Assembly (NCBI RefSeq): GCF_004324755.1
Contig: NZ_SDMQ01000005.1
Location: 62,001 to 126,000 of the forward strand
DNA length: 64,000 nucleotides
Source of the DNA: Propioniciclava sinopodophylli
GTDB taxonomy: Bacteria > Actinomycetota > Actinomycetes > Propionibacteriales > Propionibacteriaceae
Direction: 5' to 3'
Part shown: positions 1 through 64,000 of the stretch, piece by piece
How the letters are laid out: each line of letters starts with the position of its first letter
Numbering within the stretch: the first letter of the stretch is position 1
Notes under the pieces: generated by a model
The model's input: the letters and a program-made list of their open reading frames with translations, nothing else
Databases searched by the model: none
Told to the model about the DNA's origin: nothing
Translations under genes and position numbers: made by a program

Positions 1-1080
1 GTGTTCCGGCACTTCCCGATCAAGGGCTACCCGCACGACGTGGTCGGCATCGTGAGCGAGTCGGGCTACGGGCGCAACGAGTACGTCGAGACCAGCCGCG
101 ACGTCGTCGTCATCACCGCCCCCGGGCCGGGCAGCGGCAAGATGGCGACCTGCCTGTCGCAGGTCTACCACGACCATCAGCGCGGCATCGCGTCGGGGTA
201 CGCGAAGTTCGAGACGTTCCCGATCTGGAACCTGCCGCTGGATCACCCCGTCAACGTCGCCTACGAGGCCGCCACGGTCGACCTCGACGACGTGAACATG
301 ATCGACCCGTTCCACTTGGCCGCCTACGGCGAACAGGTCGTGAACTACAACCGCGACGTCGAGGTGTTCCCCGTGCTCAAGGCGCTGTTCGAGCGCGTGC
401 TGGGGGAGTCGCCGTACGCCTCGCCCACCGACATGGGCGTGAACATGGCCGGCCTGTGCATCAGCGACGACGCGGTGTGTCGCAAGGCGTCCGAGCAGGA
501 AGTCATCAGGCGCTACTTCAAGGCGCTGGTGCACGAGAAGCGCGATGAGCTCGAGTCGACCCAGTCCGACCGGGTGGCGCTGCTGATGGGCCAGCTCGGC
601 ATCGTGAAGGAGGACCGGCCCACCGTGCTGCCCGCCCTCGATCTGGAGCGGCGGACCAAGGCGCCGGCGTCCGCCATCGAGCTGCCCGACGGCACGATCG
701 TGACCGGCAAGACCTCGGAGCTGCTGGGCAACTGCTCGGCGATGCTGCTGGACGCCCTCAAGGCGCTCGCGGGCATCGACCCCGAGGTGAAGCTGCTCGC
801 GACCGAGACCATCGAGGCGATCCAGACCCTCAAGACCGACCACCTCGGCAGCCGCAACCCGCGCCTGCACACCGACGAGGTGCTCATCGCGCTGTCGATG
901 AGCGCCAACACCGACGACAACGCCCGACGGGCGCGGGCCGAGCTGCACCACCTGCGGGGCTGCGACGTGCACACCACGACGATCCTCGGCACGGTGGACG
1001 AGGGCATCTTCCGCAACCTCGGCGTCAACGTCACCAGCGAGCCGGTCTACCAGCACGCCCGCCTGTACCGGAAGAAGTGA
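1..1080 (+). CDS. DUF1846 family protein, 3' part
   Basis: The frame is open from the first base to a TGA at 1078-1080 (359 codons). It resembles the C-terminal two thirds of DUF1846 proteins, which are usually about 500 residues, so the GTG at position 1 is probably internal and roughly 130-140 residues lie outside the window. Visible landmarks are a Gly-rich APGPGSGK segment near residue 41 that could bind phosphate, a conserved middle region with [12 protein letters not shown] near residue 139, and an ordinary globular C-terminus. The family has structures but no settled biochemical role, so none is assigned. It is followed by an unrelated small membrane gene. Confidence 0.85.
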
Positions 1081-1200
1081 GCCGGCCGGCTCCTGACAAG
1101 CCACAACTCGCCGAAAGCGTGCCCCGGGCAACGGATGGGCGTCTGGTTAGTATGGACGGATAGGGGGTCACCGGGACCCCTGGCCCGGAAGGACCACACC

Positions 1201-1482
1201 ATGCGCGTTGTCAACGTCGGCGGCCCGATCGCCCTGGGCGTCATCGGCGCCATCCTGTACTTCGCGATGTCCGACATGCTGCAGGGCGTCGACACCAAGA
1301 TGATCGGCCTGATCCTCATGGCGGCGGCCCTGCTCTGGCTCGTCGTCGGCCTGTTCGCCAACCGTCCCCGCTCGTCGGTGACCACCGAGCGCACCAACGT
1401 GCAGGGCACCGGGGGAGTCGCCCCGGGCCACGGCCCGGGTGGACAGTCGGTCGAGCGTGAGGTGCGCCACGACGAGCTCTGA
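1201..1482 (+). CDS. DUF6458-type small membrane protein
   Basis: This 93-residue protein has two hydrophobic segments, about residues 6-23 (GGPIALGVIGAILYFAMS) and 35-53, joined by a short loop containing GVDTKMIG. A hydrophilic Gly-rich C-terminus follows. That pattern fits the DUF6458 family of small actinobacterial membrane proteins, whose function is unknown. I chose the ATG at 1201 over an earlier in-frame ATG at 1135 because GGAAGGA sits just before it and the membrane segment begins at once. A possible -10 (TAGTAT, 1148-1153) and a GGGGTC/GACCCC hairpin (1164-1180) lie in the leader. A strong terminator follows. Confidence 0.75.
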   Translation: MRVVNVGGPIALGVIGAILYFAMSDMLQGVDTKMIGLILMAAALLWLVVGLFANRPRSSVTTERTNVQGTGGVAPGHGPGGQSVEREVRHDEL

Positions 1483-1502
1483 TCGCCTCGTCCCGAGCAC
1501 GA

Positions 1503-1530
1503 CGAGCCCCGCCGGTGACGGCGGGGCTCG
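1503..1530 (+). terminator. Intrinsic terminator after the DUF6458 gene
   Basis: A perfect 11-bp stem, CGAGCCCCGCC (1503-1513) with GGCGGGGCTCG (1520-1530), encloses a 6-nt loop and is followed by TTCG. It begins 21 bases past the stop codon. It separates the intact core genes from the decayed patch to the right. Confidence 0.8.
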
Positions 1531-1544
1531 TTCGCGTCATGGGG

Positions 1545-2061
1545 CTACTCGACGCCCTGGTTGGGCTGTCGTCGACCGGGACGGGCTCGACCTGGACAGC
1601 CTCGTCGTCGCCCTTTCTCTCGTGCTGGGTACATGATGCGCTGGATCTCCTCGGCAATCTCCGGGCCGGGCACGCCCCAGCCCTCCTCGTAGCCGTAGAC
1701 CTCGCGCAGGGGCGTCTGCCGGCGGTCGCCGTCCATGATGGAGACGTCGTCCACCGACGGGAGCGCGGGGTGCAGGACACCCGCCGCCTCGGAGACCTTG
1801 AGGAGGTCGCGCCGCAGCGTCATCACGTAGTTGACCAGCCGGTCGGCCTTGCTCGTGGGGGCGAGGCCGCGCGCCAGACAGGCGTTCTGGGTGGCGACGC
1901 CTGAGGGGCAGTGGTCGGTTGTGGCACACCTGGGCCTGGATGCAGCAGGTGGCGAACATGGCCTCGCGGGTGACGCTGACCATATCGGCGCCGAGCGCGA
2001 AGGTGACGATGGCGTTGCCGGGCAGACCGAGCTTGCCCGACTCGTCGGGCTCACGAACAGC
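1545..2061 (-). pseudogene. Remnant of an FMN-binding glutamate synthase-like protein, C-terminal part
   Basis: Only the C-terminal end of a glutamate synthase (GltB FMN domain)-like protein remains. Reading from about 2061, one frame gives SGKLGLPGNAIVTFALGAD and then CCIQAQVCH. At about 1917-1925 the reading moves to another frame, which continues DHCPSGVATQNACLARG, then LRRDLLKVSEAAGVLHP and finally EIAEEIQRIM. One extra A in TGCCACAACCGACC explains the shift (expected TGC CAC ACC GAC). The usual Gly of GCIQAQ is Cys here. The N-terminal amidotransferase-like and most FMN-binding parts are absent, so it cannot be functional. It lies at the junction between core and accessory DNA, suggesting that insertion removed its 5' part. 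After the conserved end near 1625 the frame runs on into unrelated sequence. Confidence 0.8.
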
Positions 2062-2149
2062 TCTAGCAGGCGGTCCGACACTCCTAGGGCACCGCCGTGA
2101 GGGGTGGGGTGCAGCGGACGCTTCCCCTCGCAGCTGCACCCCACCTGAC

Positions 2150-2410
2150 CTACTTGACCCTCATCTGGATGCGGATGCCCTCGCTGATGCGATTCGCGTA
2201 CTCGGTCAACTCGGGATCGGAGATCGACCCACAGACCCGGGACCACTCGCGCCGCAGCACGGGCTTGATCTCGGAGACGGGCCGACCCGTGTAGCGCCGG
2301 GGGAGGGAGTCGAACATCTTCTGGTAGTCAGAGGCGATGTCCTTCAGAGCGGGCCGAACAGCCTACTCCAGTTCCTTCTCACAGCCGGGAGTCATCTTGA
2401 AGTTAGCCAT
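2150..2410 (-). pseudogene. Small phage-type protein interrupted by an amber codon
   Basis: Reading from ATG 2410 gives MANFKMTPGCEKELE, then TAG at codon 16. The same frame then stays open and protein-like (AVRPALKDIASDYQKMFD, and later RREWSRVCGSISDPELTEY) to a TAG at 2150-2152. Without the amber codon it would be 86 residues, mixed alpha-helical and charged. Codon use across the break is uniform, which suggests a recent C-to-T change in a CAG codon. It starts 3 nt after the stop of the upstream 69-residue gene, so the two formed an operon. I recognise no family; the size and neighbours resemble small phage or conjugative-element genes. Confidence 0.6.
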
Positions 2411-2413
2411 GGC

Positions 2414-2623
2414 TCACACCCGCTGACTGATCGTCGTGCTCGGGTGGCGCTGGGCCGTGGACTCCCTGACGAACCGCCCGGTGATGGTGGAGCGGTGGAC
2501 GGTCGTCTTGTTGGACGTGCCCCGACCGATCCGCTCGGTCGTGGTGGTCCGGGGGCTCCGACGTGCGGTCGAAGTCTTCACGAAGCGCCCGGTGCGGGCG
2601 CTCCTACTCGCGGTGCGTGCCAT
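2414..2623 (-). CDS. Basic 69-residue protein with an internal duplication
   Basis: The start at ATG 2623 is chosen because GGAGG lies 7 nt upstream; an earlier in-frame ATG at 2671 has no such site. The product is rich in Arg, Ser and Thr, with no hydrophobic core. It contains two copies of a 17-residue unit, TGRFVKTSTARRSPRTT (residues 11-27) and TGRFVRESTAQRHPSTT (48-64). It precedes the broken 86-residue gene by 3 nt. Function is unknown; a nucleic-acid-binding or intrinsically disordered protein of a mobile element is an inference from composition alone. A CTAGTT/AACTAG palindrome sits in the upstream promoter region. Confidence 0.6.
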   Translation of the reverse strand: MARTASRSARTGRFVKTSTARRSPRTTTTERIGRGTSNKTTVHRSTITGRFVRESTAQRHPSTTISQRV

Positions 2624-2692
2624 GAGGCAGCCTCCGTTCTGGGCCGTGGCCCATTTGCAAGCACTGCGCATGGAGCGACTAGAGTCGGAGTC

Positions 2693-2708
2693 CTAGTTCC
2701 CCAACTAG
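2693..2708. promoter_or_regulatory. Palindrome CTAGTTCCCCAACTAG, possible operator
   Basis: A perfect 6-bp inverted repeat (CTAGTT, 2693-2698; AACTAG, 2703-2708) surrounds CCCC. A third CTAGTT occurs at 2771-2776. The palindrome lies 70-85 bases before the minus-strand 69-residue gene and overlaps a possible minus-strand -35 (TTGGGG). It also lies upstream of the plus-strand DUF1643 gene. A repressor site for either gene is plausible but unproven. Confidence 0.4.
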
Positions 2709-2839
2709 ACACCAGGCCCTGAGCGCTCCACCCCGGAGTGTTCGGGGCTTCGGTGCTCTTGAGGAGAAGTCTAGTTGCTGCTAATGACAACCATGTAGTT
2801 CCGCGTTTGGGCACGCAGACTCTGGCGTAGGCTTACCGG

Positions 2840-3313
2840 GTGGCTGAGCGCGGGACGTTGCTGGTGATCGGGAGCAATCCGCCCGCCGAGACCAGTGGTC
2901 AACGCACCCTGGCCCGCGTCCAGCAGGTTGCGACGATCCTTGACTTCGAGGAAGCCGTCCTCGCCAACCTCTTCGCGCTTCCGACCTACCGTAGTGGCGG
3001 CATCGCTGATCTCGGAAGGAGCCCAGACGGCTGGCTGGACGCCCGCTCCGCTCTTGTCTCTGGCCTCGATGACTGCGACGGCGTGCTCCTGGCGTACGGC
3101 ACCCAGGAGCCCAGCGGTGAGGCCCGGGCTCATCACCGGGAGCAGGTTCGCTGGCTGGACGAGCAGATCGAGGATCGGTCCCTGCCGACTTGGTGGGTTG
3201 GGGGCGCTCCTCGCCACCCCTCGCGGTGGCAGCGGTACACCTGGCGGGAGTTGCCGGGGGTGGAGTTCAGGGAGGCACTGGAGAGGTCGCTCTGCCACGT
3301 GCCCACGGCCTGA
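2840..3313 (+). CDS. DUF1643-like protein
   Basis: This 157-residue soluble protein begins LLVIGSNPPAETSGQRTLAR, followed at about residue 42 by a NLFALPTYR segment. A GVLLAYG strand comes near residue 81 and a WWVGGAPRHPSRW segment near residue 119. The N-x-P start, the NLFA strand, the strand ending in a small residue plus Gly and the GxPRHP motif match DUF1643, a family common in phages and accessory regions with no known reaction. GTG 2840 is taken as the start because TAGGCT (2828-2833) lies 6 nt upstream and TTTGGG at 2806-2811, an arrangement typical of leaderless actinobacterial genes. It is one of the few intact genes in this patch. Confidence 0.65.
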   Translation: MAERGTLLVIGSNPPAETSGQRTLARVQQVATILDFEEAVLANLFALPTYRSGGIADLGRSPDGWLDARSALVSGLDDCDGVLLAYGTQEPSGEARAHHREQVRWLDEQIEDRSLPTWWVGGAPRHPSRWQRYTWRELPGVEFREALERSLCHVPTA

Positions 3314-3323
3314 GGCCCGGGAC

Positions 3324-3591
3324 TCACGTCTCGAAGATGTCTCGACGCAACTCTTGGTAGATGGCCATATCGGCTCGGAAGAGAGGGGCCAGTTTGTCTT
3401 CCGCGAATGAGCGCGCTGTAGACCCTGGTTGGCCGAGCGAGAGAGCCTTGCGAATCTCCACATACATCGGGCCGGAGGCGGACTTTACGTCATCCGCATC
3501 TCAGCGCGGCGAACTCCTTTTCCAGGTCGTCACCGAGTTGTTTGTCGGCCTTTCGGGCCTGGAGGGTGTCCTTGGGGTGCTGCTGGGTCAT
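3324..3591 (-). pseudogene. Small accessory gene with a single frameshift
   Basis: From ATG 3591, with AGGAGG ideally placed upstream, the reading is MTQQHPKDTLQARKADKQLG and so on to residue 31, then a premature TGA. Moving forward by one base near 3495 restores a coherent frame: DDVKSASGPMYVEIRKALSL, then FAEDKLAPLFRADMAIYQEL, ending in TGA at 3324-3326. The total of 268 nt is one more than a multiple of three, as expected for a 1-nt insertion. The restored product would be about 88 residues, helical and charged. It shares an ATGA overlap with the small membrane ORF before it. Family unknown. A sequencing error would also explain the shift. Confidence 0.55.
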
Positions 3592-3764
3592 GACGGTCCC
3601 TCCTGAGGTGTGCTTGCGCTAGTGGTGCTATCGAGCGTAGGGAGACAGGTGTACGACCCGCACCGAACCCAGCAGGCGATGAAGATGCCGACGAGGACCA
3701 ACGGGAGATAGAACGGCAGGATCGACCAAGACCGTCGCCCAGGGCAAGCACGACATCGCCACAT
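3588..3764 (-). CDS. Possible 58-residue single-pass membrane protein
   Basis: Reading from ATG 3764 gives a basic N-terminus, one hydrophobic helix (SILPFYLPLVLVGIFIACWV, about residues 14-33) and a short polar tail. Its TGA overlaps the ATG of the next gene (ATGA at 3591-3588), the coupling seen in many real gene pairs of this genome. No strong ribosome site precedes it. The gene also lies head to head with the plus-strand gene at 3895. It could be a small membrane partner of the broken downstream protein, but existence as a gene is not certain. Confidence 0.4.
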   Translation of the reverse strand: MWRCRACPGRRSWSILPFYLPLVLVGIFIACWVRCGSYTCLPTLDSTTSASTPQEGPS

Positions 3765-3894
3765 TCTCGCTTCAACCCGTCCAGATAGGAGGCCGGTGGT
3801 CTGGACCGCCGCGAGGGAAGAGGCCCAGGCCGCTCGCCGTCGGTTCGGGCACGCGCGTGCAGTGAAGGCCACGCCACGCTGGTTTAATGGGCTC

Positions 3895-4674
3895 ATGCCC
3901 TGGTTGCCTTTCCGTGATCGCGCCATGAACCCAGACGAAATGGAGGCACTCCGTCTGGTGCTCAGTACGTACCGTGACAGTTCTGGACAGAACCAGACCA
4001 AGATCGGGTCCATGCCGGGCTTCCGGGACTTCGAGCGGGGGCTGGCCAGCGTCATCGGTGGCACCGCAGCCGAGAACAAGGGTGTCTTCGACGTGATCCG
4101 AACAGTAACCCCTGGGCCTGGCTTCGGGGTCTCCTGCAAGATGGCCCGCTTCGCCCCGACAGCACAAGAGGCTGCCTTCGTGGAGTTGAGCAACGCAGCC
4201 GCGAAGTTCCGAGCACACCTGCTGGAACGTCAGATCAACTGGGTCACCGAGCCGCAGTTGGCGGGACCAGCCATCATCGAACTCGTGACTTCTTGGCATC
4301 AGGCGGATGCCGACGCGCTGGGACTCGATCTTCAGGCGAGCAAGTACGCCGTCCTGAGTCGGAGCAGCAACTGGACCGAGTTCCAGTTGTCGGCATACCC
4401 GCTCGATCTCTATGGCTTCAACCCCATCGGGGACATCGAATGGTCGTCTACCAAGAGCCGTGTGGATGGGCACGTCGACATCGGCGGCAGGAAGCACCTT
4501 CTGTGGCAGTGGTACCCGAACAGTGGCGGGCAGTTGAAGTGGTGGCCCCCTCTGGCTTGGGCGGACTGGGCCACCTCACGCTTCACACTGGAAGAAGCCC
4601 CCATCGTCCTTCCCACGGCTCGCGCCAAGGAATACTTCCCTAACCTTTGGCCGGGTGGGTTCACCCCCGCTTGA
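3895..4674 (+). CDS. Unrecognised 259-residue protein, possible restriction endonuclease
   Basis: I chose ATG 3895 because TTTAAT (3883-3888) lies 6 nt upstream, a leaderless layout. An open frame exists from 3796, but its extra residues are Arg-rich and unlikely. The protein is soluble and Trp-rich near its C-terminus. After SGQNQTKIGSMPGFRDFERG comes AENKGVFDVI and, shortly after, GFGVSCKM. An acidic residue followed by S-x-K resembles the active-site order of some Cfr10I/NgoMIV-type endonucleases. That is a weak match, read by eye. Support comes from the partner: its last 14 bases overlap the convergent adenine methylase gene, so the pair could be a restriction-modification system. Confidence 0.5.
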   Translation: MPWLPFRDRAMNPDEMEALRLVLSTYRDSSGQNQTKIGSMPGFRDFERGLASVIGGTAAENKGVFDVIRTVTPGPGFGVSCKMARFAPTAQEAAFVELSNAAAKFRAHLLERQINWVTEPQLAGPAIIELVTSWHQADADALGLDLQASKYAVLSRSSNWTEFQLSAYPLDLYGFNPIGDIEWSSTKSRVDGHVDIGGRKHLLWQWYPNSGGQLKWWPPLAWADWATSRFTLEEAPIVLPTARAKEYFPNLWPGGFTPA

Positions 4675-5500
4675 CCCACAGCACCTCTGAGCGGCTGGCT
4701 CCCTTTTCGACCTTGGGTGCCTTCATCACGATGCGTTCCCAGCCTTCGAGCGACTCGTCATAGAGGGAGTTCGCATACCCGCTCAGGACCACGGGGCCTT
4801 GATGCTGGACGAGAGCCCCCAGCAGTTCGACGTGGTGCTCCACCTCCACCTCTTCGGAGTACATCTTCTGCGTTCGAGTCTCGTGCAGGTACGGAGGGTC
4901 GGCGTAGATCAGCACGTCCCGAGCGTTGAAGCGCCGGACCACGGAGAGCGCGTCCCGGTTCTCGATCTCAGCGTCCGAGAGTCGCCAAGCCAGGGTCCGA
5001 AGTTGATCCGGCACCTTCTGCCAGCGGTGCGACATCCCTCCCGCACGCTGGTGAACACCACGGTTCTTCCAGCCGGTCTTCTTGGCCAGGTCACTGGCGT
5101 GCGCTTGCCAGACACGCACGACGAAACGTCGCGCATCCTCCAGCGGATCACCAGTCGTCACATCGGAGACCGCATACTCGTCCCGGCTCCAAGGGGTGGT
5201 CTCCAACGCCCAGCAAAGGTCCTCAGTCTGGTCCCGGAGAACTTTCCAGAGGTTGACAACCTGGCCGTTTAGGTCGTTGAGGACCTCATGGGGGGAGGGG
5301 GCCTTGGAAAAGAAGACCGCCCCTGAGCCGAAGTACGGTTCGACGTAGTGATAGTGCGGCCCGAACTCCGCTGCGATCCTCCCGGCCAGCGACCACTTGG
5401 CACCGGGGTAGCGTAACGCTGCCGCGCTCCGGCGTACGGCGGGCGTACTCGCTTCAACCAGGGTCATCTGCTTCCAATCCAGCGGGGGTATTGCGGTCAT
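4661..5500 (-). CDS. D12-class adenine-specific DNA methyltransferase (Dam-like)
   Basis: This enzyme would transfer a methyl group from S-adenosylmethionine to N6 of adenine in a specific DNA site. The 279-residue protein has the family's motifs in order: ALRYPGAKW near residue 28 (the FxGxK-like SAM motif), YVEPYFGSGAVFF near residue 53, and the catalytic DPPY near residue 200, followed by HETRTQ. The length is normal for Dam/D12 enzymes. GGAGG lies 9 nt before ATG 5500. It converges on, and overlaps, a possible restriction enzyme gene. It could equally be a lone phage-type methylase, as none of the nearby genes is a confirmed endonuclease. Confidence 0.88.
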   Translation of the reverse strand: MTAIPPLDWKQMTLVEASTPAVRRSAAALRYPGAKWSLAGRIAAEFGPHYHYVEPYFGSGAVFFSKAPSPHEVLNDLNGQVVNLWKVLRDQTEDLCWALETTPWSRDEYAVSDVTTGDPLEDARRFVVRVWQAHASDLAKKTGWKNRGVHQRAGGMSHRWQKVPDQLRTLAWRLSDAEIENRDALSVVRRFNARDVLIYADPPYLHETRTQKMYSEEVEVEHHVELLGALVQHQGPVVLSGYANSLYDESLEGWERIVMKAPKVEKGASRSEVLWVKRG

Positions 5501-5573
5501 GACTGTCCTCCATCTTAGGCTCGCGCCCGGCGCGGTCGTTGATGCCTAGATGCGCGGCGCGTCTTGGCATTTA

Positions 5574-5587
5574 CGAACAACTGTTCG
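5574..5587. promoter_or_regulatory. LexA (SOS) box
   Basis: CGAAC-AACT-GTTCG is a perfect palindrome fitting the Gram-positive/actinobacterial SOS consensus CGAAC-N4-GTTCG. It lies 74 bases before the divergent methylase start at 5500 and about 100 bases before the broken plus-strand gene beginning near 5686. It is AT-richer than its surroundings. It implies DNA-damage control of one or both neighbours. Confidence 0.6.
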
Positions 5588-5685
5588 ATACTGAAGTCAA
5601 GCAGGACCCACTGACAGTCTTGGCAACCGCCCCAGACTCGGGGACAGAGACCGACACCAGACCGGAAGGCCGGCGCACCCAACCC

Positions 5686-6384
5686 ATGCCCACGCTCGAC
5701 CCCGACGATCTACAGCCGCTGGAAGCAGACGGCCTGGCATGGCTCGTCTACCTTGTGGTCGACCCGTCCGTGGAGCCCACCAGCCATCCCCAGGGCGAGG
5801 TCGTCTAGGTCGGTCTCTCGGCCACAGGGCGTGACCTTGCCGAGGCCGGGGACCCTCGCTCGCTTCCTGACTACGAGGTGCCTGCGCGCCAGCGCCTGCA
5901 AGAGATCATCGACCGTGGCCGTACTCCGGTGATCGAGGTCTTGGCTGACCGCCTGCCGCCCGAAGGCCGTGAGGATCGCGCAACGGCCATGAGGGACGCT
6001 CTGGTGCAGGGCTTGTGGCCGCGCCCACTCAACGCGGTCCAGAGCCCGATGCCATCATCCGGCTGCCCGGACTAGTGCTGAGTGCCTCGCTGTCGGCCCG
6101 CCCGACCACGCCCCCGGACCACTTCGGCGTGGTGTATTCCCTCATCGATCTGGCTGATCGCCGCTGGTCCAAGGCTGGCTACGGGGTTGATCCGCCCCGG
6201 GCTGGTCCTTGGTGCCTACCTCATCGAACGTGCAGAGCAGGACCCCGAGGTCCTCCAGCACGTGACCCTCCACGTGAGCACCGACGAGCGCGGCATGGCC
6301 CTCCAGCGGCTCCTAACGGGCACCGCCCTCTCGGTGGGCTTCAGCACGCCCTCCGAGCCCCTGCGCTGGCTGCGCGAGCCATGA
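5686..6384 (+). pseudogene. Broken gene with a GIY-YIG-like N-terminus
   Basis: From ATG 5686 the frame reads MPTLDPDDLQPLEADGLAWL, VYLVVDPS and GEVV, then TAG (5806-5808). It continues VGLSATGRDLAEAG, ARQRLQEIIDRGRTPVIEVL and LVQGLWPRPLNAVQ. If the amber codon replaces a Tyr codon (TAC), the order VYLVVDP...VYVGLS resembles GIY-YIG nuclease modules. The ARLxxI...GxxPxIEVL and GLWPxLxNA features fit this too. A further shift near 6040 leads into IIRLPGLVLSASLSARP, and another near 6185 into RPGLVLGAYLIERAEQDPEV. At least three lesions make it nonfunctional. It lies downstream of the LexA box, so the ancestor may have been SOS-induced. The nuclease label is tentative; the pseudogene call is firmer. 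Confidence 0.5.
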
Positions 6385-6702
6385 GTAGCGCAGCACGTTG
6401 TACTTCGCGTCTTCGGGGATCATGCCCACCAAGCGGGCAGTGCGGATCAGGTCCGACAGGTCTGTGACCATCGTCCACACCCGCGCGACGGCTCGCCAAG
6501 CTTCCGCGTCCTCGGCATCGGGCAGGATGCGGTAGACCTCACGCTCGACCAAGGCCCGGCGCTGTGTGCCCGGGGTGTCGGGGTCGCAGGCGACATCCAG
6601 GAATGACCCACGGGTCAGCACTCGGGCCAGCGCCACGGTCTCGGGATAGACGAGGAGGCCAGGGGAGTGGTCGACAACGCTCAGCCCGCTCCTCCAGGAC
6701 AT
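6313..6702 (-). CDS. Unrecognised 129-residue protein, possibly a fragment
   Basis: The codon pattern and composition look coding (LSVVDHSPGLLVYPETVALA near the N-terminus, then EVYRILPDAEDAEAWRAVAR, then PEDAKYNVLRYSWLAQ). The frame is also open to a TTG at 6747, but ATG 6702 is preferred because an AT-rich palindrome that includes a plausible -10 (CATTAT on the minus strand, 6732-6727) sits 25 nt upstream. The last 30 or so residues look like read-through into the opposing broken gene, so the 3' end may be lost. No membrane segment or catalytic motif is seen. Function unknown. Confidence 0.4.
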   Translation of the reverse strand: MSWRSGLSVVDHSPGLLVYPETVALARVLTRGSFLDVACDPDTPGTQRRALVEREVYRILPDAEDAEAWRAVARVWTMVTDLSDLIRTARLVGMIPEDAKYNVLRYSWLAQPAQGLGGRAEAHREGGAR

Positions 6703-6726
6703 CGAGCACGCACGCCGGCTAATGTC

Positions 6727-6740
6727 ATAATGTGCATTAT
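6727..6740. promoter_or_regulatory. AT-rich palindrome ATAATG-TG-CATTAT
   Basis: Perfect 6-bp arms with a 2-nt spacer lie in otherwise GC-rich DNA. The site overlaps the probable minus-strand -10 of the gene starting at 6702, as expected for a repressor operator. It marks the right edge of the decayed patch; the next gene (VOC protein) ends at 6769. Confidence 0.4.
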
Positions 6741-6768
6741 CGGACAACCGCGGGGTGCGCGTCTGGGG

Positions 6769-7203
6769 TCAGTTGCCCGTCTCCTCGGTGGCCGGGACGG
6801 TGAAGGCCCACATCACGCCGAACTTGTCGAACACCGTGCCGTAGTGGTCGCCCCACGGGGCCAGCTCGAAGGACATGTTGACCGCACCGCCGGCCTCGAC
6901 GAGCGTAGCGAGGCACGCGCGTGCCTCCTCGACGTCGTCGAAGCCGTACAGCAGCGAGTAGATGGTGTCCTTGACCGCGTAGGTCTCGCCGGGCATCTGG
7001 TCGCTGCCGCTGATGGTGCCGCCGGGCAGGGTCAGGGTCGCGTGGGCCACGGCGTCGGGATCGGGCTCGAACGGCATGCCCTCCATGGGCGGCATGTCGC
7101 CGTACTTGACGATGGACAATTCGCCGCCGAAAACGTCACGGTAGTGCTCGAAGGCCTCCTGGGTGGTGCCGGGGTACGCGATGTAGGTGGACAGGTTCTT
7201 CAT
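6769..7203 (-). CDS. VOC family protein, PhnB/glyoxalase type
   Basis: This 144-residue protein has the paired beta-alpha-beta-beta-beta layout of the vicinal oxygen chelate superfamily. It starts with STYIAYPGTTQEAFEHYRDV, has HATLTLPGGTISGSD in the middle and WGDHYGTVFDKFGVMWAF near the end. It resembles PhnB-like proteins, which usually lack a proven substrate. GGAGAAG precedes ATG 7203. It lies 38 nt after an AraC-type regulator gene on the same strand, so the regulator may be cotranscribed with it. The enzyme class is clear; the reaction is not. Confidence 0.85.
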   Translation of the reverse strand: MKNLSTYIAYPGTTQEAFEHYRDVFGGELSIVKYGDMPPMEGMPFEPDPDAVAHATLTLPGGTISGSDQMPGETYAVKDTIYSLLYGFDDVEEARACLATLVEAGGAVNMSFELAPWGDHYGTVFDKFGVMWAFTVPATEETGN

Positions 7204-7241
7204 GGTGCTTCTCCTCGTGGGTGATGCCGATGAGGACGACG

Positions 7242-8126
7242 CTAGCCCGGCTCCCCCGTGTTCGATTGTCCTGAGTTGCTGTCCCCTTGTCCCGGATTGC
7301 TCACCTGGGCTCCGCCCCGGCCACGGACGCCGTCGAGGAAGAGCTTCGGGATGTTCGGCGTGATCGGTGGATCGGTGGGGAGCAGGTCGCGCAGCTCCAG
7401 GACCAGCGACTGTGGTGCGGCAAGCGGGAACGTGATCGGAGTCCGGGCGAGCTGGCGCCGGTTGGCATCCATCTGGAAGAAGCCGCGCAGGCCCTGGCCC
7501 CGCGGGAGTTCGACCACCATGGCGTAGTACGTACCGTCGGGGATCGACGTGACTTCGTACTCCTCCACCCCACCCAGCAGCGCGATGCCGATGGTGGGGC
7601 GTCCGACGATGATCGGGGTGGGGTTCAGCGCAACGAACAGCGCACTCCCCTGCTGTGCTCCCGTCACGCGGATGGTCAGCCCGTGCGACTGTCGGTGCTC
7701 GTCAGCGCCGTAATCACGGTTGAGGGCGACCAGCGGCGTGACGTCGTTCATGTGGCGCACCAGGTGGGACGCCAGCGCCCGCATCTGCTGGCGGTAACGC
7801 GAGGGCGCCATGCCGGTGTGCCTGGCGAACGCGTGGGTGTAGCTGGACGCCGACTCGTGGCCGGACTCGACCTGGGACCGCGTCACGTCATGGCCGTCCA
7901 GCAGCACCTCGATGCCGCGATCGACCCGTGCGGCCGCCAGGAACTGGCGCAGCGGGAAGCCCAGGTGCTCCTTCAGCAGCCGGGACAGGTGGAACCGGCT
8001 GAGGTGCGCGGTGGCCGCCAGCCCCTCCAGGCTGGACGCCCCGGGCTCCCCCGCCCGTGCGGCGCTCAGGAGGCGGTCGACGTCCTGACGTGGCACCGGC
8101 GTCCGGAGCGGGTCTTCGGCGGACAT
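7242..8126 (-). CDS. AraC-family transcriptional regulator
   Basis: In this 294-residue regulator the DNA-binding domain is N-terminal, about residues 14-112. The two helix-turn-helix units are readable: LEGLAATAHLSRFHLSRLLK, and later VTRSQVESGHESASSYTHAF followed by ARHTGMAPSRYRQ. The C-terminal half (about 135-290) is a beta-rich region with VALNPTPIIVGRPTIGIALL, possibly a ligand-binding domain like those of GyrI-type regulators. This is the reverse of the classical AraC order, which is common in HTH-GyrI fusions. It sits between a membrane-anchored protein and the VOC gene. Effector and targets cannot be read from sequence. Confidence 0.88.
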   Translation of the reverse strand: MSAEDPLRTPVPRQDVDRLLSAARAGEPGASSLEGLAATAHLSRFHLSRLLKEHLGFPLRQFLAAARVDRGIEVLLDGHDVTRSQVESGHESASSYTHAFARHTGMAPSRYRQQMRALASHLVRHMNDVTPLVALNRDYGADEHRQSHGLTIRVTGAQQGSALFVALNPTPIIVGRPTIGIALLGGVEEYEVTSIPDGTYYAMVVELPRGQGLRGFFQMDANRRQLARTPITFPLAAPQSLVLELRDLLPTDPPITPNIPKLFLDGVRGRGGAQVSNPGQGDSNSGQSNTGEPG

Positions 8127-8162
8127 GCCGCCATCATGCCAGCGGGGGAATAATCGAACAAG

Positions 8163-9101
8163 TCACTCATAGAGGATGTACTCCGGCTCCGGTTCGAGCG
8201 CCAACACCTCGTCGGCGGACATGAGGGGGCCGTGCCGGGCGTCCTCCTCGTAGAACAACTTGAAGCCCATGTGGATGTGCTCCGGTGTCGTCTTGAGGAT
8301 GTTGTTCCATGTGCCGACCTTGGCCATGGCCGTCCCGATGCCGTCGACGGACTTGATCAGCACGACGCCAGGGTGCGGCATGAGGTCGCCCTCGTCGGCG
8401 ATGATGTTGGCGTGCAGCTGGTGGTACAGCAGCACCTTCTCGGGCAGGTTGTGCCGCTCGACGAGCTGTTCGACGTAGGTGGCGACCTCGTCGAGCTCGG
8501 CGCCCGATGAGTGCCCGTACTTCTCGCCGGGCACCTCGTCCGGGCCCACGGCCCACTCCGGGTCCAGCGCCAGGCCGACGTCCGGGTGCACCAGCCACTT
8601 CTCCAGGTGCTTCACCTCGTCGATGAACTTGGCGCGCCCCGGCTGGATGTTCAGCAGCAGCATCGCCTTGTGCTCGCGCGCCGTGTCCAGCCAGCTCTGG
8701 ACGACCTCGTCCTTAACCCGCGAACGGTACAGGCCATCCGAGCCGGGCTGGCTGTGCACGGTGACCGCGATGAGCTCCATGACGGGCATCAGCTTGCGGT
8801 CCAGCACGTAGTCAGCGCCCACTTGTTCGATTTCGGCCATGCGCTCGTCGATGTCGCCGGTTCCGAGGCGTCCGAGCGCTTCCGCTCCCGGGTAGCCCGA
8901 GTAGCCCACCAGGCGGTACTCCGGGAAGATCGTCTCCCCTCCCCTGGGCAACTGCAGCTTCTTGGGCTGGGCCAGCTGCTGGAAGCCGGACACCACCAGG
9001 TTGCCGACGCCCCACAGGGCGAACAACAGGGCGATGAACAGGCCCAGGATGACGAAGAACCGGGGCTGCACCTGCCACCGGTACTGACGGGGTTCCTCCA
9101 C
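8163..9101 (-). CDS. Membrane-anchored protein of unknown function
   Basis: This 312-residue protein has a short basic N-terminus and one transmembrane segment at about residues 14-37 (FFVILGLFIALLFALWGVG), leaving a large domain outside the cell. The outer domain begins around FPEYRLVGYSGYPG and alternates strands and helices. Motifs such as VGLALDPEWAV and VLLYHQLHANII are spaced as in TIM-barrel hydrolases. That reading is by eye and gives no catalytic residues. The GTG at 9101 is the only start that keeps the membrane anchor. It lies 36 nt before the AraC gene on the same strand. Confidence 0.6.
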   Translation of the reverse strand: MEEPRQYRWQVQPRFFVILGLFIALLFALWGVGNLVVSGFQQLAQPKKLQLPRGGETIFPEYRLVGYSGYPGAEALGRLGTGDIDERMAEIEQVGADYVLDRKLMPVMELIAVTVHSQPGSDGLYRSRVKDEVVQSWLDTAREHKAMLLLNIQPGRAKFIDEVKHLEKWLVHPDVGLALDPEWAVGPDEVPGEKYGHSSGAELDEVATYVEQLVERHNLPEKVLLYHQLHANIIADEGDLMPHPGVVLIKSVDGIGTAMAKVGTWNNILKTTPEHIHMGFKLFYEEDARHGPLMSADEVLALEPEPEYILYE

Positions 9102-9318
9102 ACCAGCAGGCTAGGCGGGGGGTGCTCTCCCCCGGGCGTCCGACACGCCCGTACCTACTGTGGGCCCACACCCGCTCACCAGCAGATTTTCAGCGATCTC
9201 TCAGGCGCTGGTTGAGAGTTGGCCGGCGTCTCCCGACGGAAGCATGCTGACAGGCCACTGCACCCCCTCGGCCGCCCAACGTTCATCCGACGTCCGGCCA
9301 CAGGAGTGATCAGACACA

Positions 9319-10281
9319 GTGCGTACCTACGCCCGCCTCTTCTCAGCGTTCGCGACCAGCCTGCTGGCTGTCGCCGGCATCGCCATCGTTGCCCCCTCGG
9401 CGGCCCACGCCGCTGAAACCCGTGTGGTCTGCAACCACGACTGGGTGCGCGTGCGCGCGTCCGCCTCCACGGGGTCCGCGGAGCTGGGACGCCTCACCCG
9501 CGGCACCGCGGTATCCGGCGAGCGCCAGGGCAGCTGGTTCCGCCTCACCGACGGGCGCTACGTGGCCGCCTACTACACGTGCCTGGGCGGCGGTCAGCCG
9601 GCCCCCGCCGCCAGCAGTCCGGCCGCCACGCACCAGGTGTGCCGGACGCCGTGGGTGCGCGTCCGCGCCGCCGCCACCACCCGCTCGGCCGAGATCGGAC
9701 GCCTGACGCAGGGCACGGTCTTCGCCGGCCGCCGCACCGGCTCCTGGATCCAGCTGGACCGGGGCGGCCACGTGGCCGCCTCCTACGCTTGCGCCGCACC
9801 GGCGAACGCCACCGCCCCCGCCCCGACCCCGGCACCGCCCGCGCGGATCAGCGGCACTCCCCTGCTCCAGCCCACCGGGACGCTCGGCAGCCCGACCAGC
9901 CCGTTTGGCCAGCGTTTCCACCCCATCCTGCGCGTGTGGCACCTGCACAACGGCATCGACCTGGGCAACCGGGCCGGCGAGCCGGTCCTCGCCGCCGAGG
10001 CGGGCGTGGTCACGACGGTCAGCCGGGGCGCCTCCAGCGGCCTCTCCATCAAGATCGACCACGGCACCGTCGCCGGGACGCCGCGGGTCGGCACCGGCTA
10101 CCTGCACCTTCAGTCGGCCGCAGTCTCCCCCGGCCAGCGCGTTGAGCAGGGACAGCTGATCGCGCGGGTCGGCTCCACGGGCCTGTCGACCAAGCCGCAC
10201 CTGCACTTCATCACCTACGAATCGGGCCGCCCGGTCAACCCGGAGAAGTACATCGGCCCGCTGGGTTCCCTGCGCGCCTGA
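9319..10281 (+). CDS. Secreted M23 metallopeptidase with two SH3-like domains
   Basis: This 320-residue product probably cuts peptidoglycan cross-links outside the cell. A signal peptide covers about residues 1-31, ending in AAHA. Two SH3-like repeats follow, each ending in a Cys: WVRVRASASTGSAELGRLTRG near residue 42 and WVRVRAAATTRSAEIGRLTQG near 112. After an Ala/Pro linker comes the peptidase M23 domain, with HNGIDLG (zinc-binding His and Asp) near residue 211 and the HLHF motif near residue 294. Start GTG 9319 has AGGAG about 12 nt upstream. A strong terminator lies just downstream. I saw no c-di-AMP riboswitch in the leader. Confidence 0.92.
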   Translation: MRTYARLFSAFATSLLAVAGIAIVAPSAAHAAETRVVCNHDWVRVRASASTGSAELGRLTRGTAVSGERQGSWFRLTDGRYVAAYYTCLGGGQPAPAASSPAATHQVCRTPWVRVRAAATTRSAEIGRLTQGTVFAGRRTGSWIQLDRGGHVAASYACAAPANATAPAPTPAPPARISGTPLLQPTGTLGSPTSPFGQRFHPILRVWHLHNGIDLGNRAGEPVLAAEAGVVTTVSRGASSGLSIKIDHGTVAGTPRVGTGYLHLQSAAVSPGQRVEQGQLIARVGSTGLSTKPHLHFITYESGRPVNPEKYIGPLGSLRA

Positions 10282-10316
10282 GTCACAACGCGGTTCGGGG
10301 TGGCCTCAGCCGAACA

Positions 10317-10347
10317 GGGACGCCGCGCCCAGTCGGCGCGGCGTCCC
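10317..10347. terminator. Bidirectional terminator between the M23 peptidase and lpdA
   Basis: A perfect 13-bp stem, GGGACGCCGCGCC (10317-10329) with GGCGCGGCGTCCC (10335-10347), encloses a 5-nt loop. It lies between two convergent genes, 36 bases after one stop and 25 bases before the other, so it can serve both. Confidence 0.85.
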
Positions 10348-10371
10348 TGACTCGTGTCTGGTGGTGACGGC

Positions 10372-11769
10372 CTAGAAGTTGATCATGTGGCCGACGGCAC
10401 CCTCGACGGCCTCCTTGATGGCCTCCGAGAGCGTCGGGTGCGCGTGGACGGCGCGGCCGACCTCGTGCGCGGTCAGGTCCCACATCTGGGCCAGGACCAG
10501 CTCGGGCAGGAGCTCGGTGACGTCCGGGCCGATCATGTGGGCGCCGACGATCTCGCCGTGCTCGGCGTCCGTGACGACCTTGACGAAGCCGGTGGCGTCG
10601 CCCAGGCCCCACGCCTTGCCGTTGGCCGAGAACGGGAACTTGCCGACCTTGACGTCGAAGCCCTTCTCCTTGGCCTGCGCCTCGGTGTAACCGAACGAGG
10701 CGACCTGCGGCTGGCAGTAGGTGGCGCGCGGGATCATGTCGTAGTTGATCGGCATGGTCTCGGCGCCCGCGATGGTCTCGGCGGCGACGACGCCCTGGGC
10801 CTCGGCGGTGTGGGCCAGCATGAGCTTGCCGGTGCAGTCGCCGATCGCGTAGACGCTCTCGACGTTGGTGCGCATGAAGTCGTCGATGACGATCGCGCCG
10901 CGGTCGGTGGCCACGCCGGTGTTCTCCAGCCCGTAGCCCTCCAGACGCGGGGCGAAGCCCATGGCCTGAAGCATCTTGTCAGCCTCGAGCACCTTGGCCT
11001 CGCCACCCTTGGCGGGCTCGACCGTCACGCGGACGCCGGAGCCCGTGTCCTCGACCGAGGTGACGGCGGTGCCGGTGAGCACCTTGATGCCGAGCTTCTT
11101 GTAGGCCTTGGCGAGTTCGGCCGACACGTCGGCGTCCTCGTTGGGGACCATGCGGTCGAGGTACTCGACGATGGTGACGTCGACGCCGTAGGAGTTCAGC
11201 ACGTAGGCGAACTCGGTGCCGATGGCGCCCGAGCCGCCGATGATGATCGACTTGGGCAGGCTCTCGGCGAGGATCTGCTCCTTGTAGGAGATGACGTTCT
11301 CGCTCCACTGCGTGCCGCGCAGCAGCTTGGTGGTGGCGCCGGCGGCGATGATGACGTGGTCGAACGTCACCTCCTGCGTCGAGCCGTCCTCGGCGGCGAC
11401 CTCGATCGCCTTCGGGCCGGTGAAGGTGCCCCAGCCGTGGATCTCCTGGATCTTGTTCTTCTTCATCAGGTAGTGGATGCCGCCCACCATGCGCTCGGAC
11501 ACCTTGCGGGAGCGCGAGAACGCGACACCGTAGTCGACGGAGATCTCGCCGTTGATGCCGAAGGTCTTCGCCTCCTTGGTCACGATGTGCGCCAGCTCGG
11601 CGTTCCGCAGGAGCGACTTCGTGGGGATGCAGCCCACGTTGAGGCAGACACCGCCCCAGTACTCCTTCTCGATGATGGCAACCTTCTTGCCCAGCTGGGC
11701 GGCGCGAATGGCGGCGACGTAACCGCCCGGGCCGGCTCCGAGGACAACGACGTCGTAGTGAGAGCTCAT
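10372..11769 (-). CDS. lpdA: Dihydrolipoyl dehydrogenase
   Basis: This is the E3 flavoprotein that reoxidises dihydrolipoamide with NAD in the 2-oxoacid dehydrogenase complexes and glycine cleavage. The 465-residue length is normal. The FAD motif GAGPGG is at residues 11-16, and the redox disulfide C42/C47 lies within [14 protein letters not shown]. The NAD-binding [14 protein letters not shown] is near residue 181. The catalytic His-Glu pair lies in [13 protein letters not shown], near residues 442-454. It is transcribed alone, divergent from the HTH-murA gene at 11836, and ends at the shared terminator. Confidence 0.95.
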
Positions 11770-11835
11770 GAGGCCACTCTATTACCGCCGACGGCTCCCG
11801 GGGGAACGTGCCCGCCCGCGCTAGACTCGTGCGTC

Positions 11836-13359
11836 GTGACGCAGAACAGTTCCGAGAGCCTCGGCCGACTCATCCGTGACGCCCGCATGCAGCGAGGCCT
11901 GTCACCCGAACAGGTCGCCCAGGCACTCCACCTCGAACCGAGCGATCTGCGCGCCATCGAGACCGGTGCCCGCGAGCTCGACCTCGCCAGCCTGACCAAC
12001 ATCGCCGCGACCCTGCAGGACCCGGCCCTGACCCCCACCGCCCGCACGATGCACCTGCGCATCAAGGGCCCCACGAAGCTGGCCGGCAGCATCGACGTCC
12101 GGTCGTCCAAGAACGCCGCCGTCGCGCTGCTGTGCGCCTCGCTCCTCAACAAAGGCCGGACGGTCCTGGAGGGCATCGCCCAGATCGAAGAGGTCAACCG
12201 CATCCTCGAGGTGCTGTCCTCGATCGGCGTGAAGGTGACCTGGTCGGACGACAAGTCCGAGCTGGAGCTCGTCCGCCCCGAGATGCTCGACCTGGACGCG
12301 ATGGACATCGAGGCCGCCCGCCGGACGCGCTCGGTCATCATGTTCCTCGGCCCGCTGCTGCACCTGCTTCCCGAGTTCCAGCTCCCCTACGCCGGCGGCT
12401 GCAACCTCGGCACCCGCACCGTGACCCCGCACCTGCAGGCCCTGGCCCCCTTCGGGCTCGACGTGCAGGCCACCGACGGCTGGTACCACGCCAGCGTCCG
12501 CGAGGGGCACGACGGCGTCCGCCACATCACGCTGACCGAGCGCGGCGACACCGTCACCGAGAACGTCCTGATGGCGGCCGCCCTCCACCCGGGCACCACG
12601 GTCATCCGCAACGCGTCCCCCAACTACATGGTCCAGGACGTCTGCTTCTTCCTGCAGGCACTCGGCGTCCAGGTCGAGGGCGTCGGCTCGACCACGCTGA
12701 CCGTCACCGGCCTGGAAGAGATCTCCACCGACGTGCGCGTCGCTCCCTCGGAGGACCCGATCGAGGCCATGAGCCTCATCACCGCCGCCGTCGTCACCAA
12801 GTCGGAGCTGACGATCCGCCGTGCGCCGATCGAGTTCCTCGAGATCGAGCTGGCAATCCTCGGCGACATGGGCCTGAAGTACGACCTCACGCCCGAGTAC
12901 TCCGCCGCCAACGGCAAGACCCGCCTCGTCGACATCACCGTCCATCCGAGCGAGCTGCACGCGGCCGCCGACAAGATCCACCCGATGCCGTTCCCGGGCC
13001 TCAACATCGACAACCTGCCCTTCTTCGCGGTGATCGCCGCCGAGGCCGAGGGCCGGACCCTCATCCACGACTGGGTGTACGAGAACCGGGCGATCCACCT
13101 GCTGGAGCTGAACAAGCTGGGCGCCAACACCCAACTGCTCGACCCGCACCGCCTCGTGGTGAACGGCCCGACGCGCTGGCGCAGCCAGGAGCTCATCTGC
13201 CCCCCGGCCCTGCGCCCGGCTGTCTGCCTGCTGCTGGCCTCCATGGCCGCCCGCGGCATCACCGTGCTGCGCGACGTGTACGTCATCAACCGCGGTTACG
13301 AGGACCTGGCCAACCGCCTCAACAAGCTCGGCGCCGACATCCAGGTCTTCTTCGACTGA
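11836..13359 (+). CDS. murA: UDP-GlcNAc 1-carboxyvinyltransferase with N-terminal XRE domain
   Basis: This 507-residue protein joins an XRE-type helix-turn-helix (about residues 8-62; LGRLIRDARMQRGLSPEQVA) to a complete MurA enzyme, which transfers enolpyruvate from PEP to UDP-GlcNAc in the first committed step of peptidoglycan synthesis. The enzyme starts near residue 72 (MHLRIKGPTKLAGSI). It retains SKNAAVALL (Lys92) and the PEP-binding Cys189 in YAGGCNLGTRTVTPHL. The fosfomycin-sensitive Cys is therefore present. TAGACT (11822-11827) lies 8 nt before GTG 11836, indicating a leaderless start. Actinobacteria often have a second, plain MurA elsewhere, so this may be a specialised paralogue. 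Confidence 0.9.
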   Translation: MTQNSSESLGRLIRDARMQRGLSPEQVAQALHLEPSDLRAIETGARELDLASLTNIAATLQDPALTPTARTMHLRIKGPTKLAGSIDVRSSKNAAVALLCASLLNKGRTVLEGIAQIEEVNRILEVLSSIGVKVTWSDDKSELELVRPEMLDLDAMDIEAARRTRSVIMFLGPLLHLLPEFQLPYAGGCNLGTRTVTPHLQALAPFGLDVQATDGWYHASVREGHDGVRHITLTERGDTVTENVLMAAALHPGTTVIRNASPNYMVQDVCFFLQALGVQVEGVGSTTLTVTGLEEISTDVRVAPSEDPIEAMSLITAAVVTKSELTIRRAPIEFLEIELAILGDMGLKYDLTPEYSAANGKTRLVDITVHPSELHAAADKIHPMPFPGLNIDNLPFFAVIAAEAEGRTLIHDWVYENRAIHLLELNKLGANTQLLDPHRLVVNGPTRWRSQELICPPALRPAVCLLLASMAARGITVLRDVYVINRGYEDLANRLNKLGADIQVFFD

Positions 13360-13365
13360 CGGGCG

Positions 13366-14220
13366 TCAGCGCACCCGAGCCACCTCGAAGTGGTGGCGCG
13401 GGGCGACGAGGTCGTCCTGGGCGGCCACCAGCGCCAACTCGCGCTGGTCCAGCATCGTGGTTCTCTCCAGCACCGAGTAGACGATGTCGGCGGTGCGGCC
13501 CACGGCGTCCGCCACCGAGCCCGACTCCAGCAGCGCGGCCAGGAACATCGACGAGGTCAGGTCGCCCGAGCCGGTGAAGTTCCGGCCCAGCAGCGGCGTG
13601 GTCACCGACCAGGCACCCTCGCTGTTCACCGCGACCATCGTGACGGTGTCGGGGGCGGCCTCCTCGGTGACGACGGAGGTGACGAGGACGACGTCCGGGC
13701 CGACCTCGCGCAGCGCGTGGGCGGCCTCGATCACCTCGTCGAGGGTGGCGGCCTCGCGTCCGGTGAGGAAGTTCAGCTCGTAGTGGTTCGGGGTGAGGAT
13801 GTCGGCGGCGGCGATCACGTTGTCGCGGACGAACTCGGGGATGCCGGGCAGCACGTACATGCCGCGGCCCACGTCGCCCATCACCGGGTCGCAGCAATAG
13901 ACCGCCTGGGGGTTGCGCTCCTTGACGAGCTCGACCACCTTGAGGATCTCCGCTCCCATCGCCGGCGCGCCCTGGTAGCCGGTCAGGACGGCGTCCACCC
14001 GCGGCAGCACACCGAGCTCGTCGATGCCCTCGACGACGTCGTGGACGTCCTCGGGCCGCAGGAGCGGCCCCTTCTTGCTGGGGTAGGACGTGTTGTTGCT
14101 GAAGTGCACGGTGAGCACCGGCCACACCTCACAGCCCACGCGCATGAGGGGGAAGGTCGCGGCGGAGTTCCCCACGTGCCCGTAGGCGACGGAGGACTGG
14201 ATCGACAGAATCGTGGTCAC
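13366..14220 (-). CDS. pdxY: Pyridoxal kinase
   Basis: This salvage enzyme phosphorylates pyridoxal at the 5' position with ATP. The 284-residue protein shows the PfkB/ribokinase-type features of Pdx[19 protein letters not shown] at the start, [17 protein letters not shown] near residue 107, and the anion-hole/catalytic region near [16 protein letters not shown], with the catalytic Asp at about residue 220. PdxY rather than PdxK is favoured by the [12 protein letters not shown] start. It converges with murA, only 6 bases apart, and diverges from the GDPD gene. Confidence 0.92.
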
Positions 14221-14283
14221 GAGTCAGTATTCTGCACCCACGCCACCCCCATGGCTCGGACGTTCACCCACCGGAGGCCCAAG

Positions 14284-15096
14284 ATGCCTAAGGTGTCCCC
14301 CATGCGGGGGCGAGGTGCGGACGAGTATGCGTACTTCACTGCGCCCTTCACCGCCCTCGCCCATCGCGGCGGCATCACCGAGGACGCCCCCGCCGAGGTC
14401 GAGAACAGCCTGCGCGGCTTCGTGGCCGCCTGGGCGTTCGGGTTCACCCACCTCGAGACCGACGTCCACGTCACCTCCGACGGCACGCTGGTCGCGTTCC
14501 ACGACAAGGTCCTCGACCGGGCGACGGACGCCTCAGGGCACCTCGCCGACCTGCCGTGGGCGGAGGTGTCCCGCGCCCGCATCGGCGGCAGCGAGCCGAT
14601 CCCGACGCTCGCCGAGTTGCTGGACGCCCTGCCGCAGGCCCGGTTCAACATCGACCTCAAGGCGCCCGGCGCCATCGAACCGCTCGTCGCGACGCTCGAG
14701 CAGCACGGGGCCCTCGACCGGGTCTGCGTCGGCAGCTTCCACCGCGCCAGCATCGCCGCCTTCCGCAGGCTGACCGGCGGTCGGGTCGCGACGTCGGCGT
14801 CGCCGGTCGAGGTGGGTGTGTTCGGGCTGGTCCCCGGCGTCCGGGACCGGTGGCCGCTGGCAGGGCAGGCGTTCCAGATGCCCACCCACGAACCGCGTAC
14901 GCGCCTGCCCCTGGTGACCCGCGGCATGATCGAGGCCGCGCACCGCCGCGGCGCCGTCGTCCACGTGTGGACCATCAATGACCGCCCGGAGATGGAGCGG
15001 TTGATCGAGCTCGGCGTCGACGGCCTCGTCTCCGACGACCTCGCCACGCTCAAGGCCGTCCTGGTCGAGCGCGACCTGTGGGAAGGACACGCATGA
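14284..15096 (+). CDS. Glycerophosphodiester phosphodiesterase family protein
   Basis: This cytoplasmic enzyme would split glycerophosphodiesters into an alcohol and glycerol 3-phosphate. The 270-residue TIM-barrel protein shows ALAHRGGITEDAPAEVENSL near residue 23, with catalytic His and metal-binding Glu. HLETDVHVTSDGTLVAFHD near residue 58 carries the second His. FNIDLK is near residue 122 and VHVWTIND near residue 225. I chose ATG 14284 because GGAGG ends 6 nt upstream; ATGs at 14251 and 14302 are less well placed. Its TGA overlaps the next start (ATGA), so it is cotranscribed with the MFS transporter, perhaps a substrate importer. Confidence 0.9.
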   Translation: MPKVSPMRGRGADEYAYFTAPFTALAHRGGITEDAPAEVENSLRGFVAAWAFGFTHLETDVHVTSDGTLVAFHDKVLDRATDASGHLADLPWAEVSRARIGGSEPIPTLAELLDALPQARFNIDLKAPGAIEPLVATLEQHGALDRVCVGSFHRASIAAFRRLTGGRVATSASPVEVGVFGLVPGVRDRWPLAGQAFQMPTHEPRTRLPLVTRGMIEAAHRRGAVVHVWTINDRPEMERLIELGVDGLVSDDLATLKAVLVERDLWEGHA

Positions 15097-16439
15097 CGCA
15101 CGACTCGCTGCCCGTTGAGGGCTCCGCCCTGGCCGGCAACGCGCCCAGCAGCCGGCGCAAGGTCTGGTCGTGGGCGATGTGGGACTGGGGAACCCAGCCC
15201 CTCAACACCGTCATCATCACCTTCGTCTTCAGCGTCTACATCACGGGCAGGGCCTTCGGCCCCGAGAACGTCACCGCCCAGGCGCTGGCACTCTCCACCG
15301 GCATCGCGGGGCTGATCGTGGCGCTCATCGCGCCGGTGCTAGGCCAGCGGTCCGACCGCACCGGTCGGACCGTGTTCAACCTCCGTTGGCAGACCTGGTT
15401 GATCGCCGCGCTCGCGGCCGCCCTGTTCTTCGTGCGGCCAGCCCCGGAGTACCTGTGGTTGGGCCTCGGCATCCTCGGCGTCGCCTCGATCGTCGGCGAG
15501 TTGGCCAACGTGAACTACTACTCGCTGATCGACGAGGTCTCCACCAAGGACAACGTCGGTCGCGTGTCGGGCTTCGGCTGGGGTATGGGCTACCTGGGCG
15601 GCATCGTGGCGCTGCTGGTGCTCTACTTCGGGTTCATCTCCCCCGAGGTCGGCCTGTTCGGCGTGACCAGCGCGGACGGCATGGACATCCGCGCCTCGAT
15701 GATCGTGTGCGGCGTCTGGATCCTTCTGTTCACCATCCCGACGTTCCTGGCCCTGAAGGACCGCAAGCGCGACCGGGCCCCCGACCGGGTCGGCCTCGTG
15801 GAGTCGTACCGCCTGCTGGGCCGCTCCATCCAGAACCTGTGGCGCTCCAGCCCTCACACGGTCTTCTTCCTCGCCGCCTCCGCCCTGTTCCGTGACGGGC
15901 TGTCGGGCGTTTTCGCGTTCGGCGCGGTGCTGGCCTCGCTGACGTTCGGCTTCTCCGCCGGGGACGTCATCATCTTCGGCGCCGTGGCCAACATCCTGGC
16001 CGGCGTCTCCACGATCGGGTTCGGCTTTCTGGACGACCGGATCGGCCCCAAGAAGGTCATCCTGATCTCGCTGGTGGCGCTCGTGCTGCTCGGCCTGGGC
16101 GTGTTCTTCCTGCACGACCGCGGCCAGGTCATCTTCTGGACCCTCGGCATGGCCATGACCGCCTTCGTCGGGCCGGCGCAGTCGGCGTCCCGGTCGTTCC
16201 TGGCCCGCCTGATCCCCGAGGGCAAGGCGGGCGAGATCTTCGGCCTGTACGCCACCACAGGGCGCGCGATCTCGTTCCTTGCGCCCGCCGCGTTCGGCCT
16301 CGCCGTCGGGCTCGGCGCCACGATCACCGGCGAGTCGAACACCGCCTACTGGGGCATCCTCGGCATCGTCCTGATCCTGCTCGCGGGCCTGCTGGTGCTC
16401 ATCCCGGTCAAGGACCCAGCCCACCACGCCGTCGGCTGA
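15093..16439 (+). CDS. MFS transporter, UMF1/Atg22-like
   Basis: This 448-residue integral membrane protein has about 12 hydrophobic segments. The N-terminal motif SWAMWDWGTQPLNTVIITFV is typical of the UMF1 family, which is related to fungal Atg22 effluxers. GQRSDRTGRTVF near residue 88 is an MFS loop motif, and a second GFLDDRIGPKKVI occurs near residue 311. The start overlaps the phosphodiesterase stop (ATGA), so the two are one operon. The transported compound is unknown; a glycerophosphodiester or its product is an inference from the partner. Confidence 0.85.
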   Translation: MTHDSLPVEGSALAGNAPSSRRKVWSWAMWDWGTQPLNTVIITFVFSVYITGRAFGPENVTAQALALSTGIAGLIVALIAPVLGQRSDRTGRTVFNLRWQTWLIAALAAALFFVRPAPEYLWLGLGILGVASIVGELANVNYYSLIDEVSTKDNVGRVSGFGWGMGYLGGIVALLVLYFGFISPEVGLFGVTSADGMDIRASMIVCGVWILLFTIPTFLALKDRKRDRAPDRVGLVESYRLLGRSIQNLWRSSPHTVFFLAASALFRDGLSGVFAFGAVLASLTFGFSAGDVIIFGAVANILAGVSTIGFGFLDDRIGPKKVILISLVALVLLGLGVFFLHDRGQVIFWTLGMAMTAFVGPAQSASRSFLARLIPEGKAGEIFGLYATTGRAISFLAPAAFGLAVGLGATITGESNTAYWGILGIVLILLAGLLVLIPVKDPAHHAVG

Positions 16440-16467
16440 GGGAACATTGACCCTGCCCGGTAGCGTT
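16440..16467 (+). promoter_or_regulatory. SigR/SigH-type promoter of rbpA
   Basis: GGGAAC (16440-16445), an 18-nt spacer and CGTT (16464-16467) match the disulfide-stress sigma factor consensus (GGAAT/C-N18-GTT) recognised by Streptomyces SigR and mycobacterial SigH. It begins at the last base of the transporter stop codon. The expected start point leaves a short leader with the GGGAGG ribosome site before ATG 16490. In Streptomyces, rbpA is a known SigR target, so the context supports the match. Confidence 0.65.
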
Positions 16468-16489
16468 GAGGGAACGAAGGGAGGAAGCC

Positions 16490-16822
16490 ATGGCAGACAA
16501 GGCACTCAGGGGTCAGGGTCTGGGCTCCAAGAGTCTCGCCGACCCCGCAGGTATCGAACTGGCTCCGCGCCAGGACACCGCGTTCGACTGCCCCAACGGG
16601 CACCACTTCTCCATCCCGTTCGCCGCCGAGGCGGAGCTGCCCACCGAGTGGGAGTGTCCGCGTTGTGGCCAGGTGGCACGCCGTAGCGACGGCGTCGAGC
16701 CTGAGGCCAAGGAGGTCAAGCCCGTGCGCACCCACTGGGACATGCTGCGCGAGCGCCGCTCCATCGAGGAGCTGGAGGGCATCCTGGCCGAGCGCCTGGA
16801 GGAGATCCGCAAGGAGCCGTGA
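16490..16822 (+). CDS. rbpA: RNA polymerase-binding protein RbpA
   Basis: RbpA binds the sigma-A subunit of RNA polymerase and stabilises open complexes at actinobacterial promoters. The 110-residue length is normal. The N-terminal tail (LRGQGLGSKSLADPAGIEL) is followed by the zinc core, which has CPNGHHF near residue 31 and CPRCGQ near residue 53. The basic linker and the C-terminal sigma-interacting helix (HWDMLRERRSIEELEGILAE) complete the family layout. GGGAGG lies 6 nt before the ATG. A SigR-like promoter precedes it. It converges with fxsA, 3 bases apart. Confidence 0.95.
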   Translation: MADKALRGQGLGSKSLADPAGIELAPRQDTAFDCPNGHHFSIPFAAEAELPTEWECPRCGQVARRSDGVEPEAKEVKPVRTHWDMLRERRSIEELEGILAERLEEIRKEP

Positions 16823-16825
16823 CGG

Positions 16826-17332
16826 CTACCGCTCGACCTCCCCACGGATGACCGTGGGGTCGTCGGGGCGGGGCCGCCGCTGCGCGTCCTCGACCGCCTC
16901 GCCACGCACGACCGTGTCGGGGCGCAGCTTGGTCTCGAGCAGGTCGGCCTGGTCGCGGTAACGGCGGGTCGCTGCGTTCAGCACGGCCTGGATGCCCCGC
17001 CGGGCCAGCGGCCGCGTGGCGGGCACCAGGCAGAGGATGCCCAGCACGTCGGTGACGAAGCCCGGCAGCATCAGCAGCAGGCCCCCCACGAGCACCAGCG
17101 CGGCGTCCGAAACCTTGCGGCCCACGGCGTCCGGGTCGTCCCGCGCCTCGCGCAGGGACGCCCACGCCTTGCCGCCCTCCCGCCGCAGCAGGAAGCCCCC
17201 GACCGCCGCCAGCGCGAGCAGGACCAGCAGCGTCCACCCCACGCCGATCTCGCCGGCGACCCACACCAGCAGGGCGATCTCAGCGACCGCGAGGACGCCG
17301 AGGCCGACCAGGACCCAGGTGGCCTTCCTCAT
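16826..17332 (-). CDS. fxsA: FxsA family membrane protein
   Basis: This 168-residue protein has an N-terminal membrane helix pair (about residues 4-25 and 30-49). A further pair around residues 76-101 contains GGLLLMLPGFVTDVLGILCL, the FxsA signature with the Pro-Gly turn. A charged cytoplasmic tail follows. In E. coli FxsA affects exclusion of phage T7 by the F plasmid; its cellular role is otherwise unclear. Its ATG overlaps the stop of the mannose synthase gene (ATGA), forming the lnt-ppm-fxsA operon. Confidence 0.9.
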   Translation of the reverse strand: MRKATWVLVGLGVLAVAEIALLVWVAGEIGVGWTLLVLLALAAVGGFLLRREGGKAWASLREARDDPDAVGRKVSDAALVLVGGLLLMLPGFVTDVLGILCLVPATRPLARRGIQAVLNAATRRYRDQADLLETKLRPDTVVRGEAVEDAQRRPRPDDPTVIRGEVER

Positions 17333-18192
17333 CGGGAGCCTCCCTTGCGCCTGTCGCGGACCGCGTCGGACGCCGCGCGCGACACCGCGCCCACGAACCG
17401 CCCGGCGCTCTCCCCCGCGTGCTGGGCGCGCCCGCTGCCGCGCGTCAGGGCCTTCTTCAGCTGTGCCCCCCGGTGCCTGAGGCCGAGCTCGGTGGTGCGG
17501 ATCATCGCCTCCTTGACGACGTCCCCGCTCATCTTCGACTCACCAGCGGTGCGCTCAATGAACTCGATCGGCACCTCGACGATGCGGTAGCCACGCTTGT
17601 GGGCGTTCCAGGTCAGGTCGCGCTGGATGCCGTAGCCCTGCCCATCGATCGGGTCGTCCAGGATGGCGCGCAGCGTGTCGGCGCGGAAGGCGTTGAGGCC
17701 GCCGGTGATGTCCTTGACCGGCAGGCCGAGCATGAGGCGGGTGTAGATCGAACCGCCGCGGCTGAGCAGCTCGCGGTGCAGGGGCCAGTTCACGACCGAG
17801 CCTCCCGGCACCCAGCGGGAACCCTTGACCATGTCGGCTCCGTGCAGCGCCTCCAGCACGCGGGGCAACTGCTCGGGCTGGTGCGAGCCGTCGGCGTCGA
17901 ACTCGACGACCACGTCGTAGCCCTGCTCGAGCGCCCAGGCGAAGCCTGCCTTGTAGGCGGCGCCCAGGCCCTCCTTGCCGACGCGATGCAGGACGTGGAC
18001 GTGGTCGTCGGACGCGGCCAGCTCGTCGGCCCGGTCGCCGGTGCCGTCGGGCGAGTTGTCGTCCACGACGAGGATGTGCGCCTCCGGCACCGAGGCGCGC
18101 AGCCGTCCGGTGATCATGTCCACGTTGTCGATCTCGTTGTAGGTCGGGATGATGACCAGGATCTTCCCGAGATCGGCGTAGTGCTGGGCCAT
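17329..18192 (-). CDS. ppm1: Polyprenol monophosphomannose synthase
   Basis: This GT2 glycosyltransferase moves mannose from GDP-mannose to polyprenol phosphate, making the donor for extracytoplasmic mannosylation of proteins and lipoglycans. The 287-residue protein has ILVIIPTYNEIDNVDMI near residue 11, VVDDNSPDGTGDRADEL near residue 42 and VVEFDADGSHQPEQLPRV near residue 95 (metal-binding DAD). GSRWVPGG is near residue 122 and the QRDLTWNAHKRGY region near 194. There is no fused Lnt domain; lnt is a separate gene 5 nt upstream. In mycobacteria the two activities are fused or paired, so the context fits. Confidence 0.92.
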   Translation of the reverse strand: MAQHYADLGKILVIIPTYNEIDNVDMITGRLRASVPEAHILVVDDNSPDGTGDRADELAASDDHVHVLHRVGKEGLGAAYKAGFAWALEQGYDVVVEFDADGSHQPEQLPRVLEALHGADMVKGSRWVPGGSVVNWPLHRELLSRGGSIYTRLMLGLPVKDITGGLNAFRADTLRAILDDPIDGQGYGIQRDLTWNAHKRGYRIVEVPIEFIERTAGESKMSGDVVKEAMIRTTELGLRHRGAQLKKALTRGSGRAQHAGESAGRFVGAVSRAASDAVRDRRKGGSR

Positions 18193-18197
18193 GCGGG

Positions 18198-19775
18198 TCA
18201 ACTCCTCACTGGGCCGGCACACGCCGGCACACCCTCCAGTGTCCCACTTCGGCCAAGGCGACGCCGGGCGACGAGACCGAGGACCACCCCGACCGCCCCC
18301 TGAGCCGCCAGCAGGTACTCCACCCAGCGGGCGGCGGTCATCGCCGGCGTGGTGGTCGAGCGCAGCGCCATGGTGTGGACGCCGTGGGCACCGACCGAGT
18401 CGGGGGCGCGGTCGAGCACCTCGCCGCGCTGCCCGATGAGGCCGGAGATCCCGGACGTCGTGACCACCAGCACCTCGCGGCGCATCTCGGCGGCGCGCAC
18501 GCGGGTGGCGGCGAACTGCTGGTCGATCTGGATCGTGCCCTGGTACATGGCGTTGCTCGACTGGACGATCACCAACTGACCCTCGCGGGCGGCGTCGTAG
18601 ACGGTCTCGGGGTAGATGACCTCGTAGCAGATCGCCACTCCCGCCTGCACCGTCCGGCCGTCGGGCAGCGGCGCCTCGAACGACCCCGGCGTGGTGCCCG
18701 GCACGGACTGGTGGCCGACGTAGGCCAGCTGCGGGACCAAGGGCAGGAAGAAGTCGCGGAACGGGATCCATTCGCCGAACGGCACGAGGTTGCGCTTGGC
18801 GTAGACGAGTTCGGGGCCCGCGGCGTCCCACCACACGGCGACGGTCTGCCGCTCCTGGCGCGCCTCGTCGGTGTAGATCGACCCGACGAGGATGGGCAGG
18901 CCGGCGGCGTCCACCGCCGTCTGGACCATGAGTTTGGTGGGGGCGTCCTGACGGGGGTCCAGGTCGGTGGAGTTCTCGGGCCAGGCGATGAAGTCGGGCC
19001 GGGGCCACCTGCCGGCCGCGACGTCGGCCATGAGGGCCTCCGTGCCGGCCAGTGAGTTCGCCGTCACCGTGCGAGCCGGGCCCAGCCCGTACACGCCGCC
19101 GCCGGGGGCGCCGGGCTGCACCCAGCCCACGTCGACGCTGCCCTCGTCCGGGGCGTCCGGCAGCCACGCGAGCCCGGCCAGGCCCACGCCGACCGTCGCC
19201 AGCCCAACGCCCAGCAGCGCGCCCGCGCGCGCCACGCCGGGCCGCGAGACGACGTGGGCGAGCAGGTGCCCGAGCAGGGCCACGAGGAAGGTCACCGAGG
19301 CCGCGCCGGTGAGCGGGTAGAAGCCGGCCAGCCAGGAGTCGAGTTGGGTGTAGCCCAGCCGCATCCAGGCGAACCCGTCGAAGGGGAACACCGAGGTGAC
19401 GAACTCCATCAGCGTCCACGCCCCCGCGCCCCACAGGGGAGCCCAGCGCAGGCGTCCGGTCAGGTGCAGGGCGGCGCCGAGGGCGGCCAGGAAGAGGCTC
19501 ATCACCAGCGACAGCCCGGCGTAGGACAGCACCATGATCGAGGTCTGCCAGATGAGCGAGGTGAACATGAAGGTGAGGCCGAACGTCCAGCCTACGGCGG
19601 CGCCGGCGAGCACCCCGCCCGTGCGCGACGTGGCCCACGCCAGCAGGGCGACGGCCACGAACGCCAGCGGCCACGCGTTGAAAGGCTGGAAGGACGCCGT
19701 GGCCAGCAGGCCGCCCACACCCGCGATGGGCGCCAGCACCCACCACGGCAGCTTCGGGCGGGCCTGCGATGTCAC
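18198..19775 (-). CDS. lnt: Apolipoprotein N-acyltransferase
   Basis: Lnt adds a third acyl chain to the N-terminal Cys of lipoproteins in the membrane. The 525-residue protein has about seven N-terminal membrane helices (residues 10-205), then a nitrilase-like domain. The expected Glu-Lys-Cys triad is visible in WPENS, YAKRNLVPFGEW and GVAICYEVIYPE, so it should be active. A last membrane helix lies near residue 495. GTG 19775 gives the start. It lies 5 nt upstream of the polyprenol mannose synthase gene, an arrangement conserved in actinobacteria. The divergent dipeptidase starts 30 bases away. Confidence 0.93.
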   Translation of the reverse strand: MTSQARPKLPWWVLAPIAGVGGLLATASFQPFNAWPLAFVAVALLAWATSRTGGVLAGAAVGWTFGLTFMFTSLIWQTSIMVLSYAGLSLVMSLFLAALGAALHLTGRLRWAPLWGAGAWTLMEFVTSVFPFDGFAWMRLGYTQLDSWLAGFYPLTGAASVTFLVALLGHLLAHVVSRPGVARAGALLGVGLATVGVGLAGLAWLPDAPDEGSVDVGWVQPGAPGGGVYGLGPARTVTANSLAGTEALMADVAAGRWPRPDFIAWPENSTDLDPRQDAPTKLMVQTAVDAAGLPILVGSIYTDEARQERQTVAVWWDAAGPELVYAKRNLVPFGEWIPFRDFFLPLVPQLAYVGHQSVPGTTPGSFEAPLPDGRTVQAGVAICYEVIYPETVYDAAREGQLVIVQSSNAMYQGTIQIDQQFAATRVRAAEMRREVLVVTTSGISGLIGQRGEVLDRAPDSVGAHGVHTMALRSTTTPAMTAARWVEYLLAAQGAVGVVLGLVARRRLGRSGTLEGVPACAGPVRS

Positions 19776-19805
19776 CCGCGCAGCCTACCGGGCTAGGGTT
19801 CAGCC

Positions 19806-21140
19806 ATGACCGACCTGCGTGACCGTGTGAAGGCCCTGATCCCCGGCGTCCTCGAGGACCTCTCCCGCTTGGTCGCGATCCCGTCGGTGAGTTCGCTGCC
19901 CGACCACCACGGCGACGTGCAGGCCACCGCCGAGGCCGTCGCGCAGTACGCCCGCGACCTGGGCTGCCCCGACGTCCGCATCATCGCCGAGGGCGGCCAG
20001 CCCGCCGTCATCGCCCGGTTCCCCGCGCCCGAGGGTGCGCCCACCGTCTGCCTGTACGCCCACCACGACGTGCAGCCCACCGGCGACCGCGCCCTGTGGA
20101 CCTCCGACCCCTTCCAGGTCACCCGCCGCGACGGGCGCCTCTACGGGCGCGGCGTCGTCGACGACAAGGCCGGCATCGCCGTCCACCTCGCCGCGCTGCG
20201 GGCCTTCGACGGCAAGCCCCCGGTCGGGGTGACCCTGTTCGTGGAGGGCGAGGAGGAGGTCGGCTCCCCCACCCTGGAGGCCATCATGGCCGAGCACGCC
20301 GACCTGCTCGCCGCCGACGTCTACGTCATCTGCGACTCGGCCAACTGGGAGGTCGGGACGCCCGCGTTCACGACCGCGCTGCGCGGCCTCTCGGACGTCG
20401 TGGTCCAGGTCGACACGCTGGACCACGCGCTGCACTCGGGCCAGTACGGCGGCGTCGCGCCGGACGCCCTGACCACGCTGGTGCGCCTGCTCGCCACCCT
20501 GCACGACGCGGACGGCAACGTCGCGGTGCAGGGCCTGGTGACCGAGGAGCCCTTCGCCCTGGAGTACCCCGAGGAGCGCCTCCGCGCCGAGACCGGCCTG
20601 CTGGAGGGCGTCCGGTTCACCGGCACCGGACCGGCCGCCGACCGCCTGTGGGGGCGTCCGTCGGTCACCGTGCTGGCGATCGACTGCACCCGCGTGGCCG
20701 ACGCGTCGAACACGCTCGCGCCGTCCGCCCGCGCCAAGGTGAGCATGCGGCTGGCCCCCAGCCAGGACGCCGACGCCGCGCTCGCCGCCCTCAAGCAGCA
20801 CCTGCTGGACCACGCCCCCTTCGGGGCCCGCGTCACGTTCGGGCACGCCGAGGCCGCGGACGGGTCCCTGGTCACGCTGTCGGGCGACGTCGCGGAGGCG
20901 GCCCGGGTGGCGTACTCCGAGGCCTTCGGCACCGACGTCGTCGAGGTCGGCCAGGGCGGCTCGATCCCCCTCGTGGGCGCCTTCCAGAAGGCGTTCCCGA
21001 ACGCCGCGGTGCTGGTCACCGGCGTGGTCGACCCGGACTCCCGCATGCACGGCATCGACGAGTCCTTCGACCTGTCCGACTTCACCAGCGCCTGCATCGC
21101 CGAGGCGACGCTCCTGGCCCGTCTGGCGCCGGGGGCCTGA
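19806..21140 (+). CDS. M20 family dipeptidase
   Basis: This cytoplasmic zinc exopeptidase is 444 residues long. Its metal and catalytic motifs are YAHHDVQPTGD near residue 82, GRGVVDDKAG near residue 115 (bridging Asp) and LFVEGEEEVGS near residue 146 (catalytic Glu-Glu). GQGGSIPLVGAFQKAF is near residue 382 and the final zinc His lies in MHGIDESFDLSDF near 418. Length and motifs match the DapE-like/CNDP dipeptidase group rather than a succinylase. TAGGGT (19794-19799) lies 6 nt before the ATG, so the mRNA is probably leaderless. Substrate specificity cannot be read. Confidence 0.88.
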   Translation: MTDLRDRVKALIPGVLEDLSRLVAIPSVSSLPDHHGDVQATAEAVAQYARDLGCPDVRIIAEGGQPAVIARFPAPEGAPTVCLYAHHDVQPTGDRALWTSDPFQVTRRDGRLYGRGVVDDKAGIAVHLAALRAFDGKPPVGVTLFVEGEEEVGSPTLEAIMAEHADLLAADVYVICDSANWEVGTPAFTTALRGLSDVVVQVDTLDHALHSGQYGGVAPDALTTLVRLLATLHDADGNVAVQGLVTEEPFALEYPEERLRAETGLLEGVRFTGTGPAADRLWGRPSVTVLAIDCTRVADASNTLAPSARAKVSMRLAPSQDADAALAALKQHLLDHAPFGARVTFGHAEAADGSLVTLSGDVAEAARVAYSEAFGTDVVEVGQGGSIPLVGAFQKAFPNAAVLVTGVVDPDSRMHGIDESFDLSDFTSACIAEATLLARLAPGA

Positions 21141-21147
21141 GGCGGGA

Positions 21148-21594
21148 TCAGACGAGCGGGCGGTCCGCGAAGGGCACGCTGAGGACGAGCTGGGTCTCGG
21201 TGTTGGCGTGCCCGCGTACGCGGATCTCGGTGAGCACCCGCTCGAGATCGGCGGGGGTCTCCACCTGCGCGATGACCACGTAGGAGGCGCGGCCGGCGAC
21301 CGAGTAGCAGGCCGTCACTTCGGGCAGCTCGGCCAGGCGCGGGGGCAGGTCGGTGTCCTCCAGCGGGTCGGACGTGGTCACCGAGATGAAGGCCGTCAGG
21401 AGCTTGCCGAGCGCCGCCGGGTCGATGATCGCGCGGTAGCCCGTGATCACGCCGCGCTGCTCCAGCCGGCGGACGCGCTGTTGCGCGGCCGAGGTCGACA
21501 GCCCGGTGGCCTTGCCGATGTCGGTGTAGGACATGCGCCCGTCCCGCGCCAGCAAGCTGAGAATCTGGGTGTCGAGGTCCTCCATGGCGACCAT
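21148..21594 (-). CDS. Lrp/AsnC family transcriptional regulator
   Basis: This 148-residue feast/famine regulator has an N-terminal winged helix (MSYTDIGKATGLSTSAAQQR, then RVRRLEQRGVITGYRA) and a C-terminal RAM/ligand domain (TAFISVT, then LPEVTACYSVAGRASYVV). The start may be ATG 21594 or ATG 21585; neither has a clear ribosome site. It is divergent from the exonuclease gene, whose start lies only 20 bases away. Its stop lies 8 bases from the convergent dipeptidase. Such regulators often control an adjacent amino-acid gene; here that is speculative. Confidence 0.88.
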   Translation of the reverse strand: MVAMEDLDTQILSLLARDGRMSYTDIGKATGLSTSAAQQRVRRLEQRGVITGYRAIIDPAALGKLLTAFISVTTSDPLEDTDLPPRLAELPEVTACYSVAGRASYVVIAQVETPADLERVLTEIRVRGHANTETQLVLSVPFADRPLV

Positions 21595-21613
21595 GCTGGC
21601 ACACTCGTGACCC

Positions 21614-22552
21614 ATGGAAGACCGCCGCACACTACTTCTTGACTCCGCAAGCCTGTACTTCCGGGCTTTCTTCGGTCTCCCGGACTCGATGCGAGACAAG
21701 GACGGCCACCAAGTCAACGCCGTGCGGGGCCTGCTCGACTTCCTGGCCAGATTCATCACCGACTACTCCCCCACCCACGTGGCCTGCTGCTGGGACGACG
21801 CCTGGCGTCCGGCCTGGCGGGTGGAGCTCGTGCCCAGCTACAAGGCGCACCGCGTCGTGCGCGCCGACCCCGCCGGCGGCTGGGTGGAGGAGGTGCCCGC
21901 CGAGCTGGTCGGCCAGGTGCCGTGGATCCGCGCCACGCTGGACGCCCTGGGCCTCCCGATCGTCGGGGCGGCCGACCACGAGGCGGACGACGTGATCGCC
22001 ACCCTCGCCACCCGTTCCACCTGGCCGGTCGACGTCGTGACCGGCGACCGCGACCTGTTCCAGCTCGTCGACGACGCGGCGGGCGTCCGCGTGCTCTACG
22101 TGGGCCGGGGCGTCGCGAAGCACGAGCGCATCGACGACGCGTGGCTACAGGCCAAGTACGGCATCACCGGCGCCGGGTACGTCGACTTCGCCGTGCTGCG
22201 GGGCGACCCCTCCGACGGACTGCCCGGCGTGAAGGGCATCGGCGAGAAGACCGCCTCGTCGCTGATCGGGCGCTACGGCGACCTGGACGGCATCGTGGCC
22301 AACGCGGCGAAGCTGTCCCCCGGCGTCCAGCGCTCGCTGGCCGCGGCGATGGACTACCTCGGGCCCGCCCGCGAGGTGGTGGGCGCCGTTCGCACCCTCG
22401 ACCTGCCGGACGTGGACCTCACCCTGCCGTCCGTCCCGAAGGACCTCGACCTCTTCGCCGCGCTCGCCGACGAACTGCAGCTCGGCGGCAGCGCCGACCG
22501 GATCGTGGCCGCGATGGCGGCCGCGGGTCAGCGCGCCGGGCGCAGCACGTAG
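21614..22552 (+). CDS. 5'-3' exonuclease (PolA N-terminal domain family)
   Basis: This stand-alone flap-type nuclease is 312 residues long and lacks any polymerase domain. It begins LLLDSASLYFRAFFGLPDSM (first metal Asp), has ACCWDDAWRPAWRVEL near residue 57 and the AADHEADDVIATLA and DVVTGDRDLFQLV metal clusters near 114 and 136. GDPSDGLPGVKGIGEKTASSL near residue 195 is the helix-hairpin-helix DNA-binding motif. It may remove RNA primers or flaps alongside Pol I. The start at ATG 21614 lies in the short divergent region shared with the Lrp gene. The 3' end overlaps metW by 25 bases. Confidence 0.9.
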   Translation: MEDRRTLLLDSASLYFRAFFGLPDSMRDKDGHQVNAVRGLLDFLARFITDYSPTHVACCWDDAWRPAWRVELVPSYKAHRVVRADPAGGWVEEVPAELVGQVPWIRATLDALGLPIVGAADHEADDVIATLATRSTWPVDVVTGDRDLFQLVDDAAGVRVLYVGRGVAKHERIDDAWLQAKYGITGAGYVDFAVLRGDPSDGLPGVKGIGEKTASSLIGRYGDLDGIVANAAKLSPGVQRSLAAAMDYLGPAREVVGAVRTLDLPDVDLTLPSVPKDLDLFAALADELQLGGSADRIVAAMAAAGQRAGRST

Positions 22553-23139
22553 ACGGCGGCGCCGGCCATCAGGTTCGGCAGCCGGCCGTACATGCGCAGG
22601 CGGCGTCCGGCCTGGGAGTACGTGTAGCGCCGGTCGACCACAAGGTCGAGCCGGGCGAAGAGGTCCTCCAGATCGACCAGCGTGGTGAAGCGCAGGTTGG
22701 GTGTGTTGTACCACGCGTACGGCAGCTCCTTGCTCACCGGCATGCGCCCGTTCATGAGCCGCACGCGGTTGGGCAGGTAGCCGAAGTTCGGCACCGACAC
22801 GACCATACGCTCGGCGACGCGCCCCATCTGCGACAGGACGAACTCCGGCCGCAGCATCGTCTGGAGAGTGCGTGACAGGACGACGACGTCGTAGCTCTCG
22901 TCGTCGATGTCGACCAGCGCCTCCTCCACATCCCTCTCCAGGACGGGGACGCCTTTGCGAATGGCGCCGACCACCTTGTCGGGATCGATCTCGACGCCGG
23001 TGGCGGAGCAGCCCTTGGTGGCCATCAGGTGCGCCAGCAGCGTGCCCGTGCCGCAGCCGAGGTCGAGCACCCGGGAGCCGGGGAAGACCTGGCCGGCGAT
23101 GAGCTCCAGGTCGAGGCGGAGGCCTGCGGCGTTGATCAT
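22528..23139 (-). CDS. metW: Methionine biosynthesis protein MetW
   Basis: This 203-residue SAM-dependent methyltransferase-fold protein works with MetX in homoserine acylation/methionine synthesis in several bacteria. The SAM-binding motif VLDLGCGTGTLL is near residue 24, DVEEAL follows near 70, and the downstream VVLSRTLQTM and VSVPNFGYLPNRVRLM segments are typical of MetW. Its ATG overlaps the metX stop (ATGA), so it is the third gene of the metY-metX-metW operon. The convergent exonuclease gene overlaps its 3' end. Confidence 0.9.
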   Translation of the reverse strand: MINAAGLRLDLELIAGQVFPGSRVLDLGCGTGTLLAHLMATKGCSATGVEIDPDKVVGAIRKGVPVLERDVEEALVDIDDESYDVVVLSRTLQTMLRPEFVLSQMGRVAERMVVSVPNFGYLPNRVRLMNGRMPVSKELPYAWYNTPNLRFTTLVDLEDLFARLDLVVDRRYTYSQAGRRLRMYGRLPNLMAGAAVYVLRPAR

Positions 23140-24278
23140 GCGTCCTCCAGCGCCCGGTCGAAATAGGCCTTCAGCGTCGCGTGGTAGGCCGGGTCGGCCA
23201 GCAGGAACGAGTCGTGCCCGTAGGCCGACTTCAGCTCGCGGAACGTCACCGGCAGGCGGTTCGACTCCAGGTGGCGGACGATGCGCAGCGAGTGCTCGGT
23301 GGAGAAGCGCCAGTCGGTGTCGAACGAGAGCACGAGGTACCGGACGGGGTGCTCGCGCACCCGGTCCAGCGCCCCGGCGTTGGAGAACGGGTCGAAGTAG
23401 TCCATGACGCGCGTCAGGTACAGGTAGCTCAGGGCGTCGAACCGCTCCAGGAAGGCGGTGCCCTGGTGGTCGAGGTAGCTCTCGACGGCGAAGTCGATGC
23501 CGAAGCCGCGCCGGGACGTCTCGAACTGGGGCGCCCGGCCGAACTTCTCGGTGAAGGCGTCCTCGGACAGGTAGGTGATGTGGGCCATCATCCGCGCGAT
23601 GGACAGCCCGACGGCGGGGCTGGTGCCCTCGGCGGCGTACTGGCCGTTCTTGAACTGCCGGTCGGCCATGATGGCCCGTCGCGCGACGGCTGAGAACGCA
23701 ATGTTCTGGGCTGTCAGGCGGCTGGAGGACGCAACCACGACAGCGTGCGCGAGTTCGTCGGGGTGGTCCAGTGACCACTGCAGCGCCTGCATGCCGCCGA
23801 GCGACCCGCCGACCACGGCGAGCAGCCGGTCGATGCCCAGGTGGGCCAGCAGCGCGCGGTGCACGGTGACGAAGTCGGCGACCTCCAGCAGCGGGAAGTC
23901 CAGCCCGTAGGCCGTCCCCGTCTCGGGGTTCTCCGAGGAGGGGCCGGTCGTGCCCTGGCACCCGCCCAGCAGGTTCGCCGAGATGACGAAGAAGCGGTCG
24001 GTGTCCAGCGGCTTGCCGGGGCCGATCAGGTTGTCCCACCAGCCAGGGCGGGTGGCCCCCTCGTGGAAGCCGGCGGCGTGGGCGTCCCCGGTCAGCGCGT
24101 GGCAGATGAAGACCGCGTTCGAGCGGTCGGCGTTGAGGGTGCCGTACGTCTCGTAGGCGACGTCAACGGGGCCGAGCGTGGCCCCGCTGACCAGCACGAG
24201 CGGATCGCTGTCGGAGAACAGCCGGACGGTCGACGTCGCGACGACGCCGACCGATCCGGGTTCCCCGTGCGTGGTCAC
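23136..24278 (-). CDS. metX: Homoserine O-acetyltransferase
   Basis: This enzyme acetylates homoserine with acetyl-CoA, supplying the substrate of MetY. The 380-residue alpha/beta hydrolase has the MetX motifs NLLGGCQGTTGPSS and the nucleophile elbow GGSLGGMQALQW (catalytic Ser), with the acid in SFDTDWRFS and the catalytic His in SAYGHDSFLL near the end. Start GTG 24278 overlaps the metY stop (GTGA). A longer open frame upstream runs through metY and is not real. Both flanking overlaps indicate translational coupling. Confidence 0.93.
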   Translation of the reverse strand: MTTHGEPGSVGVVATSTVRLFSDSDPLVLVSGATLGPVDVAYETYGTLNADRSNAVFICHALTGDAHAAGFHEGATRPGWWDNLIGPGKPLDTDRFFVISANLLGGCQGTTGPSSENPETGTAYGLDFPLLEVADFVTVHRALLAHLGIDRLLAVVGGSLGGMQALQWSLDHPDELAHAVVVASSSRLTAQNIAFSAVARRAIMADRQFKNGQYAAEGTSPAVGLSIARMMAHITYLSEDAFTEKFGRAPQFETSRRGFGIDFAVESYLDHQGTAFLERFDALSYLYLTRVMDYFDPFSNAGALDRVREHPVRYLVLSFDTDWRFSTEHSLRIVRHLESNRLPVTFRELKSAYGHDSFLLADPAYHATLKAYFDRALEDA

Positions 24279-25558
24279 GCAGACAGCGCCTGGTCCAGGT
24301 CGGCGATGATGTCGTCGACGTTCTCGATGCCGATCGAAAGGCGGACGCCCTCGGGCGCCACGCCGGCGTCCACGAGCTCGGACTCGGTGAGCTGACTGTG
24401 CGTCGTGGTGGCGTTGTGGATCGCCAGGCTCTTCGCGTCGCCGATGTTGGCCAGGTGGCTGAACAGGCTGAGCGCCTCGATGAAGCGCGAGCCGCCCTCG
24501 CGGCCCGACTTCAGGCCGAACGCCACCAGACCGCTGCAACCCCGGCCATCGAGGACGCGCTGGGCCGCCTCGTGGTACGGGTCGGACTCCAGGCCCGGGT
24601 AGCGAACCCAGGCGACGCGGTCGTCGGCCTCGAGGAACTTCGCCACGGCCAGCGCGTTGGCGCTGTGGCGCTCCATGCGCAGGTGCAGCGTTTCCATGCC
24701 GAGGATCGCCTGGAAGGCGTTGAACGGCGAGATCGCGGCGCCGGTGTTGCGCAGCAGCACCGTCCGGGCCCGGATGATGTAGGCGGCCGGCCCGGCGGCG
24801 TCGGTCCAGACCACGCCGTGGTAGGCGCCGTCGGGGGCGGTCAGGTTCGGGAAGCGGTCCGCGTGCGCCGCCCAGTCGAACTTCCCGGAGTCGACGATGA
24901 CGCCGCCCATCGAGGTGCCGTTGCCGGTCAGGTACTTGGTGGTGGCGTGAACGGCGATGTCGGCGCCGTGATCGAAGACGCGGCACAGGTACGGGGTGGC
25001 CGCGGTGTTGTCGATGACCAGCGGCAGGCCGAGCGCGTGGGCGGCCTCGGCCCACGCCTCGATGTCGAGCACGTTGAGGGCCGGGTTGCCGAGGCTCTCG
25101 CCGAAGACGAGCTTGGTGCGGTCGTCCACCACGCCGGCCAGCGCGGACGGGTCGTCGGGGTCGACGAAGCGGGTCTCGATACCGAACTGCGGCAGCGTGT
25201 GGGCGAACAGCGCGTAGGTGCCGCCGTACAGCTTGGAGCTGGCGACGATGTTGTCGCCTGCCCCGGCCAGGGTGAGCACCGCGTAGGTGACCGCGGCGGC
25301 GCCGGACGCCGTGGCGAGCGAGGCCAGGCCGCCCTCCAGCGCCGTGACCCGCTCCTCCAGGACGTTCTGGGTCGGGTTCATGATGCGCGTATAGATGTTG
25401 CCGGTCTTGCGCAGCGCGAAGAGATCTGCCGCGTGCTGGGTGTCGTCGAAGACGTAGCTGGTGGTCTGGTAGATCGGCACCGCGCGGGCGTTGGTCGCCG
25501 GGTCGGCCTGCTCCTGGCCGGCGTGGACCGCCAGGGTCTCGATGCGTCGGTCGCTCAT
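24275..25558 (-). CDS. metY: O-acetylhomoserine aminocarboxypropyltransferase/sulfhydrylase
   Basis: This PLP enzyme makes homocysteine from O-acetylhomoserine and sulfide. The 427-residue protein has ETLAVHAGQEQADPATNARA at the start, the YTRIMNPTQNVLEERV substrate-loop motif near residue 57, and the PLP Lys in DIAVHATTKYLTGNGTSMGG near residue 210. Length over 420 residues favours MetY over MetB. GGAGG lies 6 nt before ATG 25558. It is the first gene of the metYXW operon. I saw no SAM-responsive riboswitch in the short region between it and thpR. Confidence 0.93.
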   Translation of the reverse strand: MSDRRIETLAVHAGQEQADPATNARAVPIYQTTSYVFDDTQHAADLFALRKTGNIYTRIMNPTQNVLEERVTALEGGLASLATASGAAAVTYAVLTLAGAGDNIVASSKLYGGTYALFAHTLPQFGIETRFVDPDDPSALAGVVDDRTKLVFGESLGNPALNVLDIEAWAEAAHALGLPLVIDNTAATPYLCRVFDHGADIAVHATTKYLTGNGTSMGGVIVDSGKFDWAAHADRFPNLTAPDGAYHGVVWTDAAGPAAYIIRARTVLLRNTGAAISPFNAFQAILGMETLHLRMERHSANALAVAKFLEADDRVAWVRYPGLESDPYHEAAQRVLDGRGCSGLVAFGLKSGREGGSRFIEALSLFSHLANIGDAKSLAIHNATTTHSQLTESELVDAGVAPEGVRLSIGIENVDDIIADLDQALSA

Positions 25559-25637
25559 GGGGATTCCTCCGGGTCGGCCGGCACGGGGTCGGCGCTGCGT
25601 AGCCTCACCCTAGGGCTGACCGGGAGTGGTCGAACCT

Positions 25638-26207
25638 TCAATCTCGCTGCTCGAACCCCAGCCCCCACCGGTCGACCACCTCATAGCGGTTACCCCGGTC
25701 CGCCAGGTGCGACTGCACCAGCACCAGCTCCTGCGCCAGCCACCCGTCGGCCTCGAACGTGTCGAGCACCCGCACCAGCCGCGTGGTCTCGATCGCGCGG
25801 TTCGCCCGGCCGAGGGTCAGGTGCGGCAGGAACCGGGCGCCGTCCACCCGGACGCCCGCGCCCGTCGCGGCGTTGCGGCACCGCTCGGCCAGCGCGGAGA
25901 GCTCGCCCCCGCCCTCGGTGAGGCCCAGCCACAGCACCTTGGTTTCCAGCACCCACGGGAACGCTCCCCCACCCCCCAACCGGATGCGGAACGCGGGCGT
26001 CCGGGCCGCGACGGTGGCCAGGTTCTGCGCCAGCCGCTCCAGGCTACGGTCGGGCACGTCGCCCATGAACGCGGTGGTCAGGTGCCAGCCCTCGGGGCGC
26101 GTCCAGCGCAGCCGGGGCTCGGCCGCACGCCGCGGCCCGAGGAAGTGGTCGAGCTCCTCGACCAGGATGTCCGGGGGAAGGATCGCGGTGAACAGGCGTG
26201 CTCCCAT
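25638..26207 (-). CDS. thpR: RNA 2',3'-cyclic phosphodiesterase (2H family)
   Basis: This 189-residue protein is a LigT/ThpR-type 2H phosphoesterase, opening RNA 2',3'-cyclic phosphates. The start RLFTAILPPDIL matches the family. The two catalytic HxT/Sx motifs are HLTTAF near residue 42 and HLTLGR near residue 130. The C-terminus includes the expected Y-x-V-V-x-x-W-x-L segment. It lies upstream of metY on the same strand with a 79-nt gap that contains metY's own ribosome site. Confidence 0.9.
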   Translation of the reverse strand: MGARLFTAILPPDILVEELDHFLGPRRAAEPRLRWTRPEGWHLTTAFMGDVPDRSLERLAQNLATVAARTPAFRIRLGGGGAFPWVLETKVLWLGLTEGGGELSALAERCRNAATGAGVRVDGARFLPHLTLGRANRAIETTRLVRVLDTFEADGWLAQELVLVQSHLADRGNRYEVVDRWGLGFEQRD

Positions 26208-26353
26208 TCCGCCACGCTACCGTTCCGCGCTCCGTGTCCGATCGGCGACTGACCCAGCTCGCCCGGATGGTGGGGCCATGCTGGCCCGCTGGGGCGTCCC
26301 TCGTCAGCGGCCCCACGCGACGTGGAATGATGGACGCCGACGAAAGGACACCC

Positions 26354-26818
26354 ATGAGCCTCGAGGACAAGCTCCACACCGACATGGTCGCTGCGCTGAA
26401 GGCGCGCGAGAGCGACCTCGTCACGACGCTCCGCATGGCGATCGGCGCCCTCAAGAACGAGAAGGTGGCCGGCAAGCAGGCGCGCGAGCTGTCCGAGGCC
26501 GAGGAGGTCGCCGTCCTCCAGCGCGAGGTGCGCACCCGCAAGGACTCGGCGCAGGCCTACACCGACGGCAACCGCCCCGAGCTGGCCGCCAAGGAGCTGG
26601 CCGAGGCCGAGATCCTCGCCCGCTACCTGCCGTCCATGCTGTCGGACGCCGAGCTCGACGCCGTCGTGGCCGAGGAGGTCGCGGCCGCCGAGGCGTCCGC
26701 CGGGGAGAAGCCGACGATGCGGCAGATGGGAGCCATCATCAAGGCCGTCAACGGCCGCGTCGCGGGTCGTGCGGAAGGAGCCGCCGTGGCGGCCAAGGTC
26801 AAGGCCGCCCTCGCCTGA
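26354..26818 (+). CDS. GatB/YqeY domain-containing protein
   Basis: This 154-residue helical protein matches YqeY throughout: LEDKLHTDMVAALKARESDL at the N-terminus, LRMAIGALKNEKV near residue 28, RKDSAQAYTDGNRPELAAKE near residue 61, and MRQMGAIIKAVNGRVAGRAEG near the end. The fold matches the tRNA-binding tail of GatB, but the stand-alone protein has no proven role. ATG 26354 is chosen because GAAAGGA lies 8 nt upstream; earlier in-frame ATGs lack one. Confidence 0.9.
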   Translation: MSLEDKLHTDMVAALKARESDLVTTLRMAIGALKNEKVAGKQARELSEAEEVAVLQREVRTRKDSAQAYTDGNRPELAAKELAEAEILARYLPSMLSDAELDAVVAEEVAAAEASAGEKPTMRQMGAIIKAVNGRVAGRAEGAAVAAKVKAALA

Positions 26819-26861
26819 GCGGGAGGGCCGGACCCGTCGTGGGGGTGGGCTTGCTCGCTGG

Positions 26862-27002
26862 TCAGGTGGCCAGGGCGAGCACGCTCACGCTCTGGGCGCA
26901 CCACGAGCAGTAGGCCGAGGCCTCCCCGCTGCGGACAGCCAGCGTGTGGCCGCAGGACAGCTCCGCCTCTGACAGGCGCCACCGTGCTGTGTGGTCGTTC
27001 AT
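26862..27002 (-). CDS. 46-residue Cys/His protein, copy 1
   Basis: This tiny protein reads MNDHTARWRLSEAELSCGHT, followed by LAVRSGEASAYCSWCAQ and a short hydrophobic end. Cys17, His19, Cys32 and Cys35 could make one zinc site (C-x-H...C-x2-C). AAGGAG lies 7 nt before ATG 27002. A second copy (39550-39690) differs at about a dozen residues and shares the metal ligands, which argues strongly that both are real genes. I know of no characterised relative. The two copies lie on the same strand at the two ends of the accessory region. Confidence 0.75.
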   Translation of the reverse strand: MNDHTARWRLSEAELSCGHTLAVRSGEASAYCSWCAQSVSVLALAT

Positions 27003-27315
27003 GTGTTTCTCCTTACTGTCATCCGGCCGCGGCGCATGAGGCAGCCAGCAGCTGGGTTCGTCTTGTTCGCGTTCCCGCAGCGCGGGGTTGCGCCGACGGG
27101 TTCTCGGGCCAGCGGACCGTTCCGCCCCCGAATTGAATTAGTTTACACGACTACTAGCGGGGGCGATGTGCTTCCCGGCACTGGCGGCAGCGAAGGTGTC
27201 GTGGCGTCCGGTGCGGCCGCGCCCTCGCTGGCCTGGGGTGCTCCGTCGTGTTGTCAGAAGCGGGAGGAAGCGCACCCGAGACCTATCATCGCAGCACCAG
27301 AAGGGGCGAGGTGGG
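27003..27315. other. Noncoding gap with an inverted repeat around an AT-rich stretch
   Basis: No gene is seen here. The notable part is a perfect 8-bp inverted repeat, CGCCCCCG (27123-27130) and CGGGGGCG (27158-27165), surrounding a 27-nt AT-rich stretch. That stretch contains a minus-strand -10-like TAAACT (27145-27140), possibly the promoter of the 46-residue gene. A plus-strand -10-like TATCAT (27283-27288) precedes the membrane protein gene. Confidence 0.4.
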
Positions 27316-27897
27316 ATGAAGGTTGTGGAACGGGTGGCCGGGCGGCTGGCGCGCGGAGTTCGGGGGTGGATGGCCGTCGGGTCGGTGGTGCTGTTCGGGT
27401 TGTTCACCGCGCTGGTGCTCCCCGCGCAGGCGGAGGCCGGAGCCTTCTACACGGTCCACTACGCCGCCCCGGACACATCGGTGTGGTACTCCCCGGACGA
27501 GTTATACGCAGCGGCCCAGGCATGGGGAGAAGACGGTCGCGCTGCCTACGTGCACGCGCGCGTCACGTTCGATGTCATCTGGCCGCTTGTGTACGGGACG
27601 TTCCTGGTGGCGACCCTCGCCTGGGTCTGGGCGCGAGGGACCGTCTCGGGGAGTCGGTGGCGGGGGGTCTCCCTGGTCCCGCTCGTCGCGGTGGCACTGG
27701 ACTACGCCGAGAACATCTGCACCGCGACGGTGATGGCTCGCTATCCGGCCCGGACGCCGGCGCTAGCCGAGCTGGCGCCGTTCTTCACCGCCGGCAAGTG
27801 GCTGTCCGTCTCGGTCAGCTTCATGCTGCTGGCGCTCGGGGTGATCATCGCGCTTACGGCACGCTGGCGAGGACGCCGCTCGCGTCCGTCCCAGTGA
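27316..27897 (+). CDS. Unrecognised four-helix membrane protein
   Basis: This 193-residue protein has four likely membrane helices, at about residues 20-38, 88-105, 117-133 and 160-180. A loop outside the first helix is rich in Tyr, Ser and Pro (FYTVHYAAPDTSVWYSPDEL). The motif ALDYAENICTATVM lies at the end of the third helix. The length and layout recall uncharacterised membrane proteins of Gram-positive bacteria. A ribosome-like GGGCGAGG precedes ATG 27316. It is the first gene inside the accessory region, and no partner is evident. Confidence 0.6.
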   Translation: MKVVERVAGRLARGVRGWMAVGSVVLFGLFTALVLPAQAEAGAFYTVHYAAPDTSVWYSPDELYAAAQAWGEDGRAAYVHARVTFDVIWPLVYGTFLVATLAWVWARGTVSGSRWRGVSLVPLVAVALDYAENICTATVMARYPARTPALAELAPFFTAGKWLSVSVSFMLLALGVIIALTARWRGRRSRPSQ

Positions 27898-28021
27898 ACG
27901 GCCTCTCGCTCACGGTCATTCACTTTCCAGGTCGCGGCTCCGCCTTCGACCGTTGACGACGCACGATGCAGCCATCATGCGCGCCTTGTGGGACGCGCCC
28001 TTCATGCCGCAAGGGGCTCGG

Positions 28022-28426
28022 TCAGACGGCGATGATCTCGACGAGTTCTTCGAGTCCGGCGAAGTCATCGACGTTGTGGGTGTAGAGGCGGGCGCCGTGC
28101 GCGTGTGCGGTTGCCGCGATGAGCAGGTCCATCACCCGGCGGCGTGGTTGGCGGCCGGCGTCGACTACCGCGGCAGCGAGCCTGCCGTAGCTGATGGCAA
28201 CCGCCTCGTCGACGGGCAACGCCTCGAAGTGCTTCTGCAGGACACTGAGCCGGCGCAGGCGTTCGGCGCGCACGGGTGCGGTCTTGGCCACCAGCACCCC
28301 GAACTGGAGTTCGGCCAGGGTGATCGCACTGATGGCCAGTACGCCGGGGATCGGGGCAATGTCCCCGGCGATGATGACGCTGGTGTCGAGGATGGCCCGC
28401 TCGGGAGGTTCGAGCGCCCGGGTCAC
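28022..28426 (-). CDS. vapC: VapC-type PIN-domain toxin
   Basis: This 134-residue PIN-domain RNase is the likely toxin of a type II module. The acidic metal ligands are visible: AILDTSVII near residue 11, ITLAELQFGVL near residue 35, and VMDLLIAATAHAHG near residue 98 (Asp), followed by YTHNVDDF near residue 115. Its ATG overlaps the antitoxin stop by 4 nt, so the pair is translationally coupled. RNA target unknown. Confidence 0.88.
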   Translation of the reverse strand: MTRALEPPERAILDTSVIIAGDIAPIPGVLAISAITLAELQFGVLVAKTAPVRAERLRRLSVLQKHFEALPVDEAVAISYGRLAAAVVDAGRQPRRRVMDLLIAATAHAHGARLYTHNVDDFAGLEELVEIIAV

Positions 28427-28671
28427 CTCTGACCCCAGGGGTCACGCGGTTCGTCGTCGAGGAGTTGCCTGTCCTGCTCCCAGGCGGGGTCCTCAGGTCC
28501 GCTGAACAGGTCGGCGATCTCGCCCCAGGATCGCCACTGCGTCGCGCGCGCCGGCACGAGTCGCGCACTGGGTCGCCCGGAGACGGTGATGGTGATCTCC
28601 TCCCCTGCCTCGACGCGGCGCACCAACTCGGAAGCATCCTGACGAAGTTCCCGCAGTCCAACACTCTTCAT
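28423..28671 (-). CDS. vapB: Phd/YefM-type antitoxin of the first VapBC module
   Basis: The antitoxin is 82 residues. The DNA-binding N-terminal part MKSVGLRELRQDASELVRRV and the ITVSGRPSARLVP strand are typical of Phd/YefM antitoxins. The acidic C-terminal part (EIADLFSGPEDPAWEQDRQL) would wrap the toxin. ATG 28671 is preferred over an upstream in-frame ATG (28728) that would place the start beyond the operator palindrome. That palindrome (28681-28698) lies 9 nt upstream, where autoregulation is expected. Confidence 0.85.
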   Translation of the reverse strand: MKSVGLRELRQDASELVRRVEAGEEITITVSGRPSARLVPARATQWRSWGEIADLFSGPEDPAWEQDRQLLDDEPRDPWGQR

Positions 28672-28680
28672 GAAGCCCAC

Positions 28681-28698
28681 GGTAGCACTAGTGCTACC
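28681..28698. promoter_or_regulatory. 18-bp perfect palindrome, operator of the VapBC module
   Basis: GGTAGCACT (28681-28689) is followed directly by its exact reverse complement AGTGCTACC (28690-28698). It lies 9 nt before the antitoxin ATG. A site of this kind is bound by VapB/VapBC complexes, so negative autoregulation is the natural reading. Confidence 0.7.
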
Positions 28699-28763
28699 AC
28701 GCTTGAGAAGGACCGTGTGCACGTTCATCTACCGCAGGGGGCCCGTTGTTGTCGGGGTCATGG

Positions 28764-28940
28764 ATGGAGGTCGATGCTCGACCTGATCATCCGACGAAGT
28801 CAGCAGCGCTTCGCCATGTGACGGGCCCGCTGGGCATCGGCTACGAGACGTTGCAGACATGGACCATCGTGTGGAGGTTGACGAGGGCCGCCGGCCCGGC
28901 GGAGATCCGCGCACGTAAGAAGGTCACCGCCTCCGAGGCA
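28764..28940 (+). pseudogene. IS3-family orfA remnant
   Basis: The translation ARPDHPTKSAALRHVTGPLG, then IGYETLQTW, then AGPAEIRARKKV matches the N-terminal part of IS3-type OrfA (helix-turn-helix and the EIRxLRKKV leucine-zipper start). It has no start codon, lacks the rest of the element, and the middle (TIVWRLTR) has drifted. It lies between two toxin-antitoxin modules and is only a scar. Confidence 0.6.
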
Positions 28941-29003
28941 TGGCCAATCATGCGATCTGCTCGCGGCATGGGCGAGTATGACGTGGTGCGTTATAGTGGG
29001 TGA

Positions 29004-29285
29004 GTGATCAGATCCCTCGGGGACCCAGCGAGCGAACGGCTCTGGTCACGACAACGAGTCAAGACCATCGCCCCACGGATCGAACGTGCCGCCCTGCGGA
29101 AACTGGTCATGCTGGACGCCGCCGAGAACTTGGAGGACCTCAGAGTGCCTCCCGGCAACCGGCTCGAGGAACTCCGCGGAGACCGAGCCGGGCAGCACAG
29201 CATCCGGATCAACCAGCAATGGCGGATCTGCTTCACCTGGACCGACGCCGGACCGGCCGACGTCGAAATCGTCGACTACCACTAA
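29004..29285 (+). CDS. higB: HigB/RelE-type toxin
   Basis: This 93-residue ribosome-dependent mRNA interferase of the HigB group reads RSLGDPASERLWSRQRVKTI, RIERAALRKLVMLDAA, then the characteristic LRVPPGNRLEELRGDRAGQH and IRINQQWRICFTW, ending IVDYH. The toxin gene comes first, as in other higBA loci. GTG 29004 follows TATAGT (28992-28997) by 6 nt, so it is probably leaderless. Its TAA is followed immediately by the ribosome site of the antitoxin gene. Confidence 0.92.
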   Translation: MIRSLGDPASERLWSRQRVKTIAPRIERAALRKLVMLDAAENLEDLRVPPGNRLEELRGDRAGQHSIRINQQWRICFTWTDAGPADVEIVDYH

Positions 29286-29298
29286 GGAGGTGCCACCC

Positions 29299-29592
29299 AT
29301 GACCACCATGACCCCGATCCATCCCGGTGAGATCCTCATGGAGGAGTTCTTGGAGCCGCTCCAGGTCAGCCAGAACCGGCTCGCCGTCGCCATCGGCGTG
29401 CCCCCGCGACGGATCAACGAGATCGTCCACGGCAAGCGGCGCATCACCGCCGACACTGCACTCCGGTTGGCTCGCTACTTCGGCACCACCGACCGTTTCT
29501 GGCTCAACCTGCAGACCCGCTACGACCTCGAGGTCGAGAAGGACAATCTCGGCAGCACCCTCGACCGGATTGAGCCACTCAAGGCCGTCTGA
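29299..29592 (+). CDS. higA: HigA antitoxin (XRE family)
   Basis: The antitoxin is 97 residues. IHPGEILMEEFLEPLQVSQN begins the HTH, RLAVAIGVPPRRINEIVHGK is its recognition region, and the C-terminal WLNLQTRYDLEVEKD segment is typical of HigA. AAGGAGG lies directly after the toxin stop codon and 9 nt before ATG 29299. It should neutralise HigB and repress the operon. Confidence 0.93.
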   Translation: MTTMTPIHPGEILMEEFLEPLQVSQNRLAVAIGVPPRRINEIVHGKRRITADTALRLARYFGTTDRFWLNLQTRYDLEVEKDNLGSTLDRIEPLKAV

Positions 29593-29702
29593 CTTCCCGG
29601 GAGCGGCAAATTCGCGCGTTGGCAGGTCTCAACCGTGAGATGCGTTCAGGCCGCGAAACACCCGAGTTCGCGTCAAAGGGCGCCGTCGGATGCGCAAAGC
29701 TC

Positions 29703-30233
29703 TCAACCCTCGAACGCTTCTTGATAGCCCTTGGCCACCGATGGCTTCACCTTGCCGGTAACGCGTAAGAGGGCGTTGCCGTTAACCGCGTGGTACTCCG
29801 TCCCGAACGCCGGCGTGTCCTTCAAGATTCCTTGGATGTAGTTGGAGCGCTTCTGGGCATCAGCCTGCGACGGCCAGATCTCGATGGTGGCTCCGCAGTC
29901 CGTGCCGAGGCTGGAGCAGCTCGCGTCCTTGTCGTAGATGACCGCCGCGTCCGTGTAACCGTTGGGGCGACCAATAAGGTCATTGGGGTCATTGTCCTCG
30001 GTGATCAATACGATCTTGGTGCTCGTCGCCTGTTTGACCTGCTCGGCCCAGTCCTCGGCAGTCTCTGGGACGGCGGCTGGGGTCGGTGTCGCAGCAGGTG
30101 TCGCTGTCGCCTGTACCGGCGATGCGGTGCCCGGTTGAGGAGTTGTGGTGTCGGTGTTGGCGGGCGAGGCGACGCACCCACTCATCACAAGGGCGATCGA
30201 CAGCAATGATGGAACGATGACGGCTTTGTTCAT
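29703..30233 (-). CDS. Predicted lipoprotein of unknown function
   Basis: This 176-residue protein has a lipoprotein signal peptide (MNKAVIVPSLLSIALVMSGC, lipobox Cys at residue 20), then a Thr/Pro/Ala-rich spacer to about residue 55. A small alpha/beta domain begins TAEDWAEQVKQAT and contains IVLITEDNDPNDLIGRPNGY and a Cys pair (SCSSLGTDC). The end has LLRVTGKVKPSVAKGYQEAF. Similar domains occur in Gram-positive surface proteins of unknown role. ATG 30233 is the only start giving a signal peptide. Confidence 0.75.
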   Translation of the reverse strand: MNKAVIVPSLLSIALVMSGCVASPANTDTTTPQPGTASPVQATATPAATPTPAAVPETAEDWAEQVKQATSTKIVLITEDNDPNDLIGRPNGYTDAAVIYDKDASCSSLGTDCGATIEIWPSQADAQKRSNYIQGILKDTPAFGTEYHAVNGNALLRVTGKVKPSVAKGYQEAFEG

Positions 30234-30354
30234 GCTTTCAGGGTATCGATCTGGCCGTTGGCCCGAAGCGGCATCGGGCCGGATCGGCGTCGCTTCAGCA
30301 CGGACCACTCCGGCTATTCCTGCTGTTCTCCGCGCGGCGTGCGACAGTTGTCGA

Positions 30355-30976
30355 ATGAAGGGCGTCTACGCGATCCGGGTCAGCTCGCGGGCGGTTGAAG
30401 CTTGGTCGACGGCGCGGTTACCGTTCGAGCCGAAGGGCTGGGCGCTCGCATTCCGGAACGAACTGCGCGAGTCCCTTCGGAAGGCGCCGCCGGTCACGGG
30501 CGCCCGATTGCAGGCTGTCTATGGGGCTGAAGATCGGGGACTGCTTGTCGACGCGGAGAACGTCCTGCTGTACAACGTTGGATCTGCGTCTTGGCGTCAC
30601 CTGGCGAGTCAGGGAGTCAGCTTCGAGCGATCCTTCGGCTACCCATCTCCTCCCCAAGACTCCGGGTTGCCGGAGAAGGGGCTCCACTACCACCGCTACG
30701 GCTTCGTCGAGTCGAAGGCGTTCACGCACTGGAGGGCCGGTGACCTCCTTGCGTCGTTTGTGGACGTCGCCGTTCCCTCACTGGCCAAGCCGGGGCGCCT
30801 GGAACATTCTTGGCAGTCGCACGGTGGTCCGGCCCGTCGGCGCCACCGGCGTCCAGTGGAACCCGGCCGACGACATGTGCGTCGCCGCCACCGTCCAGCC
30901 CGCGAACGTCGACCCTGCCGCCACCGCTCCCCGATGGCGCCTGACCGGGAAGATCCACAAGGCAGAACCCAATTAG
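30355..30976 (+). pseudogene. Unrecognised gene with a probable frameshift
   Basis: From ATG 30355 the reading looks like a normal soluble protein: VYAIRVSSRAVEAWSTARLP, FRNELRESLRKA, LLVDAENVLLYNVGSASWRH and GLHYHRYGFVESKAFTHWRA, up to VAVPSLAKPGRLEHSW. It then turns Arg-rich. Near 30790 the next frame becomes protein-like instead (ILGSRTVVRPVGATGVQWNP, then ANVDPAATAPRWRLTGKIHK) and ends at a TAG at 30976. One indel between about 30775 and 30810 would join them. Alternatively the second part is a fragment of another gene. Family unknown. Confidence 0.45.
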
Positions 30977-31117
30977 CCCTGCGCACTGTCCGTCTCGCCA
31001 CGCACCTTATGAATCGCCCCCGTGTGTCCGGAGGCTCCGATCGGTCGCTGTCTTCACCCGGACGTGGCGGGCCGGATCCACGGGATGCTGGGCCGGCGTC
31101 GGCTTCGTGGCCGCCCC

Positions 31118-31870
31118 TCACCGCGGCGGACGCCAGGACTGCTGCACCTCGCCTTGTGATGGGTGCGCGATCGTCACTGTCAGTCCGGCCATGCTCGTCA
31201 GGGGCACCCAGAGGCCGATCTCGGTGCGAGCCTCGGGTGCGGACGATCGCTCGGCCGAGATGTCGCCCGCCCGCGGCGGCACGGGCGACCTGCGCGCGGG
31301 GATGTTTGGCAGGTTCCACTGTGCCCTCCGGGCGAGCGGCCGCGGGGGCCTGGGGAGCGGCCGGTCTGGACGGATGGGCGGCAGGATTGGTCCCACGCGT
31401 CCGGGCAGGGTGGCCACCACGGACAACACGTACGGAGGGACCTTCCCTGGGTCGGCCGACGTGACCAGGTTGGCCACATAGCCACGCCCGACGTTCCGGA
31501 AGACGTCGACGATCTCCAAGTGGAGCGCGGGAACCGGCTCGACCCACGCCGGCACCAGCACGGTCTCCTCTGCCTGGCGAGCGAGCGGGTCGACGACCCG
31601 CACGGTCACCTTGACGGCGGTGGCGGGGTCGTTTCGGTGACCCCACACGAGCAGCGGCGTCCGGCCGGCCACGCGGGCGAGCCGCTGGACCACCGGACCG
31701 GCGCTCGTGTCGGGCGGGGTGGACGCGTCGGCGACGAGAGCCGTGTCCTACAGGGCGACCGGCCCCGCCACGACCCCACCCACGTCGACGGTCACCCGGT
31801 GTGCCCCCGTCGGGACGGGGCGGTCGAGGGCCTGACGTCCCGGCAGGACTCCACCATCGTGCGACCCTCC
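31118..31870 (-). pseudogene. Unrecognised gene with an in-frame amber codon
   Basis: The minus frame ending at 31118 is well formed: VWGHRNDPATAVKVTVRVVD, then VEPVPALHLEIVDVFRNVGR and GYVANLVTSADPGKVPPYVL. The C-terminus is Pro-rich (PRPPRPLARRAQWNLPN), followed by RTEIGLWVPLTSMAGLTVTI. Upstream the same frame continues across a TAG near 31748 (GLPGRQALDRPV-like text, AHRVTVDVGGVVAGPVAL, stop, DTALVADASTPPDTSAGPVV). No start with a ribosome site was found upstream. The beta-rich text suggests a secreted or structural protein. Internal starts after the amber codon cannot be excluded. Confidence 0.4.
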
Positions 31871-32010
31871 TCCTGCCTCGTGCCATCCCACAGGACGTGG
31901 TGTCCGGCGTCATCGCCCCCCTCACGTTGACGGGTCCGGAAGCAATCAGCCCTGTTCAGCCGCACATCGCCCTGTGCATACTGGCGGCGGAGGCCCCCCA
32001 AGGAGTCGCG

Positions 32011-33102
32011 ATGAGTGTCGTGCCAGCCGTTCAGGACGCCGTGATCCGCGTCGCCGACGCCTACGCTCGCCCCCCCGAGCGTCCGGACCTGTTCGGCGAA
32101 CTCTCCACAGCGCTGCAGCAGGGCGTGCCCTTCGACGCGTCCGCCTGGTTCGCCACCGACCCCCACTCCCTGCTTCCCTCAGCACCGGGGCGCGTGGAGA
32201 ACCTCCCCGCCAGTGGCTGGACCTCCTACTGGGAGGCTGAGTTCAACGACCAAGACGTCCTGCTCTTTCGGGACCTCGCGCACTCGCGGGTGACGGCCGA
32301 CTCGCTGCTGCGTGCCACCGACCGTAATCCGGAGCGCAGTCCGCGGTACCGGGGCGCGCTCACGGTGGCGGGGTTCAGCGACGAGCTGCGCGCCGTCTTT
32401 CGCGCAGGCTCAGTCGTGTGGGGGGTGGTGAGCCTGTTGCGGGGCAGCAGTCAGCCGGCGTTCAGCCCGGCCGATTGTGCCGTGCTGCAGACCGCCGGCC
32501 CGTCGATCGCTGCTGCCCTGCGGGCACAGGTGGCCTGGACGCGGCCCGTGTCACTGCACTCCCCCGGACTGGGAACCGCATTGTTCAGTCCTACCGGGGG
32601 GCTCGTGGCCCTGGACGCCGGGGCGACAGCGTGGTTCCACGAAATCGAGGGGAGCCATGCGGGGGCCCCCGAGCGTAGGACGGGAATGGCGACCGTGGAC
32701 GCCGTGGTGGCTCACGCGAATGCGGTCGGGAACGAACGCGCGCGCGGGCCCTCCTTCACGAGGCTGCGCACCCAGTGGGGATGTTGGAGCGTCCTGAGCG
32801 CCTCGCCGTCAAGGACACCGCAGGGCGAGCGCGGGCTGACGTCGTTGGTGATCGACCGCGCCCGCCCTTCCCAGGTGGCGGAGCTGCTGATCGAGGCCAA
32901 CTGCCTGACGGCGAGGGAGCGTCACATCGTCCAGGAGATCGCTCACGGGTATTCCAACGACGAGATCGGCCGCCGCTTGGGACTCTCACCGAACACGGTG
33001 AGGGACCACCTGAGTTCGGTCTTCGACAAGGTGCGGGTCACGACCCGTGGGGAGTTGGTCGCCCTGTTGTTCAGCGAGCGGGTCTTCCCGAGCAGTCCAT
33101 GA
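32011..33102 (+). CDS. LuxR-family transcriptional regulator
   Basis: This 363-residue regulator has a C-terminal GerE/LuxR helix-turn-helix (LTARERHIVQEIAHGYSNDE followed by IGRRLGLSPNTVRDHLSSVF), about residues 300-355. The larger N-terminal part is GAF-like in size and pattern (VPFDASAWFATDPHSLLP; SVVWGVVSLLRGSSQPAFSP), perhaps a ligand sensor. Start ATG 32011 has AAGGAG 6 nt upstream; the frame is open further but reads unlike protein. A -10-like GCATACT lies at 31975-31981. The signal and target genes are unknown; it is isolated among unrelated accessory genes. Confidence 0.85.
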   Translation: MSVVPAVQDAVIRVADAYARPPERPDLFGELSTALQQGVPFDASAWFATDPHSLLPSAPGRVENLPASGWTSYWEAEFNDQDVLLFRDLAHSRVTADSLLRATDRNPERSPRYRGALTVAGFSDELRAVFRAGSVVWGVVSLLRGSSQPAFSPADCAVLQTAGPSIAAALRAQVAWTRPVSLHSPGLGTALFSPTGGLVALDAGATAWFHEIEGSHAGAPERRTGMATVDAVVAHANAVGNERARGPSFTRLRTQWGCWSVLSASPSRTPQGERGLTSLVIDRARPSQVAELLIEANCLTARERHIVQEIAHGYSNDEIGRRLGLSPNTVRDHLSSVFDKVRVTTRGELVALLFSERVFPSSP

Positions 33103-33193
33103 CCCAACCCGTTTCGTCCTCTCAGTCCCGCGTCCTACGTTGAGAAGCCCTCGGGCGCCCCGGATGATTACCATGTCCGCCGCGCTCGGTGCG

Positions 33194-33622
33194 TTACGGA
33201 TGCGGGTGATCGAACGGGTTGATGAGGGTCAGGTCAGCGATGGAGGAGAAGTCCTTCATATTCCTGGTGGCCAGGGTGGCCGCGTGGGTCAGGCAGATGC
33301 CACCGGTCTGTGCATCGGCCAGCGACATCGGTCGTCCCTGATCCAAACTGGCGACCACCAGTCGGGCCGTGGCTCTGGCGGCGGGCACGTCGTAGGTGGC
33401 GATGGTGTCGGCGAATGCGTCCAGCAATGTGGCCCACCGACGCTCCAGGTCCTTGCGACGCCGTCCCCTCGGGAGTCGTCCCAGGCCGCGGTCGATCTCT
33501 TCGACGGTCACGACGCTGATGGTCAAGTCCGCCGCTCCCACGCCGTGCGCCCACGCCAGCACGTGTGGATCAGGGGTGTCATTCATGAACTCCGAGACGA
33601 TGTTGGTGTCGGCGATGATCAC
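33194..33622 (-). CDS. vapC: VapC/FitB-type PIN-domain toxin
   Basis: This 142-residue PIN RNase has MIIADTNIVSEFMND at the N-terminus (first metal Asp), VVTVEEIDRGLGRLP near residue 38 (Glu), PMSLADAQTGGICLTHAATL near residue 98 (Asp) and TRNMKDF near the end (Asp). The D-TN-V-SE start is typical of FitB-like VapC. Start GTG 33622 overlaps the antitoxin stop (GTGA). This is the second VapBC-type module of the accessory region; its sequence is unlike that of the first. Confidence 0.9.
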   Translation of the reverse strand: MIIADTNIVSEFMNDTPDPHVLAWAHGVGAADLTISVVTVEEIDRGLGRLPRGRRRKDLERRWATLLDAFADTIATYDVPAARATARLVVASLDQGRPMSLADAQTGGICLTHAATLATRNMKDFSSIADLTLINPFDHPHP

Positions 33623-33855
33623 GACAGGTCGACCGAACGCGGCGCATCGTTACGTTCCGGGACGTCGAGATCCACGCCGCCGGCTTCGGCGAACGTAGCG
33701 TGCAGCGCGATCAAGATGTTCTCCTCAGGAAGGTCCACCGCCGCGTCCAAGATCGCGCGGACCTCGGCCTCGACCGATCGTCCATGCTTGGCGGCCCGGC
33801 CGCGCAACCGAGCGTGGGTGTGTTCGTTCAACTGCCGGATCGTCAAAGTGCCCAT
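33619..33855 (-). CDS. vapB: FitA-type antitoxin of the second VapBC module
   Basis: This 78-residue ribbon-helix-helix protein has TLTIRQLNEHTHARLRGRAA and the HGRSVEAEVRAIL helix, which match the FitA/VapB RHH group. The C-terminal acidic part would bind the toxin. GGAGG lies 8 nt before ATG 33855. A possible minus-strand -10 (TAGCAT) lies about 25 nt upstream. Confidence 0.87.
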   Translation of the reverse strand: MGTLTIRQLNEHTHARLRGRAAKHGRSVEAEVRAILDAAVDLPEENILIALHATFAEAGGVDLDVPERNDAPRSVDLS

Positions 33856-33999
33856 GACCACCACCTCCCTGACAGCAATGCTAGCACCTGGCGACGATCA
33901 GCCTAAGGTCAACCAAGCTCGCTGCAGACCCGTTCAGCAGGCGGGGCGCACTGGATCGGCGTGGTCGAACGTGGTGGCGTCGCGGGTCGGATGCGTATG

Positions 34000-34734
34000 T
34001 CAGTCCCGCCGGGGCGCCGGATTGATCGTGTCCCCTGACCAGCTCATGTTGTCGTCGACACCGACCTCGAACGCCTCCAGTGTGGGATCGGCGAGAACGG
34101 CGTCGGCGACCCCGCGCTCGCGGCCGAGTAATGTGAAACCGAAGTCGATCTCGGTAGCCAGACACCAGGCATGGTCGTCCGGCCACACGAGGTTCGCCGA
34201 CTGCTCGATGAACTGGTCCTCGACCCAGACCTCGTGCGCGGCCAGTGGCGCCCGGAACAGGTGGTAGCGCCGGTGCGGAAGGTCCAGCACCGGCTCGGTA
34301 GCCCCCGGGACCCGGCTCGGCACCGGGATCTCGTAGGTTGTGAGGTCGGGGTGATGCGCCTGAACCTTGCCCCCGCCCCAGAACCCGTAGCCCTCCCAGA
34401 CCGCGTAGGTGACATCCCCGGATGCCGGTAGGTGCGCGAGAAGCGCGTCGTGGTCGGGGCGTGGGAGGTGGCCATCCGGCGGCCACAGATTTGGGTGGTG
34501 CAGGGTGTCGAAGAAGTGACTCCACTGGGCCAGCGGGTGCAGGACGCGTCCTTGGGACGCCGCGATCTCGCGCCAGCGGTGTCCGTCCTGCAGGGGGTGC
34601 AGGACCCGCACGTACGCCGCGAATCCCGTCGGCACTATCGCACCCACCGGAACCCCAGCCGGTCCCCACGGCAGCAGCCGGGGCACAAGCCAAGCGGACC
34701 AGGCTGCGTCCGTCGTGTGGTGGGGAAGGCTCAT
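34000..34734 (-). CDS. Unrecognised 244-residue protein
   Basis: The start at ATG 34734 is supported by TACCCT (34746-34741) exactly 6 nt upstream. A longer open frame adds Arg-rich text and is unlikely. The protein is soluble and aromatic-rich: PVGAIVPTGFAAYVRVLHPL near residue 30, WREIAASQGRVLHPLAQWSH, VTYAVWEGYGFWGGG, then RRYHLFRAPLAAHEVWVEDQ and LVWPDDHAWCLATEIDFGFT. Proteins with the same FAAYxRVLHPxxxxxRW start occur in other actinobacteria, without a known role, as far as I recall. No signal peptide or catalytic motif is visible. Confidence 0.75.
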   Translation of the reverse strand: MSLPHHTTDAAWSAWLVPRLLPWGPAGVPVGAIVPTGFAAYVRVLHPLQDGHRWREIAASQGRVLHPLAQWSHFFDTLHHPNLWPPDGHLPRPDHDALLAHLPASGDVTYAVWEGYGFWGGGKVQAHHPDLTTYEIPVPSRVPGATEPVLDLPHRRYHLFRAPLAAHEVWVEDQFIEQSANLVWPDDHAWCLATEIDFGFTLLGRERGVADAVLADPTLEAFEVGVDDNMSWSGDTINPAPRRD

Positions 34735-34969
34735 GGCCCAAGGGTAGGCAATCGCCCCCAAGCCCAACTCCAGAGGCTCATCGGGGCGACCCGCATTTCG
34801 GCGCGTCCAACCCGGAAGCAATCCCGCGCTGCGGGAACAGGAGCCGACAGGCGACCCACGCGCACCCTGTGGCAATTCCGGATGTCGGCCTAGTCTTCGC
34901 CACTCGGCCCGACCTTTAGAGCGGCCGAGGCGGTACGGTTGCGTCACGAGGGGTCGCAAAGGAGTCGAA

Positions 34970-35422
34970 ATGGGAACACTGGCGCCGGCCGCCGCCGGGG
35001 TGCTGGCGAGTATCGTGGCAGGAATCCTCGGGGGCTATGCGGGCGGACTTGCTGCACAGCCTACCCAAATCACGGCCGGAGAAATCAGTGTCTTCTTTGC
35101 GGACTACTATTCAAAGGCGACGAGTCCTGCCGACCGCCAACTGGCCCGTGCTCGGTTATCCCCAGGATTGCGCGCACTGGCGAACAACACCGTCGAAGAG
35201 TTCGACCGCTTCTGGTCTGGATACGCGAAGGCCGTCGTCGATGAGGTCACCCCCGTCGGACCAAACACGTTCGCAATAGGTGCAACGTACACCACGGGTT
35301 CCGGCAAGATGCTGACGCGCAACATAGTGGCTTCGTTCGTCTGCGACAGAACTGTCGCCCTATCTTTCCTGCCCTGCCCACCAGAGTCCGTCATGCTAGA
35401 TGCGACCAAAGTATTGGATTGA
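34970..35422 (+). CDS. Predicted exported protein with an NTF2-like domain
   Basis: This 150-residue protein has one N-terminal hydrophobic segment (about residues 7-28), then a domain that reads like the NTF2-like modules found outside the membrane in actinobacteria: VFFADYYSKATSPADRQLAR, LSPGLRALA, EEFDRFWSGYAKAVVDEV and a beta-rich end. A cysteine pair (Cys near 125 and 136) could form a disulfide. AAAGGAG lies 6 nt before ATG 34970. The fold assignment is by eye. Function unknown. Confidence 0.65.
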   Translation: MGTLAPAAAGVLASIVAGILGGYAGGLAAQPTQITAGEISVFFADYYSKATSPADRQLARARLSPGLRALANNTVEEFDRFWSGYAKAVVDEVTPVGPNTFAIGATYTTGSGKMLTRNIVASFVCDRTVALSFLPCPPESVMLDATKVLD

Positions 35423-35662
35423 GGCGCCTACCCCTGGTTCGTGGACACGGAAGGGAGGACCGGCCGTCGCTGATCGTGGCTAAAGGCGTGCGTGATCTGC
35501 ACCCCTGAAGGCACTCCGCTCACTCGTACCCGCAACATGCGCCACGCGACGCATCGCATGACGCATGTTCGGCGGGCATGTCAGTCAGCCGCTCACCATT
35601 CCAAGGTTCTGCGACTTGGGCCCCTGGCCTGCGCCTTCCAAGAGCCCGGCATAATGGTCTCC

Positions 35663-36100
35663 ATGGATTCCTGGGGCGTCGTGATCGTTGCAGTTGTCGG
35701 TGTGATCGGCACAGTGGCGGGCACCTGGATCCAGGGGCATCACACGCGCAGAGCGGCGGAAGAGGCTCGACGCTTCGAGCAGCGGGAGTCACTTCGGCCG
35801 CTCCAACTGGAGGCCTTCGCGACTCTGATGGAAACGTTCGCTGACATGGATCAGTACGCACATTCTCCCAGCGACGACAAGGATCCGTTCGCTGAACTGC
35901 GCGCAAAGGCTCGGGCCGCGGAACTCCCGATGGCTCGCTTCGCGGCGCTCGTGCCCTCGAACGTCGTCGCTAACGCGCGTGCACTGCTTGACTGCTACTG
36001 CTCCATCAGCAGTCACCCGCTCAGCGAATTCGAGGACATTCCGCTCCATGCGCGACGCGACGCGCTTGTCGCTTCGTTCCGACAACAGAGGATCGAGTGA
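35663..36100 (+). CDS. Membrane-anchored protein with a cytoplasmic helical domain
   Basis: This 145-residue protein has one N-terminal membrane helix (WGVVIVAVVGVIGTVAGTWI), then a charged coiled region (RRAAEEARRFEQRESLRPLQ). A helical bundle follows, with EAFATLMETFADMDQYAHSP and RFAALVPSNVVANARALLDC. Many Gram-positive bacteria have proteins of this plan with no known role. ATG 35663 is preferred over ATG 35654 because CATAAT (35650-35655) would overlap the earlier codon and lies 7 nt before the later one. Confidence 0.65.
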   Translation: MDSWGVVIVAVVGVIGTVAGTWIQGHHTRRAAEEARRFEQRESLRPLQLEAFATLMETFADMDQYAHSPSDDKDPFAELRAKARAAELPMARFAALVPSNVVANARALLDCYCSISSHPLSEFEDIPLHARRDALVASFRQQRIE

Positions 36101-36153
36101 GCACGCCACCACTGGTGGACCAGTGTGTTGGCACCAGACCCGACCGCGAGTCC

Positions 36154-36398
36154 ATGCACGTTTCCCGCTTCGTGACCTACCTGCTCTATCTGCTCGTGCG
36201 ACGCCAGTTGGGACGCCAGTTCGCGGACAACCTTCCGAACTCGTGGACGCCGTCGAACTCGCGCACTCGGACGCGTTCCGCTGCGCCCAGCGCGTACGGC
36301 TCCCACTCCACACGAACGACGAGTACTATACCGACGATGAGTTCCTCTACCTCACCCTGCACATCGCCCGCCTGACCCGAGCCGAACGCAAAGCCTGA
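36154..36398 (+). pseudogene. Remnant of a BglG/LicT-type antiterminator (PRD domain)
   Basis: In one frame from 36154 the text is MHVSRFVTYLLYLLVRRQLG, resembling the first helices of a PTS regulation domain. Near 36230 it must shift by one base. The next frame then gives ELVDAVELAHSDAFRCAQRV and YYTDDEFLYLTLHIARLTRA, a recognisable PRD end. The RNA-binding domain and the first PRD are missing. The ancestor would have controlled a beta-glucoside or similar PTS operon. It is a truncated, frameshifted scar. Confidence 0.6.
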
Positions 36399-36452
36399 CA
36401 CTCGAACATTGCCGGCTGTGTCGTCGACAAGTCGCCCGTCGAGTCGAGCAGT

Positions 36453-36488
36453 GGGGGTCGATCCCGTGGCCGCCTCGATCCGACCCCC
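36453..36488. terminator. Terminator-like hairpin
   Basis: GGGGGTCGATC (36453-36463) pairs with GATCCGACCCCC (36477-36488), giving an 11-bp stem with one bulged base and a 13-nt loop. It lies between the antiterminator remnant and the convergent hepT gene, 85 nt past the hepT stop. No clear U-tract follows on either strand. Confidence 0.45.
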
Positions 36489-36573
36489 CACCGGACCATC
36501 GGCCAAACGAGTCAGCCGTGATCGCCCCCCATGCGGCAGATCAGTGCGTTCGGGCCACAAGGATGGCGGTAGA

Positions 36574-36963
36574 TCAGTTCACCGACAGCCTCGAGCCGAG
36601 TTCGGGGATGCGGACGGTAAGGGCGGCCCATATGAGGTCGTGGCTGACCCTGTCGTAGTGGTGGGCAACCAGATTCCGCATTCGATTGATCCCCTGCCAA
36701 TCAACGTCGGGATACCTATCCTTGAACCCTTGAGGCAGCTTCTCGGCGACGGTCGCTACCTTGATGAGGATCCGCTCGCCGGCATTCCGCAACAAGGCAC
36801 CCTCCATCGAATCCGCGAGGTAGGCCTCCTGTCCCTTCTTGGTCAGATACGCGGCTTCTCGCACGAATTCAGCCAGATCGCCCACGCGCCGCTCAACCCG
36901 ACCCTCCCGATCGGCGCCTACCTCGTCGCTGCGGGGCGGGTCTCCCTCCGCCGGGCTCATCAC
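36574..36963 (-). CDS. hepT: HepT-type HEPN-domain toxin (DUF86)
   Basis: This 129-residue helical protein is the RNase partner of an MntA/HepT module. The HEPN catalytic motif RNLVAHHY matches R-x4-H-x-Y exactly (near residue 94 on). In characterised HepT the Tyr of this motif is the residue AMPylated by the antitoxin. Start GTG 36963 overlaps the stop of the antitoxin gene (GTGA); ATG 36960 is the next choice. The extra charged 20-30 residues at the N-terminus are unusual. The module is transcribed on the minus strand, antitoxin first. Confidence 0.85.
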   Translation of the reverse strand: MMSPAEGDPPRSDEVGADREGRVERRVGDLAEFVREAAYLTKKGQEAYLADSMEGALLRNAGERILIKVATVAEKLPQGFKDRYPDVDWQGINRMRNLVAHHYDRVSHDLIWAALTVRIPELGSRLSVN

Positions 36964-37421
36964 AGCGGGACCGCCTCAGCGCGGGCGCGGTCAATAACGC
37001 GCCCGGAACTACCACACGACACCACATCCACCGGAACGGTGAGGAGTTCAGCCAACTCCTCCTCCAAGGTCAGGAGCGTCACGATGTCCGCCTCGGGGGG
37101 GAAGGTAACCAGCAAGTCGATGTCCGACCCCGGACTGTCGTCGCCTCGTGCCACCGAGCCGAACACACGGGGATCCTTGGCCCCGACCCTCGCGACAGCG
37201 GCCAACACGTCGTCACGCCTGGCGCGCAGCAGCATCGACGGCCGTACGCGCAGCGCGCGCTCCAAGGCGGCCCTCGCAGCGTCGGACGGCGCCCTGGTGC
37301 CCCGCTCGATCGCCGCGATCAAGGGTTGCTTCACCCCGGACAGGTCGGCCAGTTGACGCTGGGTCAACCCGGCCGCTGCACGCCGCAACTTCAGCCGATC
37401 CGAGAACGTATGCTCAGCCAT
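36960..37421 (-). CDS. mntA: MntA-type nucleotidyltransferase antitoxin fused to an XRE domain
   Basis: This 153-residue fusion begins with an XRE helix-turn-helix (about residues 8-62: LTQRQLADLSGVKQPLIAAI). It is followed by a minimal nucleotidyltransferase whose GSVARGDDSPGSDIDLLV matches GS-x10-DxD. In known systems MntA AMPylates HepT to silence it. The fused HTH is not part of classical MntA and suggests that the antitoxin represses its own operon. TATCAT (37433-37428) lies 6 nt before ATG 37421, a leaderless arrangement. Confidence 0.87.
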   Translation of the reverse strand: MAEHTFSDRLKLRRAAAGLTQRQLADLSGVKQPLIAAIERGTRAPSDAARAALERALRVRPSMLLRARRDDVLAAVARVGAKDPRVFGSVARGDDSPGSDIDLLVTFPPEADIVTLLTLEEELAELLTVPVDVVSCGSSGRVIDRARAEAVPL

Positions 37422-37670
37422 GGACCCATGATACCTCGCCTGTTATCACAAAGGAACCATACTCACCCGCCCACACCGACCGGCGCGACCCGCGGCATGT
37501 GCGCGCATTCGGCGTCGGTCAGCCGACACGTGTGGCGAGGTCGTCGGGAACGGCCCGGGCCCTGGCAATCAACGACTTGCCGGAGTCGTCCGATCCAATT
37601 GGGGCGGATGCAAGCTCCAGCACGGTCCCGGAGCGAGGACTACAGGCGCTCATCGATCGCTCCGCGGCCT

Positions 37671-37687
37671 AGGGCGTGTCTCGTAAC
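37671..37687 (+). repeat. Left terminal inverted repeat of the IS
   Basis: AGGGCGTGTCTCGTAAC is exactly complementary to the right end at 38599-38615. The left flanking bases are CT, and the right flanking base is A. Confidence 0.85.
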
Positions 37688-37710
37688 GCTCCTGGTGTTT
37701 CTCGGGCAGG

Positions 37711-38115
37711 GTGTCGGTCGTGAGTCGGATGCCGGTGTTGACCGATGAGGACTGGGCCCGGTTGCAGCCGTTGATGCCTCGGTCTGGCGCGAAGGGTGGT
37801 CGGCCCTGGGCGGACCACCGGCTGGTGGTGGAGGGCATCGTGTGGCGCTACCGCACGGGGAGCCCGTGGCGGGACCTGCCCGCCGAGTTCGGGCCGTGGC
37901 AGACCGTGTGGGCCCGGCACCGCACCTGGAGCGAGGACGGCACCTGGGACCGGATCCACACCATGCTGATGGGCCAGGCCGACGCCGCCGGACGGGTCGA
38001 CTGGTCGGTGAACGTGGACTCCACGATCAACCGCGCCCACCAGCACGGCACCAACCTGCCCCGGGACACAGGGGGCGCCACCGAACTACAACAATCTGCG
38101 CCTGGAGTCGCCTGA
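37711..38115 (+). CDS. IS5-family transposase, first frame
   Basis: This 134-residue N-terminal half reads VLTDEDWARLQPLMPRSGAK, then GRPWADHRLVVEGIVWRYRT, GSPWRDLPAEFGPWQTVWAR and the first DDE Asp in WSVNVDSTINRAHQHG. It ends prematurely after leaving the conserved text at DTGGA. Start may be GTG 37711 or ATG 37729. The rest of the protein is in the +1 frame, starting from the run of five G at 38071-38075. Confidence 0.82.
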   Translation: MSVVSRMPVLTDEDWARLQPLMPRSGAKGGRPWADHRLVVEGIVWRYRTGSPWRDLPAEFGPWQTVWARHRTWSEDGTWDRIHTMLMGQADAAGRVDWSVNVDSTINRAHQHGTNLPRDTGGATELQQSAPGVA

Positions 38116-38617
38116 TCACGGTATCGGGCGTTCTCGGGGCGGGTTGACCAGCAAGATCCACCACCTCGTCGACGGCCGGGGCGCACCGATGGTCGTGGTC
38201 GTGTCGGCCGGGCAGTCCGGTGACTCGCCGATGCTGCCGGTCCTGCTGGACCACCTGTCGGTGCCCCGGATCGGACCGGGCCGGCCCCGCACCACCCCGG
38301 ACCGGTTGCGGGGCGACAAGGCCTACTCTGCCCGCGGGCACCGCTCGCTGCTGCGCTCGCGAGGGATCACCACCACCATCCCTGAACCGGCCGACCAGAT
38401 CGCGAACCGGAAACGCCGCGGCAGCAGCGGAGGCAGACCTCCCGCCTTCGACCCGGTCGACTACAAGAACCGCAACCACGTCGAACGCTCGTTCAACCAC
38501 GGCAAGCAATGGCGCGGGTTCGCCACCCGCTACGACAAACTCGGCATCGTCTACCGCGGCGCCGCCGTCCTCAACGCCATCATCAGATGGCTCCTACGGT
38601 TACGAGACACGCCCTAG
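38072..38617 (+). CDS. IS5-family transposase, second frame
   Basis: This frame joins the first at the GGGGG run and continues GAPPNYNNLRLESPDHGIGR, then SRGGLTSKIHHLVDGRG. The second catalytic Asp lies in RGDKAYSARGHR and the final Glu in HVERSFNHGKQWRGFATRYD. The stop codon TAG (38615-38617) is formed partly from the flanking target bases. Whether the two halves are joined by frameshifting or the gene is simply broken by a 1-nt indel cannot be told. There is no independent ribosome site. Confidence 0.75.
   Translation, partial: GAPPNYNNLRLESPDHGIGRSRGGLTSKIHHLVDGRGAPMVVVVSAGQSGDSPMLPVLLDHLSVPRIGPGRPRTTPDRLRGDKAYSARGHRSLLRSRGITTTIPEPADQIANRKRRGSSGGRPPAFDPVDYKNRNHVERSFNHGKQWRGFATRYDKLGIVYRGAAVLNAIIRWLLRLRDTP
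38599..38615 (-). repeat. Right terminal inverted repeat of the IS
   Basis: GTTACGAGACACGCCCT is the exact reverse complement of the left repeat. It contains the end of the transposase frame. Confidence 0.85.
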
Positions 38618-38685
38618 TTGTCGGAATCGGCGCCGTGGTCGCGTGAACAGCCCGTGATGCGGCCGGGCCGTTCACTGTCTAGGCG

Positions 38686-38823
38686 CTACTTGCCCTTGGC
38701 CTGAGCCAGGGCGCTTCCAGCGACCGACTTTGACGTCTTGCTGTAGCGCCCGTCGCTCAGCACCTTGGACGCCTTGGACGCGACCTTGGAACTCGTGGTC
38801 TTGCCCTTCCCGCCCTTTGCCAT
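38686..38823 (-). CDS. Small basic Lys/Ser-rich protein
   Basis: This 45-residue protein, MAKGGKGKTTSSKVASKASK and then SDGRYSKTSKSVAGSALAQA, is lysine-, serine- and alanine-rich with no hydrophobic core. Similar short MAKGGK-type proteins occur across actinobacteria, often longer with repeated AAxSAAGSALAQ units, so this may be a shortened member. AGGAGG lies 7 nt before ATG 38823. DNA or RNA binding is a guess from charge. Confidence 0.65.
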   Translation of the reverse strand: MAKGGKGKTTSSKVASKASKVLSDGRYSKTSKSVAGSALAQAKGK

Positions 38824-39139
38824 GAGCGACTCCTCCTTCCTGCCTCCGGCGCCGGCGCCTTCCCCTGCGTGTCTGCCCGAGAGCCGCGCCTCCGGGAGAC
38901 TGACGCCCTCGTCTGAACCGCCCAGGTGGAGTGCGAGCCCGAGCGATAGAGCCCTGTCCGGCTCCAATCTCAGTGTGAGCCGAGGCTCCGACAGTCTCCG
39001 TCCGACACGCCCGCAGGCCTGATCGCCCTGGCGACGTCGCGATCCCGACCGCGCCCAATTCGACACCCCCGCGGCATGACAGGACGTGTACAGAATGGCT
39101 ATGGATGGCCGTGCGAGACCCCGACCCGGTGGATCTGGT
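38824..39139. other. Noncoding gap of about 316 bases
   Basis: No coding frame with a sensible start or protein-like text was found on either strand. It contains the ribosome site of the basic 45-residue gene at its left end. The stretch between about 38930 and 39060 reads like lightly degraded sequence, but I cannot assign it. Confidence 0.4.
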
Positions 39140-39433
39140 TCAGGCTGGGAGGGAACCTGCTGCAGAGTGCCACTCGAAAGATGAGTGAGGCTCGAGGACT
39201 ACGACGGTCTCATCCTTCCCGCCCCACAGACCAACTACCTTGGGGCCAGAAAACGGTGCCTTGAATGACAGCCGGACATTCTTGAAATCCCGGCCTCGGG
39301 GTCCGTCCTCGGGGCCCAGGATCACAAGCTCAAGGACCATGCCCTCGGCGTCGCGCACAACCACCTTCTCTCCACCGCCACCACGTTGTCGACACACGTC
39401 GTCACGGAACTCCTTCGGATGGGGGCTAGGCAT
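39140..39433 (-). CDS. Unrecognised 97-residue protein, possibly chimeric
   Basis: ATG 39433 follows GGAAGG by about 9 nt. The first 13 residues, MPSPHPKEFRDDV, match the start of IS3-type OrfA proteins. The rest does not: EGMVLELVILGPEDGPRGRD, VRLSFKAPFSGPKVVGLWGG and KDETVVVLEPHSSFEWHSAA read as a small beta-rich protein of unknown family. An IS3 left end may have supplied a new start codon and ribosome site. Alternatively the match is chance. Confidence 0.45.
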   Translation of the reverse strand: MPSPHPKEFRDDVCRQRGGGGEKVVVRDAEGMVLELVILGPEDGPRGRDFKNVRLSFKAPFSGPKVVGLWGGKDETVVVLEPHSSFEWHSAAGSLPA

Positions 39434-39503
39434 GGTCAACATCCTTCCAGCAGGACCTCATGCAGTCCCCCTGTCAGGAGTCAGGACCCTGTGACCGAAC
39501 ACG

Positions 39504-39532
39504 GGCCGTCCCGCAGTGTGTGCGGGAGGGCC
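39504..39532 (-). terminator. Terminator after copy 2 of the 46-residue gene
   Basis: TCCCGCA (39509-39515) pairs with TGCGGGA (39521-39527) around GTGTG. The flanking GGCC (39504-39507) and GGCC (39529-39532) extend the stem. It lies 18 nt past the stop of the minus-strand 46-residue gene. Confidence 0.65.
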
Positions 39533-39549
39533 GCGTGTGGGATTTCGGG

Positions 39550-39690
39550 TCAGGCGGCCAGGGTCAGCACGTTCATGCTCTGGGCGCACCACGAGCAGTA
39601 GGCGGACGCCTCGCCGTGACGGATGGACAGGGTGTGGCCGCAGCTGAGCTCGGCCTGGTCGAGGCGCCAACGCGCCGTGTGGTTCGTCAT
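39550..39690 (-). CDS. 46-residue Cys/His protein, copy 2
   Basis: MTNHTARWRLDQAELSCGHT, then LSIRHGEASAYCSWCAQ, differs from copy 1 (26862-27002) at about a dozen of 46 positions, with Cys17, His19, Cys32 and Cys35 kept. AAGGAG precedes ATG 39690 by 8 nt. A hairpin terminator follows. Conservation at the protein level between two copies separated by 12.5 kb supports a real function, possibly a zinc-ribbon-like regulator, but no family is recognised. Confidence 0.75.
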   Translation of the reverse strand: MTNHTARWRLDQAELSCGHTLSIRHGEASAYCSWCAQSMNVLTLAA

Positions 39691-39840
39691 GGACAACTCC
39701 TTCGACCACCGGGTGCGAGCGAACAGCGAACCGGCGGTACTGGTGAATGGACCCGCAGCGCAGGGGCGCACCGCGGATAGGACGTGATCCGACCGTGCCC
39801 GCCAGGGCAACAGGTGGATGCGGCGTCCGGTGCGAGTGGT

Positions 39841-39860
39841 GGTCGCCGTGGACGGCGACC
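39841..39860 (-). terminator. Hairpin after tRNA-Pro
   Basis: GGTCGCC (39841-39847) and GGCGACC (39854-39860) pair around GTGGAC. It lies 10 nt past the tRNA 3' end on the minus strand, a plausible tRNA terminator. Confidence 0.5.
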
Positions 39861-39870
39861 GATTCCTCGG

Positions 39871-39944
<74 letters not shown>

Positions 39945-40141
39945 CCCGTGGCCCGCCTTTGCAGGCTCCGGCCACGGCGACCTACGTTACACCAACCCGG
40001 CCCCTGTTGCGGAATCGGCCGCCCCTCGGCGCGTCCGATGTAAGCCCGTTCTGGTCGTCACCACCCCTTGACAAGCCCCGATGCGCGTTCGAAGCTAGTG
40101 CGACCGGACGCTGGAGTCCGGAACGGCGAGGAGGAGTACCC

Positions 40142-40363
40142 ATGACCGACCCCACCCTGGACCCGCGTGAGAGCCGCCTGGACGACGTGGACGCGCCCCG
40201 GGAGGACATCCAGGCGCTGGACGAGCCGCTGGTGAACCTCGACGCCACCGACGACGAGGTCGAGGGCGAGGAGTCGGCCGACGACAAGTACATCCAGGTC
40301 ATCGATGGACGCCCCGAGACCCTCGGCGTCGACGTCCAGGACAGCCCCGCACAGGACCGCTGA
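40142..40363 (+). CDS. Acidic 73-residue protein
   Basis: The product MTDPTLDPRESRLDDVDAPR and so on is very acidic, with no hydrophobic segments, and ends QVIDGRPETLGVDVQDSPAQ. GAGGAGG lies 7 nt before ATG 40142. The composition and size fit a disordered or regulatory small protein. No family recognised. Confidence 0.6.
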   Translation: MTDPTLDPRESRLDDVDAPREDIQALDEPLVNLDATDDEVEGEESADDKYIQVIDGRPETLGVDVQDSPAQDR

Positions 40364-40495
40364 GCGGCACCCCAACCCGTCCGGGCGGTGGAACGATGGC
40401 CGGTACCGCCACCGTCTTCGACGCCGCCGCCCGGACGCGGTCCATCCCTGAACGCATCGAGCGCGCCTCGGCCGTCGCGAGCGAGCACGCCCGGC

Positions 40496-41455
40496 CTAGG
40501 GCACCTCGGCGCCCGCTGCCTCGGGTGCGCGCCGCAGGCGCGTGGTGTCGCGCAGGTTGCCCGCCTGGACTGCGGCGACGCCGGTGATGAGCACCGCGCC
40601 CCCCAGCAGCTGGACCGCCCCGGGGAGTTCCCCCAAAAGCAGCCACGCCCACGCCACGGCGAAGACGACCTCGGTCAGCCCCACGAAGCTCGCCACCGTC
40701 GGGCCGAGCTGGCGCGCGGCCACGAACCCGGTGACGTAGGCCAGGGCCGCGGCGACGATGGCCAGCTCCAGCAGCGGCACCCACCACGGCAGCGGCGTCC
40801 CGAACATGACGACGTCGTTGGTGGTCGCCCGCAGGGGCACCAGACCGACCAGCCCCGAGACCAGCAGCGCCAGTGCGCCGACACCCAGGCCGGCGGCCAC
40901 GAAGGCGATGGGCGGGATGTCGGCGGTCTCGGCGGACACGATGAAGTACGTCGCCATCCCGGTGGCGGCGAACAGCGCCCACGCCACGCCGCGCAGGTCG
41001 GCCCCGGCGAGGTCGGCCGGGTTCAGGATGACCGCGAGCCCCGCCACCGCCACGACCATGCCGGTGAGCGTCATCGGGCCCGGACGCCGCCGCGTGCGCG
41101 CCCACACCCACAGCACGACGAGGACGACGCCGAGGTACTCCAGCATCAGCGCGATGCCGACCTCGATGAAGGTGATGGCGTTGAAGTAGGCCACCTGGAC
41201 GGCCGCGCCGCCGAGCAGGCCGTAGGCGAGGATCGGCCGCAACTTGGTGCGCAGCATCCCCCACTGCCCCGCCAAGGACGTCGCGGCCAGCGGCCAGAGC
41301 ACGAACGACGCCAGCCCCAGCCGGACGAGGACGGCCGCCGCCGGCGACCAACCGGCCTCCATGAGCGGGCGGGCGAACGACCCCGATGTGGCGAACATGG
41401 CGGCGGACGCCAACGCCACGGCGAGGCCGGCGGCGCGAACCCCCGGCCGTTCCAT
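40496..41455 (-). CDS. EamA/DMT-superfamily transporter
   Basis: This 319-residue protein has ten membrane helices arranged as two five-helix EamA repeats, starting AVALASAAMFATSGSFARPL. The second repeat starts near LRGVAWALFAATGMATYFIV. The RhaT/EamA feature FAVAWAWLLLGELPGAVQLL appears near residue 270. It probably exports a small metabolite. Its ATG overlaps the stop of the upstream racemase-like gene (TGATG), suggesting that the two act together on an amino acid; that is inference. Confidence 0.88.
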   Translation of the reverse strand: MERPGVRAAGLAVALASAAMFATSGSFARPLMEAGWSPAAAVLVRLGLASFVLWPLAATSLAGQWGMLRTKLRPILAYGLLGGAAVQVAYFNAITFIEVGIALMLEYLGVVLVVLWVWARTRRRPGPMTLTGMVVAVAGLAVILNPADLAGADLRGVAWALFAATGMATYFIVSAETADIPPIAFVAAGLGVGALALLVSGLVGLVPLRATTNDVVMFGTPLPWWVPLLELAIVAAALAYVTGFVAARQLGPTVASFVGLTEVVFAVAWAWLLLGELPGAVQLLGGAVLITGVAAVQAGNLRDTTRLRRAPEAAGAEVP

Positions 41456-42507
41456 CAGGCGTTCATCCCCCGGGCGGCGACGGCCCAGCGGTCGACGAGC
41501 CGCCCCTGCTCCAGCACGGTGTACTCGTCGACGAGGTTGACGGCGTTGCAGGCGTGGTTGGGCACGACGCGGACGGTCGAGCCCAGCGGGGGCAGCGCCT
41601 CACCGAACAGGTCGGCCACCGCGTGGTGCTCCGACAGGATGACGATGCGGGCATCCGGATGGTCGAGCAGGCGCCCGAAGCCGGACGCCCACGCCGGGCG
41701 GTCGGCGCCGAGCACCTTGGAGCCGGAGTCGAGCACAAGGCGTCCGCCCGCGTGACTGACGACGGTCGCGTGGCAGGTCAGGGCGACCTGCTCGGGGGTG
41801 CAGGCACCGAGCTCCCACTGCTGGGCGTCGTTGAAGACGTAGACGCCGGGCCTCGACTCGGTCAGGCCCGCGCCGGTCGCGGCCAGGCTCGGACTGGAAC
41901 CGCCCGAGACCACCCGGGCCACCAAGCCGGCGTCGCGGAACGACGCGACAGCGGTGGCGAGCGCCTCGGCCTCCTGCCCGGCCGCCGCCTCGCGTCCGCC
42001 CGGAACGTAGCTGTGGCCCGGGAACGTGAACACGCCCACCACGTCGAGGCCCTCGCTGGCCGCGACCGCGGCCAGCTCGCCCGCGTCGGCCGGGACGACG
42101 CCCGAGCGGTGGTGCCCCGAGTCGATCTCGACCAGTCCGGTCACGCCGATGCCGACCAGTCCCCGGGCGGCGGCGAGGGAGTCGAAGCCGACCCGGACGG
42201 TGGCGCGTTCGGCCAGGCGCCGGACGCGCAGGCGACGCTCCTCGTCCAACCACAGCGGGTAGGCGATGAACAGGTCGTCGAAGCCGGACTGGGCGAAGAC
42301 CTCGGCCTCCCCCACGGTGGCGACGGTCAGGCCGCTGACGCCGGCGTCCTCCTGCCGGTGGGCGATCTCGGGGCTCTTGTGCGTCTTCGCGTGCGGGCGC
42401 AGGGCCAGGCCGCGGTCATCGGCCCACGCGGCGACACGCTCGATGTTCGCATCCAGCACCGTGGCGTCGACGGCCAGGAACGGCGTCGGGGGCAGGAAGG
42501 CACGCAT
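41455..42507 (-). CDS. Fold-type III PLP enzyme (alanine racemase N-like / D-threonine aldolase family)
   Basis: This 350-residue protein has the PLP Lys in LRPHAKTHKSPEIAHRQ near residue 36, VGEAEVFAQSGFDDLFIAYP near residue 65, a GGSSPS phosphate-binding turn near residue 203, and the metal-binding PNHACNAVNLVDEY motif near the C-terminus (His and Cys, the D-serine dehydratase-like domain). It therefore acts on a D-amino acid or racemises one. The reaction (D-serine deaminase, D-threonine aldolase or other) cannot be chosen. It is cotranscribed with the EamA transporter. Confidence 0.85.
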   Translation of the reverse strand: MRAFLPPTPFLAVDATVLDANIERVAAWADDRGLALRPHAKTHKSPEIAHRQEDAGVSGLTVATVGEAEVFAQSGFDDLFIAYPLWLDEERRLRVRRLAERATVRVGFDSLAAARGLVGIGVTGLVEIDSGHHRSGVVPADAGELAAVAASEGLDVVGVFTFPGHSYVPGGREAAAGQEAEALATAVASFRDAGLVARVVSGGSSPSLAATGAGLTESRPGVYVFNDAQQWELGACTPEQVALTCHATVVSHAGGRLVLDSGSKVLGADRPAWASGFGRLLDHPDARIVILSEHHAVADLFGEALPPLGSTVRVVPNHACNAVNLVDEYTVLEQGRLVDRWAVAARGMNA

Positions 42508-42535
42508 GGGGCCACCGTAGCGGCTGGGCCGGGCC

Positions 42536-43822
42536 TCAGTCCGAGGCCGACGCTGCCCCGGACGGCAGGCGGTAGCGGGCGAACGCCGGGTACGCCAACG
42601 TGGCCAAGCCGAGCAGCACCAGCACGAGGACGCCGCCGCCGATCGTGGTGCAGGCGGTGCCGGCCACCTGGGCCGCGCCGCCGTGCAGGACGTCGGCGAT
42701 GCGGGGGCCGCCGACCACGACGACGATGAAGACGCCCTGGAGGCGTCCGCGCACCGCGTCGTCGGCCGCGGCGAGCAGAATCGACTGGCGGAAGGCCGCG
42801 GAGGCCATGTCCGCCGCACCTGCGGCTGCGAGCGCGGCGACGCCGAGCGCCAGCATGACCGGCTCGCTGAGGTGGGCCAACCCGACGGCCACGCCGAAAA
42901 CGGTGATCGCGGCCCCCCACGCCGCGATGCACCACAGCACCGCCGCTCCCGTGCGCCGCACGCGGGACACCCAGCCGCTGAAGACGCCGCCCACCACCGC
43001 GCCCGCCGGGATGGCCGCGAACAGCAGGGCGAACGCGAGCCCGCCCTCGGTGGGGCCGCCGAAGTCGAGGTTGGCGATCTGCGGAAACAGCGCGCGCGGC
43101 ATGCCGAAGATCATGGCGATGAGGTCCACGACGAAGGACATGAGCAGGATCGGGTGCAGGCGCAGGTAGGCCAACCCGTCGATGACGCTCCGAAGGCCCG
43201 GCGCGCCCTTGCCGGCCCCCTGCACCGGCAGGGGCGGCAGCGAGACGACCGCCCACAGCGTCGCGAACAGGAAGATCGTGTCGATTCCGTACAGCCAGGC
43301 GAAGCCGAGCACCGGGATCAGCGCTCCGCCCACGAGCGGGCCCGCGATGGCGCCCGCGGACATCACGGTCATGCCCAACGCGTTGGCGGAGGTCAGCTGA
43401 TCGGTGGGCAGCAGGACCGGCAGGATCGCCTGCCGGGCCGGCTGGTTGAGCGCGAAGCACGCCTGTTGCAGCGAGAACACCGTGAGCAGCAGCCACACGT
43501 TGGTGTTGCCGAGCAGCGACAGCGCCGTGAACAGCGCCGACGTGACGATGAGCCCGGTCGTGGTGCCCACCAGCAGGGTGCGGCGGTCCATGTGGTCGGC
43601 GAGCGCTCCGCCCCACAGGCCGAACACGACCAGCGGCACCAGACCGAACAGGCCGGTGAGCCCGACCATGGCCGAGGAGTGCGTGAGCGTCCAGATCTGG
43701 GCGGGCACGGCGACCACCGTGAGCTGCGCCCCGATGACGGTGACGATGTTGGCGACCCACAGCCGCCGGAAGGCGGGCGTCCGGAGCGGCCGGGTGTCGG
43801 CGAACAGGCCCCGCAGGCGCAC
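42536..43822 (-). CDS. MFS transporter (MFS_3/EntS-like)
   Basis: This 428-residue protein has 12 membrane segments. It starts RPLRTPAFRRLWVANIVTVI. The MFS loop ALADHMDRRTLLVGTT is near residue 74 and SLQQACFALNQPARQAILPV near residue 112, both typical of the MFS_3 group of drug or siderophore exporters. GTG 43822 overlaps the der stop (TAGTG), so it is part of the der-cmk operon. Substrate unknown. Confidence 0.85.
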   Translation of the reverse strand: MRLRGLFADTRPLRTPAFRRLWVANIVTVIGAQLTVVAVPAQIWTLTHSSAMVGLTGLFGLVPLVVFGLWGGALADHMDRRTLLVGTTTGLIVTSALFTALSLLGNTNVWLLLTVFSLQQACFALNQPARQAILPVLLPTDQLTSANALGMTVMSAGAIAGPLVGGALIPVLGFAWLYGIDTIFLFATLWAVVSLPPLPVQGAGKGAPGLRSVIDGLAYLRLHPILLMSFVVDLIAMIFGMPRALFPQIANLDFGGPTEGGLAFALLFAAIPAGAVVGGVFSGWVSRVRRTGAAVLWCIAAWGAAITVFGVAVGLAHLSEPVMLALGVAALAAAGAADMASAAFRQSILLAAADDAVRGRLQGVFIVVVVGGPRIADVLHGGAAQVAGTACTTIGGGVLVLVLLGLATLAYPAFARYRLPSGAASASD

Positions 43823-45144
43823 TACCGGCTGCGCTTCTCCCGGGCGCGGACCTCGACCGCTACCGGGGAACCCACGAAGCCGAACTCCTCGCGCAGGCGG
43901 CGCTCCACGAAGCGCTCGTACTGCGGGTCCAGGCGGCCGGAGGTGAACAGCACGAAGGTCGGCGGGCAGTTCTGCGCCTGGGTGCCGAACAGGATGCGCG
44001 GCTGCTTGCCCGAGCGCACCGGGTGCGGGTGGGCGGCGGCGACGCGTCCCAGGAACGAGTTCAGTTGGCCGGTGCTGACGCGGGTCTCCCAGCCCTCGAG
44101 CGCGGCGTCGATGGCCTTCTTGAGCTTGTCGACGTTGCGGCCGGTCAGCGCGGAGATGTTGACGTGCGGCGCCCACCCGAAGGCGTGGATGTCGCGCTCG
44201 ATCTCGCGCTCGAGGTAGCGGCGGCGCTCGTCGTCTGTCAGGTCCCACTTGTTGTAGGCGATGACCATCGCCTTGCCGGCCTCCTCGACCATGGTGAGGA
44301 TCTTGAGGTCCTGGTCGGAGATGGTCTCAGCCGCGTCGATGACGACCACGCACACCTCGGCGCGCTCGATGGCCTGCTGGGTGCGCAGCGACGCGTAGTA
44401 CTCGTGGCCGGACGCCTCCTTGACGCGGCGGCGCAGGCCGGCGGTGTCGATGAAGCGGTAGACCTCTCCCCCGAGCTCGACCAGCTCGTCGACGGGGTCG
44501 ACCGTCGTGCCCGACGCGTTGTCGACCACCGAGCGCTGCTGGCCCGACAGCTTGTTGAGCAGCGAGCTCTTGCCGACGTTCGGCTTGCCGACGATGGCGA
44601 CCCGGCGCGGCCCGCCGACTTCCTCGTAGTTCGCAGACGGCGCCTCGGGCAGGGCCGTGAGGATGGCGTCCAGCAGGTCTCCGGAGCCGCGGCCGTGGAG
44701 GGCCGAGACGGGGTACGGCTCCCCCAGCCCCAGGTTCCACATGGCGGCGGCCTCGGCCTCGAGGCGCTGGTCGTCGACCTTGTTGGCGGCCAGCACGACG
44801 GGCTTGCCGGAGCGGCGCAGCACGCGGACGACGGCCTCGTCCTCGTCGGTGATGCCGACGGTGGCGTCCACGACGAACAGGACCGCGTCCGCCGCGCCGA
44901 TGGCCAGCTCGGCCTGCTCGGCGATGCGGGCGGCCATGCCGTCGGCGTCGCTGACCCAGCCGCCGGTGTCGACGATGATGAAGTCGCGGCCGTTCCAGGA
45001 TGCGTCGTAGCTGACGCGGTCGCGGGTCACGCCCGGCAGGTCCTGCACGACGGCCTCGCGGCGTCCGATGATGCGGTTGACCATCAGGGACTTGCCCACG
45101 TTCGGGCGTCCCACCACCGCAAGGACGGGCTTGGTCTCGGTCAC
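43822..45144 (-). CDS. der: Ribosome biogenesis GTPase Der (EngA)
   Basis: This essential double GTPase acts in 50S subunit assembly. The 440-residue protein has two G domains: G1 GRPNVGKS near residue 11, DTGGW near residue 56 and NKVD near 118; and a second G1 GKPNVGKSS near residue 182, with DTAGLRRR and NKWD. The KH-like C-terminal domain ends with [20 protein letters not shown]. In the first G1, the residue after GKS is Leu rather than the usual Thr. GTG 45144 overlaps the cmk stop (GTGA). Confidence 0.95.
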
Positions 45145-45812
45145 GGGTGGGCCTCCTCGGCCAGGCTGGTGATGGCGTCGACGACCTCGGCCGGGGTCAT
45201 GTCGGACGTGTCGAGCAGGTGGACGCCCTCGGCGGCCGTCTGGAACTCGACGAGTTTGGAGTCGTCCCGGTCGCGGCGCAGCACCTGGTCGCGGAGCTGC
45301 TCCTCGGTGAGCTTGCCTGCCATGTCCCCCGCGCGGCGACGCAGGCGCGCCTCGGGCGAGGCGGTGAGCAGGACGCGCACGTCGGCGTCCGGGTAGACGA
45401 CGGTGGTGATGTCGCGGCCCTCGGCGACGCAGCCGCGCGGGTCGGCGTCCATGAGGGCGCGCTGGCGGCGCACCAGGTCGGCGCGGCACTCGGGGATGGT
45501 GGAGACCGCCGACACGTTCTGGGCCGTGCGGGGCTCGCGGATCTGCTCGGTGACGTCGCGCCCGTTGACCCGCACCCAGCTCTCGTCGGGGTCGAGGCTC
45601 AGCTCGATGACAGCGCCGCTGGTGGCCGCGATCACCGCGGCGGTGTCGTCGGGGCGGACGCCGGCGTCCAGGAACGCGACGGCCACGGCGCGGTACATCG
45701 CGCCGGTGTCGAGGTAGGACAGCCCGAGCCGACGGGCCACCGCGCGGGCGGTCGTCGACTTGCCGGACCCACTGGGTCCGTCGATGGCGATCACGAGGCG
45801 GTCTACGGGCAC
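45141..45812 (-). CDS. cmk: Cytidylate kinase
   Basis: CMP/dCMP kinase is 223 residues. The P-loop [15 protein letters not shown] is at about residue 12, followed by [12 protein letters not shown] (substrate site). [20 protein letters not shown] and [20 protein letters not shown] lie in the middle, and the LID has RDRDDSK near residue 183. It comes between tyrA and der, the usual actinobacterial order. Start GTG 45812. Confidence 0.95.
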
Positions 45813-45879
45813 CGGGGCAGTCTACCGGCGCCCGACGTTCGCTCGGACCACGGCGCCCCCTCCCCCGTGGGGCGCTGCG

Positions 45880-46950
45880 CTAGGGGCGCCGGACGTTCCA
45901 GCCCGCCGCGGTCATCGCCGCGGACAGCGGTTCGGCGGCGTCCGCCTCGACGTGCACAGCCAACCAGCCGCGCTCGGCCTGGGTGTCGTGGTCGATGGTG
46001 ACGTCCTCGACGTTCACCCCGGCGGCCTCGACGTCGGCGAACAGGCGCGCGAGCGAGCCGGGGGCGTCCGGGATCTCGATGACCACCTCGGCCCAGTCGG
46101 CCGGCAGTGAGCCGTGCTTGCCCGGGATCGCCCGGGTGCCGGTGCGCCCGCGGTCGAGGAACGCCTCCACGGCGTCCGGGTCGTCGATGGCCTCGATCAG
46201 CTTGCCGAGGTCGGCGTGGAGCTCTTGAAGCTCGATGCGCAGGGCCCGGTGGTTGGCGGAGATGATCTGGCGCCACAGCTTGGGGTCGCCGCCGGCGATG
46301 CGGGTGACGTCGCGCAGCCCCTGGCCCGCGAGGGTGAGGTGCTCGGCCGGCAGGTCGAGCAGGCCCCCGGCGACCAAGGCGCTCATCAGCTGCGGCACGT
46401 GGGAGACCTGGCCGACGGCCTCGTCGTGGTGCTGGGCCGCCATGGTGGTGAGACGCGCGCCACACAGCTCGGCGACCTTGCGCACGACCAGAACCGACTG
46501 GGCCGCGGACGTGTCGTGGGGCGTGATCACCCAGGTGCGGTCCTCGAAGAGGTCGGCGCGGGCGGTGATGGGGCCGTCCTTGGCCGAGCCGGCCATCGGG
46601 TGGGACCCGCAGTAGCGGGCGAGGTCGGCGCCGGTAGCGCGCAGCGCAGCCAAAACGACGCCCTTGACCGACCCGACGTCGGTGATCGTGGCGTTCGGGA
46701 AGCGTTGGAGCGCCTCGAAGATGACCCCGGACAAGGCCTGGGGCGGCGTGGCGACGACGACGAGGCGGACGGCGTCGGCGTCCACCGGCTCGACCGTGCC
46801 CGCGCCGCGGGAGGCGGCGACGAGAGCGTGGGAGCGGCGCTTGTCCTCCAGGTGCACCTCGACGCCGGCGCGGGTCAGCGCCATCGCGACGGACGCGCCG
46901 ACCAGGCCGGTGCCGATCACGAGCGCCGGGCTGAGGCTGACCTCGATCAC
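45880..46950 (-). CDS. tyrA: Prephenate dehydrogenase with ACT domain
   Basis: This enzyme converts prephenate to 4-hydroxyphenylpyruvate in tyrosine synthesis. The 356-residue protein has the NAD motif GTGLVGASVAMALTRAG near residue 13, ITDVGSVKG near residue 90, CGSHPMAGSAKDG near residue 114 (catalytic His), and HHDEAVGQVSHVPQLMSALV near residue 169. A C-terminal ACT domain (about 290-350; EIPDAPGSLARLFADVEAAG) suggests feedback control by an amino acid. ATG 46950 overlaps the pup stop (ATGA). Confidence 0.93.
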   Translation of the reverse strand: MIEVSLSPALVIGTGLVGASVAMALTRAGVEVHLEDKRRSHALVAASRGAGTVEPVDADAVRLVVVATPPQALSGVIFEALQRFPNATITDVGSVKGVVLAALRATGADLARYCGSHPMAGSAKDGPITARADLFEDRTWVITPHDTSAAQSVLVVRKVAELCGARLTTMAAQHHDEAVGQVSHVPQLMSALVAGGLLDLPAEHLTLAGQGLRDVTRIAGGDPKLWRQIISANHRALRIELQELHADLGKLIEAIDDPDAVEAFLDRGRTGTRAIPGKHGSLPADWAEVVIEIPDAPGSLARLFADVEAAGVNVEDVTIDHDTQAERGWLAVHVEADAAEPLSAAMTAAGWNVRRP

Positions 46951-47129
46951 TGGCCGCCCTTCTGCACGAAGCCCTTCACGTACTCCTCGGCGTCCGACTC
47001 CAGGACGAGGTCGATCTCATCCAGCAGCGCGTCGAGGTCGGCGGTCTGCTCGTGTGAGGCCACCAGGGGCGCCGTCGCCTCGTCACGCTGCGTGGACGCG
47101 CCGCGTTGACGCTGGATGCGCTCGCTCAT
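46947..47129 (-). CDS. pup: Prokaryotic ubiquitin-like protein Pup
   Basis: This 60-residue, disordered and acidic protein ends LDALLDEIDLVLESDAEEYV, then KGFVQKGGQ. The C-terminal Gly-Gly-Gln means it must be deamidated to Glu by Dop before ligation to lysines by PafA. Residues 21-58 form the helix that binds the ARC/Mpa coiled coil. Stop and start overlaps tie it to dop upstream and tyrA downstream. The usual proteasome genes do not follow it. Confidence 0.96.
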   Translation of the reverse strand: MSERIQRQRGASTQRDEATAPLVASHEQTADLDALLDEIDLVLESDAEEYVKGFVQKGGQ

Positions 47130-48502
47130 GGATCCCTCCGGTCGTGGCTGCGGGCGAGTCTATCGGCGCTCGCGCCCGGCTCCGCCCCGGCAGCCGTGTG
47201 CCGGAACGGGTCCGGCATGCGCAGCGGGTGCAGGGCCCCCGCCGAGCCGCGGACGAGCAACGAGTCCCACCCGGCGGCCACGACGTGGTCGACGTGCTCC
47301 CGCACCCACGTGCCGCGGGTGTGCGCGCGGGTGTCCGTCGGCGGCGTGACCATGGCTGCCTCGACCGGCCCGGGCGCCGGCCCGGGGCGGAGGCGTCCGG
47401 CCGCCTGGAGCCGCTCGGCGAGGCCGCGCTCCCCCAGCTCCGCCCACGCGAGGTCGACCTGGGCGAGCTTGGGGTGGTCCCAGCCCAGGCCCCCGCGGGC
47501 GCGATATCCCTCCAACAGCGTCAGCTTGGCGGCCCAGTCGAGCCGGTCGGCGACGCCGGTGGGGCCGCTCGTCGCCAGGTCGTCCAACACCGCGCCCCAC
47601 GCCGCGAGCAGGGCGTCCGCCTCGGGGAACGCGGTGCGCTCGGCGTACGCGGCCGCGGCGTCCAGCAGGAGCCGCTGCACGTGCAGGGCGCTCCCGGTGC
47701 CCCCGCCCGCGAGGGCCAGCGGCTCGCTGAGGGTGAGGTCGCGGCTCACCGTCCGGAACGCCGCCACCGGGTCGGCGAGGCGAACGGGCGGCAGCGCACG
47801 CGCCTCGAGCACAGCCAGGCACAGCCCGAGGACGCCCAGCTTCAGCCAGGTCGCGAAGGGCGACCGGGTGGCGTCCCCGGCGATGACATGCAGGCGGCGC
47901 CAGTCGCGGGGCAGGGCGTGCGGCTCGTCGCGGGTGTTGACGATGCCGCGGCGCTGGGTGGTGTCCAGCCCGGAGACTTGCTCGAAGAAGTCCGCGCGCT
48001 GCGACAGCTGGAACCCGGGCCGGTCCGAGGCCGGACCGATGCCCACGCGTCCGGCCCCGGCCAGGAGCACGCGCGTGACCAGCAGGGTCGGGAGCGCTTC
48101 CTCCACCAGTGCCCAGTCGGTGGAGCGGCGCAGCAGGTAGTTCTCGTGGTAGCCGTAGGTCTGGCCCTTGCCGTCGGTGTTGTTCCTGAAGACCCGCACG
48201 GGGGTGCCCAGGGCGTTCGACACGGCGGCCGCGGCTTCGGCGACGATGCGGTCGCCGGCCAGTTCCCAGACCAGCGCGTCCGTGGGCGAGGTCGTCTCGG
48301 GGGTGCAGTACTCCGGGTGTCCGTGGTCGACGTAGAAGCGCCCTCCGTTGCCGAGCATGCGGTGCCGGGAGTCCTCGACGACGGGGGTGGCCGGGACGCC
48401 GCAGGCCTCCACCACCAAGGACGACAGGGCGTGCGCGTCGAGGTCCGGACGCCCGGGCGCAGCGATGCCGTACTCCGTCTCGGTCCCCAGGAGCAGCGGC
48501 AT
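47126..48502 (-). CDS. dop: Pup deamidase/depupylase Dop
   Basis: This 458-residue carboxylate-amine/ammonia ligase-fold enzyme prepares Pup by deamidation and removes it from targets. Landmarks are MPLLLGTETEYGIAAPGRPD (ATP/metal site), GNGGRFYVDHGHPEYCTPET near residue 51, RVFRNNTDGKGQTYGYHENY near residue 102, and NTRDEPHALPRDWRRLHVIA near residue 183. Position directly before pup, with an ATGA overlap, identifies it as Dop rather than the ligase PafA, which is not in the window. Confidence 0.92.
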   Translation of the reverse strand: MPLLLGTETEYGIAAPGRPDLDAHALSSLVVEACGVPATPVVEDSRHRMLGNGGRFYVDHGHPEYCTPETTSPTDALVWELAGDRIVAEAAAAVSNALGTPVRVFRNNTDGKGQTYGYHENYLLRRSTDWALVEEALPTLLVTRVLLAGAGRVGIGPASDRPGFQLSQRADFFEQVSGLDTTQRRGIVNTRDEPHALPRDWRRLHVIAGDATRSPFATWLKLGVLGLCLAVLEARALPPVRLADPVAAFRTVSRDLTLSEPLALAGGGTGSALHVQRLLLDAAAAYAERTAFPEADALLAAWGAVLDDLATSGPTGVADRLDWAAKLTLLEGYRARGGLGWDHPKLAQVDLAWAELGERGLAERLQAAGRLRPGPAPGPVEAAMVTPPTDTRAHTRGTWVREHVDHVVAAGWDSLLVRGSAGALHPLRMPDPFRHTAAGAEPGASADRLARSHDRRDP

Positions 48503-48562
48503 GCGGGCATTGTCGCAGGCGGCCGCTACGCTGGCGCGAAACCGGACCTGCGAAGGGGTGTC

Positions 48563-48979
48563 ATGAGCCGCATTCTCGCGATCGTCTCCGACCTGGCGCT
48601 GGTGGTGGTCTTCGTCATGATCGGGCGCGCCTCCCACGCCGAACCGCTCGACATGGAGGGCATCCAGCGCACCGCGCTGCCGTTCCTGGCCGGCACCCTG
48701 ATGGCGTGGATCGGCTTCCTGCTCAAGCGGCACTCCGGCCTGACGCTGGTCAACGGCGTGTTCGTGTGGGCGATGACGGTGGTGCTCGGCATCTTGTTCC
48801 GCCTGCTGCTGGGTGACACCGCCGAGTTCAGCTTCGTCCTCGTCACCGCCGCCGTGCTGGCCGCCTTCCTCATCGGCTGGCGCGCTGTCGTGTGGTTGGT
48901 CCGGCGCAACCGGCCGGAGCAGCCCAGGGCCAAGGACCCGCGCCGCTCCGGCAACCCCGCCAAGCGCAACGCCGGCTAG
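48563..48979 (+). CDS. DUF3054 family membrane protein
   Basis: This 138-residue protein has four membrane helices: ILAIVSDLALVVVFVMIGRA, then TALPFLAGTLMAWIGFLL, GVFVWAMTVVLGILFRLLLG, and AAVLAAFLIGWRAVVWLVRR. It matches the DUF3054 plan, function unknown. A charged tail (PRAKDPRRSGNPAKRNAG) follows. It is a plus-strand gene set between dop and ARC, which face the other way. A ribosome site GAAGGGG lies 5 nt before ATG 48563. Confidence 0.85.
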   Translation: MSRILAIVSDLALVVVFVMIGRASHAEPLDMEGIQRTALPFLAGTLMAWIGFLLKRHSGLTLVNGVFVWAMTVVLGILFRLLLGDTAEFSFVLVTAAVLAAFLIGWRAVVWLVRRNRPEQPRAKDPRRSGNPAKRNAG

Positions 48980-49066
48980 CAGCAGCCGAAGCGGAGGGCG
49001 CACTCCCAGTGCCTGCGCGCGACCCTCTTCCGGCAGGGCGCAACGGCGTCACGGATCGAGTGCGAG

Positions 49067-50650
49067 TCACCCGTCGAGAGCCCGGATTCCACCCTGTGAA
49101 CCACCCGCCAACGTGCGCATGAAGACGATCCGTTCCCCGCGGCGTCCGGACAGCTTCGCCCAGTCTTCCGGGTTGGTGGTGTTGGGCAGGTCCTCGTTCT
49201 GGGCGACCTCGTCCCGCACGGCAGCGAGCACGTGGGCCCGGCGGACGCCGCGCTCGCCCCCTTCCAGCAGCTCCTTGATGGCCGTCTTCTTGGCGCGCGC
49301 CGCGATGTTGGCCAGCATCGCCCCGGAGGTGAAGTCACCCACGTACAGCACCTCGCGCTGGCCGCTGGCGTAGGTCACCTCGACGAACTGGTTCTGCTCG
49401 GTCCGGGCATACAGGTCGTCCACGGCGTCGGCGATGACGGACGCCCGGAGCACCCCGGCCCCGCCGGCGGCGTCCGCCTCGGCCCCGTTCCACGGGGTGG
49501 CGCCGGTGAGGGACAGCCCGAGGATCTCGGCCGCGCCAGCACGCCCCGGCCGGTCGAGGCGGATCTTCACGTCGAGGCGGCCGGGCCGCAGGATGGCGGG
49601 GTCGATGAGGTCCTCGCGGTTGGTGGCGCCGATGACGATCACGTTGGCCAACGACTCCACGCCGTCGATCTCGGCGAGCAGCTGGGGCACGATCGTGGAT
49701 TCGACATCCGAGCTGACGCCCGACCCGCGGGTGCGGAACAGGGAGTCCATCTCGTCGAAGAAAACGATGACCGGACGCCCCGCCTCGGCCACCTCGCGGG
49801 CCCGGGCGAAGGTGAGCCGGATCTGGCGCTCGGTCTCGCCGACGTACTTGTTGAGCAGCTCTGGGCCCTTGATGTTGAGGAACGAGGAGCCCGCCGAGTT
49901 GGCCACCGCCTTGGCGACCAGGGTCTTGCCGCAGCCCGGCGGGCCGTAGAGCAGGACGCCCTTGGGCGCGGCCAGCCCGAACTCGATGAACAGGTCGCGG
50001 TGCCGGAAGGGCAGCTCGACCGCGTCGCGCACCTGGGCGATCTGGTCGTCGAGCCCGCCGATGTCGGCCCAGCTGACGTCGGGCACCTCCTCCAGCGTGA
50101 GTTCCTCGACGTCGGTGCGTTCGACGGACGCCCACGCCACCAGCGCCCGCCGGTCGGCCAGCAGGGACTGACCCGGCGTCAAGTCGGCGTGCCGCAGCGA
50201 GGACGCCAGCGTGACGACGACCTCCTCGTCGTTGGTGCCCGCCACCAGCGCGGTGGTGGCGTCGAGCCGCTCGCGCACCCGGACGATCTCCCCTGCCGGG
50301 GGGTGGTCGACCACCGCGACGGCGACGTGCGCCTCGTTGACCAGCACGCGGGCGCCCACGTCCAGGCGCTCCACGTCGACGACCTCGGGTGCGACGGCGG
50401 CGCGCAGCAGCCGCCCGCCCACGTGGACGTCGGCCAAACCGGCCTCCGGCAGCCCGAGCACCACACCGAACTGCTGCGGCGGCAGCGCCAGGGCGGCGAC
50501 CTGCTCGCGCAGGGCGACGAGCTGGCCGCGGGCGTCCCGCAGCGTCGCGTTCAGCTTGTCGTTGTGCTGGGCCAGGGCACGGGCGTCCGCGCGCGCCTGC
50601 GCCAGGCGGCGCTCGGCCACCTCCAGCCGGCGGGCGTCACCGTCGGTCAC
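49067..50650 (-). CDS. arc: Proteasome-associated AAA ATPase ARC/Mpa homologue lacking the QYL tail
   Basis: This hexameric AAA unfoldase recognises Pup. The 527-residue protein has an N-terminal coiled coil (about residues 8-55) and tandem OB domains (about 56-185). The AAA core has Walker A GPPGCGKT (236-243), Walker B VIVFFDEMD (294-302) and sensor/Arg-finger region GATNREDLIDPAILRPGRLD. The extreme C-terminus is RTLAGGSQGGIRALDG, without the Gln-Tyr-Leu ending that opens the 20S gate in Mycobacterium. GTG 50650 overlaps the trmI stop (GTGA). Confidence 0.93.
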   Translation of the reverse strand: MTDGDARRLEVAERRLAQARADARALAQHNDKLNATLRDARGQLVALREQVAALALPPQQFGVVLGLPEAGLADVHVGGRLLRAAVAPEVVDVERLDVGARVLVNEAHVAVAVVDHPPAGEIVRVRERLDATTALVAGTNDEEVVVTLASSLRHADLTPGQSLLADRRALVAWASVERTDVEELTLEEVPDVSWADIGGLDDQIAQVRDAVELPFRHRDLFIEFGLAAPKGVLLYGPPGCGKTLVAKAVANSAGSSFLNIKGPELLNKYVGETERQIRLTFARAREVAEAGRPVIVFFDEMDSLFRTRGSGVSSDVESTIVPQLLAEIDGVESLANVIVIGATNREDLIDPAILRPGRLDVKIRLDRPGRAGAAEILGLSLTGATPWNGAEADAAGGAGVLRASVIADAVDDLYARTEQNQFVEVTYASGQREVLYVGDFTSGAMLANIAARAKKTAIKELLEGGERGVRRAHVLAAVRDEVAQNEDLPNTTNPEDWAKLSGRRGERIVFMRTLAGGSQGGIRALDG

Positions 50651-51570
50651 GCCTGCTCCGACTCGATGACCGGCGCGGCCTCGACGCCGGCCGGACGGGG
50701 ACCGGTGTAGTCGGCGCCGTAAGCCCCCGGCGCCGGACGCCGCTTCTTGCGCGGGGCGATGTGCCCGGGGGCCAGCCGGCGCGTGAACATCAGGAAGCCC
50801 GTGTGGCCCGACGTCGCGTGGCCGGGCCGGATCGCCAGGCCCTCGGCGTGCCAGTCGCGGGCGGTGTACTCCTTGAGCACCGGCTCGGTGAAGCCGCCGT
50901 GGGTGCGCAACGTGTCGGCGGTACGACCGAGCTGGGTCGCGGTGGCGACGTAGCAGCACAGGACACCACCCGGCACGAGCCGCTCGGCGACGGCGTCGAT
51001 GCAGTCCCAGGGGGCGAGCATGTCGAGGATCGCGCGGTCGACCTCCTCGGGCCCGATCACCTCGGCCAGGTCGCCGAGCCGGACCTCCCACGTGCCGGGC
51101 TCCTCGCCGTAGAACGAGCGGACGTTCTTGCGCGCCACCTCAGCGAACTCGGCGCGGCGTTCGTAGGAGTACAGGCGCCCGGCCGGCCCCAACGCGCGCA
51201 GCAACGCCAGCGAGAGCGCCCCCGAGCCGACGCCGGCCTCCAGCACGCGGGCGCCCGGGAAGATGTCGGTCTGCATCAGGATGTGCGCGGCGTCCTTGGG
51301 GTAGATCACCGCGGCCTGGCGCGGCATGGCCACCATCACGTCGTGCAGCAGGGGGCGGAAGACCAGGAACTCGGCGCCGCCCACCGACAAAGCGACGACG
51401 CCCTCGGGTTGCCCGATCAGGTCGTCGTGGCTGATGCCGCCGTGCGTGGTGTGGAAGTTGCCGCCCGCCTTGAGCTTGACCGTGTGCCGACGCCCCTTGG
51501 CGTCCGTCATCACGACGCGCTCCCCCTCGCGGAGGGGACCGGTGGTGGTCGGGTAGGTGAAGTCAGTCAC
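50647..51570 (-). CDS. trmI: tRNA (adenine-N1)-methyltransferase TrmI
   Basis: This enzyme methylates N1 of A58 in the tRNA T-loop. The 307-residue protein has the N-terminal small domain (EGERVVMTDAKGRRHTVKLK) and IYPKDAAHILMQTDIFPGAR near residue 90. The SAM motif VLEAGVGSGALSLALLRALG follows near residue 111, then AILDMLAPWDC (catalytic Asp) near residue 180. It lies upstream of ARC, as in mycobacteria, with a GTGA overlap. Confidence 0.93.
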   Translation of the reverse strand: MTDFTYPTTTGPLREGERVVMTDAKGRRHTVKLKAGGNFHTTHGGISHDDLIGQPEGVVALSVGGAEFLVFRPLLHDVMVAMPRQAAVIYPKDAAHILMQTDIFPGARVLEAGVGSGALSLALLRALGPAGRLYSYERRAEFAEVARKNVRSFYGEEPGTWEVRLGDLAEVIGPEEVDRAILDMLAPWDCIDAVAERLVPGGVLCCYVATATQLGRTADTLRTHGGFTEPVLKEYTARDWHAEGLAIRPGHATSGHTGFLMFTRRLAPGHIAPRKKRRPAPGAYGADYTGPRPAGVEAAPVIESEQA

Positions 51571-53074
51571 GCAGGCTCCAGAGTCCGAGTTGCCAGGCCG
51601 GCCCGAAGGGCTGGCCCTGGAGGGTGGTGCCGGGCCCGAGCAGCATGTTCTCGGGGCCGACGGAGAGGGGGATGAGCGTGAGGTCGACCGCCGCCTGCTG
51701 CTGGATCTCGGCGAGCAGGGCGTTGCGCGTCGCCGGGTCCGGCGTCTCCCGGGCGCTCTGCACGAGCTGGTCGATCTTGGCCTGCGATCCGGGCAGGGCG
51801 TCGTCGACGTAGGGCTGCAGCCAGCCGAACGCCGTGTTCACCCAGGCGGGGCGGTCGGTCAGCACGAGGTCGGCCTCGAGCGTGTCGGGGACGAGCTGCA
51901 CCGACATGCCGGCGCTCTCCTCCAGCCGGTCGCGCAGGACGGCGGCCCGGTCGCGCGCCCCGGGCGCACGGCTGGTGTAGGCCAGCGTCAGCCGCAGGCG
52001 CTGGCCGCCCAGGTCGGGCATCTCGGCCTGGCCGCCGACCGGAAAGGCGTCCACCGAGCCCTCCACCGTGGGCGGCACGACGGACGCCAGCGTGCGGTCC
52101 GCCTGCAGGGCGGCCGCGACCGCACCGCGGACGGCCGGGTCGTCGCGGAACGGCGACGCCGGGCGGAAGACCAGCCGGTTCACGCGGGCCCCCGCCAGCT
52201 CGACGCGCGTGAATCCGGACTCGGTCCGCCCGCCCCCCGCAGCCATCTCGGTCGTGATGCGCTCCAGCGCCGAGGCCGACAGGCTCCGCCACACGACATC
52301 GGTGGACGCCTCGGCGACGGCCGCCTCGACCGCGGCCGAATCGGCCGCGAACTCCAGCTGGATCTCGTCGATCTGGCCGGTCAGGGCACCCCGGTAGTCG
52401 GTGAAGCGCTCGAAGACGAGGCGGTCCGGCGCGGTGGTGACGAGCTCGTAGGGCCCCGACCCGACCACCTGGCCCTCGTTGGGGCGCACGGCGTCCGGAT
52501 CGTACAGCTCCTCGTCCACGATGCTTGCCGCCGGCGTGGCCAGCGCGTGCCCGAACTGGGTGTCGGCGTACTTGAGGTGGAACCGGACCGTGAGGTCGTC
52601 CGCCACCTCGACGCGGTTGAGTGAGTCGAAGAGCCGGATCGAGCTGCTCGGGACGCTCAGGCGGTAGGCCCGCTCGATGCTGAACTTGACGTCCGAGGCC
52701 GTGAGGGCGTGGCCGTTGTGGAAGGTCAAGCCCTCGGACAGATCGCACTCGTACGTGGTGGGCGAGGTGTAGAGGCAGTCGCGTGCCAGGTCGGGCTTGA
52801 GCTCCGCGACCTGGGGGTGCACGACCATGAGCCGGCTGAAGGCGTTGAGGGCGACGATGGCGTCCGCCGCGGTGGTCGCCGCGGCAGGGTCGAACGTCGC
52901 GGGCACCTCGGTGGTCGTCACCGTGAACGGGCGCGGTGGCGGGGTCGGTGAGGCGGAGGCCATCGTCGCCGGCGTGTCGACCGGCTCGTGCGCGGGTTCG
53001 GGATCGTTGCTCGGCAGGGTGCAGCCGGCGAGCACGACGAGCAGCGCCACGGTGCCCGCGAGCGGCCTACGCAT
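51563..53074 (-). CDS. ABC transporter solute-binding lipoprotein, family 5
   Basis: This 503-residue protein has a lipoprotein signal (AGTVALLVVLAGC, Cys at about residue 18). It shows SBP_bac_5 features: ATFDPAAATTAADAIVALNA, EGLTFHNGHALTASDVKFSI and VGSGPYELVTTAPDRLVFER. It would bind peptides or similar solutes outside the cell. There are no permease or ATPase genes nearby, so it is an orphan or uses a distant transporter. The gene overlaps HAD (8 bases) and trmI (8 bases). Confidence 0.87.
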   Translation of the reverse strand: MRRPLAGTVALLVVLAGCTLPSNDPEPAHEPVDTPATMASASPTPPPRPFTVTTTEVPATFDPAAATTAADAIVALNAFSRLMVVHPQVAELKPDLARDCLYTSPTTYECDLSEGLTFHNGHALTASDVKFSIERAYRLSVPSSSIRLFDSLNRVEVADDLTVRFHLKYADTQFGHALATPAASIVDEELYDPDAVRPNEGQVVGSGPYELVTTAPDRLVFERFTDYRGALTGQIDEIQLEFAADSAAVEAAVAEASTDVVWRSLSASALERITTEMAAGGGRTESGFTRVELAGARVNRLVFRPASPFRDDPAVRGAVAAALQADRTLASVVPPTVEGSVDAFPVGGQAEMPDLGGQRLRLTLAYTSRAPGARDRAAVLRDRLEESAGMSVQLVPDTLEADLVLTDRPAWVNTAFGWLQPYVDDALPGSQAKIDQLVQSARETPDPATRNALLAEIQQQAAVDLTLIPLSVGPENMLLGPGTTLQGQPFGPAWQLGLWSLRD

Positions 53075-53751
53075 CGCGCAGCTCGCGCCAGTGCCGGCCG
53101 ACGGCAGCCAGCCCCAGCCCCTCCAGGGTGGGGACGATCTGGCGTCGCGTCGTGGGCTCGATGTCCTGCTCGAACGGGATGGCGAGCGTGGCCAGCCCCG
53201 CACGCTCGGCGGACGTGGTGCCCGGGATGGAGTCCTCCAGGGCGAGGCAGTCGCGCACCGCCAGGCCGAGCCGCTCCACCGCCATCAGGTAGGGCTCCGG
53301 GTCGGGCTTGCCGCGCGTGACGACGTCGCCGCCCACCACGACCTCAAACGGGTGCGACCCCATGCCCGACAGGATCGCCTCCAGAACGCTGGTGAACGTC
53401 GCCGACACCAGCGCGTTGCGGACGCCGGCCGCGGCCGCGGCGTCCAGCAGCTCACGCGCGCCGGGCCGGAACTCGACGCCGCGGGAGGTCATGTCCTCCA
53501 GCGCATAGTCGTTCAGGACGCCCGCGTAGTGGTCCACGTCGAGGTCGTCGCGGCCCGCCCAGCGCATGAGCATGGCGGCGCTGTCGCGCAGCGAGCACCC
53601 GGTGAGGCGGTTCTGCTGCTCGGAGGTGATCGTTCCGCCCCACTCGGCCATCAGGCGCCGCTCGGCGGCGTGCCACGACCGCTCGGAGTCGACAAGGGTG
53701 CCGTCGAAGTCCCAGAGCAGCGCCGCGGGCAGGTCGTGGCCGGGGGTGGGG

Positions 53752-53762
<11 letters not shown>
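53067..53762 (-). CDS. HAD-family hydrolase (phosphatase/phosphoglucomutase-like)
   Basis: This 231-residue protein has motif I LLWDFDGTLVDSERSWH near residue 15, GVRNALVSATFTSVLEAILS near residue 113, motif III Lys in GKPDPEPYLMAVERLG near residue 151, and motif IV ALEDSIPGTTSAERAGL near residue 175. The alpha-helical cap after motif I is typical of subfamily I phosphatases. It overlaps metH by 11 bases. The substrate is unknown; metH context suggests no specific role. Confidence 0.9.
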
Positions 53763-57234
<3,472 letters not shown>

Positions 57235-57299
57235 CGCTCAAGGATACCGATCCGCTGTGCAGGGCCGGGCGGCGTCCGGCCCGCGCTAGGGTGGCGCGC

Positions 57300-58085
57300 A
57301 TGGTTTCGACGCGCCTCACCGACCTGCGTCGTCCGGTCGTCCTGTTCGCCTTCAGCGGCTGGAACGACGCCGGCGACGCCGCCACCGGCGTCATCGACCA
57401 CCTCACCGAGTCGTACGAGACGGAGTTCGCCTTCCAGCTGGACCCGGACGAGTACTACGACCTGACCGAGAACCGGCCGGTGCTGGTGCGACAGGACGAC
57501 GGCGAGCGGAGCGTCCAGTGGGCGACCACCGAGCTGCTGGTCGCCCACCTGCCGGAGCGCGACCTCGTTCTGGTCAACGGCCCCGAGCCCAACCTGCGCT
57601 GGAAGGGGTTCTCCGCGGCGCTGGTCTCGGCGTTCCGGTCGATCGGGCCCGAGCGGGTCATCGCCATGGGCTCCATGCTGGCCGACGCACCCCACAGCCG
57701 GCCCGTGCCCGTCTCCGAGGACGGCACCGACTACGAGGGCCCCACGGGCATCGTCGGCGTCCTCGCGGGTGCCTGCCGGGACGCCGGACTGACGACCACC
57801 AGCCTGTGGGCCTCCGTGCCCCACTACGTGGCCGAGCCGCCCAACCCCAAGGCGACCCTCGCGCTGCTGCGCCGCCTCGGCGAGTTCCTCGACACCGAGC
57901 TGGACGAGCACGACCTGCCCCAGATGGCCGCGACCTGGGAGGCCCGGGTCACCGACCTGGTCGGCGACGACCCGGACATCGCCGAGTACGTCACCGGGCT
58001 CGAGCAGCGTTACGACACCGCCGAGGCCACCGGCGACGAGATCGCCTACGAGTTCGAGCGGTACCTCCGCCGCCGGGGTCGTTGA
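57300..58085 (+). CDS. PAC2 family protein
   Basis: This 261-residue soluble protein starts RRPVVLFAFSGWNDAGDAAT, with LVNGPEPNLRWKGFSAALVS near residue 91 and ALAGAC/TTTSLWASVPHYVA in the middle. These match the PAC2 (proteasome assembly chaperone 2-like) family, whose bacterial role is unknown. TAGGGT (57287-57292) lies 7 nt before ATG 57300, making a leaderless mRNA likely. A GGGCCGG/CCGGCCC hairpin lies just upstream (57263-57283), between it and the divergent metH. Confidence 0.9.
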   Translation: MVSTRLTDLRRPVVLFAFSGWNDAGDAATGVIDHLTESYETEFAFQLDPDEYYDLTENRPVLVRQDDGERSVQWATTELLVAHLPERDLVLVNGPEPNLRWKGFSAALVSAFRSIGPERVIAMGSMLADAPHSRPVPVSEDGTDYEGPTGIVGVLAGACRDAGLTTTSLWASVPHYVAEPPNPKATLALLRRLGEFLDTELDEHDLPQMAATWEARVTDLVGDDPDIAEYVTGLEQRYDTAEATGDEIAYEFERYLRRRGR

Positions 58086-58160
58086 GAGTCGCCGCCCGCG
58101 GCGGCCATGACTAGCCTCGGGATCGACCCGGCACCCGGGTCAACGACCCCGGAGGGACCG

Positions 58161-59657
58161 ATGGCGCGCCTGTCCGTTGTTGAGTTGTTGTCGACCGTGT
58201 TCGACGACCTGCGGCCCTGGGAGCTGCCCGTCGCGGACCCGACCCTCACCACCACGTATCGCCCGGAGCTGGACGCCGCGCGCGAGCGCACCGGTCACGA
58301 CGAGTCGGTGCTGGCGGGCGAAGCGCTGCTCCGCGGACGGCGCGTCGCCTACGTCGCCGGTGACCCGGCCTTCCTGCTCGGCTCCATCGGTGTTGCGGCA
58401 GGCGAGCGGATCACCGCCGCGCTCGAGCGGGCCACCGCCGAGCGTCTGCCCGTCATCGCGTTCCCCGTGGGCGGCGGCACCCGCATGCAGGAGGGCACGA
58501 TCGCCTTCCTGCAGATGGTCAAGGTCACCGGCGCGGTCATGGCGCACAAGGCCCAGAACCTGCCCTACCTGGTCTACCTGCGGCACCCGACGATGGGCGG
58601 GGTGTTCGCGTCCTGGGGGTCGCTGGGCCACGTGACGCTGGCCGAGCCGGGAGCCCTGGTCGGCTTCCTCGGGCCCCGCGTGTTCGAGGCGCTGTACGGC
58701 GAACCGTTCCCCTCAGGCGTCCAGCTCTCGGACAACCTGGCCGACCGCGGCGTCATCGACGCCGTCTGCCCGCCCGAGCAGCTCGGAGACGCGCTCCACC
58801 GCCTGCTGACCGTGCTGCTCGCGCGCATCGAGGCCCACCTCACGTCGGAGGACCACGCCGTCGCGCCCCGCGAGCCGGACGCCGTCGCCCTGCCGGACGT
58901 GCCCGCCTGGGAGTCGGTGCTGCGGACCCGCCGCGAGGACCGCCCCGGCCTGCGGGACCTGCTCGAGCTGGCGGCGACCGACGTCACCATGCTGAACGGC
59001 ACCGTCGACGGTGAGTCACACCCCGGCTCCGTCCTGGCGCTGGCGCGGTTCGGCGAGGCCCCCTGCGTCGTCGTGGGCCAGGATCGCGGTCTGCAGGACG
59101 TCCCGCTGGGGCCGGCCGCGCTGCGCGAGGTGCGCCGCGGCGTCCGGCTGGCCCGCGAGCTGCGGCTGCCGTTGGTGAGCGTGATCGACACGCCGGGGGC
59201 GGCGCTGTCGAAGGAGGCCGAGGAGCGCGGCATGGCGCCCGAGATCGCCCGCACGCTCAGCGAGCTGCTGACCCTGCCCACGCCGACGGTGAGCCTGCTG
59301 ATGGGGCAGGGCACCGGCGGCATCGCGCTGGCGCTCACGCCCGCCGACCGGGTGCTGGCAAGCCAGCACGCGTGGCTGGCGCCGCTGCCGCCGGAGGGGG
59401 CGTCCGCGATCATGCACCGCACGACGGAGCGGGCCCCCGAGCTGGCGAGTGCCCAGGGCATCCGGTCGGCAGACCTGCTCGCCAACGGCATCGTCGACCG
59501 CGTGGTGCCCGAGCCCGACGACCTCGCCGCGGAGCCGGACGCCTTCTGCGCCGCCCTGGGCTCAGCCCTGCGCGACGAGCTGCTGCGCGTCATGGCCCAA
59601 CCACGCAGGAAGCGTCGGGCCGCACGGGCCCGGCGCTACCGCGAACTGGGGTTGTAG
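58161..59657 (+). CDS. Acyl-CoA carboxylase carboxyltransferase, fused beta-alpha type
   Basis: This 498-residue protein joins an AccD-like half (LGSIGVAAGERITAALERAT; VIAFPVGGGTRMQEGTIAFL; TMGGVFASWGSLGHVTLAEP) to an AccA-like half (LVSVIDTPGAALSKEAEERG; LLMGQGTGGIALALTPADRV). It catalyses carboxyl transfer from biotin to an acyl-CoA, most likely acetyl-CoA for fatty-acid synthesis. It lacks the AccD zinc ribbon. ATG 58161 has GGAGGGA 5 nt upstream and is preferred over ATG 58107. The biotin carrier and carboxylase genes are not here. Confidence 0.85.
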   Translation: MARLSVVELLSTVFDDLRPWELPVADPTLTTTYRPELDAARERTGHDESVLAGEALLRGRRVAYVAGDPAFLLGSIGVAAGERITAALERATAERLPVIAFPVGGGTRMQEGTIAFLQMVKVTGAVMAHKAQNLPYLVYLRHPTMGGVFASWGSLGHVTLAEPGALVGFLGPRVFEALYGEPFPSGVQLSDNLADRGVIDAVCPPEQLGDALHRLLTVLLARIEAHLTSEDHAVAPREPDAVALPDVPAWESVLRTRREDRPGLRDLLELAATDVTMLNGTVDGESHPGSVLALARFGEAPCVVVGQDRGLQDVPLGPAALREVRRGVRLARELRLPLVSVIDTPGAALSKEAEERGMAPEIARTLSELLTLPTPTVSLLMGQGTGGIALALTPADRVLASQHAWLAPLPPEGASAIMHRTTERAPELASAQGIRSADLLANGIVDRVVPEPDDLAAEPDAFCAALGSALRDELLRVMAQPRRKRRAARARRYRELGL

Positions 59658-59743
59658 GTCAGGCGAGTGCCTGGCGCATGGTGTCGGGGGCCCGACGACG
59701 GAGGCGTCGAACTGGGCCGGCGACTGGGCCTCGGGCAGGATGA

Positions 59744-59765
59744 ACCCGCCCCTAAGCAGGCGGGT
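59744..59765 (+). terminator. Probable terminator of the carboxyltransferase gene
   Basis: ACCCGCC (59744-59750) pairs with GGCGGGT (59759-59765) around an 8-nt loop, followed by ATTAG. It ends 2 bases before the convergent plsC stop codon. It could serve either gene. Confidence 0.5.
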
Positions 59766-59766
59766 A

Positions 59767-60546
59767 TTAGCGGGGAGTCCAGCGGGGCACCCGGGCCGAC
59801 TTGCGCGGGTCCCAGATGCCCTCGGGGCGGGGCTCGCCGCGCAGCTGCTCGACCAGGGTGGTCACGGCGTCCATGATGCGCTCGGTGGCGATGCGCATGG
59901 CCTCCACGTCGGTGCGGCCGACCAGGTCGGCGAGGTCGACCGGCTCCCCCATGACGACGCGCACGGTCTTGCGCGGGAACAGCCGCGGGAGCGACAGCTT
60001 CCGCCCCGGCATGATCGCGTGTGTGCCCCAGTTGGCGGTGGGGATCACCGGCACCCCGGTGGCCAGCGCCAGCCGCGCCACGCCCGTCCGGGCGGTCTGG
60101 GGCCAGAGGTCGGGGTCACGGGTGCGCCCGCCCTCGGGGTAGATGCCGACGCACTCCCCCCGCTCCAGGGCGGCCTGGGCCGGCGCGAGCGAGTCGCGGG
60201 CCTGGGCCGAGTTGCGCTGAACCGGGATCTGCCCGCACTTGCGCGCGAACCAGCCGACCACGGGCGTCGACCACAGCTCGGCCTTGCCGAGGTAGCGGGG
60301 CCAGCGGCCAGACCAGATGATGTAGCGGCCCACGGCCAGCACATCGAGGTAGGAGACGTGGTTGCTGACCAGGATCATGCCGCCGCTGGGGGGCAGGGAG
60401 GCGGCGTCGTCCCAGACCTCCTTGGACACGGCGCGCAGGACGTGGCCCACCGCGATGGCGAGGCGCCGGTAGACGGGGCCGTCGCCGGGCTGGCTCGGCG
60501 TGCGGAGCGGACGCTGGCTGCGGTTCCGGTCGAGTGCGGTGCCCAT
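59767..60546 (-). CDS. plsC: 1-acyl-glycerol-3-phosphate acyltransferase (PlsC family)
   Basis: This membrane-associated acyltransferase of phospholipid synthesis is 259 residues. Motif I, VSNHVSYLDVLAV near residue 60, has the catalytic NHx4D. Motif II lies in the GKAELWSTPVVGWFARKCGQ region near 86. Motif III is GIYPEGGRTRDPDLWPQ near residue 134, with EGGR in place of the usual EGTR. VPVIPTANWGTHA is motif IV. It lies 3 bases past rpe on the same strand. Confidence 0.9.
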   Translation of the reverse strand: MGTALDRNRSQRPLRTPSQPGDGPVYRRLAIAVGHVLRAVSKEVWDDAASLPPSGGMILVSNHVSYLDVLAVGRYIIWSGRWPRYLGKAELWSTPVVGWFARKCGQIPVQRNSAQARDSLAPAQAALERGECVGIYPEGGRTRDPDLWPQTARTGVARLALATGVPVIPTANWGTHAIMPGRKLSLPRLFPRKTVRVVMGEPVDLADLVGRTDVEAMRIATERIMDAVTTLVEQLRGEPRPEGIWDPRKSARVPRWTPR

Positions 60547-60549
60547 GCG

Positions 60550-61221
60550 TCAGTGCCCCGCGCAGCGGGCGTCGGCGAGGTCCTTCAGCGACCGCACCAT
60601 GGCGTCCGGGTCGTCGGCGCGGAAGACGGCCGAGCCGGCGACGAAGACATCGGCCCCGGCGTCCGCCACCTGTTCGATCGTCGACTCGGAGACGCCGCCG
60701 TCGACCTGGATCCAGATCTCCTGCCCGGAGTTCTTCACAATTTCGCGGGTGCGGCGGATCTTGCCGAGCATGCCGTCGAGGAACTTCTGGCCGCCGAAGC
60801 CCGGATCGACAGTCATGATCAGCACCATGTCGAACTCGGTGATGATGTCGCCCAGTGGCTCGATGGGCGTCTGGGGGCGCAGTCCGATGGACGCCCGCGA
60901 GCCGAGCGAGCGGATCTGGCGCGCGGTCCGGATGGGGGCGTGGGACGCCTCCAGGTGGAACGTGACCGACTCGCAGCCAAGCTCGGCGTAGGCGGGGGCG
61001 TGCACGTCGGCGTTCTCGATCATCAGGTGGACGTCGAGGAACGCGTCGCGGTGGTTGTTGCGCAGGCACTCCACCACGGGCAGCCCGAGGGTGAGGTTGG
61101 GCACGAAGTGGTTGTCCATCACGTCGATGTGGATTCCGGCGGAGCTGGGGATGCGCCGGATCTCGCCATCGAGGCTCGCCAGGTTCGCGTTGAGGACGCT
61201 CGGATGGATGCGGTTCGCCAC
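60550..61221 (-). CDS. rpe: Ribulose-phosphate 3-epimerase
   Basis: This pentose-phosphate enzyme interconverts ribulose 5-phosphate and xylulose 5-phosphate. The 223-residue TIM barrel has [20 protein letters not shown], the metal/catalytic [20 protein letters not shown] near residue 31, [16 protein letters not shown] near residue 131, and [13 protein letters not shown] near residue 171. The early PSxLxAxxxxL motif reads [11 protein letters not shown]. It belongs to the priA-fmt-rsmB-rpe series. Confidence 0.95.
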
Positions 61222-61305
61222 GAGGCGACTCTAGCGGCTGGCTCCCCGGCCCACCGCCTCCCCGGTGTACGGGTCGACGAAGCGCCCGCCGAGACGCGTT
61301 CCCGC

Positions 61306-62601
61306 TCAGCTCCTGCGCAGCAGGGCGACGAACATCGCGTCGGTGCCATCGCGGTGGGGCCACAGCTGCGTCGTCGCCTCGCGGGTCACGTCGTCGCGGC
61401 CCGCCAGCACGGCGTCCAGGACGCCTTCGGTCTCGTCGCGGTGCGGCGAGCAGGTGACGTAGGCCACCACTCCGCCCGGCAGGGCCGAGTCGAGCGCGGT
61501 GACCAGCAGGCGGCGCTGCAGGGGGACGAGCCCGGCGAGCGACTGGGGCTGCCGCCGCCAGCGCGATTCCGGACGCCGGCGCAGGGCCCCCAGCCCGGTG
61601 CAGGGCACGTCGGCCATCACCTTGGCGAAGGTGGACGCCGGCCAGGCCGGGCGGGTGCCGTCGGCCGCGACGGTGACCGGCCGGTGGGGCCCGTCGTACG
61701 CGCGCAGGGCCTGGGCGACCAGCTCGGCGCGGTGGGGCTGCAGCTCGGAGGCGAGCAGGGTGCTGCCCTGCCCGATGGCCAGGCCGGCGAGCAGGGCTGC
61801 CTTGCCGCCGGGCCCGGCGCAGAGGTCCAGCCAGGGCCCGGTGGGGGTTGCCGTCTCGGCCAGCGCGAGCGCGGCCAGCTGGCTGCCCTCGTCCTGGACG
61901 CCGGCGCGCCCCTCGCGGACTGCGGGCACGTCGGCGGGGTTGCCGGCCCGGCGCGCGCCGAACGGTGATCGGGCCGTCGGCTCGCCCTCCAACTCGTCGA
62001 CGCTCGCCAGGCCCGGTCGGACGACCAGGGTCGGCACGGGCGGCACGTTGTTGGCGGCGAGTGCCTCTTCGGCCTCGTCACCGAGCAGGTCGACGTAGGC
62101 CTGCGCGATCCAGCGCGGGTGGTGGGTGCGGAGCGCGAGGCGGCCCAAATCGTCCTCAGCACGGGCGAGGTGCTCGACCCAGCCCTCGAGGTCGCGCGCG
62201 GCGACCTTGCGGAGCACGGCGTTGGTCAGCCCGGCGACCTTCTCCCCCACGGTTGCCGCGGCCAGGTCGACCGTGGTGGCGATGGCAGCGTGCGGCCCGA
62301 CGCGCATGCTGAGCAGCTGGTGGGTGCCCAGCCGCAACGCGTCGGCCAGCGCCGGGTCGAAGGAGTCCCGCCCGGACGCCGCCGCGAGGATGCGGTCGTA
62401 GGTGCCGAGCAGCCGGCACGTGCCCGACACGAGTTCCGTGACGAACCCGGCGTCGCGCGCCTCCAGCCCGGCCTCGGCGAGCACCCTGGCGGTCTCGAGA
62501 TTCGCGTAGGCGTCCTGCTGGGTGACCGCACCGAGGATGCGGTGCGCGATCAGTCGCGGCCGGTCCGGACGCCGACGCCGCAGCTTCCGGTTGCCCGTCA
62601 C
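61306..62601 (-). CDS. rsmB: 16S rRNA (cytosine-967-C5)-methyltransferase RsmB
   Basis: The 431-residue enzyme has an N-terminal NusB-like RNA-binding domain (about 10-140; AHRILGAVTQQDAYANLETA). The methyltransferase domain has the SAM motif WLDLCAGPGGKAALLAGLA near residue 260. The two catalytic-cycle Cys are in ADVPCTGLGALRRRPE and VAYVTCSPHRDETEG. I use GTG 62601, which overlaps the fmt stop as GTGA; GTG 62610 is also possible. Confidence 0.93.
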   Translation of the reverse strand: MTGNRKLRRRRPDRPRLIAHRILGAVTQQDAYANLETARVLAEAGLEARDAGFVTELVSGTCRLLGTYDRILAAASGRDSFDPALADALRLGTHQLLSMRVGPHAAIATTVDLAAATVGEKVAGLTNAVLRKVAARDLEGWVEHLARAEDDLGRLALRTHHPRWIAQAYVDLLGDEAEEALAANNVPPVPTLVVRPGLASVDELEGEPTARSPFGARRAGNPADVPAVREGRAGVQDEGSQLAALALAETATPTGPWLDLCAGPGGKAALLAGLAIGQGSTLLASELQPHRAELVAQALRAYDGPHRPVTVAADGTRPAWPASTFAKVMADVPCTGLGALRRRPESRWRRQPQSLAGLVPLQRRLLVTALDSALPGGVVAYVTCSPHRDETEGVLDAVLAGRDDVTREATTQLWPHRDGTDAMFVALLRRS

Positions 62602-63533
62602 GCGAGCCACACCTGCTCGCCGCGCAGGCCGCGGCCCCAGTCGGCGCCGGCCATCTCCTTCTTGCCCAGCGGCTGCACGCGGAGGAGCTCCAGCGCGGTG
62701 GTGCCCGTGCCGACGAGCACCCGTCGCCGTTCGGCGCGCACCTCACCCGGAGCCAGGCCGGCCTCGTCGGAGGGGCGCCCGAGCGCGACCTTGAAGCGCT
62801 CCCCTTCCGCTCCCTGAGCCTGTCGCAGCGTCGTCCAGGCCATCGGCGCCGGCGAGCAGCCGCGGATGAGCCGGTCCAGCTCGTCGGCGGGACGCGTCCA
62901 GTCGAGGCGAGCCTCCTCGACGGTGATCTTGGGGGCGAGCGTCACGGCGTCCTCATCGGTCTGCTCCACGGGCTCGGTGGTGGCGAGGGCGTCCACGGTG
63001 TCGAGCAGCAGGCGGGAACCGGCGTGAGCGAGGGTGTCCAGCACCTCACCGGCGGTCTCGGTGCCGGCCAGCGGCAGCTCGGTCGTTCCGTACACGGGCC
63101 CCGCGTCCAACGCGCGCACGAGCCGGAACGTGGTGGCGCCGGTCACGGTATCGCCGGCCATGAGCGCCCGCTGCACCGGGGCGGCACCGCGCCAGCGCGG
63201 CAGGAGGGAGAAGTGCAGGTTGATCCACCCGAACCGCGGGATGTCGAGGACGTGCTGCGGCACCAGCGCCCCGTAGGCGACGACCGGGCAAGCGTCGGGG
63301 GACAACTCGGTCAGGGCCGCCACGAACGCGGGGTCGCGGGGGTGCGTGGGCTTCAACGTCGGGATGCCGTGGTCGGCCGCCCACTGCCCCACCTCGCTCG
63401 GCACGAGCCGCTTGCTGCGGCCGCGGGCGGCATCGGGGCGGGTCACCACGGCGACCACCTCGTGGTCGGAGGCGACCAGCGCCGCCAGCGACGGCAGGGC
63501 GACGGACGGGGTTCCGGCAAAGACGAGACGCAC
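62598..63533 (-). CDS. fmt: Methionyl-tRNA formyltransferase
   Basis: This enzyme formylates Met-tRNAi with 10-formyl-THF. The 311-residue protein has RLVFAGTPSVALPSLAALVA at the start and the catalytic region NLHFSLLPRWRGAAPVQRAL near residue 105 (Asn-x-His). GATTFRLVRALDAGPVYGTT near residue 133 contains the catalytic Asp. The C-terminal OB domain starts near residue 205. It is cotranscribed with priA and rsmB. Confidence 0.95.
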   Translation of the reverse strand: MRLVFAGTPSVALPSLAALVASDHEVVAVVTRPDAARGRSKRLVPSEVGQWAADHGIPTLKPTHPRDPAFVAALTELSPDACPVVAYGALVPQHVLDIPRFGWINLHFSLLPRWRGAAPVQRALMAGDTVTGATTFRLVRALDAGPVYGTTELPLAGTETAGEVLDTLAHAGSRLLLDTVDALATTEPVEQTDEDAVTLAPKITVEEARLDWTRPADELDRLIRGCSPAPMAWTTLRQAQGAEGERFKVALGRPSDEAGLAPGEVRAERRRVLVGTGTTALELLRVQPLGKKEMAGADWGRGLRGEQVWLA

Positions 63534-63574
63534 CGGGTCAGCTTACGCCGCACCCCAGGGCCGGGCGCGCAGCC

Positions 63575-64000
63575 TCAGAAGGGATCCACCTGGAGCCTGA
63601 GCGCGCCGTGCGCCTTGCGGGAGAGACGGTCGGCGACCACGCCCTTCAGGCCGGCGACCAGGGCGTCCCCGTGGGCGGGCGGGCACCGGACGGTCAGGCG
63701 CCATGTCTCGCCCTCCCCGGTCGTCTCCAGCGGCACCGGGCCGAACGGCTCGGCACCCGGCACGGGACGCCAAGCGGCCTCGGCCTCGTCCAAGGCGGCC
63801 CGGGGCCCGTCGAACTGTACGAGCCGGGCCGCGGGCGGGAAGCGGGTCTCGACGCGCTCGGCGTACTCCCGCGCGGCGAAACCGGCCACGTCGAGGCGGA
63901 CGAGCGCCTGCAGGGCGCGGGCGTCCGGCTCCCCCACCGCCATGACGGTGCCACCGCGTGAACCCGGCCGGACGAGGGCGCACACACCCAGCCAGCGGCG
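63575..64000 (-). CDS. priA: Primosomal protein N' (PriA), C-terminal part
   Basis: The frame is open to the window edge, so only the last 142 codons are present. The text (ALQALVRLDVAGFAAREYAE, then RFPPAARLVQFDGPRAALDE, and later VVADRLSRKAHGALRLQVDP) matches the C-terminal domain of actinobacterial PriA, a replication-restart DNA-binding protein. In actinobacteria this protein often has lost helicase motifs; those residues lie outside the window. It lies upstream of fmt, the usual order. Confidence 0.85.
   Translation of the reverse strand, partial: RRWLGVCALVRPGSRGGTVMAVGEPDARALQALVRLDVAGFAAREYAERVETRFPPAARLVQFDGPRAALDEAEAAWRPVPGAEPFGPVPLETTGEGETWRLTVRCPPAHGDALVAGLKGVVADRLSRKAHGALRLQVDPF

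Follow-up and report, generated by a model that had tools for sequence, protein, structure and literature searches.

A locus beside dif in Propioniciclava sinopodophylli, probably a remnant of an actinobacterial Tn7-like transposon family with a GIY-YIG-derived gene next to tniQ

A perfect LexA-type palindrome lies between a DNA methylase gene and a broken gene in the genome of Propioniciclava sinopodophylli. The locus raises the question of what the broken gene encoded, how it and its neighbours arrived there and whether the palindrome governed either of them. The window is the whole stretch of DNA that was analysed (64,000 nucleotides of contig NZ_SDMQ01000005.1). A preliminary description, made from the sequence and its open reading frames, saw a former damage-induced DNA-processing module. 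The region is very probably what remains, on the dif side, of a Tn7-like transposon from an actinobacterial family whose attachment site is the chromosomal dif site. That it is accessory DNA with a neighbouring DNA methylase had been claimed correctly; this DNA did move as a unit. The features are collected in Table 1.

Table 1. Features of the locus, with positions in the window. The classes of genes and sites are predicted.
Feature	Positions	Strand	Characteristics
Type II restriction endonuclease	3796..4674	+	Open; PADLOC REase_II 3.1e-135; convergent with the methylase gene
D12-class adenine DNA methyltransferase, type II	4661..5500	-	Open; Pfam MethyltransfD12 2.7e-31, PADLOC MTase_II 2.6e-125
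Sigma-70-like promoter TTGGCA-17-GATACT	5564..5592	+	Consensus match only
LexA-type SOS box (likely)	5574..5587	no strand	CGAACAACTGTTCG = CGAAC-AACT-GTTCG
Leader including the start codon	5630..5691	+	81-88% DNA identity to three intact relatives
Pseudogene of the putative GIY-YIG-derived accessory protein	5686..6384	+	TAG at 5806-5808, two frame changes, internal loss
tniQ 3' remnant	6313..6700	-	Homology from about codon 170; 64%, E 8.5e-32; convergent with the pseudogene
Site taken as chromosomal dif	6720..6747	-	11-6-11: TTGTCCGATAA TGCACA TTATGACATTA

The broken gene starts with ATG at 5686, is interrupted by an amber codon, changes frame near 6030-6060 and near 6190-6215 and ends with a stop at 6382-6384. 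The GIY-YIG resemblance of its first half was seen as xVYLVVDP...X-VG. Its later part had been said to match nothing; it is now explained, since the last third matches the C-terminus of the intact protein of genome G256 (42% over 36 aa, E 0.002; HMM E 0.005; both E values were computed for a set of three sequences). The middle piece (6015-6213) gives a weak match (E 0.19 and above).

Among 146 relatives, the first half matched its own genome, the congener G005 and, weakly, G119; the last match (L007, E 5.8e-4) was dropped by inspection, as other plausible frames overlap it. The 262-aa protein of G005 led to Propioniciclava soli (same locus) and to Kocuria carniphila (94% identical). A further search added G256 (60%) and G226, where only an N-terminal stub is left (alignment over 29 residues). 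The accessory protein was found in 5 of 391 genomes, its own and a weak match in G110 included. A tniQ search (6 of 391 genomes, its own and a weak match in G250 included) led to G065 and G261. The weak matches in G110, G119 and G250 are not counted as members. In a sample of 394 genomes of the class, the accessory gene was found only in its own genome; given so few matches in both sets, the family looks rare. Phage and plasmid searches with the broken gene or an intact relative gave no match, nor did one scan of viral contigs with the intact relative.

The five intact relatives (P. soli, K. carniphila, G256, G065 and G261) identify the neighbourhood. In all of them, a TniQ-like gene converges on the accessory gene and overlaps with it. 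Four have tnsA-tnsB-tnsC-tniQ on one contig; in G065, tnsA, tnsB and part of tnsC are on another contig than tniQ, which is near a contig edge behind another mobile element. TnsA, the DDE transposase TnsB and the AAA+ protein TnsC are all encoded in intact relatives, as judged from profiles in P. soli (L010) and L207 (TnsA_like_Actin 4e-54 over the cut-off, TniB, Mu-transpos_C; TnsA of L207 is below the cut-off) and from tblastn matches to Tns genes in L011, L031, L207 and L243. The assignment of TniQ follows from the right position and from a CxxC...CxxH pattern seen by eye; the Pfam TniQ profile gave a weak match to one member (E 0.27), none to four members in one test and none in L206. P. 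soli and K. carniphila share a 1.5-kb block of 87% identity (L010 5896-7399) that includes the accessory gene and most of tniQ, whereas their TnsA, TnsB and TnsC are 47, 49 and 36% identical. Because this block lies within diverged transposons, the accessory gene and tniQ appear to travel as a module. They are also the best conserved genes of G256 (60 and 69%, versus 46-49%); in G065, by contrast, the accessory protein is the least conserved one (26%).

The site of docking is more specific than the terminus at large. Most circular bacterial chromosomes have a dif site, where they are untangled before cell division; dif is a conserved harbour. In four elements, the tnsA open reading frame is preceded, at a distance of 135-164 bp, by a 24-bp imperfect palindrome; in the window, this palindrome (6723-6746) is separated from the tniQ homology by 22 nt. 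With one mismatch allowed, it was found in 125 of 245 related genomes (reversed pattern: 0), with one match per genome among the matches listed, except for two in the draft genome G008. The single copy rules out a transposon end or a TnsB site, and for this reason the 24-mer is taken as the chromosomal dif site, by its sequence and distribution. Its 11-6-11 layout is that of published Acinetobacter dif sites, as given in the available text of PMC10132070. GC skew is noisy along the 126 kb of the window's own contig and was therefore measured at 31 other dif loci, of which the 30 with 4 kb or more on each side were kept. In 28 of these the skew is greater on the XerC side (means +0.023 and -0.022; exceptions: L244 and, barely, L259), so that a single copy, an 11-6-11 palindrome and a switch of replication strand come together at this site.

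Both kinds of copies adjoin dif: all five elements with tnsABC and the two remnants (window, G226). For G065 this was predicted beforehand, and tnsA, tnsB and tnsC did turn up on its dif contig, ordered as anticipated. The five elements have the same orientation, with tnsA next to the XerD half of dif. The first TGTC beyond +25 nt, taken as the end of the element, begins 37, 38, 38, 38 and 39 nt after the 24-mer (P. soli, G256, G261, K. carniphila and G065, respectively). A first TGTC at 37-39 nt was found in one of 51 element-free dif loci; these are 51 further dif loci from the 125 genomes, without a match to Tn genes, and for 20 of them the sequence covered 1.5 kb per side.

Both ends can be read in two elements. 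That of P. soli measures 15,595 bp (5-bp duplication CAGTC, ends alike at 15/22 positions) and that of G256 21,889 bp (CGCTA, 19/22). A scan that scored every ACA further away than 3 kb ranked these far ends first, with 22.5 and 26.5 versus 17.0 for the runners-up. The same scan gave no good far end with a duplication in G261, so TGT...ACA inverted ends with a 5-bp duplication were found in two of three elements tested. The right ends of K. carniphila, G065 and G261 are placed by TGTC and distance; for G261, an end at +43 had been read by eye, earlier than the reading by the TGTC rule. About 26.2-26.6 kb beyond dif, G261 (L207 joined with L268) has TGTCAG-type repeats in arrays, together with another sequence resembling a right end; this may be a further element in tandem or a far end of complex structure. 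G147 offers an empty site for comparison with G226: the two share 97% identity over 2.1 kb on one side and 8.7 kb on the other, and also differ by about 600 bp to the left of dif. Provided that the 5 bp following the far ACA represent the duplication, the G226 insertion was likewise located 37 nt from the 24-mer.

In the window, everything from 22 nt beside dif (24-bp core 6723-6746) to the middle of tniQ is missing, i.e. the right end, tnsABC and the 5' part of tniQ; the corresponding segment, to about codon 170 of tniQ, measures some 4.6 kb in P. soli. The copy has no full transposition genes, only the 3' remnant of tniQ, and is a remnant rather than a working element. The far end of this copy was not found, and synteny of a glyoxalase gene with G006 gave no help. 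In the G226 remnant, a stub of the accessory gene is next to dif and the loss starts about 26 nt from it. In both remnants the deletion starts 22-26 nt from the dif 24-mer (window 6700-6747; L241 near 2168) and has taken away the right end and tnsABC. Since the two deletions end at nearly the same place, a recurrent, possibly dif-linked deletion is suggested. The insertion of G226 (5.8 kb) also contains a distant homologue of D12-type methylases (27%), about 3.0-3.6 kb beyond dif in L241.

The accessory protein resembles, in its N-terminal region, the GIY-YIG nucleases of the LEM-3/ANKLE1 and PD-T4-3 type (COG3680). Comparison of the family with this type by hhalign gave a probability of 87 (alignment A1) or 90 (with the window piece added) over about the first 80 residues, versus 0.0-1.6% in 30 column shuffles and 0.1% for the tniQ alignment. 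Single members gave 82-85% (three members), 19% (L206) and 1% (L207), and all five together 72%; a plain HMM search against the LEM-3-type set gave E 0.035 or worse. This set was gathered from viral contigs by motif (at least 120 stretches; 121 proteins, 111 of suitable length, 41 non-redundant), and the hhalign match is favoured because the motif is partly shared by the query. No GIY-YIG match to the family was obtained in Pfam, PHROGs or NCBIfam. The Pfam GIY-YIG profile matched two other places in the genome and not the pseudogene, and Pfam LEM-3_GIY-YIG matched nothing in 97 genomes of the order. A structure predicted from three sequences had a pLDDT of 31. With 22 LEM-3-type sequences added, it rose to 48 (block means 63-88 over residues 11-80), and the four top Foldseek matches were PD-T4-3 (probability 0.97-0.98, best E 0.058); this match is partly circular, as the model's alignment contained those 22 sequences. 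A match of the L206 protein to Ntox14 (E 0.0017, below the cut-off) was taken as noise.

The GIY-YIG ancestry proposed earlier for the broken gene therefore stands against its shuffled controls. The amber codon, for which an original Tyr had been supposed, falls in a column where three of the five intact relatives have Tyr and the other two His. Of the motif tyrosines, the first is present in four of the five and the second in three; the two without the second are not among the three closest relatives. The active site does not follow: with the catalytic His, Lys, Glu and Asn taken from the ANKLE1 residues in the available text of PMC10287932, the three closest relatives (L010, L011 and L031, from P. 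soli, K. carniphila and G256) lack His and Lys, and have kept Asn109. The Glu-like position is E88 in two of them and Asn in L031, without a consistently placed Glu; the alignment of the last helix is uncertain, and L206 and L207 were read by eye only. Intact homologues lacking GIY-YIG residues had been named beforehand as the finding that would count against a nuclease, and this is largely what they are. They differ from the LEM-3/ANKLE1 and PD-T4-3 nucleases by the missing His, Lys and well-placed Glu. The accessory protein is most likely GIY-YIG-derived and predicted to be devoid of catalysis.

On the other side of the box, the gene described as dam is one half of a type II restriction-modification pair, a methylase adjacent to its cognate restriction enzyme as classified by sequence. 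The predicted pair is cargo of the transposon remnant. A homologous pair with the same convergent order is carried by the Micrococcus luteus plasmid pCW.Ay (75% for the restriction enzyme, 81% for the methylase), the only plasmid record matching the restriction enzyme. The plasmid methylase homologue (L075 6761-7906), annotated as DUF6262 family, has an extra N-terminal part that the window version lacks; the annotation of its surroundings includes a gene for chloramphenicol efflux and one for TnpB. The cargo comprises type I modification genes in P. soli (likewise, by similarity, in K. carniphila), type III enzymes in G256 and an NOV_C helicase in G065; Hen1, which adjoins the accessory gene of G261, is a candidate cargo only.

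Other neighbours were noted. A DUF1643 protein (2840-3313, Pfam 3.5e-06) is encoded to the left of the restriction enzyme and is possibly further cargo. At 1-1080, the window begins within a gene for a DUF1846 protein, of which it contains the C-terminal part. An 82-aa frame, ribbon-helix-helix-like by eye, is found in P. soli (L010 5521-5769, minus strand) between the accessory gene and a replication-like gene, in a region 76% identical in L031; in the window, the methylase occupies its place.

The box itself is as perfect as first described (CGAAC-N4-GTTCG), and its coordinates do place it between the methylase and the broken gene, in a divergent region. Two perfect boxes are present in the window, versus 0.07 expected from 100 dinucleotide shuffles; the second, at 28300, is within a predicted gene. 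The whole genome (3.07 Mb), which encodes one S24/LexA-type protein, has 13, versus 3 for the reversed pattern. Eight of the 13 are intragenic and five outside predicted genes according to a simple GC3-based gene call, which is crude and misses some genes, e.g. the methylase and restriction genes here; the box at 5574-5587 is outside both by coordinates. Two of the other four extragenic boxes are beside genes presumed, from protein motifs, to be recA and ruvC, and two are beside further genes. A sigma-70-like promoter directed toward the broken gene contains nearly all of the box in its 17-nt spacer (one such promoter found, versus a mean of 0.1 in shuffles). As a consensus palindrome in a promoter-like region, the box is likely a LexA site, at which LexA may act; it is probably genuine, in a setting of decay. 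The segment that holds it aligns with the equivalent position in G256 (L031), where the box is absent. As this place is upstream of the accessory gene, an earlier assignment of the box to the dam side was withdrawn.

Several other readings of the box were weighed. A chance palindrome without function is unlikely. The eight intragenic boxes show that the pattern also arises within genes; from them, and assuming a tenth of the genome to be non-coding, about one extragenic box is expected by chance. Against this stand the five boxes outside predicted genes, two of them at the presumed recA and ruvC, and the position of this one in a promoter-like spacer. If the box is genuine, the module of the preliminary description, with LexA controlling both a GIY-YIG nuclease and a Dam-type methylase, could draw on the promoter around it and on the profile link of the broken gene to GIY-YIG. 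This is nonetheless quite improbable: the active-site residues are not conserved, the partner of the methylase is a restriction enzyme and the region is a Tn7-like transposon remnant. In addition, the proposed check of intact homologues revealed no box (at most one mismatch) upstream of the accessory gene in any of the five relatives; up to two mismatches were allowed in the scan of P. soli and K. carniphila. Compared with the five relatives, the damaged copy of the window is the only one with the LexA-type box, which was therefore not part of the ancestral design. The methylase side gave a similar result. Ten of 28 homologous loci besides its own were scanned (25-44% identity, about 3.8 kb). 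None has a box (at most one mismatch) close upstream and nine have none upstream of the gene in the 3.8 kb; in the tenth, L048, a perfect box precedes the gene by some 400-500 bp.

The box might instead serve the methylase. An SOS response would then raise the methylase and shield newly repaired, unmethylated DNA from the restriction enzyme, a LexA-controlled form of restriction alleviation whose mechanism we infer. A distance of 73 nt separates the box from the start of the methylase frame, which is open; the partner gene is on the opposite strand, with no box (at most one mismatch) before 5329 in the window. However, scanning the minus strand near the box gave no promoter of the type searched for, and the close M. 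luteus plasmid pair has no box (at most one mismatch) in 12.8 kb. This use of the box is somewhat unlikely. An alternative of another kind concerns the docking: the elements could target the terminus region in general and survive preferentially near dif. Terminus regions are generally known to collect mobile DNA, and the TnsE route of Tn7 is reportedly a precedent for such targeting. But this would hardly place TGTC at 37-39 nt in 5/5 elements and in one orientation, versus 1/51 control loci. The fixed distance makes it very improbable and refutes it unless further members break the rule. The preferred reading remains that of a family attached to dif itself.

Other elements share parts of this behaviour. 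The 'res site hunters' Tn5053/Tn402 likewise target a site-specific recombination site, possibly with the recombinase bound; their targets are resolvase res sites, mostly on plasmids, and they are not known to have TnsA. Closer in target are the ISAjo2-type insertion sequences of the IS1202 family, or 'dif site hunters', which, according to the available text of PMC10132070, likewise have a fixed orientation and a fixed distance from dif, a 5-bp duplication and a transposase modelled on TnsB. These are insertion sequences of 1.5 kb without further proteins, located 5 bp from the XerC side, whereas the present elements are large, Tn7-like and cargo-carrying, and lie on the XerD side, at 37-39 nt from the 24-mer. 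As such insertion sequences are known, dif targeting is not new in itself.

Closer in gene content is the second clade of actinobacterial Tn7-like transposons (Benler et al. 2021, PMC8649781). In the available portion of that article, it has the same TnsA-TnsB-TnsC-TniQ core, restriction-modification cargo (the most common and widespread defence cargo there) and the TGT...ACA ends with a 5-bp duplication found here in two members. The present family differs by its attachment site, dif, and by a GIY-YIG-derived gene that is conserved and faces tniQ convergently. Neither GIY-YIG nor, as whole words, dif, XerC and XerD occur in that portion. The Tsy transposon (Faure et al. 2023, PMC10293859, available text) has the same association of a GIY-YIG protein with a target selector; removal of this protein impaired transposition, for which it is not essential. 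Tsy differs in being a tyrosine-recombinase transposon at comM, without a Tn7 core. No report of a Tn7-like element targeting dif was found in the available text of the open-licence literature, including PMC11406308, PMC12907356, PMC8987985, PMC12893667, PMC6464166 and PMC4498929.

The following picture is proposed. Intact members start beside dif with tnsA-tnsB-tnsC-tniQ, followed by the GIY-YIG-derived gene convergent to tniQ and then by cargo, often for defence; on the XerD side, 37-39 nt separate the 24-bp core from the nearest element end. The gene order, the adjacency to dif and, for two elements, both ends with their 5-bp duplications can be read directly from the sequences. The window copy lacks the segment from 22 nt beside dif to mid-tniQ, its accessory gene is broken and its restriction-modification cargo is open. 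TniQ, perhaps with the GIY-derived protein as a partner that is not a nuclease, may recognise dif or a Xer protein bound to it. A more daring version can be put forward tentatively, at somewhat less than even chances: TniQ and a GIY-YIG-derived pseudo-nuclease would select the target as a pair of proteins, recognising either dif itself or XerD bound to it, and would insert the defence-carrying transposons 37-39 nt away in one orientation; in the window copy, the partner gene would have come under LexA control, tying docking to DNA damage.

Beyond the box, the main result is that members of a Tn7-like family, in which tniQ is accompanied by a GIY-YIG-derived gene, are docked at dif. If true, a cargo-carrying transposon docking at dif would be a new route of target selection for the Tn7 superfamily. 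It suggests how restriction-modification genes, of types I, II and III among the copies, reach the terminus, and the accessory protein, as predicted from its sequence, would be a specific case in which a nuclease fold may have found a new use without catalytic activity.
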